A DNA stretch of 64,000 nucleotides. Source: Synergistaceae bacterium. GTDB taxonomy: Bacteria; Synergistota; Synergistia; Synergistales; Aminobacteriaceae. The stretch is from the NCBI GenBank assembly GCA_031277095.1, contig JAISLU010000093.1, positions 1-64,000 of the forward strand, written 5' to 3'. This document shows positions 1 to 64,000 of the stretch, piece by piece. The position numbers and the translations under genes are program-made. Position 1 is the first letter of the stretch. Each line of letters begins with the position of its first letter. The notes below the pieces were generated by a model, which was not told the DNA's origin, did not search any database, and worked only from the letters and a program-made list of their open reading frames with translations.

Positions 1-52
1 CCTCATTATTCGCCGGCAAAAGTATACCTATTTTTCCCCTCCAGCCATACAC
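1..52 (-). CDS. 5' end of a gene truncated by the window edge; N-terminus reads VYGWRGKIGILLPANNE, resembling maleate cis-trans isomerase / Asp-Glu racemase family proteins
   Basis: Minus-strand GTG at 52..50 preceded by GGAGGTGTTTTC; translation read by hand. Too short to appear in the ORF track. Confidence 0.45.
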   Translation of the reverse strand, partial: MYGWRGKIGILLPANNE

Positions 53-444
53 GAAAACACCTCCTTCTTTATTGAAATCAGAAATTGGAGCATACACGAA
101 TAAAGGAGTATACATTTAAAAGACAATTCATTAATTAAGAGAATTTTGAAAAAACTTCAGTCTTCTGGACCTCACTTAAAAGTCCTAGCCTCTCTCAAGA
201 ATCGGTCGTGGACTAAATTTATTGATGAGCGACTGTAACCCATGAATACAGAGCTAAAAATAAGCTATCACCGAATTGGTGACATTGCTACCTTGACAAA
301 GTTAAATATAAGGATAAAGCCTCTTTGTATATATTTATTTCCTTTCTCAGACACATTGTATATTTTGTCCTCATAACCCATCTCAATACTGAATTTAACT
401 TTGCAAAGGTACTACCCATGACAATATGGATAAATGTGAGCTAT

Positions 445-1416
445 TTATTTCATAAAACCGACTTCTTTATAATATTTCATCGCACCCGGATGGGCAGGTA
501 CCGGCATACGCAGTATCCCCTCCGCAGGATTTAGGAAAGACAGATTCCCATAACCGGAATAAGCTGTTTTTAACCATTCTGTATTTTCATAAGCCGTTTT
601 CACAAGACGATAAGCAAGTTCCTCCGGAAAATCCTCCCGTACTACCCAGTAACCTATGTGCCCGATGGTTTGCACATCGTCCAGAAGTCCGATATAAGAA
701 TTTCGTGGGATAGTCATAGGTGACATCCACACATTTCTATCAAGGATAGCTTTGCGTTCCTCGTTGCTAAGAGAATATAGTTTTATATTTGTCCCCGGTG
801 CCGCCAAAGCGTCTGCAATTGGTGCAAGCGGAACGATACCCATGAGTATGCTGGCGTCACAGAGACCGTTTCTCATCGCATCGACAGCTTCATTTTGTCC
901 CAAATTACTTTGTTTTACATCATTTACTGTAAAACCTAAAGCCTCAAAAACTTTGACATGGGTTATATAGGTACCGCTGCCCGCTCGTCCTGTTACGACA
1001 CGCTTGCCCTGCCAATCTCGAATACCTTTCAATTCTGCCCCTTCACGAATCAAAAATTGATAAGGCTGGGTAAAATTTGGAATAAGAATTCGAAGTTCGG
1101 GCTTAGCCTTGTCTTGGTACACATCTACGCCTTCATAAGCATACTGGAGAACATTGCTTTGAATAGCGACAACGTTAGCCTCGCCAGACATCAAAAGATC
1201 AATATTTTCTATCGAGCCTGCACTAGTCGTCGCAGAGGCCATGACACCTCCTTTTTCTTGCCAAAGTTGAGCAAGAGCTATTCCTCCGGGATAATAAGTT
1301 CCTCCGGTTGTTGCAGTAGCAATGTTTATTCTTTCAGATGCCGCAAATACACAATATTCCCCAAGCAACACTCCTAAAATTCCTACACATAACCTACAGA
1401 GAAACGTTTTGTTCAC
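445..1416 (-). CDS. TAXI family TRAP transporter solute-binding protein
   Basis: Signal peptide, then INIATATTGGTYYPGGIALAQLW and the typical TAXI SBP layout. Confidence 0.9.
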   Translation of the reverse strand: MNKTFLCRLCVGILGVLLGEYCVFAASERINIATATTGGTYYPGGIALAQLWQEKGGVMASATTSAGSIENIDLLMSGEANVVAIQSNVLQYAYEGVDVYQDKAKPELRILIPNFTQPYQFLIREGAELKGIRDWQGKRVVTGRAGSGTYITHVKVFEALGFTVNDVKQSNLGQNEAVDAMRNGLCDASILMGIVPLAPIADALAAPGTNIKLYSLSNEERKAILDRNVWMSPMTIPRNSYIGLLDDVQTIGHIGYWVVREDFPEELAYRLVKTAYENTEWLKTAYSGYGNLSFLNPAEGILRMPVPAHPGAMKYYKEVGFMK

Positions 1417-1457
1417 AATCCACCACTCCTCTCCTTGATAGTCGACTATCTTCTCAC

Positions 1458-2366
1458 TTACTCTAACCCAAGTATTCGTGCGGGATTCTTTTTAAGCATG
1501 ATATCAATATCTTCACGTGATACTCCTTCCTCCAACAACTTACCAATAAAAATCTTGAGACCTTTGGTCGGAGTAGGAACCTTCAATTGCCCACAATCGG
1601 AGGCGAAAACGACATTTTGAGGACCCACAATATTAATCATATCCACATTTTCTTTAGGAGAAAGCAAATATCGCCCTTCATGAATATAAAGAGCCACATG
1701 CTCAATTAGAACACCCATATCAACAAGTTCTTTCTGCTCAGATGGAGACCATACCCAAAGCTCATTGAGCTGAACATGCTGAAGGACCATCTTTTTCAGG
1801 CCAATTTCTTGCCCTTTTTTGAACAACGTCACAATCTCTTTTTTAGAAAGATGCCCAGAGGCGATAGCATTGTCATGTTGCTTTGCCAACGTCAAAACCT
1901 CCATTGTTTCCGGTGTAAGATTGCAGTTTTCATCTAGAATCGTGATCCCTTTGCCCTCAGCCTGTTTTTTGCCATATTCTATGGCTATTTTCATATGAAA
2001 ATACTCTGGAGCATGATACTGCGCAATATGATGCGCCGCCCATTGAGTAGGAAACCAGATATAACGCCCGCCCAAACGTACAGAGGCCTCTACAGAATAC
2101 GGATTAATACCTCCAGAATAACGATTCATGACGACGCCTCCGTAGCATTCCATACCCGTTGCCTTCTGGACAAGTTGGGCGCGGTCCGCCGTAATACCTT
2201 GATGGCATTTAAAACATATGGCTCTCATCCCTGCTGCTTTTGCCTCCAAAGCGCTATCAATAGAATCACACGTTCTAGGAAAAAGACTTGGACCGGTATG
2301 CTGGTGACAATCAATCGCTCCTTGAAATACATCATCCAGATATTCACTGCTGATCTGTTTGCCCAT
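1458..2366 (-). CDS. DUF6282-like metal-dependent hydrolase-type protein
   Basis: AIDCHQHTGPSLFPRTCDSID and FASDCGQ motifs; start trimmed to MGKQISSEY. Confidence 0.65.
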   Translation of the reverse strand: MGKQISSEYLDDVFQGAIDCHQHTGPSLFPRTCDSIDSALEAKAAGMRAICFKCHQGITADRAQLVQKATGMECYGGVVMNRYSGGINPYSVEASVRLGGRYIWFPTQWAAHHIAQYHAPEYFHMKIAIEYGKKQAEGKGITILDENCNLTPETMEVLTLAKQHDNAIASGHLSKKEIVTLFKKGQEIGLKKMVLQHVQLNELWVWSPSEQKELVDMGVLIEHVALYIHEGRYLLSPKENVDMINIVGPQNVVFASDCGQLKVPTPTKGLKIFIGKLLEEGVSREDIDIMLKKNPARILGLE

Positions 2367-2833
2367 CTGTAAAACCTCCCTCACATATAAACGAAAATTC
2401 CTCAATTTAGTTCTACTTTGACTATGCTTCACTACTAAACGTCAATTCCTGGAATATAACTCTTTCAAGAAAGCCCCCCCTAATAATTTTGGATTTTAAG
2501 GAAACGATGTTTTATGATTAAGTCAAGATTCTCAAAGGCCTTTACCCTCCCGGCGAAATCTGAAGGGGAGATTTGTGGCATTAATCGGGATTTTTTGGAA
2601 AAATATATTTAATATAAAGCTAAGTGATAACAATGATTCATAAAAACTATCACTTCACCCCTTTGAACGGTTTCTATCTATAGAGGTCCATGTTGGAGAA
2701 ATTCATTGTTCAAGTTTAGTATAAGACGAATATAGTTTATTCATATTACCACAGTATTAAGAAAAAGTCCACTTAAAATTTTAGTGTTTTAGTGATTAAT
2801 AGCATTAATAGCCTAAATATTAGCAATTCTAAC

Positions 2834-3805
2834 TCACTTAATAAGCATTAATAACTTGTCTGGGTCGATGTTGCCGCCCGAAAGGTAGAAGCAGATGCGT
2901 TCCCCCGGACGGACCTTGAAGGTTCCTTCCAGGGCGGCGGCAAGCCCGATGGCGGCCGAAGGCTCGGCCAACACCTTGCCTTTAAATACTATTTCCGTCA
3001 GCGCCCTTCGGATAAAGGGGTCGGAGGCCGTGACGATCTCATCCACGTATTTTTCGATCAGGGGATAGTTGTGTTCCCCCGTCTGAGTGATCATCAGTCC
3101 GTCCGCCAGCGTCGGGCCCATTGGAACTTCCACGGGCTTCCCGGTTTTGCGGCTTTCGGAATAACGGGGGATGTTCACAGGTTCGACGCCCACCACGCGC
3201 ACTCCGGGCTTCGATTCTTTCAGCGCCGCGGCGACACCCGCCAGGAGCCCCCCGCCCCCCAAAGGAACCACAACGGTATTGACCTCGGGAAGGTCCTCCG
3301 CGATCTCCAGCCCGCTTGTGCCCTGCCCGGCGATCAGCGCCGGATCGTTGTAGGAGTGGACCAGGGTGTACCCGTTTTGAGCCTTCAGCTCATAAAGTTT
3401 TTTATAGCGCTGGACGGAATCGAAGCCGTAGAGAACAACCTCGGCGCCCAGGGCTTTTGTCCCATCGATTTTGGTCTGAGGCGCGTTTTCCGGCAGGACC
3501 AGAATCGCCTTCGCCCCCAACATCTTCGAGGCGTAGGCGACCCCCTGAGCGTGGTTGCCCGAGGACGAGGCGATGATGCCCTTCGAGCGATCATCGTCGC
3601 TCAAGGTCAAAATTTTATTCATTGCTCCCCTGATTTTGAAAGATCCCGTGATTTGCAAATTTTCCGGCTTGAAATAGACCTGAGCATCCACTAAGGAATC
3701 CAGTTTGTCCCCTCTCAGAATGGGGGTATGACGGACTTTCCCAGCAATGCGTTTCTGAGCGTCCCTTACGTCGTCAATACTGACACTGAGCGTGTCCGTC
3801 GGCAT
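2834..3805 (-). CDS. Threonine ammonia-lyase / PLP-dependent serine-threonine dehydratase
   Basis: GSFKIRGAMNKI PLP-lysine motif, SSGNHAQGVAYAS, PLGGGGLLAG. Confidence 0.92.
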   Translation of the reverse strand: MPTDTLSVSIDDVRDAQKRIAGKVRHTPILRGDKLDSLVDAQVYFKPENLQITGSFKIRGAMNKILTLSDDDRSKGIIASSSGNHAQGVAYASKMLGAKAILVLPENAPQTKIDGTKALGAEVVLYGFDSVQRYKKLYELKAQNGYTLVHSYNDPALIAGQGTSGLEIAEDLPEVNTVVVPLGGGGLLAGVAAALKESKPGVRVVGVEPVNIPRYSESRKTGKPVEVPMGPTLADGLMITQTGEHNYPLIEKYVDEIVTASDPFIRRALTEIVFKGKVLAEPSAAIGLAAALEGTFKVRPGERICFYLSGGNIDPDKLLMLIK

Positions 3806-3942
3806 AATGTCCGGCCTCCTCTTGAATTATATATTGGAATTGTATATTAAATTCTCGCTTGTTATTTTTATATATTATACATTAAGTTTATGATATAAAG
3901 TCAAGTTCAAAATCTAACTTCCAGTAAAACCCAAATGTATAG

Positions 3943-3986
3943 AAAAAAACTGCCTGAGAACGGAACCCGTTCGTGCCCAGGCAGTT
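3943..3986 (-). terminator. Rho-independent terminator downstream of the dicarboxylate symporter
   Basis: AACTGCCTG...CAGGCAGTT stem followed on the minus strand by a run of seven T. Confidence 0.8.
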
Positions 3987-4011
3987 CGAATGTTCACGAT
4001 TGGTTTGCCCG

Positions 4012-5265
4012 TCAGACAATCGCGTCCTTTTTCGCGTCAAACTTGTCTTTATCCAGCGTACCCAACAGAGAGGCTGTCGTCACCATGCCCACCGTGTCGC
4101 CCGTGACGTTCAGCATGGTATTGGGCATGTCTATCAGTCTGTAAATGCCCGCGACCCATGGCACGATAGTCAAGGGCAAACCCATGGTCTGCATCATGAT
4201 GGCGGACATCATGATACCTCCGCCGGGAATGCCGGCCACGCCCGCCGCCATGATAATGCCCAAAAGGCAGATCACTGCCAACTGGCTGAGACCGAAATCG
4301 ATACCGTACATTTGAGCGGCGAAGATAGCGTATATGGGCATTTCCGCGCAGCATGCCTGCATGTTGATCGTCGCCGCCGGAGGCGCCAAGAGATTGACCG
4401 TCTCCTCGGGAACGCCCGATCTTTCTTTCGAGCACTTCATGGTCAAGGGAAGCGTGGTGCTGGAGCTACAAGTGGAAAAAGCCAGCAGCATGGCGGGATA
4501 GATGTTTATATAATGTTGCACGGGACTGACCTTGGCGACCAGCCTCAAAATAATCGGAAAAATGACAAAGATCAGCGTGCCATAGGCGACATATTGAGTG
4601 AGCAGCATCTTTCCGAGACCTGTAAGCACTTTCTGTCCCAGAGTGCCGGTCACATCGGCCATCAAGCAGAAAACACCGACGGGGGCGAAACCCATGACGA
4701 TCTCTACAATACGTGTGATCAACGTATTGCCGTATGTAAAAAACCGTGTCAAAGCCTCTTTAGTTTTCCCGTCCTCCTCCAACAAGGCGATGGCTATACC
4801 GACGAAAAGGGCGAAAACAATGACTTGGAGGATGTTGAATTGAGCGAACGAGGCGCTGACGTTATCAGGAATCCAATTGACAAGACTCTTCACGATGCTT
4901 ACGCCTTCCGTGCTGTACTCTCCGCCGCCCGAAAGCTGGATTCCCGCTCCAGGCTTGATGATAAAGGACCAAAGGATGCCGCACAGGGCGGCCAGAGCGG
5001 AAGCGATTGCCCAGTAGACGAGAAAGGTTCCTCCTACTTTTTTCAAGCTCTGCAAATTGGCGACGCTGGCCACGCCGGAAACAATGGAGAAGAAAACGAG
5101 AGGCAGAATCGTCATCTTTAGGAGACGAATAAACACATCTCCCACCGGAGTCGTCACCTGTCCCCACACGTCGTGGCTCCCTTTGAAAATAAAGCCCAGA
5201 GCCGCGCCTACCACCATCATCAGCAGTATTTTCGTCGCGAGACTCCATTTCTTTCTTCCAGCCAT
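4012..5265 (-). CDS. Dicarboxylate/amino acid:cation symporter (DAACS family)
   Basis: AFSTCSSSTTLPLT, PGGGIMM and PNTMLNVTGD motifs. Confidence 0.92.
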   Translation of the reverse strand: MAGRKKWSLATKILLMMVVGAALGFIFKGSHDVWGQVTTPVGDVFIRLLKMTILPLVFFSIVSGVASVANLQSLKKVGGTFLVYWAIASALAALCGILWSFIIKPGAGIQLSGGGEYSTEGVSIVKSLVNWIPDNVSASFAQFNILQVIVFALFVGIAIALLEEDGKTKEALTRFFTYGNTLITRIVEIVMGFAPVGVFCLMADVTGTLGQKVLTGLGKMLLTQYVAYGTLIFVIFPIILRLVAKVSPVQHYINIYPAMLLAFSTCSSSTTLPLTMKCSKERSGVPEETVNLLAPPAATINMQACCAEMPIYAIFAAQMYGIDFGLSQLAVICLLGIIMAAGVAGIPGGGIMMSAIMMQTMGLPLTIVPWVAGIYRLIDMPNTMLNVTGDTVGMVTTASLLGTLDKDKFDAKKDAIV

Positions 5266-5672
5266 AACAATACCTCCTTATCTAGAGTAAGAGCAGGTTT
5301 TAAAAGTATTTATAGTGTTAAAAATTTGATTATACTATGCATAAGTAGACAAAGATCAAAGATACGTTACAGACCTAAGTGAGGGCGCATGGGAGAGGAT
5401 TGCCCCACTGATTCCGGCAGCATTGGAGAGCGAAGGCCGCGATGGGTAGATATTATGTCCTACGCACAGGGTGCATGGCGCCTACTTCCTCACGACCAAT
5501 GCTTTAGCCGGAGCCTGAGTCTGACATGGTAAAATCTTTTACCTGACATGTATACTGGGTCAACAAATTAAAATGAAAAACAGAGGCAGGGGACCCGTTC
5601 CCTGCGGGGTGTGGCGAAGAGTCTCGTGGTTCTCGATTTTAGGATCGAAGGATTGAAAAAAGGATTGAAAAT

Positions 5673-6524
5673 ATGCAGAAAGAATTTTTGACTCCGGCAG
5701 AAATTACGGAGAGCTTTATCGGTGTCGGGCAGAAAAAGGCCGGACTCATTCCGGTTCATCAGTTCCTTTTAGGCATTTTGGCTGGCGCATTCATCGCGTT
5801 TGCTTCTGAGGGTTCCAATGCGGCGATACATACCGTCGAATCGGTGGGACTGGGAAAAGCATTGGCGGGCGCACTGTTTGCGACGGGTTTGATGTTAGTC
5901 CTTGTCGCGGGTGGAGAGCTGTTCACCGGCAACTGTCTGATGATTATCGCCTGTGCCGAGCGCAAAATTTCGCTTTCTTCCATGCTTCGGGGCTGGGTGT
6001 GTGTTTACGCCGGAAACTTCATCGGGTCTGTGTTGCTTGCGTACCTCGTCCTGTGTTCGGGGCAGCTCGACTATTCGGGAGGATTGTTAGGGGGATTTAC
6101 TCTCAAGCTGGCTGCGTACAAGACGGGGCTGACCTTTGCGAAGGCTTTTTCTATGGGTATCCTCTGCAACTGGTTGGTCTGTCTGGCGGTCTGGATGGCT
6201 GCCGCCGCCGGAGATATCGCGGGAAAATTGCTGGCTGTTTTCTTCCCTATTTGGCTTTTCATTGCGTCAGGATTTGAACACAGCATCGCGAATATGTATT
6301 ACATTCCGGCCGGAATCATGACCAAAGCGATTCCCCTTTACGTCGATCAGGCACTGAAACTGGGGGCGACACCCGAGAGCATCGCGTTTTTGGACTGGGG
6401 TACCTTTTTCCTTCATAATCTGGTTCCGGTCACTCTTGGGAACATCGTTGGCGGATGCCTATTCGTGGGGCTGGTGTACAGATTCGTTTATCTCGGAAAG
6501 AAGGTTCGACAGCAATTACGGTAG
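5673..6524 (+). CDS. Formate/nitrite transporter family protein
   Basis: GGELFTGNCLMI, LCNWLVCLAVW, GFEHSIANMYYIP, NIVGGCLFVG. Confidence 0.93.
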   Translation: MQKEFLTPAEITESFIGVGQKKAGLIPVHQFLLGILAGAFIAFASEGSNAAIHTVESVGLGKALAGALFATGLMLVLVAGGELFTGNCLMIIACAERKISLSSMLRGWVCVYAGNFIGSVLLAYLVLCSGQLDYSGGLLGGFTLKLAAYKTGLTFAKAFSMGILCNWLVCLAVWMAAAAGDIAGKLLAVFFPIWLFIASGFEHSIANMYYIPAGIMTKAIPLYVDQALKLGATPESIAFLDWGTFFLHNLVPVTLGNIVGGCLFVGLVYRFVYLGKKVRQQLR

Positions 6525-6565
6525 TCATTGAGGGCTCCGCTGTCGCCACTCGGATGGAGGGAACT

Positions 6566-6608
6566 TTGAAAAAGGTTGACGACGGGGTATATCGTCAACC
6601 TTTTTCGT
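6566..6608 (+). terminator. Rho-independent terminator after the formate/nitrite transporter
   Basis: Inverted repeat GAAAAAGGTTGACGA / TCGTCAACCTTTTTC. Confidence 0.85.
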
Positions 6609-6759
6609 CATCCTCGCGGACAAGAATTTTCAGGGATGGAATGCCTTTGATTTTTTGCATAATATATATGATAAAATAGTGAAATAATTATAATAGAGGT
6701 ATGTATGAATTTATATGATTTTTTATGATAATGAAGAGCGTGAAAGAGGAGTGTGAAAA

Positions 6760-7938
6760 TTGGGGCAGGAGGGAGCTGCAAAGGAGAAAGCTGCGAAAGA
6801 GAACCGGGTCTTGACGGGGGTTCACTTTATGCAGGGCAATTACGCGGTGGTGGAAGGGGCGCTGGCGGCGGGCTGTAATTTTTTCGCGGGGTACCCCATC
6901 ACGCCGGCCAACGAAATCTCCGAGGGGATGTCGAAGCGCCTGCCGGCCGTGGGAGGGGTGTTTTTACAGGGAGAGGACGAGCTTTGCTCCATCAACGCGG
7001 TCGCTGGAGCTTCTTTGGCCGGGGCAAAGGCGATGACCGCGACGGCCAGCGCGGGTTACGATTATTTTCAGGAGGGTCTCGAGTACGGCGTCGCGGTCGA
7101 GGCCCCTATGGTGATCGTGGACGTTCAGCGTTGCCGGGGGGAAAATTTTGCCACTCAGGCCGACATCATGCAGGTACACTGGGGGCCGGCCGGAGATCAC
7201 GAAATGGTCGTCTTGGCCCCGTCGTCCGTTCAAGAGCTTTTCGATTTCACGGTGAGGGCCTTCAACCTTGCGGAGGAGTATCGGACGCCCGTCATCGTGT
7301 TGTCCGAGACGACCATCGCGCTGATGCGGGAGCGCCTGGTGATCCCCGAGGAAGATAAAATCCCGGTGGTGAACCGAAGGTGGACCTCCAAAACCCCCGA
7401 GACCTATTTGCCCTTCGAGGCGGAGGAATGGGGCGTCCCGGACTTTGCGGGACTGGGACGCGGGTATCACACGATCTACTCCATCAACCCTCACGACGAA
7501 AAAGGAAGCATCGAATGGGATCCCGACGTGTTCCAGCGACTGTACACGCGCATCCCGGCCAAAATATCGAAACACAGGGAAAAAATTTCCACGGTGCAGC
7601 ATTATCGCATGGACGACGCGAAAACAGCGCTGGTCGCTTACGGCAGCGAGGTGCGCCCCTGTCTGGACGCCATGACGATGCTGCGGGAGGGGGGCAAAAA
7701 GGTCGGGGTGCTGAAGCTGGACGTTCCCTGGCCGTTTCCGGAGGAGGCGGTGTCGGACCTGGGGAAGCGCATGGACCTGGTGGTTACCGTCGAAATGAAC
7801 ACCGGAAAGTACGCGGGCGAGATTGAGCGCGCCTGCAGCGGACGCTGTCGAACGGGTCGAGTGACCAAAAACCGGGGGCTGATCCACTCGCCGGAGGAAA
7901 TTCTGGAGGCCCTCGAGTGCATGGGGGAGGTGTCCTAA
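6760..7938 (+). CDS. korA: 2-oxoacid:acceptor oxidoreductase subunit alpha
   Basis: GYPITPANEISEGMS; TTG start; followed directly by beta and gamma subunits. Confidence 0.9.
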   Translation: MGQEGAAKEKAAKENRVLTGVHFMQGNYAVVEGALAAGCNFFAGYPITPANEISEGMSKRLPAVGGVFLQGEDELCSINAVAGASLAGAKAMTATASAGYDYFQEGLEYGVAVEAPMVIVDVQRCRGENFATQADIMQVHWGPAGDHEMVVLAPSSVQELFDFTVRAFNLAEEYRTPVIVLSETTIALMRERLVIPEEDKIPVVNRRWTSKTPETYLPFEAEEWGVPDFAGLGRGYHTIYSINPHDEKGSIEWDPDVFQRLYTRIPAKISKHREKISTVQHYRMDDAKTALVAYGSEVRPCLDAMTMLREGGKKVGVLKLDVPWPFPEEAVSDLGKRMDLVVTVEMNTGKYAGEIERACSGRCRTGRVTKNRGLIHSPEEILEALECMGEVS

Positions 7939-7939
7939 A

Positions 7940-8821
7940 ATGACGGCTGCGCCTCAGATAAACCCTTTGCGCAAATACGTGAGGGAGGACCGGATGCCCC
8001 ACTTTTTCTGCCCCGGCTGCGGGTGCGGACAGGTGTTGTCCTCCTTTCTCCGGGGCGTCGATGCCCTCGGGCTCGATATCGACAAAATGACGGCCGTCGC
8101 CGGAGTGGGTTGCACCGCCAGAATCCCCGTCTACATAAAAATGGATACGCTGCACGGAGTACATGGGCGCACTCTGGCGTGGGCGACGGGGATCAAACTT
8201 CACTCCCCCGACACGAAAGTCGTCGTCTTCGCCGGAGACGGCGATGCGGTCTCCATCGGGGGCAATCACTTCATCCACGCTGCGCGCAGAAACTTGGACG
8301 TATTGATGATCGTCGTCAACAACTTCAACTTCGCCATGACAGGCGGACAGGTGGCCCCCATGACGCCGCCCGGTTCGGTAACGATGACCACGCCCTACGG
8401 CAGCGGCGAACCGCCCTTCGACCTGTGCGCGCTGGCCGTGGCGGCGGGTGCCACCTACGTCGCCCGAACGGCGACCTCCCGCATCCCCCAGATGGACCTA
8501 GCGATCGAAAAAGGCCTGAAGCACAGCGGCTTCGGCGTTGTAGAAGTCCTTTCTCAGTGCCCGACCCACTTCGGGCGCTACGCCCTGGGAAGCGCCTCCC
8601 CGGCAAAGCTGCTGGACTGGATCGAGGGCATCTGCGTTTCCCGCGAAAGAGCGAACTCCATGACTTCGGAACAGATCGAAGGAAAACTGCTCACGGGCGA
8701 ATTTGTCCATAAATCCCGCCCGATTTTCAAGGGAAGCACTTTTATTCAAGAAAGCCCCTCCGATAAAGAAAGCGCCTTCATCGAAGGATGTCCCGACAAA
8801 AAGGGAGAGTGTCGGCCATGA
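7940..8821 (+). CDS. korB: 2-oxoacid:ferredoxin oxidoreductase subunit beta (TPP-binding)
   Basis: FCPGCGCG, FAGDGDAVSIGGNHFIHAARRN, NNFNFAMTGGQ. Confidence 0.92.
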   Translation: MTAAPQINPLRKYVREDRMPHFFCPGCGCGQVLSSFLRGVDALGLDIDKMTAVAGVGCTARIPVYIKMDTLHGVHGRTLAWATGIKLHSPDTKVVVFAGDGDAVSIGGNHFIHAARRNLDVLMIVVNNFNFAMTGGQVAPMTPPGSVTMTTPYGSGEPPFDLCALAVAAGATYVARTATSRIPQMDLAIEKGLKHSGFGVVEVLSQCPTHFGRYALGSASPAKLLDWIEGICVSRERANSMTSEQIEGKLLTGEFVHKSRPIFKGSTFIQESPSDKESAFIEGCPDKKGECRP

Positions 8822-9426
8822 AGCCCATCAGCATTCGTTTCAGCGGCTTCGGGGGGCAGGGGATCATTTTGTCGGCGGTGGTGCTGGGAGACGCGCTGGT
8901 GATTCACAGAGGGCTTTACGCGGCCCAAACCCAATCCTACGGCTCGGAGGCCCGGGGCGGCCAGTGTCAGTCCGAGCTGATGGTCTCGGAAGAACCCATT
9001 CTCACACCCATCCGCGCCTCCAACGACATTCTCGTGTCCATGTTCCAAACTTCCCTCGACAGCTATATCGGCTTCCTGCGCAGAGACGGAACGCTGTTTG
9101 TGGACTCCGGTCTGGTCGCCGACCTGAGCCGGGTCCCTCCCGAGACGACCCGGCACGCGGTTCCCGCCACGGAAATCGCCCTGGCCCTGGGAAATAAAAT
9201 GGCCGCCAACATGGTGATGCTGGGCTATTTTGCGGGCGTCACGAAAATGTTGAACCTGGAACAACTGGATAGGGCCCTCGGGGAAAACGTCCGAAAAGAA
9301 TTTCTGGATCTGAACAAAAAAGCGATCCGAACCGGTTTTGACCTGTCCACTGGCAAAAATAAGGAAATAGCAGAAGAAAAAGCAGAGGAAAAAGCAGAGA
9401 GAAAAACGGAGGGAAGGGGACGATGA
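8818..9426 (+). CDS. korC: 2-oxoacid:acceptor oxidoreductase subunit gamma
   Basis: ISIRFSGFGGQGIILSA; YGSEARGGQCQSELM; start trimmed to MKPISIRF. Confidence 0.92.
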   Translation: MKPISIRFSGFGGQGIILSAVVLGDALVIHRGLYAAQTQSYGSEARGGQCQSELMVSEEPILTPIRASNDILVSMFQTSLDSYIGFLRRDGTLFVDSGLVADLSRVPPETTRHAVPATEIALALGNKMAANMVMLGYFAGVTKMLNLEQLDRALGENVRKEFLDLNKKAIRTGFDLSTGKNKEIAEEKAEEKAERKTEGRGR

Positions 9427-10547
9427 AACTTTACGAATTTCAGGGCAAGGAACTCCTTCGCAAGTTTGGCGTCAAAATTCCCGACGGGATTCTTTGCGAG
9501 AAAGACGGCATTCTGATCTACGGTAGCCCCGTGATTCTGAAAGCTCAGGTGCTTTCGGGAGGACGGGGTAAAGCGGGGGCGGTCGTTTCCTGCAACAGTC
9601 AGGGCGAAGAGGACGCTGCGCTGACGAGGCTTTTTGAGATGACGCTGAAGGGCGAGCCGGTAAACGCGGTGCTGGTGGAGGAACGGGTCGAACTTTCCCG
9701 TGAGTATTACCTTTCCGTCACCTTCGATGGCGAGGCGGGGACACCTCTGCTGATAGTCAGCGGGGCAGGCGGCGTAGAAATCGAGGAAACCGCGGACAAA
9801 CACCCCGACCGCATTTTGAAGCTGCCCTTCGACTCCGTCCTCGGGCCGCTGGACTGTCACTTGGAGCGGGCGGCGAAGTTCGTAGGGACGCCCCGTCCCA
9901 GGGAATTCGCGGATCTTTTGTCGCGCCTCTGGAGGCTCTGGTGCGAGGCTGGGGCTTTGCTGGTCGAGATCAACCCACTGGCGGAAACGCCGAATGGCTT
10001 TGTGGCCCTGGACGCCAAAATCGAGCTGGACGACGACGCCGAGCCCCGAGATAGGGCCTTTCGCGCTGTCCTTCAAAAGCAGCAGAGGGAGATATCCGGC
10101 CGGGAGAGCGCGCAGTCCGATACCATCACCTACGTACCGCTGGAGGGGAACATCGGTTTGATATCCGACGGGGCGGGAACGGGAATGCTCACTCTGGACC
10201 TGCTGCGGGATCGCGGGGGGCGCGCGGCCGATTTTTGCGAAATGGGGGGTCTCACCAGCCCGGAGATCATTTACTCCGCTATGGACCGGGTCGTGGCGGA
10301 CCCCAAGGTGCGAAGTCTCCTGATTGTTCTGATAGGAGGGTTCAATCGCATGGACGAGATGGCAGAGGGCATCGTGCGCTTCGTCGCCGAACGGAAGCTG
10401 AAAATTCCTCTGATCGTAAGGCTCTGCGGGACGATGGAGGAAGAGGGCAAAAAAATCATGAAGAGCGCCGATCTCCCGATTTACGACGACCTGGAAAAAG
10501 CGGTCGAGGCGGCCGTCGCTCAGGCGGCCATGACGGGGGGGAACTGA
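9423..10547 (+). CDS. sucC: Succinate-CoA ligase (ADP-forming) subunit beta
   Basis: MKLYEFQGKELLRKFGV, ATP-grasp; paired with sucD. Confidence 0.92.
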   Translation: MKLYEFQGKELLRKFGVKIPDGILCEKDGILIYGSPVILKAQVLSGGRGKAGAVVSCNSQGEEDAALTRLFEMTLKGEPVNAVLVEERVELSREYYLSVTFDGEAGTPLLIVSGAGGVEIEETADKHPDRILKLPFDSVLGPLDCHLERAAKFVGTPRPREFADLLSRLWRLWCEAGALLVEINPLAETPNGFVALDAKIELDDDAEPRDRAFRAVLQKQQREISGRESAQSDTITYVPLEGNIGLISDGAGTGMLTLDLLRDRGGRAADFCEMGGLTSPEIIYSAMDRVVADPKVRSLLIVLIGGFNRMDEMAEGIVRFVAERKLKIPLIVRLCGTMEEEGKKIMKSADLPIYDDLEKAVEAAVAQAAMTGGN

Positions 10548-10548
10548 C

Positions 10549-11421
10549 GTGTCGATACTCGTGAACGAAACGACGCGGGTTCTGGTCCAGGGAATCACAG
10601 GCAAATCGGGTTCCCTTCAGACAAAATCCCTTTTGGACTTCGGAACCAAAGTGGTGGCGGGGGTCACGCCCGGCAAAGCGGGGCATGAAGTCTACGGCGT
10701 CCCCGTTTTCGATTTTGTCGCGGACGCGCTTCGGGCGACGGACGCTGACGCGGCCATCAGCTTTGTTCCTCCCCTGGCGGCCCGAAGCGCGGCCTTGGAG
10801 GCGATAGAATGCGGGATAAAGCTGCTGGTGCTGACTATGGAGGGTATTCCTAAAAATGACGTGCTGAACATCCTCAACTACGCCGCGCCGCGGGGAGTGA
10901 GGGTGCTGGGTCCCGGGACGGCGGGGCTGATCGCGCCGGGCGTGTGCAAGCTGGGGGCCCACCCCGGTCGTATGTTCATCCCGGGAAATGTGGGCGTGGT
11001 TTCGAAAAGCGGCGCGCTTTCCTACGAAATCGGTAAAACCCTCACAGACGCGGGCATCGGGCAATCCACAGTGGTCGCCCTGGGGGGCGGCCCCATCTGG
11101 GGAACGACGCAAAAAGACGTGGTCGAGCTTTTCAACGAGGACGACGAGACAAAGGTGATCGTTCTCCTGGGGGAGATAGGCGGAGCCATGGAGATTACCG
11201 CCGCGGAGTTCATTGCCCGGTCGGTGAAAAAGCCGGTCGTTTCCCTGATCGTCGGCCGGTCGGCCCCCGAGGGAAAATCTCTGGGTCACGCCGGCGCCAT
11301 CATCCGGGGCACAAAAGGAACGGCGGAATCCAAAATCGAGGCGCTGAGGTCGGCAGGCGTAAGTATTGCGTTCACGCCTGCCGAGGTCGTCAACACCGTC
11401 AAAAAACTTTTGAAACTCTGA
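10549..11421 (+). CDS. sucD: Succinate-CoA ligase subunit alpha
   Basis: RVLVQGITGKSGSLQTK; catalytic SLGHAGAII histidine motif. Confidence 0.93.
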   Translation: MSILVNETTRVLVQGITGKSGSLQTKSLLDFGTKVVAGVTPGKAGHEVYGVPVFDFVADALRATDADAAISFVPPLAARSAALEAIECGIKLLVLTMEGIPKNDVLNILNYAAPRGVRVLGPGTAGLIAPGVCKLGAHPGRMFIPGNVGVVSKSGALSYEIGKTLTDAGIGQSTVVALGGGPIWGTTQKDVVELFNEDDETKVIVLLGEIGGAMEITAAEFIARSVKKPVVSLIVGRSAPEGKSLGHAGAIIRGTKGTAESKIEALRSAGVSIAFTPAEVVNTVKKLLKL

Positions 11422-11437
11422 GCCGGGGGATGATTTT

Positions 11438-11638
11438 ATGGCGGTCTACATCGACAAAAATTTATGCAAAGGCTGTGCTTTGTGCGTTATTCGCTGTCCC
11501 CGGAAAGTTTTTGAAATCTCCTCCGAGGTGAATCGCAAGGGCTTCACCGTCGCCGCGGCCGTGAGAGACGGAGACTGCGTGAAGTGCGGACTGTGCGAAA
11601 AAACTTGCCCCGACCTGGCGATCCGGGTCGCGGGGTAA
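11438..11638 (+). CDS. korD: 4Fe-4S ferredoxin / 2-oxoacid oxidoreductase delta subunit
   Basis: CKGCALCVIRCP and CVKCGLCEKTCP clusters. Confidence 0.88.
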   Translation: MAVYIDKNLCKGCALCVIRCPRKVFEISSEVNRKGFTVAAAVRDGDCVKCGLCEKTCPDLAIRVAG

Positions 11639-11708
11639 TGAATCCGGCAATGAATTCAGTGCCGACAACTTAACGGGACTTTTCCCGCAATGCGATAAGA
11701 TTTCAAGC

Positions 11709-11726
11709 CCCCGGCTATGCCGGGGA
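11709..11726. repeat. GC-rich palindrome CCCCCGGCTATGCCGGGG (REP-like)
   Basis: Near-identical palindrome also at 18003-18021; both precede a 97-bp repeat copy. Confidence 0.5.
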
Positions 11727-11824
11727 GAATAACATTGAGGAATAATATTGAGCGGAAGCGATGCGTAAAGCGTCAGATCCCCTGAAGATCCCAACGCTGC
11801 CGGTAAAAACGCGCTTATATAGCG

Positions 11825-11921
11825 AATTAAGATAAAAAGCCTAAAGTTAGAATAGCTAAAAACAAGTCAATTGCTCTATTTAGCGCGTGTAAATTTAACA
11901 TTTTTTAAGTTAAACGACTAT
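11825..11921 (+). repeat. Dispersed 97-bp repeat, copy A
   Basis: AATTAAGATAAAAAGCC...TTAAACGACTAT, identical in 97/97 bases to copy C. Confidence 0.93.
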
Positions 11922-12598
11922 TCCGAGCGTAGAGAGCCACTGTTCTCTCAAAATAAAGCCCAATATTCTCTGCAAATAGTCTCGAACCAGTATGAAGCTG
12001 TCGCTGAAAGCAGTCACGTCCCGCTGGAATTTTCCCACGGCGCGGAAGAGGGCTTCCACATCCTCGGGTCCTTTTATGTTGGGCAGGGTGTTTCGCCAAC
12101 TTCTGGCGACATCTCGTTCCGTGTCTTCCGTAGAACGTCGCTTCACGAAACGGCGCTCCTTGTCCGGGATTTCTTTGTTGTCGCCGTAGGTTATTTTTTC
12201 CAGGGCGAAATTGTCCGGCATGGCAAAAAGAGAAAGGACGACGGTCGTCACGCCTCCGACACGGGAAAAATTCAGCCAATCCATAGCGTCGTTCAAAATG
12301 TTGTTTTTCGAGAGCTGGAACCGTTCTTTTTCGGTGTCGAGCTCTATCGTATAGGGGCCCGTAGGCCTCCCCCTCCAAGCCGGGACAAACAAAAGGTCAG
12401 GACCCACAAAAGGCAGAACACGACGGCACAGGCCCCTGCGTCCGCCAGTCGGGGAGCGTATCTCCTGCGACGTCCCATGGCTGTCAGGGCCCCCGCAAGC
12501 ACCAGGACGGACAGAACCGGCGCGGCCACGCCGAACCAAGGATAGCGGTTGGACAGCTCCCAAACGATCCCGAAAAACAGCAGAAAGAAAACACCCAT
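11910..12598 (-). pseudogene. Frameshifted small membrane-anchored protein of unknown function
   Basis: N-terminal frame (12598, MGVFFLLFFGIVWELSN) breaks near 12360 at a G-run and continues in another frame (YTIELDTEKERFQLSKNNIL...). Confidence 0.6.
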
Positions 12599-12599
12599 T

Positions 12600-13167
12600 T
12601 TATATGGAACAAACGCGCCTCACGATCATGCGCAGACACTCGCAGACCGTCACGAAAACCGGGTTCTCCCGTTCGGCGAGGGAAAGCGCCTTGCGGTTCT
12701 CTTCCTTTTCCTTCAGCTCGCGCCAAAAAGCCCGAACAGTTCTTTGCTCCTCCTCCGTCATGGGGGCTCCGCCGGGGGCGCAGAAAGCGCTCCAAGTAGG
12801 CGTGTTCGAAGTAGTCCACAATGACGTCGAAAATTTCCGGCTCGTAGAGAGTGGCGGCGTCTCGTCCCGGTGACTCCGGCGCAACGGCGAGGGCTTGAGC
12901 TCACTCCAAAATTCCGCGCTGCTCCGCATTCTTTGAAAGGTCCGCGTCACGCTGGAGTACTGTTCCGCCAGTGTTTCGTATTTGCCCGTGACATTCCCCT
13001 CCTGCAGCCGGAAGTTCAGAGCGTAGTTCTCCATCCTGCGGCGGATTTTTTTTGGTCCTCTTGTAAGAGAAAAAATTTTTGAAGGAGGCACTGCCTCGCG
13101 TCCCGGGACAATTTTCCCTCTGGGTCGATGAACCGATCAGGTGCAATTGATTCTCGTTTCAAGTCCA
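12600..13167 (-). pseudogene. Multiply frameshifted gene of unknown function
   Basis: Coding signal moves across frames: MDLKRESIAPDRFIDPEG / RRMENYALNFRLQEGNV / EIFDVIVDYFEHAYLERFLRP / GGAPMTEEEQRTVRAFWREL. Confidence 0.6.
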
Positions 13168-13168
13168 T

Positions 13169-13426
13169 TTATGATCCCCTCGTTTGTGAAGCCGGGATGT
13201 GCCCGTCCTCGGGATCAATCTGAGGAGGCAGTTTCCCGTATCTGGCTTCGTAACGCCGGATTTCGTTTTTCAAAGCCCGCACGAGGACGGCGTTAAAGGA
13301 TTCGTCGTAGATCGCGGCCAATACCTTGCCCTTGGCGAACGTTTCTTCGTCGAACCGCGTCTGGATCGCCACGCGGCGGGGCGCCGTCGAAGCCGAAAAA
13401 GTTTCTCCGGCTCTTTTCTCCGTCAT
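13169..13426 (-). CDS. Small hypothetical protein (85 aa)
   Basis: Intact ORF directly upstream of, and co-directional with, the decayed genes. Confidence 0.5.
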   Translation of the reverse strand: MTEKRAGETFSASTAPRRVAIQTRFDEETFAKGKVLAAIYDESFNAVLVRALKNEIRRYEARYGKLPPQIDPEDGHIPASQTRGS

Positions 13427-13623
13427 ACCATCGTCTCCCTTTCGTCCTGTTTAGGGAAACGTTAAGGTATTGTGCTATAATGCACTAGAATTTGTGGTAT
13501 CAATAGTATCATTAGACCAGCTGAAGATAAAGTGGCTCGATGCCGATCATGGCAGAGACGGTCAGGTCGTACCGGCATGATTTGTTTAATGGTGGTTTTA
13601 AAACAATGGGAGGAGGAAAGATC

Positions 13624-15030
13624 ATGATGACGAAGTTTTTGGGAGGGCGGTTTCGAGAGAGGAGCGCCCAGAAATGCGTGGGTTTTTTTGTTTGTTTTCT
13701 GCTGGCGGTGTGCTTGCCTTGCGGGGCGGGGCACGCGGAGCTGAACGCGGACGACTTTCTGCCCCCCGTCCAGGTGGAGGGAACCCAGAAAGAAGAATTG
13801 ATGACTGTGAAAGACGAGGGGGCGGTAAAGACCGCCGTCGATCCGGTTCTGCAAAAGGAAGTGACGACCGCGTCGAATTTGCAGGACGCCATCAACAAAA
13901 CGATCAAAAAACCGAGGCAGGGCTGCAGCATCCTTGCTGAACCGGGGGGAGGCTACGCGTTCGTCGCAACGGGGCAGGCGAGTTACAAGACCGAATCCGT
14001 GACCGTCACGGCGGGGCGGATTGCCCAGCGCAACGCCTACATCGAGGCGTTCATGAACGCGAAGGCGCAAATGGCGCAGACGGTGGGGGAAATCGTGGTG
14101 CGGGGGGCGACGGACTTCAGCAAAAAAATCGATAAACTCGACTCCGACACAAAAGAACTCCGCAACATCGAAACGGACCTCTCCGAAGAGCAGTTGCAGA
14201 CCGTGCGCAAGGTTTTGAAAGGGTACGTTACCTACGCGGTGAAAAACGAGAGGACCAACGTGTACGTGACCATCGTCAGTTCCTCCAAGACGCGGGGCAA
14301 ATTCAGCAGAAGCGGCGCGGACGGGCTCGTTGCATCCAACCTGAGGGAAGGGTTGAATACGCTGATTTCAGAAATTCGCAGCGGGTTCGTGCCACCTGTG
14401 GGCGGTCGCATCATTGAGGTGCCGGCGACGGGAGAGGTGGCGTATGTGGGTTTTGGGAGCAGCGTGGTTTACTACGACCGAGAGGAAGACGTTCAGGAAG
14501 AGTTGAAGCTCGAGGCGGAACAGGTCGCGGGGCTTCGTGCGGTCGACGCGCTGGCGGGGATCATACTGGGCGACGACGTGATGTGGCAGGCCCACGCGGA
14601 CGCATCGACGCGCGACCGAAAGGCGGACTTCGAACGTTTGCAGCTCTCAGACCAGACGACCAAAGGTTCCCAAGCCGAAATCCGGGAGTACGAACAGAGA
14701 AAACGCGAAATGCAGATCAGGTCGCAGACCGATACGAAAATCCAAAGCCTCAGGCAGGGAATACTGCCCCCCGGCGTCATGCGGGACACGTCGCTGGATG
14801 AAGACGAGGCCTTCGCCTACGGTATCGCCGTGTACGTTCCCTCGCTAAGCGACGCGGCACGCAGCGCCGCGAGAGAAATGGACGAGGCCGAGCTCGTGCG
14901 CCCGCCGGCATCGTCCCAAAATTCTCCTTCCTCTTCGGGCACGGCAGGCGGGGCAAGCGAACCCCCACAGCCCGAACCCACTTACAAAATAAAACAGGGA
15001 CCTTCCGGTGTTGTGCAGCAGAACTTATAA
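13624..15030 (+). CDS. Secreted protein of unknown function with LPP20-like domain
   Basis: Signal peptide; GYAFVATGQASYKTE...AQRNAYIEAFMNAKAQMAQTVGEIV. Confidence 0.65.
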   Translation: MMTKFLGGRFRERSAQKCVGFFVCFLLAVCLPCGAGHAELNADDFLPPVQVEGTQKEELMTVKDEGAVKTAVDPVLQKEVTTASNLQDAINKTIKKPRQGCSILAEPGGGYAFVATGQASYKTESVTVTAGRIAQRNAYIEAFMNAKAQMAQTVGEIVVRGATDFSKKIDKLDSDTKELRNIETDLSEEQLQTVRKVLKGYVTYAVKNERTNVYVTIVSSSKTRGKFSRSGADGLVASNLREGLNTLISEIRSGFVPPVGGRIIEVPATGEVAYVGFGSSVVYYDREEDVQEELKLEAEQVAGLRAVDALAGIILGDDVMWQAHADASTRDRKADFERLQLSDQTTKGSQAEIREYEQRKREMQIRSQTDTKIQSLRQGILPPGVMRDTSLDEDEAFAYGIAVYVPSLSDAARSAAREMDEAELVRPPASSQNSPSSSGTAGGASEPPQPEPTYKIKQGPSGVVQQNL

Positions 15031-15904
15031 ACGAATCGTCGCTGCAGTTCTCGGAATTGCCGTTTTTTTCGGCGGGGCCGCGTTTTCGGATCCGGCCCTG
15101 CCGTCTGAGGCGTCGGGCCATCTTTCGGAGGTTTCTCGCCAATTTCTGGCCGACCTGGGGGTACCTGCGGAAGTGCGGGAGAAACTGGCCGAGTCCGCGG
15201 GAGAGAGCCTGGCCGCCCGCAAGTCCGTTCTGGCCGAATCTGTTTCCGGGGTGTACAGCTTCGCGGTGGGCAGAGCGCCCATGGACAGGGATGAAGACGT
15301 TCAGGCAGATCTGGAAATCGTTGAGGGCGAGCGTCAGTCCCTCCGTGCCCGGCGTGACCTGACGCTTCATCTGGCGAAACGCGGCAGTGTAAATCGCCGT
15401 CGCTATCCCGATGACGACGCGCTGGGCGGTGCTTTGCACTCGTATTATCGGAGCGCCGTCGGTACGCAGTCGGCTTCGGACGTGGTTCAGGGCTGGGTTC
15501 TGGCCCTTGTCTGGCTCAAAACGGGAGCGACGGAAGCCGTTCTCAAAGCCTTTCCGGCGGAAACCGCCGAGCTGGACGACCGCTATTGCGCGTTTCTCTA
15601 TGAGCGGGCGAAATGGCTGTTCGACGCCGGAAACTATTCCGAGGCCCTGCCGGTGTTCAAGCACCTTCACGATTTCCGCTGGGCGAACGTGGGCGCGTAC
15701 CTGGACGCGGCGGAGTGTTTCCTGCGGACGGGAACGCCGGAGGAATGCCTGAAATTGCTGAAAGAAGTCATGGAAATCCTTGGAGAAAGCATGAGTCCCG
15801 ACGCCTTCGCGCGAACCGGCCGGCTCTTCCGGGAGGCGGGGGACCGGGAGGCCGCCCTGTCTGCCTTCCGCATGGCGAGGGAACGCCTTCGTCAGGGACG
15901 CTGA
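15008..15904 (+). CDS. Secreted TPR-like protein
   Basis: GTG start overlapping the upstream CDS; signal peptide; C-terminal helical repeats (AKWLFDAGNYSEALPVFKHL, AGDREAALSAFRMARE). Confidence 0.65.
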   Translation: MLCSRTYKRIVAAVLGIAVFFGGAAFSDPALPSEASGHLSEVSRQFLADLGVPAEVREKLAESAGESLAARKSVLAESVSGVYSFAVGRAPMDRDEDVQADLEIVEGERQSLRARRDLTLHLAKRGSVNRRRYPDDDALGGALHSYYRSAVGTQSASDVVQGWVLALVWLKTGATEAVLKAFPAETAELDDRYCAFLYERAKWLFDAGNYSEALPVFKHLHDFRWANVGAYLDAAECFLRTGTPEECLKLLKEVMEILGESMSPDAFARTGRLFREAGDREAALSAFRMARERLRQGR

Positions 15905-15920
15905 AACGAAAAAATTTCAC

Positions 15921-16023
15921 TATAGTGAATTAAGATAAAAGCCTAAAGTTAGAATAGCTAAAAAACAAGTCAACTGCTCTATTTAGCGCGTGTAAATTTA
16001 ACGTTTTTATGTTAAGCGACTAT
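15921..16023 (+). repeat. Dispersed 97-bp repeat, copy B (diverged)
   Basis: TATAGTGAATTAAGAT..GTTAAGCGACTAT, high identity to copies A and C. Confidence 0.9.
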
Positions 16024-16030
16024 GTTACTG

Positions 16031-16107
16031 TCTTTAACTATTCCAACTTTGGGCCTTCGGTTCGGATACCGCTTGCTTTTAACTATTCTGACTTTAGGCC
16101 TTTAATT
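16031..16107 (-). repeat. Two partial inverted copies of the repeat core
   Basis: TTTAACTATTCCAACTTTGGGCC and TTTTAACTATTCTGACTTTAGGCC resemble the reverse complement of the GCCTAAAGTTAGAATAGCTAAA core. Confidence 0.65.
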
Positions 16108-16131
16108 TCAATACGAAAGGGTGTTTGTACG

Positions 16132-17877
16132 ATGAAAAAAATCTTCTTGTCGCTCATGGTTGTTCTTGTTGTTCTTGCGACCTCCGTTCACGGGGCCGAC
16201 TTCAAAGCATACGACTCACCGGTGGACGCGGAGATCATAGCGGAAAAAGCCTTCGTTCGCTCCGATCACGAGAACAGATCGAAGCGCCTTGTGAGTCTGG
16301 AAGAGGGCGATGTGGTGTCGTTGATGGGCGAGTGGGACGGAGGCGACGCCTATCCGTGGTACGCCGTGATGATCAAGGCGGAAACGGGCTGGATATACGG
16401 GCAGAACATTCAGCGCCTCGACGGCAAGCCAATGACCGCCGCCGCCTCGCCTCCTGCCACCGGCGTGCCAACCGCACAAGGACAAAAAAGCGCCCCCGAG
16501 CCGGGGGTATTGGCCACCGACGGCGATTACGTCACGGTGGTGGCGCGTGGCCAGGGGACGGACCGCGCTAAGGCTCTGGAGCAGGCGTGGATTGAGGCCG
16601 TGCGCTTGGCGGTAGGGGCGACGATTTCCAGTAAAAGCGAGCTGAACAACGACGAGTTCGCGGAGAACACCATCGCCCACAGCCGAGGTGTCATCGAGAG
16701 CTTCGACATTGTGGACGAAAAGAACGACGGCAAACGCGCCACGGTGACGATTCAGGCCAAAGTCCATAAGGAAATTCTGACCGACGCGGCGAAGGTCTAC
16801 GCGGAAGCCCATACGGTGAAAGCCGACGCTGGCGGGGCAATCAAGGCCCAGTTGGACGTAAAGGCCAAGGACACCACGGCAGAGGCCAAACAAAAATCCG
16901 GCGTGGAGCTTTTGAAAGAAGTTCTGGACAGCTACGGCCCGGAGATGTTCTACTCCGCAACGCTGGACCCGAAGATAAAATTCAATAAAGAAACAAAAAG
17001 AGCCTATATACAGGTTATCCAGAAATTCAACCAGGACCTTTTCTGGCAAGAATTTATTCCCCGTCTGCACAAGGCCCTTGAAGGTATAGCGACGAAAAAA
17101 GAAAAGCGTTTTTACGAGGACTCCGTGAGAAAGGCAAATCAGCAACTTGCTAAGGAAGGGTTTGCGCTCTGGAGGGGAGTATTTTATCAATCGGAAAGCG
17201 ATTGGACAGGAAATTATCTTCCTAATATAAAAGACGCTAAATTCTCAGATAAATTTGTGGCTTTTGGCGATAGGAATGTCGTTGGCTCTTATATGTCCCA
17301 ATTCAATATGGCGCCTTTCAGTTGGTATAAAAAAGGTGTTGACGATGGTTGGATATCCTACCCCACAGGAAGCTTTATCATCACCCTCAACAACACAAAC
17401 AAAGCCGAGCCTCGGGCTTTGAAGGCCGTTATTCCCGAAAATCACACATCATATATATTATATGATCTACCTTGTAGTCTTTCACTCGACAACAACAGGA
17501 ATTTCAAACCTTCGAATCCAGCGCTACTGTCCATATTTTCAGATTACGAGAATACAATGTCTGCCAACGTCGTCCTCACTATAACCTATCTTGATCAAGG
17601 AGAAGAAGAAATACACACTCAGCTTTTACGTATGGGTTCAATTAAACCGACAATCTATCGCAAATTTTATTTTACTTTTAATCGGCCTGAATATGATCAA
17701 ATAATTCAAGTATTTACTATCGCTCCTGGTTACGTTGATGGAACGGGACGGCATCTTTTCCTCGGTTCATCGAACTACAACCAAAAATACGGTGTGGGGT
17801 GGTATGTCGAACTAGACGAAAGCGACCTCGAAAAAGTGGACAGCATGAAACTCGAAGTTGTTTTCGAAAACCAATGA
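16132..17877 (+). CDS. Secreted protein with SH3-like and LPP20-like domains
   Basis: MKKIFLSLMVVLVVLATSVHG signal; VSLEEGDVVSLMGEWDGGDAYPWYAVMIKAETGWIYGQNIQ; GDYVTVVARGQGTDRAKALEQAW. Confidence 0.65.
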   Translation: MKKIFLSLMVVLVVLATSVHGADFKAYDSPVDAEIIAEKAFVRSDHENRSKRLVSLEEGDVVSLMGEWDGGDAYPWYAVMIKAETGWIYGQNIQRLDGKPMTAAASPPATGVPTAQGQKSAPEPGVLATDGDYVTVVARGQGTDRAKALEQAWIEAVRLAVGATISSKSELNNDEFAENTIAHSRGVIESFDIVDEKNDGKRATVTIQAKVHKEILTDAAKVYAEAHTVKADAGGAIKAQLDVKAKDTTAEAKQKSGVELLKEVLDSYGPEMFYSATLDPKIKFNKETKRAYIQVIQKFNQDLFWQEFIPRLHKALEGIATKKEKRFYEDSVRKANQQLAKEGFALWRGVFYQSESDWTGNYLPNIKDAKFSDKFVAFGDRNVVGSYMSQFNMAPFSWYKKGVDDGWISYPTGSFIITLNNTNKAEPRALKAVIPENHTSYILYDLPCSLSLDNNRNFKPSNPALLSIFSDYENTMSANVVLTITYLDQGEEEIHTQLLRMGSIKPTIYRKFYFTFNRPEYDQIIQVFTIAPGYVDGTGRHLFLGSSNYNQKYGVGWYVELDESDLEKVDSMKLEVVFENQ

Positions 17878-18002
17878 CGACGGAGAGAAAACAATGGATA
17901 GACTTTCTGCGTCGTTCACGGGATTTCTCCTTTCCTGATAACTTTGAGCGGTTCTCAGGCTTAAGATCAATCCCGTTCCCGGAATTGTCAAACTCTGGGA
18001 GT

Positions 18003-18021
18003 CCCCCGGCATAGCCGGGGG
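18003..18021. repeat. GC-rich palindrome CCCCCGGCATAGCCGGGGG (REP-like)
   Basis: Perfect stem; 12 bp before copy C. Confidence 0.55.
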
Positions 18022-18033
18022 TTTATCAATTTT

Positions 18034-18130
18034 AATTAAGATAAAAAGCCTAAAGTTAGAATAGCTAAAAACAAGTCAATTGCTCTATTTAGCGCGTGTA
18101 AATTTAACATTTTTTAAGTTAAACGACTAT
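18034..18130 (+). repeat. Dispersed 97-bp repeat, copy C
   Basis: Identical to copy A over 97 bp. Confidence 0.93.
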
Positions 18131-18171
18131 AAACCGCTCAATTTATTTCCTGCAGTCATGCTTATGCAGCA

Positions 18172-20067
18172 CTAAAATGGTTCGATTGCGTTCATGTCGC
18201 TCAGGTCGAGGGAAAATATCCAATCTCTTATCTGAAGCATGTCCCATCGATTTTTGATTATTTTCTGCTCATTTGCCGCTATCGCCGTTTTGTTGAGGGA
18301 CTGGGTATCGTTGCGCGAGTCGTTCTTCACTTTACGACCCAGTAGCTTGAAGGCATGCCCCTCCCGGAGCAGGTAGATGTCGTTTTCGATACCCATCAGT
18401 ACATCGCGTTCCCCATCGCCGTTCATATCCTCCAAATAGAAGAACGAGACATCCCACTTGCCGTCCCCGTACCGATTCTTGGAGGGCTCCAGGCTCTTCC
18501 GGCAGGCCCGCGCCAAACGCTCCCTCTCGTCTGGGCTGAGTTCACCGCCGAATACCGGGGCTTCTCGGGCGCTTCCCGCGAAGTTCTCGAAGTCCTCCTT
18601 CTGCCGCTGATCGTAGGTTTCGCCAAAGTGTGAGTTGCGCATTGTGTACTCTTTTTTTATCGATGCGACCTCCCTGGCGATTTCTCTATGAATTTCATTC
18701 GCCTGTCCGCCGGATGCGAACGGGCCCAATTTCTCGGCGACCAGAGATACCCCGCCGGCATCCAACTCCTCCAAAGTTCTGATGCCGTAGATACCCAAGT
18801 TACGCGCGGTGTAGCTCCAATCGAAGTCGATACTCTCTCCCTTCCCCACGGACTCTCTGAGCCATTCAAGGCGCCAGTTCAGGACTATCCTCCGCACATC
18901 GCACACGGGGGACGACAGAAGGATGAGTACCGCGCCTAAAGCGGGGAACGCGGCTCTGTTCACCACGCCGTAAAAGATGGGCCACTTCCTCCATCGACTC
19001 ACGAGAAAAAACGCCCACGCGAAACCCCACAGGCCAAAGGCGATGTCGAAGGCGAGCGAGATCGCTCTATCAACCGTCCAGCCGTACTGTCCTATGCGGA
19101 GACCTATTGTGTATACGAGAAGCGGGCAGAACACCGGCAGCAAGACAAGGGAAATTTTGACCAAAGCGTTGACCGGACGGGAGAACGGCTCCCGCAGGTT
19201 TCCCCCATCGGCGGTGCCGTCTCGCCAGGCAGCGAAGGCGCAGAGACCGTTCGCCAGGAAGGTACTGAGTATCACGCCGGCGTACCCCCCTCTCCAGAGC
19301 CTGTTCACCCCCACGGGCAGTGCGGCGACGAAGGTCAGCGTGAAAAGGGAGAGCATCGGCAGGAGGCAGGAGAACACCGGCAGGATATATCGCTCCAGAA
19401 CGTCCAGCAGGCGATTCGAGCGGGCTGTCCAATAGAACGCCGTACCCCACACGGCGAACACCACGATTACGCAATTCCTGAGCAGCCATCGGGCGGCGCC
19501 GGCGATGCTGCCGCCGATTATACCCGCGAGTTCCGCGCCGATGGCGAGCGCTGCAAAAAACAGCGCCAAAAAAAAACCGGCGATGACCGAAGCGAAGAAA
19601 ATGCGCGAGAAGTTACGGAACGAGACCCGCCACTCGGGGAACGCGCCGTCCCCGTCAGCCCATGACACGAAGCCTGGCAGCGTCAGGAGCGCCCCTGCGT
19701 ATGCCGTCACGACGATGCAGAAATCGGCGCCCCACGTGAAGTATGGGTATGGGTTTCCACAAAAAATTTGCGCGCTGTCCAGCAGGAGAAGAATCGTACA
19801 CCAGGGAACCATGACCGCTGCGACGCGTCTCGTCGGTTCACGGACGAGGTAAAACGGCAGCGGCAAGAACGAGACTGTAATATACCAGTGCCACTGCACC
19901 GGTGACCTGAACATGAAATAAAATGCGATTCCCTGCGCGAGCCCGACGCATATTGTAAAAGCCATGCGCAGGTCATCAGGGTCACGATGTTTCAGCGCTT
20001 GCCATATTCCGTCACGTCTCTCCATGTTTGCCCCGATTCCGCCGGATTTTTGCGGTTCGTCGAACAT
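18172..20067 (-). CDS. Polytopic membrane protein, DUF4153-like
   Basis: Many transmembrane segments, then RNLGIYGIRTLEEL. Confidence 0.6.
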   Translation of the reverse strand: MFDEPQKSGGIGANMERRDGIWQALKHRDPDDLRMAFTICVGLAQGIAFYFMFRSPVQWHWYITVSFLPLPFYLVREPTRRVAAVMVPWCTILLLLDSAQIFCGNPYPYFTWGADFCIVVTAYAGALLTLPGFVSWADGDGAFPEWRVSFRNFSRIFFASVIAGFFLALFFAALAIGAELAGIIGGSIAGAARWLLRNCVIVVFAVWGTAFYWTARSNRLLDVLERYILPVFSCLLPMLSLFTLTFVAALPVGVNRLWRGGYAGVILSTFLANGLCAFAAWRDGTADGGNLREPFSRPVNALVKISLVLLPVFCPLLVYTIGLRIGQYGWTVDRAISLAFDIAFGLWGFAWAFFLVSRWRKWPIFYGVVNRAAFPALGAVLILLSSPVCDVRRIVLNWRLEWLRESVGKGESIDFDWSYTARNLGIYGIRTLEELDAGGVSLVAEKLGPFASGGQANEIHREIAREVASIKKEYTMRNSHFGETYDQRQKEDFENFAGSAREAPVFGGELSPDERERLARACRKSLEPSKNRYGDGKWDVSFFYLEDMNGDGERDVLMGIENDIYLLREGHAFKLLGRKVKNDSRNDTQSLNKTAIAANEQKIIKNRWDMLQIRDWIFSLDLSDMNAIEPF

Positions 20068-20230
20068 CAGTCGGCCTCCTTTGGGGAAATTTCTTGCTTT
20101 TTAAGAATACAGCGCATTGTATTATAATTTCAAACGCTTAAAGCATACTTTCGGGTATCTCAGAGCATCCCGCAGTCCCTGTGTTCAATCATAAAGACCG
20201 AAAAAGGGCCGAAAAGGGTGAATATTGTCC

Positions 20231-21250
20231 ATGAAGAAGCAATGTAAAAATATGCATAAAATGTTTTATTTCATATCCATTGTTGTGTTATCATTTTTTG
20301 TTAGCTTCACTGTTCTTTCCCGCGCCCTTACTCCCATAGAAAAAAACGAATCTTTGCCTGCTCCTGCTTTAAAGGAACCCTCGATTGCCTCCTTGAATCC
20401 GCCTTCGCCGGCTGAACTTCTGGTCTCGCCCAAAGTCGCCGCATACTATCCTCTCAGTAACTTCTATTCGGACAGTTACCTGTCAGACGGAGGGAGAAGT
20501 CCTTTAGAAGACCTTCGTTTACCTTGCTACAGACAAACGAACATTTACAGCTACGAGCATTATGTGTTCACAAAATTTATGAATATCCGCTTCTTCGACG
20601 AACCGGCCTTATGTATACTCAAAATAAATTTCAGCCCTGATCGACAAACAAGTGACGCCTGGCAAAAACTTTACAGCGAGTTCCGTAATCTCAAACCTTA
20701 TCAGACCTGGAAGGCAATCAAATGGCGCATTCTTGAGACAATTCAAGAGGAAGAGAAACCTCAAATTTTTACCGGGGACGTGCAAAAATTGATCGACGAC
20801 GTGAGAAATGTTTTTTGCGTACCCACCATACCTACCGTTGACCTGAGCCCGAGAACCGACTCCAAGCTATCCACCAAAAACAGCTCCTTCGAATTCACTC
20901 GATCTCAACGCTACTGTATCCTGAATATTTTTGAGAATCTATGTAAAAATTCAAGGCCCACTTTGGAAGAGAGGACTTATTTTACCGAAGTGCGCGATAT
21001 AAGCGCCGAGTATAAACCCGACAAACGCGTATCCATGTTGGGATTTATCTGGAAAGTCCTTATAGGTTCGGATTTTATCGTATTTTATTCGGACGGAGTT
21101 TTTTATGATCTTTTATGGCCGAACAGAGCGGAAAAAGATTTGGATATTGCGTACCCGGAGAACTACCGCTCCGGTCAGAGAGTGGTTCCCTCCCGGTGGA
21201 GGAAGACGGCTGTTCCGGCAAAAAATGACCACCGGGGCCAGGGAGAATAA
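20231..21250 (+). CDS. Hypothetical secreted/anchored protein
   Basis: Long ORF with N-terminal hydrophobic segment; no family recognised. Confidence 0.5.
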   Translation: MKKQCKNMHKMFYFISIVVLSFFVSFTVLSRALTPIEKNESLPAPALKEPSIASLNPPSPAELLVSPKVAAYYPLSNFYSDSYLSDGGRSPLEDLRLPCYRQTNIYSYEHYVFTKFMNIRFFDEPALCILKINFSPDRQTSDAWQKLYSEFRNLKPYQTWKAIKWRILETIQEEEKPQIFTGDVQKLIDDVRNVFCVPTIPTVDLSPRTDSKLSTKNSSFEFTRSQRYCILNIFENLCKNSRPTLEERTYFTEVRDISAEYKPDKRVSMLGFIWKVLIGSDFIVFYSDGVFYDLLWPNRAEKDLDIAYPENYRSGQRVVPSRWRKTAVPAKNDHRGQGE

Positions 21251-21315
21251 GAATAAACCACCGTATCACCGGCGGTCAGGGCCGCCGGTGACGTACGCGA
21301 GATGTGAATTCAACC

Positions 21316-21486
21316 TCAAGCCCGGATATCCAACTGCCGACCTACCCCCATAGACTGCAAGAGTATGGCGACGCTTTCCTGCTGGACATCCATTACGTTT
21401 TTCAGCACCGCCATCTGGACGCCCGCTGTCAATTTGGCCGAAGCCATCTCCATGGACGTCTGCGCAATGCCCATCGTAATGTCCAT
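21316..21486 (-). CDS. YjfB-like putative motility protein (56 aa)
   Basis: MDITMGIAQTSMEMASAKLTAGVQMAVLKNVMDVQQESVAILLQSMGVGRQLDIRA with GGAGGTGACCAAGC upstream; absent from the ORF track because of size. Confidence 0.75.
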   Translation of the reverse strand: MDITMGIAQTSMEMASAKLTAGVQMAVLKNVMDVQQESVAILLQSMGVGRQLDIRA

Positions 21487-21946
21487 GCTTGGTCACCTCC
21501 TTCTCACCTCGATTTAAGTATCGGCCTCTGTCATGATATTTTATAGAGTACTTATGCTCTATTCGTCGTGCGAAATGGGGGGTATATCATTTAAAATCCC
21601 TATTTGAACAAGTTTGAACAATGGAAGCGAGTTATCTTCAAAAGTCAATATTTACGCCACAATAGCCTCTATAATGTAAAAATTTGAGATTTTAAAAACC
21701 TTATTTATCACCAGCCAATCACGCGGAAACAGTGGCGCACGGACCCTAACATTGCAGTTGTAGAATGTATTAAAAAGAGGTAAACTAAAAAAATGTCAGA
21801 ATGGGGTGTCACTATCGGTATTCATTCATCTTATAACTTTATCAATGCCCGTCGCGATGAAATTCCTGTTCCCGTAGCGACCCATCGTGTTATGTTGGCT
21901 TCAAGTTGGCTTCAAAAATCTTAAAATATAGATAGGAGTTTTGGTA

Positions 21947-22876
21947 ATGAAGGCAAAGTCCGTGTTTTTGTGCCCATTTCTATTGGTTTTGTTTGTGATT
22001 CTGGCGTCCGGCGGCTGCGGAGGAGGCGGTGATGACAAGTCAATTGATTTCAGCGTACTGTCCGGCACATGGGAAGCGATCGAAGGCTCCGGAACTGCCA
22101 GCGGAGACGGCGATGAGTTCAAATTGAGACTGAATGAAGGCGTTATGGAGTTCGAGCTTGTCGATCTGAAAACAGACGAAGCGACCGTTCGGGTACCTTA
22201 TAAGATTGATTGGGATGTCTACTATCAAGACGTGCTCGATAGCGCAATAACATTGGAAAACGACAACGCGCAATCTCTCGTTAAAAGGACGGGCGCGAAC
22301 AAGTTCAGCTACACCTACCCCGACGGCTCCGCCATTGACGTGACCGTGACCTCAGATTCGACGGCGACCGTGGTCGCAGCGGGCCCATACGAGACTGACG
22401 GCAAGGTTTATCAGTATAACGTCACATACACAATGAAGAAATTTGACGAAAACGAGGTTGCTGAAGATGTCCCAATTGATCTCAGCGCCTTGGCCGGCAA
22501 GTGGACGGTAAAATCGGGATCCGGCTCGGGGGCCGGCTCGCCGGTATTCAGCGAAGCTATTAAGCTGAAGTTCGTAATGGGAGAAGTTTCCTTTACGATT
22601 AATGCCAGCGGAGTTACTATAGATCATGATATCTACTGGAATATCTATATGGTATTCGAGGGTGAGCATTACATAGGCTACGAATATTCACCCAATGTCT
22701 CGCAGGTCAATGTAGAAAGAATAAGCGCAAATAAATTCCGCTGCACATACCCGAGCGACAGCGAGATTGACCATATTGACATAACCGTAACCTCGGATAC
22801 AACGGCTACAGCAGAAGAGGAATCCAATGACTACAGCGTCACGTACACCATGGAAAAAACAGGGCAAAATCCATAG
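21947..22876 (+). CDS. Lipoprotein with two tandem homologous domains
   Basis: Lipobox-like VILASGGCGGG; repeated IDFSVLSGTWE.../IDLSALAGKWT... and VTSDSTATV/VTSDTTATA. Confidence 0.65.
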   Translation: MKAKSVFLCPFLLVLFVILASGGCGGGGDDKSIDFSVLSGTWEAIEGSGTASGDGDEFKLRLNEGVMEFELVDLKTDEATVRVPYKIDWDVYYQDVLDSAITLENDNAQSLVKRTGANKFSYTYPDGSAIDVTVTSDSTATVVAAGPYETDGKVYQYNVTYTMKKFDENEVAEDVPIDLSALAGKWTVKSGSGSGAGSPVFSEAIKLKFVMGEVSFTINASGVTIDHDIYWNIYMVFEGEHYIGYEYSPNVSQVNVERISANKFRCTYPSDSEIDHIDITVTSDTTATAEEESNDYSVTYTMEKTGQNP

Positions 22877-22993
22877 CTTTAACTTCCGCCAAACAACGCG
22901 GGCGTGGAGGAGACACGCCCGATGAATTTTTGAGAAACATGAGGGAAGTCGCTCTCTGCTGTCAAGCGTCTGAAAAAATCCCAAATCCGCATT

Positions 22994-23246
22994 TTCAGGG
23001 GAGCCGGCTCTACAGGCCGAGCAAGCCCTGTCCTCCCTGAGCTTGAATGCCGGGGGTTTCAGGGGGCCAGTGAAGCCCTCCGGCCGAGCGAGCTCCGCCC
23101 CCCTGAGCTTGAATGCCGGGGGTTTCAGGGGGGCCAGTGAGGCCCTCCGGGCCGAGCGAACTCCGCCCCCCTGAGCTTGAATGCCGGGGGTTTCAGGGGG
23201 GCCAGTGAGGCCCTCCGGGCCGAGCGAACTCCGTCCCCCTGAGCTT
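22994..23246. repeat. GC-rich tandem array, unit about 68 bp (3 good units plus degenerate flanks)
   Basis: CCTGAGCTTGAATGCCGGGGGTTTCAGGGGGGCCAGTGAGGCCCTCCGGGCCGAGCGAACTCCGCCCC; unit starts at 23036, 23102, 23170, 23238. Confidence 0.93.
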
Positions 23247-23267
23247 AAATTATAGGAGATAAATTTT

Positions 23268-25874
23268 ATGAGTGTGCCCGAAGGGGTCAAAATAACTCCC
23301 TGGCTTGCCCAGTACAAAAAATGGAAAGAAGAGTACCCCGACGCCCTGCTGCTTTTTCGGATGGGAGATTTTTACGAGTGTTTTTTCGACGATGCCCGCG
23401 AAGTTTCCTCCATTCTGGAGATCACCCTGACCAGCAGGGACTCCGAAAAAAGCATCCCTATGGCGGGGGTGCCTCATCACGCGCTTTCCATGTACTTGGG
23501 CCGTCTGATCAAAGCCGGACGCCGGGTGGCAATATGCGATCAGGTGGGAGAATCCAACGGAAAGACCATCGTGGAACGCCGGGTGGTGCGGGTCGTCACT
23601 CCCGGAACCTACGTCCCGGAGGAGAGCGAGAACACAGGGCGCCTGGCGGCCGTCTTTCCTGTGAAGGACGCCTCCACAAAGGACGGGGCTCCGAAAAATA
23701 CCCTGGCCGTAGCCCTTTTGTCCACCGAAACAGGCCGCCTGGAGGCGGGTACTCTCCCCGGAGACGAGGCGGCGGCGTTGATATCTGCTTTTGCCCCGGG
23801 GGAGGTGCTGTACCCCGCCAACGTCAAACCCGAGAGCTTCCCTCCCTCGGTGCGCTCCCTTTCTCTGTTGCCTCAATCCAACGAGCTTTTCAAAAATTCC
23901 CTGGCCGTCAGCCGCCTGAAGTCGGTTTTGCCCGCGCCCCTGGAAAGTTACGGCATCTCCGAAGGCGATCCCTCCCTGGGGGCGGCCTGGGCGATGCTGG
24001 ACTATCTTTCTTCCACGCAGTTCAGCGCGGTACGCCACGTGCTGCGCGTTACGCCTCTCAGAAGCGACGACCACATGTACCTGGACGAAGCGGCTCGGAA
24101 AAACCTCGATTTGATGCCGGAGGCAAGCCCCGACAACTCTCTTTTCTCCTGCCTGAATCGTTGCCGCACCCCCATGGGACGCCGCACACTGCGGGACTGG
24201 CTCTCCCGTCCTCTCATGGACCTGAGGGCCATCGGCAAACGTCAGGATTACGTGGGTTGCCTGGTGTCGAACCCTATGGCGCTGGACGACCTGCAGGACC
24301 TTCTCGCCGCCTGCCGCGACGTGGAGCGATGCCTTTCCCGCCTGTGCCTGGCCGCCGGAACGCCCAAGGACCTGGGGAACATCCGGGATACCTTGAGGAT
24401 TCTGCCGCGGCTCAGGGGCTTTTCTCTGACGGAGCCGCTGGCGGAGGTGCCGAGAGCCCTGCCGGACCTCGGGGCTCTTTCGGAATTTCTCGAAGGCGCC
24501 CTGGAGGAAAACCTGCCCCGCGCCCTCGGGGCCGGTGCCGTGGTGCGCTCGTCCTTTCACGAGGAGCTGGGCTCCTGGCGCTCGGTCAGCGAAAACGGAG
24601 AGGCGTGGCTGGCGGAGTACCTGAAAAAAGAAAGAGAGGCGACGGGCAGTCCGCGCTTGAAAACCGGGTACAACAAGGTCTTCGGCTACTATCTGGAGAT
24701 CGGCCGGGCGGGGCTGGAGACCCTTCCGCCCCGCTACGAGCGCCGTCAGACCCTGGCCAACGCGGAACGTTTCGTGACGCCGGAGCTGCGGGAATTTCAG
24801 GACAAAATGGACCGGAGCGAGGGAGAAATTGCCCGCATCGAGGGGGAGCTTCTTCGTGAAATCACGGAGCGGGTGATCGGAAGCGGGCTGGATTTACAGC
24901 TTCTGGGGCGTCTTTTGGGGCTTTTGGACTGCGTGGCGTCCCTTGCCCGCGTTGCTCGGGAGCGAGGTTACGTGAAACCCGGGGTGAACGACTCGCGAAA
25001 CCTGGAGATTCGCGGCGGCCGGCATCCGGTGCTGGAAACCACCCTCTCCGACTCGTCCTTCGTGCCCAACGACGTAACGCTGGACGAAACGCGGATCGTC
25101 ATTTTGACGGGCCCCAACATGGCGGGCAAGTCCACGTGGCTGCGCATGACGGCGCTTTTGTCCATAATGGCCCAGGCCGGGTCGTGGATTCCCGCGGAAA
25201 GCGCGGCCATAGGCCTGGTGGATCGCGTATTCACCCGAATAGGAGCCCGGGACGACCTGGTGCGCGGCAACAGCACCTTTATGGTGGAGATGCTGGAGAC
25301 CGCCGACATTTTGAACAACGTCACCGACCGCAGCCTCGTGATTCTGGACGAAGTGGGGCGCGGCACCGCCACCTGGGACGGCATGAGCATCGCTTGGGCG
25401 ATTTTGGAACACCTGCACCACGGCGGCGGCCTGTCCCCCAGGGTACTCTTCGCTACCCACTACCACGAGCTGACCTGCCTGGAAGAACGCCTCGAAGGCG
25501 TCAAAAACTACAGCATGGCCGTGTCCGAGGGCGATCAGGGAATTCTCTTTCTGCACCAGGTGATCCCCCGTCCCGCCGACCGATCTTACGGGATCGAGGT
25601 TGCGCGCCTGGCGGGGCTGCCTAAGCCCGTGCTGAGGCGGGCCTTCGAGCTGCTGGAGCTTTTCGAGCGAGAGGGCTTCGAGCGATCCTCCGTCCCCGAC
25701 CCCCTGCCTCTGACGCGCCTGCGGGAGCAACTGACTCTTTTTTCTCCCGAGGCGGACGCCGTCGTGGAGGAACTGGCGGACCTGGACGTGGACAACCTGA
25801 CGCCCATGAGGGCGATGGAGACCCTTTACAAATTGAAAGAAAAAAGCAGAAAGGCGAGCCGTCATGAGCATTAA
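23268..25874 (+). CDS. mutS: DNA mismatch repair protein MutS
   Basis: LLLFRMGDFYECFFDDA; TGPNMAGKSTWLR; LVILDEVGRGTATWDG. Confidence 0.97.
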   Translation: MSVPEGVKITPWLAQYKKWKEEYPDALLLFRMGDFYECFFDDAREVSSILEITLTSRDSEKSIPMAGVPHHALSMYLGRLIKAGRRVAICDQVGESNGKTIVERRVVRVVTPGTYVPEESENTGRLAAVFPVKDASTKDGAPKNTLAVALLSTETGRLEAGTLPGDEAAALISAFAPGEVLYPANVKPESFPPSVRSLSLLPQSNELFKNSLAVSRLKSVLPAPLESYGISEGDPSLGAAWAMLDYLSSTQFSAVRHVLRVTPLRSDDHMYLDEAARKNLDLMPEASPDNSLFSCLNRCRTPMGRRTLRDWLSRPLMDLRAIGKRQDYVGCLVSNPMALDDLQDLLAACRDVERCLSRLCLAAGTPKDLGNIRDTLRILPRLRGFSLTEPLAEVPRALPDLGALSEFLEGALEENLPRALGAGAVVRSSFHEELGSWRSVSENGEAWLAEYLKKEREATGSPRLKTGYNKVFGYYLEIGRAGLETLPPRYERRQTLANAERFVTPELREFQDKMDRSEGEIARIEGELLREITERVIGSGLDLQLLGRLLGLLDCVASLARVARERGYVKPGVNDSRNLEIRGGRHPVLETTLSDSSFVPNDVTLDETRIVILTGPNMAGKSTWLRMTALLSIMAQAGSWIPAESAAIGLVDRVFTRIGARDDLVRGNSTFMVEMLETADILNNVTDRSLVILDEVGRGTATWDGMSIAWAILEHLHHGGGLSPRVLFATHYHELTCLEERLEGVKNYSMAVSEGDQGILFLHQVIPRPADRSYGIEVARLAGLPKPVLRRAFELLELFEREGFERSSVPDPLPLTRLREQLTLFSPEADAVVEELADLDVDNLTPMRAMETLYKLKEKSRKASRHEH

Positions 25875-27837
25875 ACTTCTGCCGGAGGGCGTGTGGGCGC
25901 GGATCGCCGCGGGGGAGGTGGTGGAGCGCCCGGCCTCGGCGGTCAAGGAGATGATCGAGAACTCCCTGGACGCCGGGGCCCGCCGGATACGGGTGAAACT
26001 TTGGGACGGAGGGCGAGTCCGCATCGTGGTGGAGGACGACGGCGCGGGCATCGCCTTCGAAGAGCTGCCCCTGGCCCTCATGCCCCACGCCACCAGCAAG
26101 ATCGGCGGTATCGAGGACCTGGAGGCCATTCACACCTTGGGCTATCGAGGAGAGGCCCTGGCGAGCCTGGCCGCCGTGGCGAAGGTGGAGATACGCTCGC
26201 GCCCCTCAGATAGAAGCAATAGAAGCGAAAGAAGCGAAAGAAGCGAAAAAAGCGAAAGAGATGACGGACGCGGGGACGAGGGGACGGGGGGAGCCATCCG
26301 CGCCTACGAGGGGCGTGTGCTGGAACACCTGCGGGTGAACTGCGTTCCGGGGACGCGGGTGCAGGTGGACGAGCTTTTCGTGAACCTGCCGGCGCGGCGC
26401 AAATTCTTGAAAAGCGCGGCGGGGGAGCTGCGCCGGGCAGCGACGACCCTGCGGGAGTACGCCATTTGCCGCCCGGAGGTGGGCTTCGCCCTGGAACACG
26501 ACGGACGCCCCATATTCTCCACCGACGGCGGGGGAGACCGCCGCCGCGCCATTCAGCAACTGTGGGGCGCGGAGCCCGAAATCCTCACCGTCCGGTCGAA
26601 GGCCGGCCACGTGGAGGTGGAGTGCTGGTGGCAGCCCCGTCAAGGGCGCAACGAGATCACGTCCTTCGTCAACGGGCGCTCCGTGACGGACCCTCTGATC
26701 AAAGGAGCTGTGAACGCCGCCGCCCGGGAGCTGGCCGGGGGATGGGCCCTCTTCTTTTCCGTGGACCCCTCGCTGATCGACGTCAACATACACCCGGCCA
26801 AGGCGGAGATCCGGTTCCGCCATCCCGGCGAGGTCTTCGACGCGGTGAAGGAGGCGGCGGCGCAGTTGGGAGCCCCGGCTCCCGTTTACGCCCAAGGCGG
26901 CCGAACCTTCTCGACGGAGTCCCGGCGGATGGGCACCCCACAGTCTTTCGCTCCCTCGCCTTCCCTGACCGACGAGGGGAACTTCCAAGAGGAGGACTTC
27001 CAAGTGAAGGGCCTCCAAGTGAAGGACTTCCAGGAGGGGAGTTCCCAGGGAGAGAGTTCCCGAGGGGAGAGCTGGGATTTCAAGAATTTCGATAATTTTG
27101 AGAATGTAAAAGTTTTTCAAACCCAAACCAGCGAACCACCGGTGAAAAAATCCTCCCCTCACTCTGCCCCCTTTAACGCTCCCCGGCCCGACAGGCTTTT
27201 TGGGCGGATAGAAATGCCGGAAATGCCGGAAATGTCTGAGATGCCAGAAATGGCGAAGATGCCCGACACCTCCGATCCCACGGAGTACCTGGGACAGTTG
27301 AGCTCGGGTTACCTGGTTTTCGGTACCCCGGATGGGCTGGCTGTCGTCGACCCTCACGCGGCCCACGAGCGTGTGGCCTTCGAGCGCATCCAGGCGGCGG
27401 CAAAGGAAGGAGAGCGTTCCCAAGATCTCTTGACGCCCGTGTTGCTGCCTCCCACGTTGCAGCTGGAGGCGGAGGAAAAACAGGAGACGCTGGAGTCCGT
27501 CGGGTTTGCCCTGGAGTCCGTGGAGGGGGGGCTGCGCCTCACCTCGGTACCCTTTTTGGCCAACGCCGCCGTGACCCCCGAGGCGCTGCTGCGAGGTTCT
27601 CTCGCCGCCCTTCGAGACGGGGAAGGGGCCGAGGCCGCGGAGCTTCTGTGGCGTACCTGGGCGACCATGGCCTGCAAAGGGGCCGTCAAAGTGACGACCA
27701 AGCTGGAGCCGGAGGAGGCTTTGGCGCTCTGGGAGGAACTGCATCGATGCCGTCAGCCTTTTTTCTGCCCTCACGGCCGGCCCACGATTTTGAGCCTCTC
27801 CAACGCCGAACTGGCGAAGCATTTCGGCCGAACTTAA
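25864..27837 (+). CDS. mutL: DNA mismatch repair protein MutL
   Basis: IAAGEVVERPASAVKEMIENSLDAGA; VDPHAAHERV; overlaps mutS end. Confidence 0.96.
   Translation: MSIKLLPEGVWARIAAGEVVERPASAVKEMIENSLDAGARRIRVKLWDGGRVRIVVEDDGAGIAFEELPLALMPHATSKIGGIEDLEAIHTLGYRGEALASLAAVAKVEIRSRPSDRSNRSERSERSEKSERDDGRGDEGTGGAIRAYEGRVLEHLRVNCVPGTRVQVDELFVNLPARRKFLKSAAGELRRAATTLREYAICRPEVGFALEHDGRPIFSTDGGGDRRRAIQQLWGAEPEILTVRSKAGHVEVECWWQPRQGRNEITSFVNGRSVTDPLIKGAVNAAARELAGGWALFFSVDPSLIDVNIHPAKAEIRFRHPGEVFDAVKEAAAQLGAPAPVYAQGGRTFSTESRRMGTPQSFAPSPSLTDEGNFQEEDFQVKGLQVKDFQEGSSQGESSRGESWDFKNFDNFENVKVFQTQTSEPPVKKSSPHSAPFNAPRPDRLFGRIEMPEMPEMSEMPEMAKMPDTSDPTEYLGQLSSGYLVFGTPDGLAVVDPHAAHERVAFERIQAAAKEGERSQDLLTPVLLPPTLQLEAEEKQETLESVGFALESVEGGLRLTSVPFLANAAVTPEALLRGSLAALRDGEGAEAAELLWRTWATMACKGAVKVTTKLEPEEALALWEELHRCRQPFFCPHGRPTILSLSNAELAKHFGRT
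26212..26259 (+). repeat. In-frame 9-bp tandem repeat in mutL
   Basis: agaagcaat/agaagcgaa units encoding RSNRSERSERSEKSER. Confidence 0.85.
26983..27072 (+). repeat. In-frame 15-bp degenerate tandem repeat in mutL linker
   Basis: FQEED FQVKG LQVKD FQEGS SQGES SRGES. Confidence 0.85.
27211..27267 (+). repeat. In-frame 9-bp tandem repeat in mutL linker
   Basis: EMPEMPEMSEMPEMAKMPD. Confidence 0.85.
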
Positions 27838-28256
27838 AACGGCACATTCCAAAGATACGGCAAAGATACCGCTTCTATAAGTTCTGGTAAAATTCCCCGG
27901 AGACAAAATTCAAAATACGGGTTACGTCGCCGGGAGTGCGAAGGTGGTCGTTACGGATGGCTGGGGCGCTTTCTTGTTGATTCCCTATATAGTATCAATT
28001 TTCTTATGGTCAGCGTCGATATCGTTCTTTATTTCAGAAACCGCAAATTCGACCTCCTCGAAGAACTCAGGCGATCGGAGGCACTCGGGCAATCATGAGA
28101 AACAGGCAATCGGTGAATGCCAGGCAATAGGCCCAGTGGGAGAATCCAAGTGAGAGAATTCAAGTGAAAGAATCCAAGTGAAAAAAGGTGAAAGAGAAAG
28201 GTGAAAGGGGCGGCAGCCGCTTGGAGCTTCCAGCCCCCTTTTTGTTCATTCCCGGG

Positions 28257-29330
28257 CTACACGTACTCCCCCAGAGGCTCTTCCTTTCGCAGAACGCGAA
28301 GGGCGCTCTCCGCCAGGGTCTGCATTTCATCCTCGCCGGGGTAGCGCAGGAAAGGGCCCGCAAAGGCGGCCCGGTTCGAGATGCGCTCGCAAAGCCTGTC
28401 GCTGAACGCCAGCCCCCCCGTCAAGACCACGGCGTCCACCGCGCCCTTCAGGACTGCCGCGCAGCTCCCGATCTCTTTGGCGATCTGAAGGGCCAAGGCT
28501 TCGAAGACCAGAGCCGCTTGGGGGTCATTCGCCGCGACGCGTTTTTCCACTTCCCGCAGGTCGCTGGTCCCCAGGTGGGCCGCAAGCCCTCCCTTCCCGT
28601 TGATCCTCTTTTGAATTTCCCCGAGGGTGTGCCTGCCGTCGAAGCACAGGTCGATCAAACCCCCTACCGGCAGACTCCCCGAGCGTTCCGGGGACATGGG
28701 GCCCTCACCGTCCAGCGCGTTGTTGACGTCGATGACGCGTCCGCCTTTGTGGGCTCCTACGGAAACCCCTCCTCCCATGTGGGCCACGACGAAGTTACAC
28801 TCCGCCAGCGGTTTTTTCATATCGGCCGCGGCCCGGCGCGCTGCGCTTTTCTGATTGAGGGCGTGAAAAATGGAAATGCGGGGAATTTCCGGCAGGCCGG
28901 AGAGCCGTGCCTCGTCTACCATCTCGTCCACGACGACGGGGTCGACAATAAAGGCCGGGACGTTTCCCGCGGCCGCCGCGAATCGGGCGGCAAGGGGCGC
29001 CCCAAGGTTGCTGGCGTGAGCGCCGTAGGTCATGTTGATCAGGTCCTCCAGCATCCGGTCGTTCACACCATAGGTGCCGCCCTGGATGGGCTTCATCAGC
29101 CCGCCCCGACCGACGACGGCCGAGAATTCCCCGGGCCGCACCCCTTTGGAGTCCAGCGCTTTCATGATCTCGTTGCAGCGAAACCCTTCCTGGTCCATGA
29201 CGGTTTCAAATCGCTGGATCACGTCTACATCGTAGCGCTGGGTATCCGTCCAAAGGCATTTTTCGTCCTCGAAAAGCGCAATCTTCGTGCTGGTAGAGCC
29301 AGGGTTGATGACAAAAATTTTCATCCGCAA
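28257..29330 (-). CDS. buk: Butyrate kinase
   Basis: INPGSTSTKIALF; VVGRGGLMKPI; VAHMGGGVSVGAHKGGR. Confidence 0.93.
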   Translation of the reverse strand: MRMKIFVINPGSTSTKIALFEDEKCLWTDTQRYDVDVIQRFETVMDQEGFRCNEIMKALDSKGVRPGEFSAVVGRGGLMKPIQGGTYGVNDRMLEDLINMTYGAHASNLGAPLAARFAAAAGNVPAFIVDPVVVDEMVDEARLSGLPEIPRISIFHALNQKSAARRAAADMKKPLAECNFVVAHMGGGVSVGAHKGGRVIDVNNALDGEGPMSPERSGSLPVGGLIDLCFDGRHTLGEIQKRINGKGGLAAHLGTSDLREVEKRVAANDPQAALVFEALALQIAKEIGSCAAVLKGAVDAVVLTGGLAFSDRLCERISNRAAFAGPFLRYPGEDEMQTLAESALRVLRKEEPLGEYV

Positions 29331-29358
29331 AAATCCTCGGTCGGGAACTTCCCTGGGC

Positions 29359-30282
29359 CTATGAGTGGGCCGTCATCATGATGGCCGCGGCGATGGAGAG
29401 CATCTTCGCCCGGGGAGAGTCCGCCCGGCTCGTGAGGATGACGGGGGCAGACGCGCCCACCATGAGGCCCGCCGTTTCGTTTTTGGAAAAATAGACGACG
29501 GATTTGGCCAGCATGTTCCCGTCGTCGATGGTGGGTACCAGGAGAATGTCGGCCTTTCCCGCCACGGGGGACGTGATCTTTTTGATCTTCGCGGCCTCTT
29601 CGTTGATGGCGTTGTCCAGCGCCAGGGGACCGTCCACGAGGCAGTTTTTCAGTTGTCCTCTTTGTCCCATCAAAGTGAGGGCCGCCGCGTCCAGCGTACA
29701 GGGCATGTCGGGGTTCACCACCTCCACAGCGGCGAGACAGGCGACCTTGGGGCACGTCACACCCAGAGCCCGGGCGAAGTGGACGGTGTTCTGCAGAATA
29801 TCGGCCTTTTGCCTCAGGTTGGGATAGGTGTTGAACGCGGCGTCGGCGATGAAGATAATGCGGTCGTAGCCCTCGATTTCGTGGAAATAACAGTGGGAGA
29901 TGACCCTGCCGCTCCGCAGTCCGACTTCTTTGTTCAGCATTCCCCTGAGGAAATGATCTGTGTGGAGCTGCCCTTTCATGTAGATGTCGGCCCGTTTCGA
30001 GGAAACCTCCGCCACGGCCACGAGCCCGCACCTGACCTCGTCTTTCTCCTCGATGAGAATGTAGTCGTTTTCGTTTGCCCCGGCCTCGGCGATAACCGAT
30101 TTCATCACCGAGACGTTCCCCACCAGAGTGGCCTCGATGAGGCCGTCCCTGCGGGCTTCTTCGATGGCCGAGATCAACCCGGCGTCTTCCGCCATCGCCA
30201 CGGCAACCCGCTTCTTGCCAATGACGGAGCAGAGTTTTTTTGCCTCTACAATCATTTGTGAAAGTGAACGAATCTGTTCCAT
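29359..30282 (-). CDS. ptb: Phosphate butyryltransferase
   Basis: Phosphate acyltransferase fold; MKGQLHTDHFLRGML; between two buk genes. Confidence 0.9.
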   Translation of the reverse strand: MEQIRSLSQMIVEAKKLCSVIGKKRVAVAMAEDAGLISAIEEARRDGLIEATLVGNVSVMKSVIAEAGANENDYILIEEKDEVRCGLVAVAEVSSKRADIYMKGQLHTDHFLRGMLNKEVGLRSGRVISHCYFHEIEGYDRIIFIADAAFNTYPNLRQKADILQNTVHFARALGVTCPKVACLAAVEVVNPDMPCTLDAAALTLMGQRGQLKNCLVDGPLALDNAINEEAAKIKKITSPVAGKADILLVPTIDDGNMLAKSVVYFSKNETAGLMVGASAPVILTSRADSPRAKMLSIAAAIMMTAHS

Positions 30283-30356
30283 ATTTCACCGACCTCCAAC
30301 TCGATTCAGAGTATTTTATTCGATTACAGGCTTATAGAATTACAGAGTTATATTGG

Positions 30357-31535
30357 TTATGGCCCTATTTCCAGATAAGGTTTCGGGGCGTAGTCGGCGT
30401 AGTTCTTGGCTTCCTCTTCGCCCTTCAGCACCCGGAGAGCCCCTTGAGTCAAAGCCAGCATCTCGTCCTCCCCCGCGTAGATCAGGCACGGGGCGATCCA
30501 CTGCACACACTCCTGCACCAGCCGGACGAACTCGGAATCGTAGGCGATCCCGCCCGTGAGAAGAATCGCGTCGACTTTTTCTCCCATGGAGGCGGCCTGT
30601 GCCCCGATTTCTTTCGCGATCTGCCAGGCCATAGCGCGGTAGACCAGAGCGGCTTTTTCGTCGCCCTTTTCGATCATCTTACGGACCTCCCGCAGGTCGC
30701 TGGTTCCCAGGTAGGCCAGGAGCCCCCCTTGGCCCACGATCTTGCGTTTGAGCTCCTCCCGGTCGTACCGGCCGCTGAAGGCGAGGCGCACCAGAGCCCC
30801 CACGGGAAGACCGCCCGTGCGGCTGGGAGAAAAAGGCCCGCAGTCGGTGCCGTTGCTCGTATCGACGATGCGGCCCCGGCGGTGGGCGACGATGCTCACT
30901 CCTCCCCCCATGTGGGCAACGACGGCGCGAAGTTCGTTCCAGGGCACGTTCAGGTCTCGGGCCGCCCGTCGCACGGTGGCCTTGATGTTTAGGGCATGGG
31001 AAAAGGAGGGCTTGGGCAGATCGGGCAGCCCCATGATCCGGGCTTCCGGCATCATCTCGTCCACGCAGACGGGGTCCACGATAAACGCGGGCACGTCCCA
31101 GCGGGCGGCCAGCGCCTCCGCCAGGATTCCTCCCAGGTTCGAGGCGTGTTCCCAAGGTTTGCCGAGCCTCAGCCGCCGGACCAGCGGACGGTCCACCCGG
31201 AAGGTACCTCCCGGTAGGGGGTCGATGATCCCTCCCCGCCCGACCACGGCGTCGATCTTTTCCTCCCCGTGTTCTTTCAGGAGGTTTTGGATCGTCGAGA
31301 GCCTGAAGTCGAACTGCTCCACCACGGAGCCGAAAGGAGCCAGCTCCTCGCTGGTGTGGCGGATGGTCTCGCTCCAGCTCTCCGCTTCGTCGACGAACCT
31401 GGCGACCTTGGTGCTGGTGGAGCCCGGGTTGACGGCCAAAACGGCATAAACGGGGGCTGGCGAACCCTGCCGCGAGGTTTCGCAGAAAGAGCAGAAAGCG
31501 CATTCCGGCGGATTGTTTTTTTCGTCAAATGTCAT
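30357..31535 (-). CDS. buk: Butyrate kinase paralog with Cys-rich N-terminal extension
   Basis: VLAVNPGSTSTKVARF; VVGRGGIIDPL; AHMGGGVSIVAHRRGR; N-terminus PPECAFCSFCETSRQG; SD AGGAGG before MTFDEK. Confidence 0.9.
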   Translation of the reverse strand: MTFDEKNNPPECAFCSFCETSRQGSPAPVYAVLAVNPGSTSTKVARFVDEAESWSETIRHTSEELAPFGSVVEQFDFRLSTIQNLLKEHGEEKIDAVVGRGGIIDPLPGGTFRVDRPLVRRLRLGKPWEHASNLGGILAEALAARWDVPAFIVDPVCVDEMMPEARIMGLPDLPKPSFSHALNIKATVRRAARDLNVPWNELRAVVAHMGGGVSIVAHRRGRIVDTSNGTDCGPFSPSRTGGLPVGALVRLAFSGRYDREELKRKIVGQGGLLAYLGTSDLREVRKMIEKGDEKAALVYRAMAWQIAKEIGAQAASMGEKVDAILLTGGIAYDSEFVRLVQECVQWIAPCLIYAGEDEMLALTQGALRVLKGEEEAKNYADYAPKPYLEIGP

Positions 31536-31590
31536 TTCGTGACCTCCTGTCGCCCGATTTTTAGGGTTCACTGGTTGTTGGCCGTCACTT

Positions 31591-32415
31591 TCATTCGAGC
31601 CATTCCATAATATGCTCCAGGTAAAGGGCCGAGAGGCGCTTGGTTACGGGGCCGGGCCGCCCATCTCCGATGATTTGGGTGCCGATGCGCACCACCGGAA
31701 GAATTTTTTTGACGCTGCCCGTGATGAAGGCCTCGGAAGCCTGAGGCAGCTCCGCCAGAAGAGGGCATCGCTCCTCCACGTTCATGCCGATGCCCCGGGC
31801 TACGTCGAGAATGGCCTGGCGGGTTGTCCCCTTCAGGACCCGCGACAGAGGAGCCGTGACCAGGGTGTTGTTCACGTAGAGAAAGAAGGAACTTTGGGCG
31901 CTTTCCGTGATCTCCCCGCCGGGAGAGTAAAGGATCTCCGCGTGTTCGTCGTGGGGCGACAAGGTAAAGGCTTTACGGTAGTCCACGGTTTTGGTGGCCG
32001 GATCGTCGCGGCAGTCGTCCACGGGTTCCAGGCGGATGCCGTTCTCGTAAAACTCGACAGGAGGAAGTTCCAGCGCATCGTAGGTCACGAAAAAACGCGG
32101 CTGGGTAAAGCCGTTCACGCGGTCGAAAACGTCTCCGCCCGAAAGGTAGACCTTGATGATAAGCTCTCCGTCCAGCTGTTCTATCCCTTCCCGGATGATG
32201 TCGCGCATTTCCCCGATGCCCAAAGGCGGATGAATGTAAGAGTTTTTCGCCCCTATCAGAAGACGCTCCAAGTGCGCCGTCAACATCACGGATTTCCTCT
32301 GGTAGGTGCTGATTGTTTCGAAGATACCGATGCCCCGTTGAATGACGAGATCCGAAATGGGGAGCAACGCCTCCTCAGGAGGCACAAATTTCCCGTTGAC
32401 ATAACAAAGTTTCAC
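31591..32415 (-). CDS. Class IV PLP aminotransferase
   Basis: GIGIFETISTYQRK; HLERLLIGAKN; EAFITGSVKKILPV. Confidence 0.87.
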   Translation of the reverse strand: MKLCYVNGKFVPPEEALLPISDLVIQRGIGIFETISTYQRKSVMLTAHLERLLIGAKNSYIHPPLGIGEMRDIIREGIEQLDGELIIKVYLSGGDVFDRVNGFTQPRFFVTYDALELPPVEFYENGIRLEPVDDCRDDPATKTVDYRKAFTLSPHDEHAEILYSPGGEITESAQSSFFLYVNNTLVTAPLSRVLKGTTRQAILDVARGIGMNVEERCPLLAELPQASEAFITGSVKKILPVVRIGTQIIGDGRPGPVTKRLSALYLEHIMEWLE

Positions 32416-32626
32416 ACAAAACCCCTCCCATTGATCCTCAGTCCTTCGTTACCTTGGTCTTTCATTATCTTGCCCCTTCATTTCTTGATCCTACATCCTT
32501 TGGTCCAACATTCTTGATCCTACATCCTTTGATCCTACATTGCCCCACATCTTTACTGAAGCTCAAGTTTCAGCACTATTATTGAAATACGGGCATGGGC
32601 AATATTGTGACGTTTTGACGCAGGTG

Positions 32627-33556
32627 TCAATATGTAAGGGCTATTTTCATCGCTTTATTTTTACGAATGTTTTCGGCCTTCAGCAAAAGGTTGGCTATCC
32701 TGACGTAATTTTTGGCCCTGGCACAGTCGAGAGGAGAGTTGCCCTCCCTGTCCCGTCTGGAGGGGTCGGCTCCGGCGTCCAGCAGCAGCTCCGCAAAAGC
32801 GGGGTCGTCCTCGAAAGTCACGGCCAGAAACAAGGGTGTGGTTCCGTTGGGCATGAGGATGTCCACCTCCGCTCTGCTCGACACCAGCTCTCTGACGATC
32901 CCCAAGTTTCTGTATGGGCTGGCGAGAGCGTAAAAAAGAGGTGTCCAGCCCTTGCGCCCCTCTTGCCTGCTGCCCGCGTTGACGTCGGCGCCGGCGGAGA
33001 TCAACTCGCGAACGACGTCGGACGACCGCCCATAAGCGGCAGTGTGTATCAGAGGGGTGACGCCCTCTGCCGTCCTGACGTTGACGCTGGCCCCGGCGGC
33101 AAGCAGCGCGGAAATCAGGGACGCGTTGCGGTCCGGATCCAACGTGGCGAAAAGAAGCGGTGTCCATTTTTCCCGGTGGGAAGAGTAGCAAACAGCGTTG
33201 ACGTCCGCGTCATGGCAAATGAGTTTCATGGCGGCGTTTCGGCGGTTTTCTTCTCTTTTGAGAACCTCGGGAAGGTTTGGGGCGGTGTGGTCGTAGGTTT
33301 CGGTCAAGAGGGACCACATCAAAGCCGTCATGCCGTCGTGAGTTTCGCCATTGACGTTGGCTCCGTTTTCCAGAAGGACTTCAACCACTCCGGGGTCGTC
33401 GTTGAGAATCGCGGCAAACATGAGAGGCGTGAAGCCGCGAGAGGAGGTCTCGTTGACGTCGGCTCCTTTTTCGATGGCTTCTTGTACCGTTACCGAGTTC
33501 TGTCCTGGAACGGACAACAGCTCCAGCAAAGAAACGTTCCTAGACAAGTCCTCCAC
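32627..33556 (-). CDS. Ankyrin repeat protein
   Basis: Repeated GxTPLxxA...LLxxGADVN units. Confidence 0.9.
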   Translation of the reverse strand: MEDLSRNVSLLELLSVPGQNSVTVQEAIEKGADVNETSSRGFTPLMFAAILNDDPGVVEVLLENGANVNGETHDGMTALMWSLLTETYDHTAPNLPEVLKREENRRNAAMKLICHDADVNAVCYSSHREKWTPLLFATLDPDRNASLISALLAAGASVNVRTAEGVTPLIHTAAYGRSSDVVRELISAGADVNAGSRQEGRKGWTPLFYALASPYRNLGIVRELVSSRAEVDILMPNGTTPLFLAVTFEDDPAFAELLLDAGADPSRRDREGNSPLDCARAKNYVRIANLLLKAENIRKNKAMKIALTY

Positions 33557-33899
33557 AGCGTGATCCTCCCTTTGATAACCTTTGATCGCTTTCCTGACTT
33601 AATCGCGTTCCTGGTCTCGTTCCTGGTCTCTTTGTCTTCGTTTTTCCCGCGCTCTTTTTGCTTTTTTCCGCTCTTTTTTCATTCGTTCAATTCCCCAATT
33701 ACTCCTATGGTATCATTAATCGTCAAATTGGAAACTTTAATTCCTTCAATTTTGATTCAGTCAATTTGATGCCCTCGAGAGGGTGTAATTTATTGGGCTG
33801 TTGTGTGATCGTTGTGTGATTATGGAATTTGTATTGCTGAGATTCGTATTGTGAAATCTGTGTGAAATCTATCTGAAATTTATCAAGGGGGATTCGTGT

Positions 33900-34436
33900 A
33901 TGGTCAAAACGGCAATCAAGTTGTGTGTGGTGTCCTTTTTATGCGCGTTCGGCGGCGGGGCTTATGGGGCCCAGCGTCCGACGGCCGTGTTCGAGACGTC
34001 CATGGGGACGTTCAAGGTGGAACTTTTCTCCGACCTGGCGCCCAAAACGGCTCAGAACTTCATGGACCTGGCAAAGAAAGGGTTTTACAACGGCGTGACC
34101 TTTCACCGGGTGATCGACGGCTTCATGATTCAGGGCGGCGACCCCACGGGTACAGGAGGAGGCGGACCCGGCTACGCCATCCCCGACGAGTTCGGCCCGG
34201 GGTTGAAACACGACAGACCCGGCATCCTGTCCATGGCCAACGCGGGCCCCGACACCGGAGGGTCTCAGTTTTTCGTCACGCTGGTGCCCACCCCGTGGCT
34301 CGACGGCAAACACGCGATCTTCGGAGCCGTCGTCGAGGGCATGGACGTGGTGGAGGCCATCGGCAAAACCAAGACCGGCCCCGGCGACAAACCCGTCGTG
34401 GACGTGGTGATGAAATCGGTAAAGATCTTAGAATGA
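33900..34436 (+). CDS. Cyclophilin-type peptidyl-prolyl isomerase, secreted
   Basis: Signal peptide; FHRVIDGFMIQGGDPTGTGGGGPGY; MANAGPDTGGSQFFVTL. Confidence 0.93.
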   Translation: MVKTAIKLCVVSFLCAFGGGAYGAQRPTAVFETSMGTFKVELFSDLAPKTAQNFMDLAKKGFYNGVTFHRVIDGFMIQGGDPTGTGGGGPGYAIPDEFGPGLKHDRPGILSMANAGPDTGGSQFFVTLVPTPWLDGKHAIFGAVVEGMDVVEAIGKTKTGPGDKPVVDVVMKSVKILE

Positions 34437-34437
34437 G

Positions 34438-35946
34438 CTAGAAAGGGAAGGGATCGTCCGTCGTAGCGGGAAGAGGGAGCGAGAGTTCTTCCGATTCCTC
34501 CGACGGGCGCATTCCCGGCGTCGGAACCTGCGGTGAAATCCCCGTCACGACAAAGGCCTTGGGGACGGCTGGGCAGACGTTGAAACATCCCCCGCATCCG
34601 ATACAGTATTCGGCGTCGAAAACGGGAACGGTCAGCGATCCGTCGCCCAGGGGAACCATCCGGAGGGCATGGGTGGGGCAGACCTCGGCGCAGGCCCCGC
34701 AGGACTGCCGTTTCGTGACCACCACGCAGTTCTCCCGGGTGAAATCCGACAGGGCGATCCGCGTCCGCTGCTTTTCATCCCGGGACAGCGGACGCAGCGC
34801 CTCCGTGGGACAAACGTGGCCGCACTCCGTGCAATTGTACTGACAATACCCCCGGGTGTAGTCCAACTGAGGGAGGAAACTTCGGTCAGCTCTCACGATC
34901 CCCACCGGGCAGGCCGCAACGCAGGCCAGGCATCCGATGCAGCGAAGGGCGAAGTGTTCGGCGCTCACAGCGCCCGGCGGCCCGATCCTGTCCTCGAACG
35001 CCGCCCCGTCGGGGGATTTGCCTCGCAGAAGACCTCCCAAACCGCGCAGCGTCGGCACGGCCAGATAGCTCAGCCCCGCCAGATAGCTCAGGACGTAAGC
35101 GCCTTTTTGGAGAAACGTCCGCCGCGCCCCGCGCTCTTCCCTCCTTTTGGCGGAAGGAACAAACCCATAGTCAAGGGCCCCCACGGCGCAGTGTCCCGCG
35201 CAGCTCAGGCACAACACGCAGCGTTCCCGCTCCAGGGTTTTGTTTTGGGCGTCGATACAGTTCATGGGACAGGCGTCCTCGCATCGCCCGCAGGAGACGC
35301 AGGTTTCCCGGTCCAGCTTCATTCCCAGAAAAGAGGTGCGGGAACAGAGCCCCAAAAGCGTTCCCACCGGGCACCAGTCGCAAAAACGGCGGCCTTTGAC
35401 GGCGGCGAAGGCCAGAATGACGGCGAAGACGGCCAGATTTGCCCCCACCCCAGGGGTGACGGACTTTTCCGTCACGAGAGTGAAAAGCCCCCGCACTCCG
35501 TGTCCAAAGTTCCCCATGGGGTCCATGACGGCAAAAAGGGGGAAAAGAGCAAAAAGCAACCCTATCCCGGCCAGACAGGGAAGAAGATAGCGCAAAGGCC
35601 AGGGGGAAACGTACCTCGAAAAGAAAATTTTTCTTCGCCCAGCCAGCTTGGCCAGCCTCCGAACGATTTCCTGGGCCGTGCCCAAGGGGCAGGCTGCGCT
35701 GCAATACCAGCGCCCGAACAGCGCGGCGACGGCAAGCCACCCAAACACAACGACACTCCTCGGGGCGTCACGGATTAGAGTTCCGGAAATCTGACCCTCC
35801 ATCAATAGGGCCCGCACGTCCCTCCACTGCAGCAGCGAGGACGTAAAAACCCGGATAAAAAGCACAAGCACACCCACGGCCACACACAAACGCGCCCAAG
35901 CCAGAAGTCTGTACCTGAGGCGCTTTCCCTTTAGGAATCCCGGCAT
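34438..35946 (-). CDS. Membrane-bound polyferredoxin (NapH/NosR-like)
   Basis: N-terminal TM segments; about six Cys-cluster motifs (e.g. CVSCGRCEDACP, CIGCLACVAACP, CIGCGGCFNVCP). Confidence 0.88.
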   Translation of the reverse strand: MPGFLKGKRLRYRLLAWARLCVAVGVLVLFIRVFTSSLLQWRDVRALLMEGQISGTLIRDAPRSVVVFGWLAVAALFGRWYCSAACPLGTAQEIVRRLAKLAGRRKIFFSRYVSPWPLRYLLPCLAGIGLLFALFPLFAVMDPMGNFGHGVRGLFTLVTEKSVTPGVGANLAVFAVILAFAAVKGRRFCDWCPVGTLLGLCSRTSFLGMKLDRETCVSCGRCEDACPMNCIDAQNKTLERERCVLCLSCAGHCAVGALDYGFVPSAKRREERGARRTFLQKGAYVLSYLAGLSYLAVPTLRGLGGLLRGKSPDGAAFEDRIGPPGAVSAEHFALRCIGCLACVAACPVGIVRADRSFLPQLDYTRGYCQYNCTECGHVCPTEALRPLSRDEKQRTRIALSDFTRENCVVVTKRQSCGACAEVCPTHALRMVPLGDGSLTVPVFDAEYCIGCGGCFNVCPAVPKAFVVTGISPQVPTPGMRPSEESEELSLPLPATTDDPFPF

Positions 35947-35947
35947 G

Positions 35948-36865
35948 TCACAAAACCAGGCGTTCGATTTTCAGCTTCGTAAGGTCGATTTGTCCGAACC
36001 CCGCCTCCGCGGCGAGACGAATGTGCCCGATCTCCGCAGGTTCCCGGCCCAGGAGCCTCGCCGAGGCGGCGTCCGCCGCCACGATATCGGGCGATAGAAT
36101 GAGAGCGTTCATGGCGACGACGTCATCCGGGGAGCCGCCTCTCGGCCCGTGGCGCGTGATGACCCGATGGGCATCCACGACGCTCAGGTCGGGCTTGCGG
36201 ACGTGCAGGAAATCCGCGATGCAGGCCTGAAGGCCCTTGGCATGATACTCTCCCCGGTTCCAGATACACCCCATCAGGTTCTTCATGGCGATGCTGACGC
36301 CCGCTCCGCCGTGGTGCTTCAGCACGGGAAGGCTGATCAGAACGTCGCTCTCCAAAAGAGCTTCGTGGACTCGCGTCGTTTTCAGCACCGAGCCGGGCAG
36401 GTCGACTTTCTGGTAATACCCCTCGCTCTCCGATGGAGCGTAGATCCCGCCGGAGGCTTTGACGGCAGCTCCGACGCCGCTGGTACTCCAGGAACTCTCC
36501 CAATACTCTATCGAATGATCCAGAACCAGAACGCGCTTCGCCCCCGCGTCCAGACAATGTTTTATCACCCGCGCCGTCAGCTGCGGGGAGGTGTTGGCCG
36601 CGGAGTCCTCGGAAACATCCCACGATACGTTGGGCTTGAGGACGACGGTTTGCCCGGATTTTACGAAACGGCCCATCCCCCCCAGCGCCTCGATGCCGCG
36701 GTCGAACATGGCCTGGGGAGATGCCCCTTTCAGTGCGACCAGATCGGGCGGCGGCTCGTTGGCCAAAACTCGGGAAACACCGCTGCGGAGTCCCTTGGGG
36801 AAAAAGAGTACCCCCGCCCCCAGGCCGAGGGCCAAAGATTTTTTCAAAAATTCACGTCGTTCCAT
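35948..36865 (-). CDS. DUF362 domain protein with Tat-like signal
   Basis: MERREFLKKSLALGLGAGVLFF; VVLKPNVSWD...; LPVLKHHGGAGVSIAMKNLMG. Confidence 0.88.
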   Translation of the reverse strand: MERREFLKKSLALGLGAGVLFFPKGLRSGVSRVLANEPPPDLVALKGASPQAMFDRGIEALGGMGRFVKSGQTVVLKPNVSWDVSEDSAANTSPQLTARVIKHCLDAGAKRVLVLDHSIEYWESSWSTSGVGAAVKASGGIYAPSESEGYYQKVDLPGSVLKTTRVHEALLESDVLISLPVLKHHGGAGVSIAMKNLMGCIWNRGEYHAKGLQACIADFLHVRKPDLSVVDAHRVITRHGPRGGSPDDVVAMNALILSPDIVAADAASARLLGREPAEIGHIRLAAEAGFGQIDLTKLKIERLVL

Positions 36866-36915
36866 GTAAATGACCTCCCTGCGTAAATGACCTCCCTGCG
36901 TAAATGACCTCCTGC
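36866..36915 (-). repeat. 17-bp tandem repeat carrying SD-like GGAGGTCATTTAC
   Basis: GTAAATGACCTCCCTGC x3 (third partial) directly before the DUF362 start. Confidence 0.9.
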
Positions 36916-37344
36916 TCCAACGTTTCGCAAAAGTCTCTTCGCTTCCGCGAAAGTTTGACGTCCACGTGTCCGGGGGTTTTTATTGATATCGTAAATAGTA
37001 GCGATAATTTTAGCACGTCACATTTTCACAGATACGAGGCAAATACGAAAAAATCCGTAAATTACGGTTAACAGAAAACTCTTAAGGACAAAGACGAGTA
37101 TAATGACAAAATACAAAAGGAAGCGGGGGTGTCTTTATGTTTGGGTTCTTGTGACGGGTTCGTGACGGCAGAAATACACGGCGTGTATTTTGGGCGATAT
37201 TGGACTCGCTTCATCCAAACATCGGAACTTTCCGTACCCTTTCTCGACCGGGCAGGCGATAACGCCTGTGGAGAAAATCCGGGGATGATTGTACGAGTCC
37301 GTATCCAGTGAGTTTTATACCTACGGAAGGAGTGCAATAACCCG

Positions 37345-38391
37345 GTGGAAAAGAAATCTTTGATTCGCAGAGCGGCCCTGTGGCTCTTTGTTACGATAAT
37401 GTTTTGCGTGCCGTCCATGGCGGATGCGGCAAATTACAGGGGAACCGTTACATTCCAGGTTGAGCTTTTGGAGGCGGAGAAGGGCAAAAAAGCCGAAAGT
37501 GCCCGGCTGTGGCTTCCCTATCCTTTGTCCGACGCATCGCAGACGATATCAGAGGTAGACATAAAAAGCGATGCCCTTGTCTCGACCTTGGGCGTTGAGA
37601 ACGATCCGCGCAGCGGCGCGGTGTACCTTGCCGCCTCATGGAAAAACACCACAAACACGCCAACGCTCACGTTGCGCTTCGATATCGACTCTCACTATAA
37701 AAAAATCGAGGAGCTTCGGGAGGTGGACGCGCCGTTTCCTCCAGAGGTTCTTCCCTACCTGGAGGGTTCCGAAGCTCTGCCCCTCGACGACCCGATGTTT
37801 GCAAGCCTGGTGGAAAAACTTAAAACCGAGATCTCTATTCTGAAAAGAGCGCGCCTTGTCTACGACTGGGTGATCGAGAACACGTTTCGTGACAACAGCA
37901 TCAAAGGATGCGGATTGGGACTGCCAATTCGGACTCTGACGGACATGAAGGGCGCGGGGAAATGCGCGGACATCAGCTCGGTCTATCTTTTGGTCGCGCG
38001 TGCCGCGGGCATCCCCACTCGCGACGTTTACGGCCTGCGCATGGCCTCTCCGAAGACCGGAAAAATAACGGGGGATTTCCACTGCTGGCTGGAGTTTTAT
38101 CTTCCTGGCACGGGATGGGTCCCTATAGATCCTGCCGACGTCCGTAAAGCGATGCTGACGGAAAAGATCGAACTGAAAGATGCCGGCAAGTGGATCGAAT
38201 TTTTCTGGGGAGGGGACGATCTCTTTCGTATCGCTCTGAACCGCGGCTCCCGGGACATGGTCCTGAGCGACGCCACAAAAGCGCGTCCGCTCACTTACTT
38301 TATGTATCCTTATGCTGAAATCGACGGGATCGCAAAAGATTACTTCGATTCCGAAAACTTCAAGTACACCGTGACGTTGGATCTGAAATAA
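37345..38391 (+). CDS. Secreted transglutaminase-like protein
   Basis: GKCADISSVYLLVARAAGIPTRDVYGLR; DFHCWLEFYLPGTGWVPIDPADV. Confidence 0.85.
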   Translation: MEKKSLIRRAALWLFVTIMFCVPSMADAANYRGTVTFQVELLEAEKGKKAESARLWLPYPLSDASQTISEVDIKSDALVSTLGVENDPRSGAVYLAASWKNTTNTPTLTLRFDIDSHYKKIEELREVDAPFPPEVLPYLEGSEALPLDDPMFASLVEKLKTEISILKRARLVYDWVIENTFRDNSIKGCGLGLPIRTLTDMKGAGKCADISSVYLLVARAAGIPTRDVYGLRMASPKTGKITGDFHCWLEFYLPGTGWVPIDPADVRKAMLTEKIELKDAGKWIEFFWGGDDLFRIALNRGSRDMVLSDATKARPLTYFMYPYAEIDGIAKDYFDSENFKYTVTLDLK

Positions 38392-38404
38392 GCCCGGCAG
38401 CGAG

Positions 38405-39154
38405 ATGACCCCTGTCAAGCATTCTCCCGGAGTGAAATCCCTTCACGCTTCGAGGGTTTTCGTTGCCGTCGTTTTTGCAGCCGCCATAGCCGCTTACTTT
38501 ATTTATCCCCCATACGCGGACGTTCTCAATCGCGTTTTCTCGCCCTTCGCCAGCGGGGACTTTGCCGTAATGAAGGAATTTGTCGCTCAGTACGGCAAAA
38601 TGGCGGCGGTGGTGTCCTTTTTCCTGATGATCTTCCAATCCATCGCGGCGCCGCTGCCCGCTTTCTTGATAACCTTCGCCAACGCCAATCTTTTCGGCTG
38701 GTGGCAGGGGGCTATTCTTTCCTGGAGCAGCGCCATGGCCGGAGCCGCCGTTTGTTTCTACATCGCGCGCATACTGGGGCGCGGCGCGGCGGAGGCGTTG
38801 ACCAGCAAGGCCGGCTTGAGGTCTATCGACGATTTCTTTGAGCGCCACGGAAACCAAAGCGTCCTCATCGCCCGTCTGCTGCCCTTCGTCTCCTTCGACT
38901 TCGTCAGCTACGCCGCAGGGCTAACATCTATGAACTTCTGGGGTTTCTTTGCGGCTACCGGCATCGGGCAGCTACCGGCGACGATCGTATACTCCTACGT
39001 GGGGGGAATGCTGACCGGCGGCGCCCGACTGTTCGTCACGGGGCTGCTGGTGCTTTTCGCGCTGTCCGTGCTGATTGTGTTGACGCGTCAAATTTACGCG
39101 GAGCGCCAAGCGCGCAAAAAGGCAGAGAATGCCCCAGTCACCCAGGCAAAATAA
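38405..39154 (+). CDS. TVP38/TMEM64 family membrane protein
   Basis: FLITFANANLFGWWQGAILSWSSAMAGAAVCFYIARILGR; LLPFVSFDFVSYAAGL. Confidence 0.87.
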   Translation: MTPVKHSPGVKSLHASRVFVAVVFAAAIAAYFIYPPYADVLNRVFSPFASGDFAVMKEFVAQYGKMAAVVSFFLMIFQSIAAPLPAFLITFANANLFGWWQGAILSWSSAMAGAAVCFYIARILGRGAAEALTSKAGLRSIDDFFERHGNQSVLIARLLPFVSFDFVSYAAGLTSMNFWGFFAATGIGQLPATIVYSYVGGMLTGGARLFVTGLLVLFALSVLIVLTRQIYAERQARKKAENAPVTQAK

Positions 39155-39998
39155 TCGAAAAAATAAGCCGGGAAAAGGCGATAAAAGGCTCTGGGGCGTG
39201 AGACTGCACCAATGCCTGAGCTTCTCCGGTTTGTTCGACAAAAGCGCCTTTTTTGGAGGAGAATGGGCGTTTTTTCCAGGGTGCAGCATGGCGTCCCACA
39301 GTCCCGACCTGGTGATGACGGTGTTTCGATATCTCCGGAGCATCTACCCGGATATGGGATTGTTGGGAAATTGCTGCGGTCAGCCGGCTTTGGCTTTGAG
39401 TGGAGGACCGTTTCCCAAATACCGGGAAATCCTGGAGCGCCGTTTCCAGGGGGTTGCCCGGGTGGTCGTCTGCTGCCCCAACTGCGCGGTCACCCTGAGG
39501 CGCATTCCCCATCTGGAGGTCGTGTCGATCTGGCAGGTGCTGCGGGAACATTTGCCGGAGCCTGGCAAAATTCCGGGGCTTCCGTCCTTCGTTCTTCACG
39601 ACCCATGCCCGACCCGAAACGAGCCGAAAGTTCACGAAGCGGTGCGTTACGTTCTCTCCCATTCCGGAGTCGTCTTTGAGGAATATCCCTCCAACAGAGA
39701 GAAAACCCTCTGCTGCGGCCGCGCCAACATGCTCATGGTCCGAAATCCGGAAAAAGGACGGGAAATGCTCATGCGCAGAGTCTCCCAGAGTCCCTGCCCC
39801 CATATCGTGACCTACTGTTTTTCCTGCGCGGACGCGTTCAAAAGCGCGGGATACCCGGCCCTTCACGGGTTGGATTATCTTTTCGCTCCGGCCGAAAAAA
39901 TCGATTTGAACCTTCGCGAGAGCCTGGTCCGGGCCTGGCGAAACCGCTGGATTACGGCGCGGCGCATTGCCGCCCTCGGAGGAGAAACGCTGCCATGA
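39129..39998 (+). CDS. (Fe-S)-binding CCG-domain protein
   Basis: GNCCGQPALA, VCCPNCAVTLR, TLCCGRANML, YCFSCADAFKSAG. Confidence 0.82.
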   Translation: MPQSPRQNNRKNKPGKGDKRLWGVRLHQCLSFSGLFDKSAFFGGEWAFFPGCSMASHSPDLVMTVFRYLRSIYPDMGLLGNCCGQPALALSGGPFPKYREILERRFQGVARVVVCCPNCAVTLRRIPHLEVVSIWQVLREHLPEPGKIPGLPSFVLHDPCPTRNEPKVHEAVRYVLSHSGVVFEEYPSNREKTLCCGRANMLMVRNPEKGREMLMRRVSQSPCPHIVTYCFSCADAFKSAGYPALHGLDYLFAPAEKIDLNLRESLVRAWRNRWITARRIAALGGETLP

Positions 39999-40708
39999 AA
40001 GGGTATTTCAGGCCTTTCTGCCTTCTCTCGATCGTCGTCCTGATTTTCTTTCTGAACAGGCATTACGGCTGGAGCCGAATCGTCGCCGAGGAGAAGGGTT
40101 TGATGTTTTTGCAAGAGATGGTAAAGGAAAATCTTGTCGGGGCATCTCTGGCCTACGTAGCTGCGACGGTGATGTGCTGCGTGGTTTTGGCGCTGCCGGG
40201 GGTGACCTTCGCTCTTTTCGCCGGGCTCTTGTTCGGGCCGGTTTTTGGGACGCTGCTTTGTCTTTTTGCCGCAACCCTTGGCGCCGCACTGGCTTTCCTC
40301 GTCGGGCGCTATTTTCTGAGGGACGCCGTGAAGCCCATGATAGAAAAAAACCGTCATTTAAGGCGGCTGCTGTTCGACGACATCGGAAAAAGCGGAATGG
40401 CGCTTTTGATGATCACCCGGCTTTTACCCTTTTTTCCCTATAACCTCCAGAACTTCGCCTATGGGATCACGGGTATCGGTTTTTGGCCTTACACTGTTTA
40501 CACCTTTATCTTTTTGTTTCCCGGAGTGGCGTTTTTTACGATCGGGGCGGCGGGGATAGCCGACCGCGAAAATCGATGGATTTGTTTCCTTGCGGCGGGG
40601 CTGCTCGCGCTCGCGGCAACGATTTTTGGGCTGTATCTGCACAAACGTTATATCGAGACCCTGAAACTTCATGATACGAAAACGGAAAAATCAGAACAAA
40701 TTCGATAA
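39995..40708 (+). CDS. TVP38/TMEM64 family membrane protein (second paralog)
   Basis: LFAGLLFGPVFGTLLCLFAATLGAALAFLVGRYFLRD; RLLPFFPYNLQNFAYGIT. Confidence 0.87.
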   Translation: MKGYFRPFCLLSIVVLIFFLNRHYGWSRIVAEEKGLMFLQEMVKENLVGASLAYVAATVMCCVVLALPGVTFALFAGLLFGPVFGTLLCLFAATLGAALAFLVGRYFLRDAVKPMIEKNRHLRRLLFDDIGKSGMALLMITRLLPFFPYNLQNFAYGITGIGFWPYTVYTFIFLFPGVAFFTIGAAGIADRENRWICFLAAGLLALAATIFGLYLHKRYIETLKLHDTKTEKSEQIR

Positions 40709-40738
40709 TTTATGAGGAATTTATGAGGAGGAAGTAAG

Positions 40739-41383
40739 ATGAAGAAGTATGTTGCGTGTGCCGTTGTTTTTCTGGCGCTGGTGGCCCTAGAGACTTTTTC
40801 TTGCCCTGTGTGGGCAGCCCGCACGGACCTGTCCATCGAGGTGAATAAGGAAAAACGTGAAGTTATCGTGCCGGCCGAGGTCAACGGTAAATACTTCGAC
40901 GTACCCACGCGCCACGGAGTTTCCTACGTGGGAGGTTCTAACGGAGAAAAATCAATATTGCGCGCGCTGTCCGACGAAAAGAAATTCCACGAGGCTTTGG
41001 TCGAGATCGGTGCGGTACCCGGCAACAACGTAAAAATGGACGACATGAAGGCCGGTCCCGATAGCGGCGTATCCGTGGAGGGAAGCAAACTGGACGTTTT
41101 CGTCACATGGGAGGGAAGCAAAGGAGAAATTCCCTTTGACGACCTCATCAAGGCCAGCGAAGAACGCCCCTCCGATTATCGGTTCGCCGGCAATCTCGAA
41201 GTGGCGAAAACCGCCAACGCGGGATGTATACTCTGTCTGGACAGTTGTGCCGCCGGAATCACCAGCAACGCATCTTATCCGACCGGAACGACTCAGCACA
41301 ACCTTGTCGAATTTGTCGGTGACAAGGACGTCCTGCCTCCCGACGGTACTCGGGTCTTCGTGATTTTCCGTCTCGCGCAATAA
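40739..41383 (+). CDS. Secreted YdjY-like domain protein
   Basis: Signal peptide; VNKEKREVIVPAEVNGKYFDVPTRHGVSYVGGSNGEKSILRALSDEKKFHEALVEIGAVPGNN. Confidence 0.65.
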   Translation: MKKYVACAVVFLALVALETFSCPVWAARTDLSIEVNKEKREVIVPAEVNGKYFDVPTRHGVSYVGGSNGEKSILRALSDEKKFHEALVEIGAVPGNNVKMDDMKAGPDSGVSVEGSKLDVFVTWEGSKGEIPFDDLIKASEERPSDYRFAGNLEVAKTANAGCILCLDSCAAGITSNASYPTGTTQHNLVEFVGDKDVLPPDGTRVFVIFRLAQ

Positions 41384-41391
41384 CGGCGAGA

Positions 41392-41796
41392 ATGATAGCG
41401 GCAATAAAAGCTCTGTATAACGCTTTCCCTATCGCCATGCTGGCAGGCACGGCACTTTTCCGAATCACGTGGCTCGAAATGCGGGTCAACTTGGGCTGGA
41501 TTTTTTTTGCCTTGTGGGGAATCTTGGCCGTCATCCTTGGAACATGGAGCCGTTTTTTCGTTAAACTCCTCGATGTTCGGGGAACGACGGCGAATCTTTG
41601 CGTCTGTGGGCTGGGCATATTCCTTTTGTCGGGCAGGACTCGCCTGTTCTCCACGCCCGCCGCCCTTATTCGGGAAGGGCTGGGCTTGACTCGCCTGCCT
41701 TTCCTGTGGATCAACGCAACCATAGCCGGTTTCTTGCTCTTAGGCTGGCTTGCCCTGTTTTTCGCGAACCGAAAACAAAGGGCGCCGAGAAACTGA
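41392..41796 (+). CDS. Small hypothetical membrane protein
   Basis: Several hydrophobic segments; co-directional with the cluster. Confidence 0.5.
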   Translation: MIAAIKALYNAFPIAMLAGTALFRITWLEMRVNLGWIFFALWGILAVILGTWSRFFVKLLDVRGTTANLCVCGLGIFLLSGRTRLFSTPAALIREGLGLTRLPFLWINATIAGFLLLGWLALFFANRKQRAPRN

Positions 41797-41883
41797 CCCA
41801 ACCCCTGCGGGGTATGCCCGGCACGGGGGTGTCCCGCAGAGAGGTCAAGCAACGCCATATTCACCAAAACAGGAGGAAAGAAA

Positions 41884-42216
41884 ATGTCCACTTATTATGA
41901 AGCCGACGATCTGCCGAAATTCGGAACGATGGGGGAGGAAGCCCCTCAGTTGTGGGAGAAATTCATGTCGTATTACGGAGCGGTCTTCGCCGAGGGCGCC
42001 CTGACCGCCCGGGAGAAATCTCTGATCGCCCTGGCTGTGGCGGAGGCCGTGCAGTGCCCTTACTGTATCGATTCCTACACTCAGGACTGCCTGACCAAGG
42101 GGATCACCGAGGCGCAAATGACCGAGGCCACACACGTTGCCGCGGCCATACGCGGAGGCGCGACCCTGGCTCACGGCCTGCAGATGAAAAACGTCGTCAA
42201 AAAACTGGAGTTGTGA
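41884..42216 (+). CDS. Arsenosugar biosynthesis-associated peroxidase-like (carboxymuconolactone decarboxylase family) protein
   Basis: AVAEAVQCPYCIDSYTQDCLTKGITEAQMTEATHVAAAIRGGATLAHGLQ; overlaps the ArsS-like start. Confidence 0.83.
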   Translation: MSTYYEADDLPKFGTMGEEAPQLWEKFMSYYGAVFAEGALTAREKSLIALAVAEAVQCPYCIDSYTQDCLTKGITEAQMTEATHVAAAIRGGATLAHGLQMKNVVKKLEL

Positions 42217-43202
42217 TGACCGCTCTGGATTTGGAAAACGCCGCGCCCATCCCGCCTTTCGCCTCCATGATTTCGGACGCGGCGCTGCGCGAGACAAAGG
42301 AGAGGCTCTCCACTCTGCAGATCAATCTGGGACGGCTTTGCAACCTCTCCTGCAAACACTGTCATTTGGAAGCCGGGCCGGAGCGCAAGGAGATCATGAG
42401 CGAGACGGTGCTGAACGCCTGTTTGCAGTTTATGAGGGAGCAGAATTTCGCCACCGTCGATATCACGGGAGGGGCGCCGGAACTTCACCCGCGCTTCCGC
42501 GACTTCGTGTCCGAGGCGAGGCCCTTTTGCCGCCGAATGATCCTGCGCACCAATCTGGTGCTTCTTCTGGAGCCCGATTACGACGACCTGCCGGACTTTT
42601 TTCGGGACCATCGGCTGGAGGTGGTGTGTTCTCTGCCCCACTACACGCCCCAAAACACCGACCGGATACGCGGCGGCGGAATTTTCCAGGCCTCCATAGC
42701 GGCGCTGCAAAAACTCAACCAACGGGGCTACGGCCGGAAAAACGAACATGACCTTGTCCTCGACCTCGTATTCAACCCCGGCGGGGCTTTTCTTCCCCCC
42801 GCCCAAGCGGCGCTGGAACAAGAATACAGGCAGGCGCTCCGGCGGGATTTCGGCATCGAGTTCGACAACCTGCTGACCTTGACCAACAATCCCCTGGGGC
42901 GCTTCGGCGCTTTTCTCCGACGTTCCGGCAACCTGGAGAGCTACCTGGGAAAACTCCATCAGGCCTTCAACCCCACGACCCTGGAAGGCATGATGTGCCG
43001 GGATCAAATATCCGTCGCCTACGACGGCGGCCTTTACGACTGCGATTTCAACCAGGCCGCGGAATTGCCCGCCGGGGACGCGACGATTTTCGGCTGGCTG
43101 GGGCGGCCCGTCAAGAAAAGGCGTATCCGGTTCGGGCAGCACTGTTACGCCTGCACTGCCGGACAGGGTTCGAGTTGCGGCGGGGCAATCAAGACCTCGT
43201 AA
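42216..43202 (+). CDS. arsS: ArsS-type radical SAM protein (arsenosugar biosynthesis family)
   Basis: LQINLGRLCNLSCKHCHLEAGPER; VDITGGAPELHPRF; C-terminal CYACTAGQGSSCGGAI; overlapping TGATG start. Confidence 0.87.
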   Translation: MTALDLENAAPIPPFASMISDAALRETKERLSTLQINLGRLCNLSCKHCHLEAGPERKEIMSETVLNACLQFMREQNFATVDITGGAPELHPRFRDFVSEARPFCRRMILRTNLVLLLEPDYDDLPDFFRDHRLEVVCSLPHYTPQNTDRIRGGGIFQASIAALQKLNQRGYGRKNEHDLVLDLVFNPGGAFLPPAQAALEQEYRQALRRDFGIEFDNLLTLTNNPLGRFGAFLRRSGNLESYLGKLHQAFNPTTLEGMMCRDQISVAYDGGLYDCDFNQAAELPAGDATIFGWLGRPVKKRRIRFGQHCYACTAGQGSSCGGAIKTS

Positions 43203-43203
43203 G

Positions 43204-43255
43204 ATGATTTCAGTTTATGATTTCGGTTTATGATTTCAGTCTATGATTTCGATTA
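43204..43255 (+). repeat. 13-bp tandem repeat duplicating the glycosyltransferase start codon
   Basis: ATGATTTCAGTTT / ATGATTTCGGTTT / ATGATTTCAGTCT / ATGATTTCGATT. Confidence 0.93.
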
Positions 43256-43956
43256 TCGTTCCTCTGTACAACGAAGAGAAAACCATAACGAACCTGCTCC
43301 TGCAACTGAGCCGCCTGGCTGGAGCCCATGAAATTCTGCTGGCGGACGGCGGAAGCACGGACCGTACCCGAGAGCTGGCCCAAGAGATGTTATCTCAAGA
43401 GATGTTATCTCAAGCGTCGCTCTCGAAAGCCCGCCTGCTGGGGGCGCCGCGGGGGCGGGCGGCCCAGAGCAACGCCGCGGCCCGTGAGGCCGCTGGGGAG
43501 ATCCTTTTTTTTCTCCACGCCGACAGCCAAATCCAGCCGGACACTCTGGGGCATATCGAAAAGGCCGTGTCGGAGGGAGCGACTTGGGGTTGCTTGACGC
43601 TTCGTTTTGACGAAGAGCATCCGCTGACGGCCCTTTGCGCGTATTTTTCCAATCTGCGGGTGCGGTTGGCGAGGATTGCCTTCGGTGATCAGGGGATTTT
43701 CATCAGGAGGGATGCTTTCTTGAAAGAAAGCGGATTCCCCGAGCTGCCCTTGATGGAAGATTACGAGTTTTCCCTGCGCCTCAGACGGCGGAGGATTTTC
43801 CCCGTCCAGCTCCCCTGTCCCATCGTCACATCGGCGCGGCGTTTTCGGGAACACGGCCGTTTGCGTACACTGTTCCTGATGTGGCGGTTGCGCCGCCTTT
43901 ACCGGAAGGGCTGCGATATTCAGCTCATAGCCGCCCGCTACCGCCAGGTACGTTAG
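43243..43956 (+). CDS. Family 2 glycosyltransferase, TIGR04283-like
   Basis: ISIIVPLYNEEKTI; LLADGGSTDRTRELA; GRAAQSNAAAREAAGEILFFLHADSQ. Confidence 0.87.
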   Translation: MISIIVPLYNEEKTITNLLLQLSRLAGAHEILLADGGSTDRTRELAQEMLSQEMLSQASLSKARLLGAPRGRAAQSNAAAREAAGEILFFLHADSQIQPDTLGHIEKAVSEGATWGCLTLRFDEEHPLTALCAYFSNLRVRLARIAFGDQGIFIRRDAFLKESGFPELPLMEDYEFSLRLRRRRIFPVQLPCPIVTSARRFREHGRLRTLFLMWRLRRLYRKGCDIQLIAARYRQVR

Positions 43957-43964
43957 GGGGCAAT

Positions 43965-44648
43965 ATGGCATATACCGATACCCCACCAAAGGAAGCTCTG
44001 ATACTCTTCACTCGGCTGCCTATACCGGGACAGACCAAAACACGCCTGATGCCCTGGCTCACCCCGGAACAGTGCGCGGCGCTCCATCGCGCCATGCTCA
44101 GAGACATATGCGGGACGCTGCGGCGGACGGGCGGCGACATTTTTATTTTTTACACCCCGAAGGGAGATGCGGCGGAACTGCGCCAACTCTGCGGCGAAGC
44201 GTCTTATCTGGCCCAGGAGGGAGCCGACCTTGGAGAACGCATGGACAGGGCAACGCGGGAAATTCTCAGCCGCGGTTATGCCTCGTGCCTCTTGCTGGGC
44301 TCCGACATTCCCTCGGTGACGGAAGAAGATCTGGGAGCCGCAAGGGCGTTGCTTTCAAAACACGATGCCGTCTTGGCTCCTACCGAGGACGGGGGGTATT
44401 GGCTGGTCGGGCTCAAAGGGCCCTGCAGTTCGATTTTCATTCACCCCTATTACGGCTCCGCACGCGCTTTCGAGGCGGCGAGAAGGGGATGTATGCAGGC
44501 AAACCTCTCTCTCGCCCTGGGAGCCAAACTGCGGGACATTGACGAAATAGACGACCTCCGTCATTACGCGGCGCACCCGGGAACGAAGATGCCCTATAGT
44601 CAAAGCCTGATAAACAGGCTGACGGCCCCGGGAGTGAAAGTTATTTAA
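43965..44648 (+). CDS. Glycosyltransferase, TIGR04282-like
   Basis: LILFTRLPIPGQTKTRLMPWLTPEQCA; LLLGSDIPSVTEEDL; LAPTEDGGYWLVGLK. Confidence 0.88.
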   Translation: MAYTDTPPKEALILFTRLPIPGQTKTRLMPWLTPEQCAALHRAMLRDICGTLRRTGGDIFIFYTPKGDAAELRQLCGEASYLAQEGADLGERMDRATREILSRGYASCLLLGSDIPSVTEEDLGAARALLSKHDAVLAPTEDGGYWLVGLKGPCSSIFIHPYYGSARAFEAARRGCMQANLSLALGAKLRDIDEIDDLRHYAAHPGTKMPYSQSLINRLTAPGVKVI

Positions 44649-45078
44649 AGGGGTCTTGCGCCAGCAGTTTTCGTATCTCCTCGGGAGCGTAAAGGCGGCC
44701 CTCGTTCATGCCTGGGCATTGGACCGCTTGTCTGTCCCACTCTTCCCGCGACTCCATCACGGAGTCCCAAAAAGGAAAAAGCGAACATTGCGCGGGGCGC
44801 AGGGGATAGATCAAACACTTCGAGCTTTCGGCGTCATAAAAAACGCAATCGCCGTTCCGCCGCTCGATAAAGCTGGGGTTGCCCCATTTCCCCGTGACGT
44901 ACAAGTGACGGAACGCCTTTTCGTCTAGGTTAAAGAAATGTAAAAGACGCGCTTCCTCTTCAGGAGTGAAAAAAATAGCGCCGGGTTCTCCCCGGCAGCA
45001 TCTTCCGCAACCTATACAGGTGAAACGAACTCCCTCGTTCCACCATTCCCCCGGCTCAGACGGTTGGCTCTTTTTCAT
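44641..45078 (-). CDS. YkgJ-family zinc/iron-chelating Cys-cluster protein
   Basis: FTCIGCGRCCRGEPGAIFFTPEEE; CLIYPLRPAQCSLFPFW. Confidence 0.88.
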   Translation of the reverse strand: MKKSQPSEPGEWWNEGVRFTCIGCGRCCRGEPGAIFFTPEEEARLLHFFNLDEKAFRHLYVTGKWGNPSFIERRNGDCVFYDAESSKCLIYPLRPAQCSLFPFWDSVMESREEWDRQAVQCPGMNEGRLYAPEEIRKLLAQDPFK

Positions 45079-45415
45079 CGGCGTCCGATTCCTTTGTCTT
45101 TGCCCAATTTGCCGCGACGCTGGTGATCGTTTGGTCGTAAAGCACTTTCCAGAGCCCAGCTCCGCCGCTTTTGGCGAGTTCTTCGGAGGCCATCTCCACG
45201 GACAGATCTTCCAGTTGTCTCCAGGGCCGGGCCTTTTCGTCGCTGTTACCCATTTCGCGGGCGTTCGTTTTCATTTTTTTCCAGACCTGCGCCCATAAGA
45301 TGGACTCGAACTGCTGACAGGACTCTTTCAGTCTCCGGGCCTCCGCCGTGTCGTGAACTTCGGGCGGAACGTCGTGTTTATACGCTCGGACGTTGTGCGT
45401 TTGCAGAGTATACAT
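45056..45415 (-). CDS. FlgJ-like rod-binding protein
   Basis: CQQFESILWAQVWKKMK; position after flgI. Confidence 0.75.
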   Translation of the reverse strand: MYTLQTHNVRAYKHDVPPEVHDTAEARRLKESCQQFESILWAQVWKKMKTNAREMGNSDEKARPWRQLEDLSVEMASEELAKSGGAGLWKVLYDQTITSVAANWAKTKESDADEKEPTV

Positions 45416-45430
45416 GATCAGTATGCACGA

Positions 45431-46624
45431 TCACATGTTGATCAGCTGGCCGTGAAGTGCCCCAGCTTCGTTGATAGCCTGAAGGATCTCGATCACGTCC
45501 CTGGGAGTGGCCCCAATGGCGTTGATGACCCGAACCAAATCGCGCACCGTGGTGGTGGAGGGCATGGCGATGAAACTCGTGCCATCCTCGTCGGTGGTGA
45601 CATCCGTCCGATTTTCCGTCGCCGTCCGCCCTCCGCTCAGAGGATCGGGCTGCACCACGGTAGGGTCCTCGGCCACGGAAACGGTCAGGTTTCCATGAGC
45701 AACGGCCACCGAACTGATTTTGACGTCTCCGCCCATCACAACGGTGCCGGTGCGCTCGTTCACCGCCACCCGTGCGGACACGTCGGGCTGAATCTCCAGC
45801 TTCTCCATTTTGGCCACGAACGCCGTGGGCGCCCCGACGTATTGCCCTGGAAGGTCCACCACCACGCGTCCCGCGTCCACAGGAAAGGCCACAGCCCCGA
45901 AGACCGAGTTGATGGTGTCCGCAATTCTCTGGGCCGTGGTGAAGTCGGGTGTGCGCAAAAGGAGCCCCATTTGTTCTCCTCCGCCGTAGTCCGTCGGCAC
46001 GTCCCGCTCGACGATGGCTCCATTGGGAATGCGCCCCGTCGTAGGAACGTTTTTCGTCGTCGTCGCCGCCGACCCCGAAGCAGTGTACCCGCCCACCAGG
46101 ATCGGCCCCTGGGCCACAGCGTAGATGTTGCCGTCTGCGGCCTTCAATGGGGACTGGAGCAACATTCCGCCCTGAAGGCTTTTGGCGTCGCCCAGGGTGC
46201 TGACGTTCAGGTCGATGGTCTGGCCGGGACGCACGTAGGGTGGAAGATCCGCCGTCAGAGAAACCACCGCCACGTTCTTGCTGCGTATGGATCTTTCGTC
46301 GACGGTCACACCGTACTGCTGCAGCATGTTCTTCATCATCTGCCCCGCCATCGGGGATTTGTCCCCCGTTCCGGCGAGTCCCGTCACGATGCCGATCCCC
46401 GAGAGCTGGTTGGGGCGCGCGCCCTCCACTTCCACGACATCCTTGATGCGCACCTGAGGATGCACCCGGCCGAAATCCATATCTCGAAGGTTCACCGCCC
46501 CCATAGCCGCAACAGGCCATAATGCGCAGAAAAAAATCAGAAATGACTTCAACAGAAATATTTTTAATCCCGAAATATCAAACTTGGCAATACACGGTGC
46601 CTTCATCTTGTGTTTCCTCTCCAT
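45431..46624 (-). CDS. flgI: Flagellar P-ring protein FlgI
   Basis: VRIKDVVEVEGARPNQLSGIGIVTGLAGTGDKS; AINEAGALHGQLINM. Confidence 0.95.
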   Translation of the reverse strand: MERKHKMKAPCIAKFDISGLKIFLLKSFLIFFCALWPVAAMGAVNLRDMDFGRVHPQVRIKDVVEVEGARPNQLSGIGIVTGLAGTGDKSPMAGQMMKNMLQQYGVTVDERSIRSKNVAVVSLTADLPPYVRPGQTIDLNVSTLGDAKSLQGGMLLQSPLKAADGNIYAVAQGPILVGGYTASGSAATTTKNVPTTGRIPNGAIVERDVPTDYGGGEQMGLLLRTPDFTTAQRIADTINSVFGAVAFPVDAGRVVVDLPGQYVGAPTAFVAKMEKLEIQPDVSARVAVNERTGTVVMGGDVKISSVAVAHGNLTVSVAEDPTVVQPDPLSGGRTATENRTDVTTDEDGTSFIAMPSTTTVRDLVRVINAIGATPRDVIEILQAINEAGALHGQLINM

Positions 46625-46644
46625 TTCCTCTGCCTTTCCGGAAT

Positions 46645-47244
46645 CTAGAAGATAGCCTGAAGCACCTGAGTGAGAATTCCGGGCTTCTGGGTACGGCTCA
46701 AAGCGCCCTTGCCCTTTATGCCCAATTCTGCGTTTGCGATCAAGCTGCTGCGGATCTGGTTGTTGCTGTTGAAGTCTTGAGGTCGGACAACACCTACCAA
46801 TTGCAATTGCAGCGTTTCTTCGCTGGTCCTCACATCACGGGTTCCCTCGATGACGAGGTTTCCATTGGGCAGCACGTCCGTCACGACGCAGGATATGGTC
46901 GTTCTCCCATAATGTTTGCGTTCGATGGAACTATCGCCTTTAGCGTCGTTCGTGGAGGTCAGTCCCAACTGGCGAATAAAGCTCAAAATCCCTGTCCCGT
47001 TGCTGACCGCGTTGCTGGAGCTTTTTTTCAGGTCCGTAACGGCCTTGTCCTTGGTGTCCGTCTGCTCGTCCACCATCACCGTCACGATGTCGCCTATTCG
47101 GCTCGGGCGCTGGTCCGCGATCCAATTGGTTTTGTCGTTCCAAAGAGAAACGGCCTCGGCACGACTCGTTCCCGTGGGAAAAATCCCCGTCTTGCACATA
47201 AAACACGCAAACATCAACAAAAAAAACACTCGCGATTTATTCAC
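46645..47244 (-). CDS. flgH: Flagellar L-ring protein FlgH
   Basis: RPSRIGDIVTVMVDEQT; LPNGNLVIEGTRDV; GVVRPQDF. Confidence 0.93.
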   Translation of the reverse strand: MNKSRVFFLLMFACFMCKTGIFPTGTSRAEAVSLWNDKTNWIADQRPSRIGDIVTVMVDEQTDTKDKAVTDLKKSSSNAVSNGTGILSFIRQLGLTSTNDAKGDSSIERKHYGRTTISCVVTDVLPNGNLVIEGTRDVRTSEETLQLQLVGVVRPQDFNSNNQIRSSLIANAELGIKGKGALSRTQKPGILTQVLQAIF

Positions 47245-48254
47245 GGCACTTTCACCTCCACCGTATCGTCCGTCACAACGACCGCCGTTACAACGGCCTT
47301 ACTGGCAGTATTACGCACCTTGATCGAGTCGCCCAGGGCCCCGTTTTCCAGGGCCTCGCCTTGGGTCTTGACCGTTATGCCCGCACTCTGCACGAGAATA
47401 GTGACTCTTTTCCCTTTTTCTATTATCGGCACCTCTACGAGCAAGTTGAGAAGGATCGCCTCCCCTTGAGAGAGGTTTTTTCTCGGAGAACGCCCGATTG
47501 CCTGAGACGCCGCCGAGGCGTACACCCCGGGCCTGTTCACCCGAATTGGGCGTAAGGCGAAGTCGGATGCTTTCAGGATTTCGCCTTTTTTGACGGACCG
47601 GGTGAGGATCAGAGCAGGCTGACTCCACGTAAGCCTGACGGCCAGAGAACGCTCCTTCCCGGCCGCGTCCTGAAACTTCAAAGTCGCGGCGGACGTCCCT
47701 GGGACGATGGAGGCCGGGGACACCAGGCGGCCGTCGGGAACGGAACCTCGATAGTGTACCTCCACCTCCCCCTCCCAGGAGGAAAGAGATTTGATCCGCC
47801 CCGCCAATTCCTCTTGTTCAATATTTTCTCTTTCAATATCTTCTTTCCCAATATCTTCTTTTTCAATATCTTCTTTTTCCAGATCCTCCTGAGCCGCAAT
47901 CTCGACTCTGACGGTCGCGGGCATCTTCAACTCCACGCGCACGTCCTCCAGCCCGCTGACCTTCAGGGCGTCGATCACCTGCTCCCGGGTGATGACTCCG
48001 TTTTGTGCCGACAAAAGCAGAGCCCCTGCCCGCTCCGTCAAATCCCGGCTTCCTTGGAGAGTCGCGATGTCGGACAAAGCGCAGGCTTCCCCCTCCATCC
48101 TGACGACGGCCGGGATGGAAACGCGCAGCGTCTGAGCCCCGTCGCTGGGAGAAGCGAGCAAAAGAGCCGCGAACACCAACCCGACCCACGAAGAAAAAAC
48201 AAAAAAACGGCGGAACCCTCTCCGCCGTCGGATTTGCCCTTTCTGTCTCTTCAT
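47241..48254 (-). CDS. flgA: Flagellar P-ring assembly chaperone FlgA
   Basis: SAF-like C-terminus: LTRSVKKGEILKASDFALRPI..AIGRSPRKNLSQGEAIL. Confidence 0.88.
   Translation of the reverse strand: MKRQKGQIRRRRGFRRFFVFSSWVGLVFAALLLASPSDGAQTLRVSIPAVVRMEGEACALSDIATLQGSRDLTERAGALLLSAQNGVITREQVIDALKVSGLEDVRVELKMPATVRVEIAAQEDLEKEDIEKEDIGKEDIERENIEQEELAGRIKSLSSWEGEVEVHYRGSVPDGRLVSPASIVPGTSAATLKFQDAAGKERSLAVRLTWSQPALILTRSVKKGEILKASDFALRPIRVNRPGVYASAASQAIGRSPRKNLSQGEAILLNLLVEVPIIEKGKRVTILVQSAGITVKTQGEALENGALGDSIKVRNTASKAVVTAVVVTDDTVEVKVP
47808..47890 (-). repeat. In-frame 15-bp degenerate tandem repeat in flgA
   Basis: EDLEK EDIEK EDIGK EDIER ENIEQ EELAG. Confidence 0.88.
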
Positions 48255-48270
48255 ATTCGTTTCTTTATGC

Positions 48271-49062
48271 CTATCGCTTCAAGCCGTTGGCGATCCGCAA
48301 AAGATCGTCCGCCGTCTGCACGCCCTTGGAGTTGGCTTCGTACGCCCTTTGGGCAACGATCATACTCACCATCTCATCCACCACCTGGACGTTGGACATC
48401 TCCAGAACGCCCTGGCGAACCTCCGACATGCCGTCAACGCCCGGCTCGGCCAGAATGGGAGGACCGCTGGCGTCCGTCTCCGCGAAGAGGTTGCCGCCCA
48501 CGGCCAAAAGCCCCGCCGGATTGATGAAACGCGCCAGCTCCAACTGACCGATATCCTGAGTGGCAGTCTGACCCGCCAACTGCACGGAGATGGTGCCGTC
48601 GTTGCTCAACATGATCTGAACCGCGTCCTGGGGGATGAGAATGGCGGGCTCCAGCAAAAGGCCCTCGTGGTTCACCACCTGGCCGTCTCCGTCCACTTGC
48701 CATGCGCCGGCGCGCGTATATCCGATGGTGCCGTCCGGCATGGTGACCTGAAAATAACCTTGTCCGCCGGCGATGGTCCAGTCCAGGGGATTGTCCGTCA
48801 CCTGCAAGTTGCCCTCGGTCATGAAAGAAGGCGTCCCGATCACCCGTGTCCCCAAACCCACCTGAACGCCCGTGGGGATCGTGGAGGCCGGGTCCACCGG
48901 CGTGCCGGGCTGGCGGTCGATCTGATAGATCAGATCCTGAAAATCCGCGCGGCGTTTTTTATACCCCGTGGTGTTGACGTTGGCCAAGTTGTGGGACACC
49001 ACATCCAAGTTCGTCTGCTGCGCGATCATACCCGAGGCGCTGGACCAAAGCGATCTCAACAT
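48271..49062 (-). CDS. flgG: Flagellar distal rod protein FlgG
   Basis: MLRSLWSSASGMIAQQTNLDVVSHNLANVNTTGYK; MVSMIVAQRAYEANSKGVQTAD. Confidence 0.95.
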   Translation of the reverse strand: MLRSLWSSASGMIAQQTNLDVVSHNLANVNTTGYKKRRADFQDLIYQIDRQPGTPVDPASTIPTGVQVGLGTRVIGTPSFMTEGNLQVTDNPLDWTIAGGQGYFQVTMPDGTIGYTRAGAWQVDGDGQVVNHEGLLLEPAILIPQDAVQIMLSNDGTISVQLAGQTATQDIGQLELARFINPAGLLAVGGNLFAETDASGPPILAEPGVDGMSEVRQGVLEMSNVQVVDEMVSMIVAQRAYEANSKGVQTADDLLRIANGLKR

Positions 49063-49083
49063 ATCAAGAAGCCTCCTGAAAAT

Positions 49084-49890
49084 TTATTGTCTGCCGTAAG
49101 AAGCGATCAATTTCCCCGTCTGCTCGTCGTGGGTCATCAAAGCCTTGGACGCCCCTTCGTAGGCGCGCTGGGCCTCGATCATCCGCACCATTTCCTCCAC
49201 GACGCTGACGTTGGACATCTCCAAAGTACCGGCCGCCAAGCGAACGTCCTCCACCGCCACCGGAGCGCCGGAGTCGTCGTTTGCCGACAAGTTGTTTCTT
49301 CCCGTCTGCTGAAGGTATGTGGGGTTCTCGAAGGTGTAAAGGGCAAGCTGACCCACCACCTCACCGTCGGCAAGAACTTGGCCGTTGTCCAAAATCTGCG
49401 CCGACGTGGCTTCCTCGATGGCGATGGGGCCGCCATCCCCTTGGACGCTCATGCCGTCCAGCGTGGCCAGCGTTCCGTCCCGCCCCACCAGAAAGTTGCC
49501 CTGTCTCGTATAATACGTATTTCCCTCGGCGTCCTGGACGGCAAAAAAACCCGGCCCGTCGACGGTGACGTCCAAAGGAGCCTCCGTGGTGCGCACCACC
49601 CCTGGGCGGGTGTCCATGCTGCTCTCGGAGTACACGTTGGACAGGGCTATGCCCCCGATGATCTGCTTGCCCTTCCAGTTCATGGTGAAGGGAGGGACAG
49701 TCACGATCTTCGTTTCCCCGTCCTCCGAGACTTTCTCGATCCGGTCCATCAAGGCGCTGAACTCCGCGTTGACGGGAACTCGGCGACGATAACCCACGGT
49801 ATCGACGTTGGCGAGGTTGTTCGTAACGACGTCCAGGTGCGTTTCCTGTACCAACATGGCCGAACAAGCCGAATACAGTCCTCGATTCAA
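49084..49890 (-). CDS. flgF: Flagellar hook-basal body protein (FlgF-like)
   Basis: MNRGLYSACSAMLVQETHLDVVTNNLANVDTVGYRRR; VRMIEAQRAYEGASKALMTHDEQTG. Confidence 0.87.
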   Translation of the reverse strand: MNRGLYSACSAMLVQETHLDVVTNNLANVDTVGYRRRVPVNAEFSALMDRIEKVSEDGETKIVTVPPFTMNWKGKQIIGGIALSNVYSESSMDTRPGVVRTTEAPLDVTVDGPGFFAVQDAEGNTYYTRQGNFLVGRDGTLATLDGMSVQGDGGPIAIEEATSAQILDNGQVLADGEVVGQLALYTFENPTYLQQTGRNNLSANDDSGAPVAVEDVRLAAGTLEMSNVSVVEEMVRMIEAQRAYEGASKALMTHDEQTGKLIASYGRQ

Positions 49891-49952
49891 AAGACAGTTC
49901 CTCCGATTTATCTCAATTCATTTCAATATCTGTTATTGCGATGCCTGCTCTT

Positions 49953-50999
49953 TCAATACCTGCGTTTTCGGCCTCGCCGCACGTTCACTAAAAATCCGCT
50001 GCGGCCCGAACGCCGGAGCTTGTCGATCTCGGCCAAAGCCTTGCCCGTGCCTAAAGCGACGCACTCCATCGGGTTTTCGGCGATAAAACAGTTGATACCC
50101 GTTTGCTGAGTGATCAACTCCGTCAAACCCTTCAAAAGAGACCCTCCGCCGGTGAGTACGATCCCTCTATCAATAATATCGGCAGAAAGTTCCGGCGGCG
50201 TTAGCTCCAAAACATTTCGGACCCCGTCCACCAAGGTTTGCACCATCTCTCCGATGGCCATGTTCACGGCGGAGCTGGATACCTCTATTTGGCGGGGGAG
50301 CCCCTGCACCAGGTCCCGGCCCTTGATGACCATCCGGAGGTCCTCCTCCAGGGGAATGCAGGTTCCTATCATGATCTTCAGGTTCTCCGCCGTCTGCTCT
50401 CCGATGGCCAGGTTGTACTGCCGGCGCAAATAGCGCATGATGCCCTCGTCGAACTTGTCTCCGCCTATGCGCAGCGATTTCGAGACGACAACCCCCCCCA
50501 GCGAGATGACGGCGATGTCGGTGGTGCCTCCTCCGATATCCACGAGCATCTTGCCCCGGGCCTCTTCCACGTTGAGATTGGCTCCGATCGCGGCGGCCAT
50601 GGGCTCTTCGATCAAATAAGCCTCTTTCGCCCCAACTTCCAGCGCGGCTTCGAGGACGGCGCGGCGCTCTACGTCCGTCGCCCCGGAGGGCACACAGATC
50701 ATGGCCCGGTTTTTGAAGAATCGGTCCCACCCCTTGGTTACGCGTCGCATGAAATGTTGGAGCATCGCCTCGGTCATGGAATAGTCCGCAATGACCCCGT
50801 CACGCAGGGGACGTACCGACACGATGCTCCCCGGAGTTCTTCCCACCATGTTTTTGGCCTCGTACCCCACCGCCAGAATATTGCCGGTGTCGAGATCCAC
50901 GGCGACCACCGAGGGCTCTCTCAGGACCACTCCGCGTTTTTTCTCGAAAATGAGGATCGTAGCCGTGCCGAGGTCTATCCCAATATCCGTTCCGAACAT
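49953..50999 (-). CDS. mreB: MreB-family rod-shape actin homolog
   Basis: GTDIGIDLGTATILIF; VDIGGGTTDIAVISLGG; start trimmed to MFGTDIG. Confidence 0.93.
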   Translation of the reverse strand: MFGTDIGIDLGTATILIFEKKRGVVLREPSVVAVDLDTGNILAVGYEAKNMVGRTPGSIVSVRPLRDGVIADYSMTEAMLQHFMRRVTKGWDRFFKNRAMICVPSGATDVERRAVLEAALEVGAKEAYLIEEPMAAAIGANLNVEEARGKMLVDIGGGTTDIAVISLGGVVVSKSLRIGGDKFDEGIMRYLRRQYNLAIGEQTAENLKIMIGTCIPLEEDLRMVIKGRDLVQGLPRQIEVSSSAVNMAIGEMVQTLVDGVRNVLELTPPELSADIIDRGIVLTGGGSLLKGLTELITQQTGINCFIAENPMECVALGTGKALAEIDKLRRSGRSGFLVNVRRGRKRRY

Positions 51000-51838
51000 T
51001 CCCCACTCCTCCTGACAAAGAGACTCGGCGACTGGTACGACTCGTTCTTTGCCTGCTCCCTGCCGATAAGGGAACACGACCCTCCGTTGCCGGTAAAGGT
51101 AAAATCTTTATAAGCGACGCGCCAAAAATACAGCCCGCTCGCCGGCGCCGTCATAGCCGACGCGTCGCGTCCGGTTCCCTCCAAAAGCGACTGGAGCCAA
51201 GGCAGCGACTCCCCTCCGCATCCGATTTTATCGATATTTCCGACCATGATGCGCACCATGTTCATCAAAAAAGAGGGCGCGCGCACAATGATCAAAGACA
51301 GATCTCCCACTCGCTTACAACGTACCCGGGACAGGGTGCGCACGCTGTCCTCGGGGCATTCTCCCGTCTTGCAAAAGGCGCGGAAATCGTGGGTTCCCTC
51401 CAGCGTCCGACAGGCTTTACGCACGCTCTCCCCGTCCCATCTGCGTTTCCGCCACCAGACGAGGCCGCGCAGGTGGGGCCAGCAGCTTCTGCCGTGCCAG
51501 ACAAAATAACGGTACTCCCTCCACAAAGCACTGCGCCTCGCGTGAAAGTCCTCGGGCATCCTGCGAACCTCCATCAGCGACACGTCCCGGGGCAGATAAA
51601 AATTTACCGCCAGCATCAAACGCTGGGGATCCCAGTCCTTGTTCATCGTAAACGAAGCTACCTGACCCAGGGCGTGTACTCCACTGTCGGTGCGCCCGGC
51701 TCCCACGACTTTCACCGGTTCGGAGGAAACACGCATCAGAGCTTCTTCCAGCACCTGCTGAACGCTCAACGCCTGAGACTGACGCTGCCAGCCCGCGTAT
51801 TCCGTCCCCACGTAGGCTACCTGGGCCGCGTATTTCAA
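50975..51838 (-). CDS. truA: tRNA pseudouridine synthase A
   Basis: AYVGTEYAGWQRQ; GAGRTDSGVHALGQVASF; RAPSFLMNMVRIMVG. Confidence 0.95.
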   Translation of the reverse strand: MKYAAQVAYVGTEYAGWQRQSQALSVQQVLEEALMRVSSEPVKVVGAGRTDSGVHALGQVASFTMNKDWDPQRLMLAVNFYLPRDVSLMEVRRMPEDFHARRSALWREYRYFVWHGRSCWPHLRGLVWWRKRRWDGESVRKACRTLEGTHDFRAFCKTGECPEDSVRTLSRVRCKRVGDLSLIIVRAPSFLMNMVRIMVGNIDKIGCGGESLPWLQSLLEGTGRDASAMTAPASGLYFWRVAYKDFTFTGNGGSCSLIGREQAKNESYQSPSLFVRRSGECSERILG

Positions 51839-52668
51839 AAGAACCTCTCTATCGCAAAAATCCGGACAAAAGAGAAAACGGCGACCGAGGACATGACAAA
51901 AATTGTAGCGCCTGTGTCTCTTTTTTTCCAGACCAAAGGACGTCTTCGCGTGCGCCCTTCCCCTCCCCGATAACCTCGGGCCTCCATGGCAAGGGCCAAC
52001 TCGTCCGCGCGCTTGAAGATGATGACGAAGAGGGGAATGATAACGGGGAAAAAAGCGATCATGCGCCGCACCGCGTTTCCTTGGTCCAGCCGCGCTCCCC
52101 GGGAGAGCTGGGCTTTCACGATACGGTCGGTCTCTTCCATCAATAGGGGAATGAAGCGCAAGGCCACGCTCATCATCATCGCGAACTCGTGAACGGGAAA
52201 ACCGACACGTTTAAGGGGAGACAAAAGGGACTCCATTCCGTCCGCCAGCTCCAGGGGAGCCGTGGTCAAAGGCAGAAGAACGGCGAAAAGAACCAGGAGC
52301 AGCAGGCGCAGCGCAGCGACGCCGCCGGCGTAGAGGGCAAGAAGTCCGTCGAGAACTTCCCTGGAATCCCACAACCCCGCCGCGACGTTGAAAACGAAGG
52401 TGAAGGCCGTCAGGAGAAAGACGGGACGGCAGGACCTCAAGACCACACCCACCGACAGGCGGGAAATTTTCACCATCCCGAAAAAAGCGGCCGCGCAACA
52501 CGCCAGCGACAGAGCGTCGCCGGATGGAAATACGGCGATCATAATCGCCATAAGCAGCAAGAGCTTTGCCCGGGGGTCGAGAGAATGTACAAAAGAGTTG
52601 ACAGGAACATACTGGCCCATGGCCATGGACACAAAAGACAACGAACTCCGAAGCTCCTTCAAAAACAA
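51835..52668 (-). CDS. ecfT: Energy-coupling factor transporter transmembrane protein EcfT
   Basis: SFVHSLDPRAKLLLL; AQLSRGARLDQGN; ALAMEARGYRGG. Confidence 0.92.
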   Translation of the reverse strand: MFLKELRSSLSFVSMAMGQYVPVNSFVHSLDPRAKLLLLMAIMIAVFPSGDALSLACCAAAFFGMVKISRLSVGVVLRSCRPVFLLTAFTFVFNVAAGLWDSREVLDGLLALYAGGVAALRLLLLVLFAVLLPLTTAPLELADGMESLLSPLKRVGFPVHEFAMMMSVALRFIPLLMEETDRIVKAQLSRGARLDQGNAVRRMIAFFPVIIPLFVIIFKRADELALAMEARGYRGGEGRTRRRPLVWKKRDTGATIFVMSSVAVFSFVRIFAIERFF

Positions 52669-52787
52669 AATGAATGAACGAAAACAACCACGAAAGCAAC
52701 CTCAAAATCGATATGTCAGTGATCGTTCGAAAAACAATGATCGTTCGAAAAAAATCGGACGCCCCACACTTCTATATTTATTCTTTT

Positions 52788-53135
52788 CTATTCTTTGTAT
52801 TCATAACTTAAAATTTCCGCGTCTCCCCAGAGTTTTTCTATTTTATAAAAATCGCGTCCCTTTTTGCTGAATACGTGAACCACAACATCTCCCCCGTCGA
52901 GCAGGCGCCAATTCGTGCTGTTTTCTCCCTCGATCCTCACCCTGTGGCCGTTGCGTTCCAAGGCCTCCTGGCTCACATCCACCAGGGTTTTCATGTGAAC
53001 TTCGGAGTTGCCCGTCACCAAAATGAAGACATCCGAGAGAGTTCCTATGTCTCCGAGGTCGAGTCCGACGATCTCCTGCCCCTTTTTGTCGGCCAAGGCA
53101 TCGCAGATGTAGCCGTATTCCGCAAGCGTACTCAT
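52788..53135 (-). CDS. rsfS: Ribosomal silencing factor RsfS
   Basis: GLDLGDIGTLSDVFILVTGNSEVHMKTLVD; WRLLDGGDVVVHVFSKKGRDFY. Confidence 0.94.
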   Translation of the reverse strand: MSTLAEYGYICDALADKKGQEIVGLDLGDIGTLSDVFILVTGNSEVHMKTLVDVSQEALERNGHRVRIEGENSTNWRLLDGGDVVVHVFSKKGRDFYKIEKLWGDAEILSYEYKE

Positions 53136-53214
53136 CGTAAAGTCTATTCTTCCCTTCTCGAAATCCCAATTCCAACCTCTGAATTCCAACCTTTTGAAAT
53201 TCAAAAGCGGTATT

Positions 53215-54543
53215 TTAAAAGTTGACACCCTCCAGGCGCTTGAATATGAGTTCCTTGTCGTGCCCCAAAATGACGGAGACCATTGAGACCGTTCGGTTCC
53301 GTTGCACCAGATTTTCGTTGGTGATCCCGCAGAGGCGTGCCAGGGCCTCCGCGGACAGCCTGTCCTCCTCGGTGGCGTTCGCCGGGTAGACTACGTTCGA
53401 CGTATAGTAATCGAAATGTCGCGCGTTACCGGTGTAAACCACGTCCACACCCAATTTTTGAAAAATCTGGGAAGCCCGTTTGCCGAGCCCGTCGGAGCCG
53501 TCGCCGTTTAAAATACCGATTTTCCCGATCCGTCCGATCAACTCCAGAAGCATCTCATGGTCCAAATCCGGGGGCAGTTCCTTCGCCGCTGCCGGATCGG
53601 CGGCCGGGGGAGAGTCGCTTTTGCCGGCAAGCCACTGGGACGATTGGATGATGTCGATGACCCAGTAGCTCACCTCCCCGATGTAAGCCGCCTTCCCTGG
53701 GGTCATGGTCAATTCGATGCGGTCCCGGGGCAGCGAATTGGCAAAAAGCAATAAATTCAACGCGTCCTTGGGCGTCAGGTCGGTGTTCACCGCGGATACG
53801 ATCTCGCCCACCAAACTCGGAATTTTAGGAATGATGGACGCGGACTTCAATTTTTCCATCAAAAGAGAAATGACCTTCTGCTGGCGCTGCACGCGGCCGA
53901 TGTCGCCCAAGGGATCGTGACGAAAGCGAACGTACTTCAGAAGCGTTTTCCCGTCCATATGCTGCGGACCCTTGGGAATGTTGATGAAGAGCTTCGCCGA
54001 ATAGTCGTTGTAGACCAATTTTTTCTCCACGTCGATATGGATTCCTCCCAGGAGGTCGACGATCCGGGGAAAACTGTCATAGTTCACCAGCACGAAATAA
54101 TGAATGCCCACGTTGAAGAGATTCATGACCGTCTCTTTCAAAAGCTCCAGTCCCCCGTAGGCGTAGGCGTGATTGATCTTGTCCCAGCCCCGTCCCGGAA
54201 TCAAAACCCGGGAGTCGCGCGGAATCGACAACATACGGATAGATCGAGTGTCCTGATCGATAACGGCAAGGGCGATGGCGTCCGACCGGCGTCCTCCGTC
54301 TACCTCGTCCAGTCCCACCACCAAGATATTCACCGCTCCCAAAATTGGATCGATGTCGATGGGATTGGGGGGGGAGGGATGATTTATGGGCTGGGGAAGT
54401 TTTACGTCATCCGAAACGCCGGCCCTGGAGCGGGAGGGGACGGACACAGAGATCGGAAAAACTTCCATAATGCGCCACGCGGCGCCTCCCACCGTGGCCA
54501 TCAAAATCAAAAACGCGATAAGGAATATCTTGAGAAATTTCAA
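53215..54543 (-). CDS. LytR-CpsA-Psr family protein with C-terminal LytR_C-like domain
   Basis: ILVVGLDEVDGGRRSDAIALAVID; IPRDSRVLIPG; GKTLLKYVRFRHDPLGDIGRVQRQQ; probable TTG start overlapping the nadD stop. Confidence 0.92.
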   Translation of the reverse strand: MKFLKIFLIAFLILMATVGGAAWRIMEVFPISVSVPSRSRAGVSDDVKLPQPINHPSPPNPIDIDPILGAVNILVVGLDEVDGGRRSDAIALAVIDQDTRSIRMLSIPRDSRVLIPGRGWDKINHAYAYGGLELLKETVMNLFNVGIHYFVLVNYDSFPRIVDLLGGIHIDVEKKLVYNDYSAKLFINIPKGPQHMDGKTLLKYVRFRHDPLGDIGRVQRQQKVISLLMEKLKSASIIPKIPSLVGEIVSAVNTDLTPKDALNLLLFANSLPRDRIELTMTPGKAAYIGEVSYWVIDIIQSSQWLAGKSDSPPAADPAAAKELPPDLDHEMLLELIGRIGKIGILNGDGSDGLGKRASQIFQKLGVDVVYTGNARHFDYYTSNVVYPANATEEDRLSAEALARLCGITNENLVQRNRTVSMVSVILGHDKELIFKRLEGVNF

Positions 54544-55169
54544 ATCTGCGGCACCTCCGAGTCCCTGTAAAGCCCGCAACTTTCGATATAGCTTTCCACC
54601 AGATGGGGAACGAGGAAACGGATGCTCCTGCCCTCCCGGGCCCGTGAACGAATTTCGGTGCTGGATATGGCGAACTGGGGGATTTCGATCAGCTTCAAAA
54701 CCCGTCGAATGTTGATGGGCAGAGCGTCCACTCCGGTGACGGAGTACCCCGGTCTCGTCGCCGTCACGAGAGTACACAAAGAAGGAAGCTGCATATAATC
54801 CTTCCATGTGTCGATGCTTAAAAGGGCATCCAGCCCCGTGATGAAGGAAAGCTCAGGCGGAGGAGTACTTTGTTTCAGAAATTCTTTGAGAGTATCCACC
54901 GTGTGGGACGGGCGGCCTCGATCGATCTCCGTGCGGGATACGCTGAATTCCCGCACTCCCGCCGTGGCCAAAAGCGTCATGGCGTAACGGTCTTCGGAGG
55001 GCGTAACAAGCCGGTTTCTTTTATGGGGAGGCGCTCCTGTGGGGACGAACACGACGCGATCCAAGACCAACTCTCGCCGACACTCTTCCGCCGCCAAGAG
55101 GTGACCGTAATGAATGGGGTCGAAGGTTCCTCCCATAATCCCGATCTTTTCAGCTGCTACTTCAGCCAC
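54540..55169 (-). CDS. nadD: Nicotinate-nucleotide adenylyltransferase
   Basis: IGIMGGTFDPIHYGHLLAAEE; ISSTEIRSRAREGRSIRFLVP. Confidence 0.95.
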   Translation of the reverse strand: MAEVAAEKIGIMGGTFDPIHYGHLLAAEECRRELVLDRVVFVPTGAPPHKRNRLVTPSEDRYAMTLLATAGVREFSVSRTEIDRGRPSHTVDTLKEFLKQSTPPPELSFITGLDALLSIDTWKDYMQLPSLCTLVTATRPGYSVTGVDALPINIRRVLKLIEIPQFAISSTEIRSRAREGRSIRFLVPHLVESYIESCGLYRDSEVPQI

Positions 55170-55220
55170 AGGCCTCCATACCCCCTCGCCAATCTTTGAA
55201 CGCTTTTTCGTGCGATGTTG

Positions 55221-56672
<1,452 letters not shown>

Positions 56673-56712
56673 TCAGACAAATTTCAGATAATTCGACCAA
56701 AATAAACCAGAT

Positions 56713-56741
56713 AAAAAAGAAGGCTCCAGCCACAGGAGCCC
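56713..56741 (-). terminator. Rho-independent terminator downstream of rpmA
   Basis: Minus strand GGCTCC-TGTGGCT-GGAGCC-TTCTTTTTT. Confidence 0.88.
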
Positions 56742-56839
56742 CTTACCGCAACTTCAGCCTTATCGTAACTTTTAGTTTGCAACTTCGCATAAAATGCGAC
56801 AATCGACGCGGCTTCCCTGCCGGTCACCTTTTCTTGGCG

Positions 56840-57127
56840 CTACACCGCCGGCTCCACGGAGACGAACTTACGATCGCCCCGGGTTGTGAAGGAAACCTTG
56901 CCGGGAGTCAGCGCAAATAAGGTAAAGTCCCGGCCCAGTCCTACGTTCTTCCCTGGGTGAATCCGGGTTCCGCACTGCCGGACCAGGATACTGCCCGACT
57001 TGACCTCCGTACCGGCGTAAGCCTTGACGCCCCGGTATTTTGGGTTGCTGTCGCGGCCGTTGGTGGAGCTGCCCTGGCCTTTTTTATGGGCAAAAAACTG
57101 TATATCGAACTCGAAATTTCCAATCAT
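56840..57127 (-). CDS. rpmA: 50S ribosomal protein bL27 with N-terminal extension
   Basis: [31 protein letters not shown]. Confidence 0.97.
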
Positions 57128-57453
57128 GATTCATGCACCTCCGAGATGCTCACAAATTCGGCGTATCTGAACGCCACTTCCTTCAGGGAAAGAACGATAC
57201 TGCGCGTCAGCAGGCTCAGTTCTGCCGCTTTGGCCTCCGGCCACCTTACGCGAACACGAGGAACAGACTCGTCCCTCGCGCACTCCGCCTCGGAGACCCT
57301 CGCTACGTCTCGCAGCCCTGCGAGAAGAGTTTCAACCAACACGGAAATCGCGGCGCAGACGATATCTTCTCCCTTAACACCCTGCCCCGAGTGCCCTCGG
57401 CACTCCAGCCCCACAAGGCCGTTCTTTCCCCAGAACAACGTCACTCGCGTCAC
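57124..57453 (-). CDS. prp: Ribosomal-processing cysteine protease Prp
   Basis: [27 protein letters not shown]; located between rplU and rpmA. Confidence 0.93.
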
Positions 57454-57482
57454 TCGAAGTCTTTGGGCTTTTCTGCGACAGG

Positions 57483-57797
57483 CTAAACAACGATTTCTTT
57501 GATGCGGATCTTGGTATAATATTGACGGTGTCCGCGCATACGCCGCTCGTTTTTCTTGCTTTTATATTTGAACACCAACACCTTGTCGGCGCGGGCCTGT
57601 TCGAGAATTTCCACCTTGACGGCAGCTCCGTCCACCCAAGGGGCGCCGAATTTTGTCGACTCCTCGCCGCCCACCATATGAACCTTGTCCAGAACCACCT
57701 CTTGCCCCACCTCGCCCTCCAAACGCTCAACGCGAAATGCGTCTCCCGCTTGAACACGATACTGCTTACCGCCTGTTTCCACCACTGCATACATCAT
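57483..57797 (-). CDS. rplU: 50S ribosomal protein bL21
   Basis: MYAVVETGGKQYRVQAGDAFRVERLEGEVGQEVVLDKV. Confidence 0.97.
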   Translation of the reverse strand: MMYAVVETGGKQYRVQAGDAFRVERLEGEVGQEVVLDKVHMVGGEESTKFGAPWVDGAAVKVEILEQARADKVLVFKYKSKKNERRMRGHRQYYTKIRIKEIVV

Positions 57798-57823
57798 TCG
57801 CTTTCCTCCTTACGCTGGATCAA

Positions 57824-57947
57824 GGCCCCTTTTCCCTTTTCTTTTTTCCGAGGGTTACGCCCTGTCCATGCGATTTCCCCAGGTCACATCCTGCGGCTCC
57901 GTAATTTTAAGCACAGAAGCCCCTTTCGTCAACAGGGAAAAGGGGCC
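57824..57947 (-). promoter_or_regulatory. Candidate ribosomal-protein leader RNA upstream of rplU
   Basis: 13-nt perfect complementarity between 57824-57836 and 57935-57947; the latter can also pair with 57919-57927. Confidence 0.5.
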
Positions 57948-58170
57948 CAAAGGGCAGACGCCTCGACCACGCCTCGACCCTCCTCGAATGCTCCTCAACC
58001 TTGACTGCAAAGTTGCAGTTACTTTTGCATTCGACCATTTTCCCCATTTTTCTCCATTTTTTTCCCAATCGGTCGTGATTGGTCGATCTCGTAATTGATT
58101 TATCGAGACACCCGGGTAATAATACACACGTTGACATTGAGATACTCATGTTTCGAGGGAGGCTCGCTCT

Positions 58171-59133
58171 GTGGAAACCAAGGATGTTTTGACGGAAGGG
58201 ACGGACGATTACGGAGAGAAGTGGTTCGCGGACCCCGCCGGGTTCGAGGAGAATCTGGTCTCCGTATGGGGGCGCAGATGGAGTGTGGCCTCCGAGGTGG
58301 GAAAACTTCGGGCCGTGCTGCTGCGGCGGCCGGGCAAGGAGATCGAGGCCGTGAAAAACCCGTCCGATTGGCGCTGGAAAGACGTGATGGATCCGGCGAA
58401 AGCCCGTGACCAGCACGACGCGATGGCGGAGGTTTATCGTTCGTGCGGGGTCGACGTTTTCTACGTGGAAGACCAGCGCGATGACCGCCCCAACGCGATT
58501 TTCATGCGAGACAACGTACTGGGAACCCCTGAGGGGGCTATTGTTTGCCGTCAAAGCACGGCATTCCGCCGGGGAGAGGAAAGGGGAGTGGCCCTGGCCC
58601 TGGCGAAGATCGGCTGTCCTATCATCCGCACGATCTCGGGAAGGGGCGTATTCGAGGGGGCTTGCGGGATGTGGATCGACCGGGAAACCATCGTGCTGGG
58701 AACGGGGGTTCGTAGCAACCAAGAGGGAGTCCGTCAGGTGGAAGAGGTCCTGAGGCCCATGGGCGTCGACAATATTCTGCGTTTCCAGATCCCCTGGGGA
58801 CACGCTCATCTGGACGGACTGATGAACCCCGTAGACAAGAAAAAACTGTTGCTTTTCCCTTGGCAGGTTCCCTTTGACGTGGTCGATGCCTTGATACGGA
58901 AGGGATTTCAGATTATCGAGGCGCCTTCCGTCCAGGAGGTCAAGCAGGGCTCGGCCGTGAACATGGTGGCGCTGGAGCCCGGCAGGGTATTGGCCGCCAA
59001 GGGCAACTCGAAGACAAAGGCCCTTCTGGAACGCAATGGAGTGGAGGTTCTGGAGACCGAGGTGGACGAGCTGATGAAGGGCTTCGGCTCTTTGCATTGC
59101 ATGACGGCTTTTCTCGAAAGAGATCCCATATGA
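58171..59133 (+). CDS. Arginine deiminase / amidinotransferase superfamily protein
   Basis: GKLRAVLLRRPGKEIE; NAIFMRDNVLGTPEGAIV; WGHAHLDGLMNPVD; GSLHCMTAFLER. Confidence 0.85.
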   Translation: METKDVLTEGTDDYGEKWFADPAGFEENLVSVWGRRWSVASEVGKLRAVLLRRPGKEIEAVKNPSDWRWKDVMDPAKARDQHDAMAEVYRSCGVDVFYVEDQRDDRPNAIFMRDNVLGTPEGAIVCRQSTAFRRGEERGVALALAKIGCPIIRTISGRGVFEGACGMWIDRETIVLGTGVRSNQEGVRQVEEVLRPMGVDNILRFQIPWGHAHLDGLMNPVDKKKLLLFPWQVPFDVVDALIRKGFQIIEAPSVQEVKQGSAVNMVALEPGRVLAAKGNSKTKALLERNGVEVLETEVDELMKGFGSLHCMTAFLERDPI

Positions 59134-59200
59134 GCCGTAGCGGGTATTCTGAGAAATTTTGGCGTGTATTACATCTATATTATATTGGAGGCGCAATAAA

Positions 59201-60073
59201 ATGAAGACAGGTATTGGAATGAAAAGCATTGAAATGAAAAGTATCGGAGTGAAATTGGGTATCGGTTGGAAGACAATTTGTATAATGGCGTGTCTGTGCG
59301 CGTTGATCGCGGGGGTGGCTTTTGCGGCCGAGGCGGCGGACGGAGCGGGGACCCTCGACAAGATCGCCAAGGCAGGGAAGATCGTCATCGGGTCGGCGCC
59401 GGGTTATTATCCTTTCGAGATGATCGATAAAAAAGGCGAGTTCATCGGTTACGACATCGACGTAGGCAAGGCTATCGCCGAAGCGCTGGGCGTTCAGGTA
59501 GAGTTCAGACAGTTCGAGTTCGCGGGCCTGATCCCCGCTCTTCAGGCCGGAGAAATCGACATTCTGCTTGCGGGCATGTCCATCACGGGCAAGCGTGCCC
59601 TTTCCGTCAGCTTTTCCAACCCCTATTTCGAGACCGGGCAGGTCCTGATGGTCCACAAAAAAGACACCGAGACCAAGAGCTGGAAGGATCTCGACAAAAA
59701 AGGCAAAAAAATCGCCACTCCCCAGGGGCAGACCAGCTCCCTTCTGGCGCAGGCGATTGTAAGAGAAGCCGAGATCCTGCACTTCCCCACTTTCCCCGAG
59801 ACGTCTCTGGCCCTGGTGAACGGTCAGGTGGACGGGGTGATTTACGATCAGCCGGGGATACTCGTCTACGAGGCGCGGAACCCCGACAGCGTGCGGGGCA
59901 TCTACGACCTCATCAGCCTGGAAAACCTGGGTATAGCCTGCCGCCTCAACGATCACTCCATGGTGCAGTGGCTGAACTCCTTTTTGTTCCAGTATAAAGG
60001 CAGCCCGAGGGAAATAGCCTCCAGGACCAAGTGGATGGTGGAAATCAAAGAATGGCTGAAGGAAATGGAATAG
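59201..60073 (+). CDS. Polar amino-acid ABC transporter substrate-binding protein
   Basis: IAKAGKIVIGSAPGYYPFEMIDKKGEFIGYDIDVGKAIAEALG. Confidence 0.92.
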   Translation: MKTGIGMKSIEMKSIGVKLGIGWKTICIMACLCALIAGVAFAAEAADGAGTLDKIAKAGKIVIGSAPGYYPFEMIDKKGEFIGYDIDVGKAIAEALGVQVEFRQFEFAGLIPALQAGEIDILLAGMSITGKRALSVSFSNPYFETGQVLMVHKKDTETKSWKDLDKKGKKIATPQGQTSSLLAQAIVREAEILHFPTFPETSLALVNGQVDGVIYDQPGILVYEARNPDSVRGIYDLISLENLGIACRLNDHSMVQWLNSFLFQYKGSPREIASRTKWMVEIKEWLKEME

Positions 60074-60118
60074 GACATGAAGTGAAAAATGGAGTAGAAA
60101 ATTCGTAAACGTCGAGAG

Positions 60119-60144
60119 CAGGGGAGGCGGGGCCTCCCCGTTTT
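60119..60144 (+). terminator. Hairpin with T-run between the SBP and permease genes
   Basis: GGGGAGGC-GGG-GCCTCCCC-G-TTTT. Confidence 0.75.
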
Positions 60145-60163
60145 ATGAAAGTTTGGTGAGGCT

Positions 60164-60820
60164 ATGAACAACATGAACTGGTCCGTCATCACTCAAAACC
60201 TGCCCCTGTTCTTCACAGGAGTGCGCATGACTCTGACGATCTCGTTTTTGGCTCTGCTGGTCAGCATCCCCATCGGGGTGATCGCCGGGCTTTTCAGGGT
60301 GTCGCGCTTTCGCTTGTTGCGCGTCGTCTCGGCCGTGTACGTGGAGTTTTTCCGAGGCGTGCCGCTGTTGGTGTTGCTCATATGGATTTTCTTCGTGCTT
60401 GGACGTTTCCTCAGACTGGGACCCTACTGGTCGGCGATCTTGGGATTGGGCGTTTTTTCGGGCGCGTTCGTGGCCGAGATCGTCCGGTCCGGTATTCAAT
60501 CCGTGCCGAGAGGACAGATGGAGGCGGCGCGCGCCTCGGGGATGACCTACCTGCAGGCAATGACCTACGTCATTTTACCCCAGGCCGTGCGCAAGGTGCT
60601 GCCCCCCATGGCCTCGCAGTTCATTATCTTGGTCAAGGACTCCTCCCTCGTGTCGGTCATTTCTATTGTCGATCTTTCCATGGTGGCCAAAAATCTCGTC
60701 GCCACGACCTTTCGGTCGGTAGAGATATGGACGTTCGTCGCCGTGCTTTATTTTTGCATCACCTACGGGCTCTCGCAGCTGATCGCCTTTTGCGAGCGCA
60801 AATTTCATATGGATCACTGA
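60164..60820 (+). CDS. Amino-acid ABC transporter permease (HisM/GlnP type)
   Basis: FFRGVPLLVLLIWIFF; GAFVAEIVRSGIQSVPRGQMEAARASGMTYLQAM. Confidence 0.93.
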   Translation: MNNMNWSVITQNLPLFFTGVRMTLTISFLALLVSIPIGVIAGLFRVSRFRLLRVVSAVYVEFFRGVPLLVLLIWIFFVLGRFLRLGPYWSAILGLGVFSGAFVAEIVRSGIQSVPRGQMEAARASGMTYLQAMTYVILPQAVRKVLPPMASQFIILVKDSSLVSVISIVDLSMVAKNLVATTFRSVEIWTFVAVLYFCITYGLSQLIAFCERKFHMDH

Positions 60821-60889
60821 CGGGATCACTGATGTCTCGAATATAAAAATTAATATAAATCACTGAATATGAGTCACTGATAAGGAGAA

Positions 60890-61660
60890 ATGACGATGAA
60901 CTCGACGATGCCTCCAACCGTGAGCCAGCCCATGGTCTCCATCCGAAACGTGCGGAAAAAATTCGGCGATCTCGAGGTTTTGAAAAACGTTTCCATCGAA
61001 GTCCCCAAGTCACAGGTCTTCGGGTTCATAGGGCCGAGCGGGGCGGGAAAAAGCACCATCGTCCGCACGGTCAACGCTTTGGAGGGAATCGATGGCGGTG
61101 AAATCTGGGTCGGCGGTGTCTCGGTCCACGGGCCCTCCACCGACCTCAACAGGCTGAGGGCGAACATCGGGTTCGTGTCTCAGTCCTTCAACCTCTATCC
61201 CCACCTCAAAGTTTTGGAAAACGTCGCTTTGGCGCCCATCAAGGTGAAAAGGCAACCCCCTTCCCAAGCGAGGGAGTACGCCGCGTCGATTTTGAAGACC
61301 CTGGGGCTGGAGGACAAGATGGACGCGTTTCCCACGCGGCTTTCCGGAGGGCAGCAACAAAGAGTCGCCATTGCCCGCGCTCTGGCCATGGAACCGCGGC
61401 TCATGATCTTCGACGAGCCGACCTCCGCGCTGGACCCGGAGCTGATCAAAGAGGTCCTCGACGCGATACGCGGCCTTCTCGCGACGGGCATCACGATGCT
61501 TCTGGTGACTCACGAGATGAACTTCGCTCGCGAGATCTGCGATTCTATCGTCTTTATGGCGGAGGGGGAAATTCTGGAGACCGGGGCGCCGGAGCAGTTC
61601 TTCAGCCACCCTCAAACTCAGAGAGCGAGAGATTTTTTGAGCGCGATCTTGAACCGCTGA
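60890..61660 (+). CDS. Amino-acid ABC transporter ATP-binding protein
   Basis: GPSGAGKSTIVRTVNALEG; LSGGQQQRVAIARALAMEPRLMIFDEPTSALDPEL. Confidence 0.95.
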   Translation: MTMNSTMPPTVSQPMVSIRNVRKKFGDLEVLKNVSIEVPKSQVFGFIGPSGAGKSTIVRTVNALEGIDGGEIWVGGVSVHGPSTDLNRLRANIGFVSQSFNLYPHLKVLENVALAPIKVKRQPPSQAREYAASILKTLGLEDKMDAFPTRLSGGQQQRVAIARALAMEPRLMIFDEPTSALDPELIKEVLDAIRGLLATGITMLLVTHEMNFAREICDSIVFMAEGEILETGAPEQFFSHPQTQRARDFLSAILNR

Positions 61661-61848
61661 GGTGTCCTCCGCCAAGTCTGTCGAGGGCTTTTGCTTCCAA
61701 TTTATGCTTCCAAATTTTTATTTCCAATTCGGCTTCCTATTTTGCCTCGAAATATCGCTTCGAAGCATAGCCGCGCCCAAAACAAACGTCCCCCCCGGAA
61801 TGGAGGGGACTCTTTTATAGCGCGAGGATTATGTTTACCGTTAGGGCA

Positions 61849-62934
61849 TTACGGGACAATGTGTTCGATGCCGAACATGTCGGCGTACTCGTCCAAGCGC
61901 AGCCACGTGGCGGGGTCGAGCCAGATTCCCTCTTTCAGAGATTTTTCGCGGTTCTCGAACTCTTTTTCGCCGTGGATGTAAATGCGATCGTGTCCCTCGG
62001 CCTTCGGGCTGTTTTTGATGCGGTCGATGATGCTGGCTATGTGGTTCTTGATTTCCTTGGCGTCGCCGAAAAGGTCCATCCGCGTGGCCTGGAAGTAATG
62101 GTTCATGTCGCTGCGTTTCTGATAGGAGTTATAGCCGGGGGTTCCTAGAGACAGCCCAGACGTCAGCAGTTCGACCAGCAATCCCAAGCCGTAGCCTTTG
62201 TGTCCGCCCAGCGTCTCCGTAGCTCCTCCCAGGAAAAGCTGACCGCCGTAAGGGCTTTGGTCGAAACGGCTGATCTTCGCGATTTCCACGGCATTCTCGG
62301 TGTCTTTCCCGTTTTCACCCACAGCCCAGCCTATCGGCATGACGCCGCTTCGGCGTGCGGCCACCTCGATCTTGCCCAAAGCTACGGTGGTCGTCGCCAT
62401 GTCCAGCATAAAATGCGGCTTGCGTCCGGTGGGAATCGCCACGCAGATGGGATTGGTGCCCAAAAGCCGCTCGCGCCCGAACAAGGGGATAGACGCCCGC
62501 AGGGTGTTCGTGAAAGACCAGCCGATGAGGCCCCGGTCGGCCATCTGCTCCGCCCAGTACCCGGCCATGCCGAAATGGCAGGAGGCTCTCACGGCGGTCA
62601 TACAGGTTCCATTTGCCTCCGCTTTTTCGATGGTTTTCTCCACTGCGAACTTGGAGGTGGGAAAACCCGGCGCGCTGTTTCCGTTGATGACCAAAGAAAT
62701 GGGGGTTTCGTGAACGATCTCCGCCGCCGCTTCCGGGTGATTCAGCCCCTTGGAGACCTCGTCGTGGTACATTCTGATGCGAGCCACTCCATGAGACGCA
62801 TGGCCGCGGGCATCCGCCTCCACCAAGACCTTTGCCGTGATCTCGGCAGATTCCCTAGGGTATTTCAACCCTTTCTCCAGCATATTGACCATGTAACCGT
62901 AAAGCTTGTCATAACTTATTGTCGTGCGTTCCAT
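61849..62934 (-). CDS. Ldh-family (type 2 malate/L-lactate dehydrogenase-like) oxidoreductase
   Basis: DARGHASHGVARIRMY; GTNPICVAIPTGRKPHFMLDMATTTVALGKIEVAARR; GGHKGYGLGLLVELL. Confidence 0.9.
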   Translation of the reverse strand: MERTTISYDKLYGYMVNMLEKGLKYPRESAEITAKVLVEADARGHASHGVARIRMYHDEVSKGLNHPEAAAEIVHETPISLVINGNSAPGFPTSKFAVEKTIEKAEANGTCMTAVRASCHFGMAGYWAEQMADRGLIGWSFTNTLRASIPLFGRERLLGTNPICVAIPTGRKPHFMLDMATTTVALGKIEVAARRSGVMPIGWAVGENGKDTENAVEIAKISRFDQSPYGGQLFLGGATETLGGHKGYGLGLLVELLTSGLSLGTPGYNSYQKRSDMNHYFQATRMDLFGDAKEIKNHIASIIDRIKNSPKAEGHDRIYIHGEKEFENREKSLKEGIWLDPATWLRLDEYADMFGIEHIVP

Positions 62935-63123
62935 CGTTCAACATCCCCCTTTACAGCAATAAAAACACCCAATTTTTCAACTAATGCACAGTTCCTCAAT
63001 TATTGCTTCGCTCGATTACTTTATAGAATTTGAGGCTTTTTTTCAACCCCCAACTTGAGATTCCCGCCAAGGACTGAAGCTGGACGCGGCAGACGAAAGT
63101 CCGACGCAATGGGAAACCCCGTT

Positions 63124-64000
63124 TCACTCTTCGAGCAGCCGAGCTTCCAGGATCTGTTCGCGCTTGAAGCCCTCTATGCGCAGGTAGAAAGCGGCGGCGT
63201 CCGTCAGCGCCTGCATAGGGGTCAGCCCGATGATCTCGCTGCCCGCCACGCTGACCCCGTAGCGCGCGGCTTCGGACTTCACCGTCTCGAATACGCGATG
63301 GAGAGGAGTGGCGGTGTAGTCCGTCATGTTGATGGAGACCTGGGCGATCTTCCGGTCGTCCAGCAGCAGGCCGATGGCGCGGCAGTTCACGTAACCGCCC
63401 TTGGCCGCGCGGATGGTCTGGGCAATCTTCTTCGCGACGGCGATATCCGGGGTGTTCAGGTTGATGTTGAACGCCACCAGAAACGGCCGTACCCCCACGA
63501 CCGTAGCGCCCGCCGTGGGGTGCATCGCCCGAGGGCCCTCGTCCGGCGCCCGTTCGGGCGTCTTTATGGCTTCCTTCAGGCCCTCGTACTCGCCTTTACG
63601 CACGTCGGGCAGTGCCTTCATGCTTGCCCGTCGGGCCGCGGCCTCGTAGAAGTACACCGGGATGGAGAGTTTTTCGGCGATCTCTTTGCCCAATTCATGA
63701 GCCAGGACCACGCACTCCTCCATTGTGACCCTGCTGACGGGGACAAAGGGAATCACGTCCGTGGCGCCGACCCGGGGATGCCCTCCCTTGTGTTTTTCCA
63801 TGTCGATCAGCTCGGCCGCCTTGGCGCAACAGGCAAACGCCGCCTTTTTGGCCGGTTGAGGCTCACCCACGAACGTCAAAACCGTCCGGTTGTGATCGGC
63901 GTCGGAAGAGTAATCCAATACCTTCACTCCCGGCACGGCACGGGCCGCATCCACAATGGCGCCGACGACCTCCGGCCGACGACCCTCGCTGAAATTGGGC
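63124..64000 (-). CDS. ftcD: Glutamate formimidoyltransferase, 5' end beyond window
   Basis: PNFSEGRRPEVVGAIVDAARAVPGVKVLDYSSDADHNRTVLTFVG; MEKHKGGHPRVGATDVIPFVP. Confidence 0.93.
   Translation of the reverse strand, partial: PNFSEGRRPEVVGAIVDAARAVPGVKVLDYSSDADHNRTVLTFVGEPQPAKKAAFACCAKAAELIDMEKHKGGHPRVGATDVIPFVPVSRVTMEECVVLAHELGKEIAEKLSIPVYFYEAAARRASMKALPDVRKGEYEGLKEAIKTPERAPDEGPRAMHPTAGATVVGVRPFLVAFNINLNTPDIAVAKKIAQTIRAAKGGYVNCRAIGLLLDDRKIAQVSINMTDYTATPLHRVFETVKSEAARYGVSVAGSEIIGLTPMQALTDAAAFYLRIEGFKREQILEARLLEE

Follow-up and report, generated by a model that had tools for sequence, protein, structure and literature searches.

Organization of the gene cluster

The window, a 64,000-nucleotide stretch of contig JAISLU010000093.1 from a gut-type anaerobic Synergistaceae bacterium (assembly GCA_031277095.1), encompasses ten genes on the plus strand between positions 37345 and 44648, most of which overlap or are separated by only a few bases (Table 1). 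The initial annotation described nine genes on a single strand, mostly overlapping or nearly contiguous, in the interval 38405-44648; all nine are located as described, but the cluster begins further upstream, with the gene for a transglutaminase-like protein. For GT282, an alternative TTG start is possible at position 43953. No RNA elements were found in the window, and the matches in a promoter scan of the window were no more numerous than shuffled sequences allow.

Table 1. Genes of the ArsS cluster and the matches that support their assignment (scores in bits, with the curated cut-off after the slash where applicable)
Gene	Predicted product	Coordinates	Strand	Evidence
TGL	Secreted transglutaminase-like protein (PF01841), first cluster gene	37345..38391	+	Pfam 69.8 bits; signal-like N-terminus
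TVP1	TVP38/DedA-family membrane protein, YdjZ type	38405..39154	+	VTT domain, 94.7 bits
CCG	Soluble protein of the HdrB-like Fe-S reductase type; carries two CCG cysteine motifs	39129..39998	+	PF02754
TVP2	TVP38/DedA-family membrane protein, YdjX type	39995..40708	+	VTT domain, 72.3 bits
YdjY	Exported protein; GCxxCxxSC motif is invariant	40739..41383	+	NF040466, 145.6/50
MEM	Small membrane protein without family match	41392..41796	+	Present in 12/80 ArsS loci
PEROX	AhpD/CMD-type peroxidase-like protein, CPYC motif	41884..42216	+	TIGR04169, 189.3/120
ArsS	Radical SAM enzyme, C-terminal DUF3641	42216..43202	+	TIGR04167, 419.5/300; PF12345
GT283	GT2-type glycosyltransferase, TIGR04283	43243..43956	+	232.3/182
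GT282	CofC-like, nucleotide-sugar-transferase-type, TIGR04282	43965..44648	+	179.5/134; ATG start

Proteins were assigned to families by comparing bit scores with the curated NCBIfam cut-offs, and domains were identified using Pfam. The four initial assignments, namely ArsS, the peroxidase-like protein and the two glycosyltransferases (GTs), were borne out by this profile check, each scoring above the respective cut-off; all four families, TIGR04282 and TIGR04283 included, are named for arsenosugar biosynthesis. The match of ArsS to TIGR04167 spans model positions 4 to 303 of 303, and Pfam assigns Radical_SAM and DUF3641 domains to the protein. The cysteines of the CxxxCxxC motif and the C-terminal cysteines (C42, C46, C49, C261, C276, C310 and C313) show at least 97% conservation among 107 sequences and are the same in the ArsS of Pseudanabaena, which adjoins ArsM in that bacterium. 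Among solved structures, none is close to ArsS; GT282 has a solved relative (3cgx). The CCG protein matches the C-terminal part of NF045663 (159 bits). In YdjY, C163, C166 and C170 are invariant across 13 homologs, and a structure model of this protein (pLDDT 87.6) yielded no fold match in the PDB at E <= 0.001.

Conservation of the neighborhood and the E. coli counterpart

In a sample of 80 ArsS loci, PEROX is present in 77, TVP1 in 40 and CCG in 34. In about a dozen ArsS loci from Synergistota, the TGL gene precedes a TVP38 gene. The gene order is retained across Synergistota, Lachnospiraceae and other Clostridia. Among 188 Synergistota genomes (28 with and 160 without ArsS), YdjY is limited to those that encode ArsS (18/28 vs 0/160, p 2e-18), and GT282 shows a strong association as well (26/28 vs 9/160, p 4e-22); both associations persist within genera. 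Contrary to its family name, GT282 thus also occurs in 9 ArsS-free genomes, and in 6 of the 8 of these that were examined, it clusters with both TVP38 types, CCG and GT283. Hence a core that consists of two TVP38 proteins, CCG and two GTs, joined by a rhodanese in relatives, exists without the PEROX-ArsS pair, and the automatic label 'arsenosugar biosynthesis glycosyltransferase' may mislead in a large set of anaerobes.

Gene fusions link the same proteins. A single open reading frame encodes TVP2-GT282-CCG in two loci (L015 and L045), GT282-CCG in L062, GT282-GT283 in many loci, the YdjZ-type TVP1 together with MEM in L018 and apparently in L077, and YdjY-rhodanese in L045. Several other apparent fusions (PEROX-ArsS, ArsS-C_GCA, rhodanese-C_GCA and GT-phosphotransferase) turned out to be artefacts of TGA read-through and represent separate genes with true stops.

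The ten parts form one set. The earlier suggestion that the upstream TVP38, CCG and YdjY genes belong to the pathway is strongly supported by the neighborhood of arsS, which is conserved with the order recurring in relatives, by the exclusive co-occurrence and by the fusions; the latter two lines of evidence name partner proteins for a pathway so far known by two enzymes. A literature search for ArsS together with TVP38 or YdjY found no report, although an earlier one may exist.

The YdjX-, YdjY- and YdjZ-type proteins are encoded in one gene run, as in the E. coli module, with identities of 36% (YdjX and TVP2), 39% (YdjY) and 59% (YdjZ and TVP1). The E. coli ydjXYZ-ynjABCD operon is activated by FNR without oxygen (PMC3688515). 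It includes the ABC transporter YnjBCD and lacks ArsS, CCG and GT genes, whereas neither YnjBCD nor YnjE is encoded in the window cluster; a YnjE-type rhodanese is present in related ArsS clusters. YnjA was considered as an ortholog of PEROX and rejected, the two sharing only a weak match of 19 residues indicative of a distant relationship. The comparison links two unexplained observations, an FNR-activated ydjXYZ-ynjABCDE module with no known function and the many ArsS-bearing gut anaerobes that lack ArsM.

The element and the putative pathway

The cluster is real and conserved and represents a variant of the ArsS pathway of the anaerobe type. Its interpretation as an operon with two sub-modules (37345-44648) that makes an organo-arsenical appears to us about evenly balanced between right and wrong. 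As initially noted, the cluster lacks ArsM, and the search of the genome assembly, 2.72 Mb in 113 contigs with a completeness of 94%, likewise detected no ArsM above the cut-off, the best match being a 57-residue fragment with 19.5 bits against a cut-off of 263. The proposal of an organo-arsenic product stands in part. It is favored by an ArsM-ArsS fusion in Adlercreutzia, an ArsM-PEROX-ArsS run in Suipraeoptans, and ArsM beside ArsS, flanked by TVP38 genes, in Pseudanabaena, as well as by the full set of conserved cysteines in ArsS. Against it, ArsM is not enriched in Synergistota genomes with ArsS (7/28 vs 41/160 without), ACR3 shows no association with ArsS among the 188 genomes, the core occurs without ArsS, and a selenium trait tracks the module better than arsenic genes do. 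With the ArsM step absent and the partner genes shared with the E. coli operon, the substrate might be arsenic, selenium or sulfur, of which arsenic is the likeliest element, selenium or sulfur being a live rival.

Under the arsenic reading, ArsS would cleave SAM, and the 5'-deoxyadenosyl radical would join the atom of a soft element bound by thiols; the most probable candidate is trivalent arsenic, which may be imported without methyl groups or after other microbes have methylated it. Thiol or metalloid redox steps could be provided by two proteins, the HdrB-like CCG and the AhpD-like one with the CPYC motif, and, after the loss of adenine, the product would be glycosylated by GT283 and GT282. 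The two DedA-type proteins, MEM, the exported, three-cysteine YdjY and the transglutaminase-like protein are predicted to act at the membrane, in uptake, trapping or export. Should the substrate be arsenic, gut bacteria could turn the dietary element into complex organo-arsenicals.

Alternatively, the module might serve selenium or reactive sulfur, a minority possibility that deserves to be taken seriously. A chalcogen compound would then be taken up, reduced and glycosylated by the two TVP38 proteins together with the rhodanese, the CCG reductase and the GTs, and ArsS, where present, would adenosylate Se or S. Among the Synergistota, SelD is encoded in 26/28 genomes with ArsS and 98/160 without, and SelA in 27/28 and 106/160, respectively; SelD also co-occurs with GT282 (33/35 vs 91/153 without GT282). 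The SelD link is seen within genus g11 (12/13 vs 10/30, p 6e-4) and in Lachnospiraceae (6/6 vs 59/184, p 1e-3; for selenocysteine-type SelD, 6/6 vs 21/184, p 5e-6), the SelD and SelA p-values having to be read in the light of the six gene families tested against ArsS; one genome, G146 (L002; ArsS 80% identical, 4.2 kb contig, bin with 7% contamination), may be mis-binned, and its omission would strengthen the SelD statistics. The ArsS-free TVP38/CCG/GT/rhodanese core speaks for this reading, as do the YedE selenium transporter, cysteine desulfurases and rhodaneses (one weakly similar to ExtH of a selenite operon) near some loci. However, such selenium-linked neighbors are found at a minority of loci only, the genomes are related, selenocysteine users and these clusters possibly share a niche, no protein of the window cluster contains selenocysteine, and the ArsM-ArsS fusions favor arsenic.

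Selenocysteine in the cluster genes was rejected as the cause of the SelD link: the window genes contain no in-frame TGA, and in Synergistota relatives, TGA is located at gene ends. Exceptions are two TGA codons in ArsS of G009 (L154) and a pair of neighboring ones in the PEROX gene of L056, the latter a doubtful case and the sole one among the other 80 loci.

A broader and somewhat more doubtful version regards the TVP38/CCG/YdjY/GT/rhodanese module as an anaerobic pathway of wide distribution for a Se or S compound rather than for arsenic. E. coli ydjXYZ-ynjABCDE would be a reduced version of it, and 'ArsS' would build an adenosyl-chalcogen in these anaerobes; the arsenosugar family names would therefore be misleading there. 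Selenium or sulfur as the substrate would imply a new element pathway.

Distinctly unlikely, in our assessment, is a different kind of substrate, either a further soft nucleophile or an intermediate of the cell envelope, such that the DedA proteins move a lipid carrier, the GTs act on the carrier and ArsS modifies the compound. The DedA family includes some flippases for undecaprenyl phosphate (PMC10127716), and a thiamine-kinase-like phosphotransferase is encoded beside the GTs in Lachnospiraceae; however, the TVP38 proteins of the window group with YdjX and YdjZ, which in E. coli do not complement the cell division defect of the DedA type (PMC3836016), and no other lipid genes are recurrent.

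An ordinary arsenosugar pathway, with ArsM hidden in the roughly 6% of the genome that is missing, is quite improbable: ArsM is common across the phylum (48/188 genomes), but, apart from the lack of enrichment noted above, it is missing from 20 of the 21 ArsS-bearing genomes in this family, the present one among them, and many of these are more than 95% complete. Finally, the reading of the upstream genes as unrelated neighbors of a PEROX-ArsS-GT operon draws on Coriobacteria, where PEROX-ArsS lacks the other cluster genes at most loci, and has next to no probability given the exclusive co-occurrence of YdjY, the order kept across two phyla and the fusion of upstream proteins to GT282; it is refuted for TVP38, CCG and YdjY, and less firmly for the transglutaminase-like gene.

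Related loci in other bacteria

In Synergistota genus g27, the ArsS-free core is accompanied by an ABC transporter that best matches the SaoA and SaoP models of the SAO (Sec-assisted organometallic) system, with scores below the curated cut-offs; the window cluster encodes no transporter of this type. Compared to the cyanobacterial ArsM-ArsS arsenosugar pathway (Synechocystis and the Pseudanabaena plasmid locus L125, with ArsS 45% identical to the Pseudanabaena protein), the cluster lacks ArsM and a MerA-like gene and instead contains CCG, YdjY, MEM, PEROX, TGL and two GTs; two TVP38 genes are common to it and the Pseudanabaena cluster. In aerobes and phototrophs, namely Cupriavidus (L126), Hymenobacter (L127), Thiodictyon (L128) and B. 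glumae (L129), ArsS is accompanied by GTs of the TIGR04283 and/or TIGR04282 type, and, unlike in the window, no YdjY, CCG, MEM or PEROX was detected in these four loci; the Cupriavidus locus also includes an ArsM-like gene and one TVP38 gene.

Extent and conservation of the cluster

The co-directional gene run proposed at 38405-44648 was borne out on a single strand, with family cut-offs and Pfam domains in agreement: ArsS, the peroxidase-like protein, YdjY and both glycosyltransferases (TIGR04283 and TIGR04282 families; GT283 and GT282) pass the curated NCBIfam cut-offs in profile searches, each TVP38 protein contains a VTT domain, and the Fe-S protein contains a CCG domain. We moved the cluster start to 37345 because, in about a dozen relatives from Synergistota, the equivalent gene order opens with the secreted transglutaminase-like (TGL) gene found at this position. 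The closest ArsS relative (80% identity) comes from a Synergistaceae MAG. In a quick tree, the window ArsS and five other Synergistota sequences are nested in an otherwise clostridial set, separate from the main Synergistota ArsS group; this placement suggests that the cluster moved between phyla.

The upstream membrane and redox genes, initially only guessed to belong to the pathway, are linked to it by neighborhood, co-occurrence and protein fusions. Among 80 ArsS loci drawn from the collected genomes (many incomplete, which affects the counts), the peroxidase-like gene is present in 77, YdjZ-type and YdjX-type TVP38 in 40 and 30, CCG in 34, and GT283 and GT282 in 29 and 21; YdjY and the small membrane protein are present in 17 and 12, respectively. 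ArsS scores above the cut-off in 28 of 188 Synergistota genomes, and all 18 genomes with YdjY fall within these 28 (p 2e-18); the two genes lie a few kilobases apart on one contig in 16 of the 18, the other two having a contig-split cluster. GT282 is found in 26/28 genomes with ArsS versus 9/160 without, and both associations hold under within-genera permutation. Fusions (single proteins with no internal stop codon) join YdjX-type TVP38, GT282 and CCG (loci L015, L045), GT282 and CCG (L062), GT282 and GT283 (many Lachnospiraceae), YdjZ-type TVP38 and the small membrane protein (L018), YdjY and a rhodanese (L045), and a TGL-like region and a rhodanese (L030, L033). Thus, the membrane and Fe-S proteins are directly tied to the glycosyltransferases.

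The ArsS-free core and the Escherichia coli homologs

Six of the eight examined ArsS-free loci with GT282 combine both TVP38 types, CCG and both glycosyltransferases; neither ArsS nor the peroxidase-like gene is present in these six, and rhodanese-type genes are encoded nearby. One ArsS-free locus has a YedE selenium transporter gene close by; a second has genes for a cysteine desulfurase and for a double-cubane reductase in its vicinity. In Synergistota genus g27, the core includes a BioB-like protein together with an ABC transporter of the sulfonate type, for whose ATPase and permease the SAO models (SaoA/SaoP) score best, yet below their cut-offs. Given these loci and their neighbors, the core probably has an ArsS-independent function. 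DUF3343-like and activase genes accompany some of the double-cubane/desulfurase loci.

The first TVP38 protein of the cluster resembles E. coli YdjZ (59% identity), the second YdjX (36%), and the window YdjY its E. coli namesake (39%); rhodaneses of related ArsS loci mostly show 36-43% identity to YnjE. The respective E. coli genes, ydjXYZ-ynjABCD and ynjE, are both activated by FNR, and ydjXYZ-ynjAB were entered merely as predicted proteins (PMC3688515). Our literature search found no paper linking this operon with ArsS.

Candidate element and chemistry

Membership, order, fusions, conserved motifs and co-occurrence are observed; for the biochemical steps, we infer that ArsS would transfer an adenosyl group onto a soft element atom, CCG and the peroxidase-like protein would provide redox support, GT283 and GT282 would glycosylate, and the TVP38 and small membrane proteins would act in handling at the membrane. 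The invariant YdjY cysteines C163, C166 and C170 may bind a metalloid or thiol; a structure search of the confident YdjY model against the PDB found no counterpart. Adenine might be removed from the ArsS product by an enzyme such as the Burkholderia glumae S-methyl-5'-thioadenosine phosphorylase, a candidate for this step.

That ArsS of the cyanobacterial type adenosylates arsenic on the way to arsenosugars is established (review: PMC12159101). Because of this chemistry and the ArsM fusions, we place arsenic first, with a roughly even chance of being the element. The organo-arsenic product initially proposed is supported in part: the window ArsS retains the near-invariant cysteines of ArsM-linked homologs, a cyanobacterial plasmid locus has the order TVP38-MerA-ArsM-TVP38-ArsS, and Cupriavidus combines an ArsM-like gene with ArsS, TVP38 and both glycosyltransferases. 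An ArsM-like gene lies within 10 kb of ArsS in 5 of the 80 anaerobe loci, directly upstream in Suipraeoptans and fused in Adlercreutzia. Genome distribution argues against arsenic: in Synergistota, neither ArsM (7/28 with ArsS versus 41/160 without) nor ACR3 (2/28 versus 28/160) is enriched with ArsS, and ArsM exceeds the cut-off in just 14 of 74 searched ArsS-encoding genomes (one entered twice). The ArsM absence noted for the window extends to the source genome (2.72 Mb draft, 94% complete).

Selenium genes do track ArsS. SelD is present in 26/28 Synergistota genomes with ArsS versus 98/160 without, and SelA in 27/28 versus 106/160. Within genus g11 alone, the SelD figures are 12/13 and 10/30 (p 6e-4). 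Selenocysteine-type SelD occurs in 6/6 ArsS-encoding versus 21/184 other genomes among 190 drawn evenly from a Lachnospiraceae family, and SelD in 41/45 ArsS-encoding Clostridia and Coriobacteria. This association is a correlation, with kinship controlled to genus level, and shared ecology may be its cause.

ArsM has a known selenoprotein form. In several anaerobes (L119-L124), the ArsM gene has a TGA codon in frame at a conserved position, which fits this form. Long ORFs with ArsM matches in other Coriobacteria may equal the Adlercreutzia-type fusion.

Coordinates of the cluster, its flanks and related loci
Location	Strand	Feature
37345-44648	+	Cluster, TGL to GT282
34438-36865	-	Two genes divergent from cluster: polyferredoxin-like membrane protein, DUF362-like exported protein
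44641-45078	-	Cysteine-cluster protein, YkgJ-like by motif, convergent with GT282 3' end; a YkgJ gene likewise near the Thiodictyon ArsS plasmid locus
45431-49062	-	Flagellar basal-body-type genes after cluster
L071:5042-7216	-	Adlercreutzia 725-residue ArsM-like methyltransferase-ArsS fusion (182.8 bits NF008823, 317.7 bits ArsS)
L129:1120-2001		B. glumae S-methyl-5'-thioadenosine phosphorylase, adjoining TIGR04283/TIGR04282, near ArsS
L154:7530-9749		ArsS frame (genome G009) with two in-frame TGA, which may reflect a frameshift, a pseudogene or recoding; SLPxLPGE is the site of one
L162:3219-11916		ArsS-free core, here with BioB-like protein and ABC importer; ArsS-free core also in L160, L161, L166
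L165:7557-8834		Double-cubane-cluster reductase-type and TIGR01977-type cysteine desulfurase genes near TVP38/GT core (Synergistota, Lachnospiraceae); also L014, L019, L025, L028, L042
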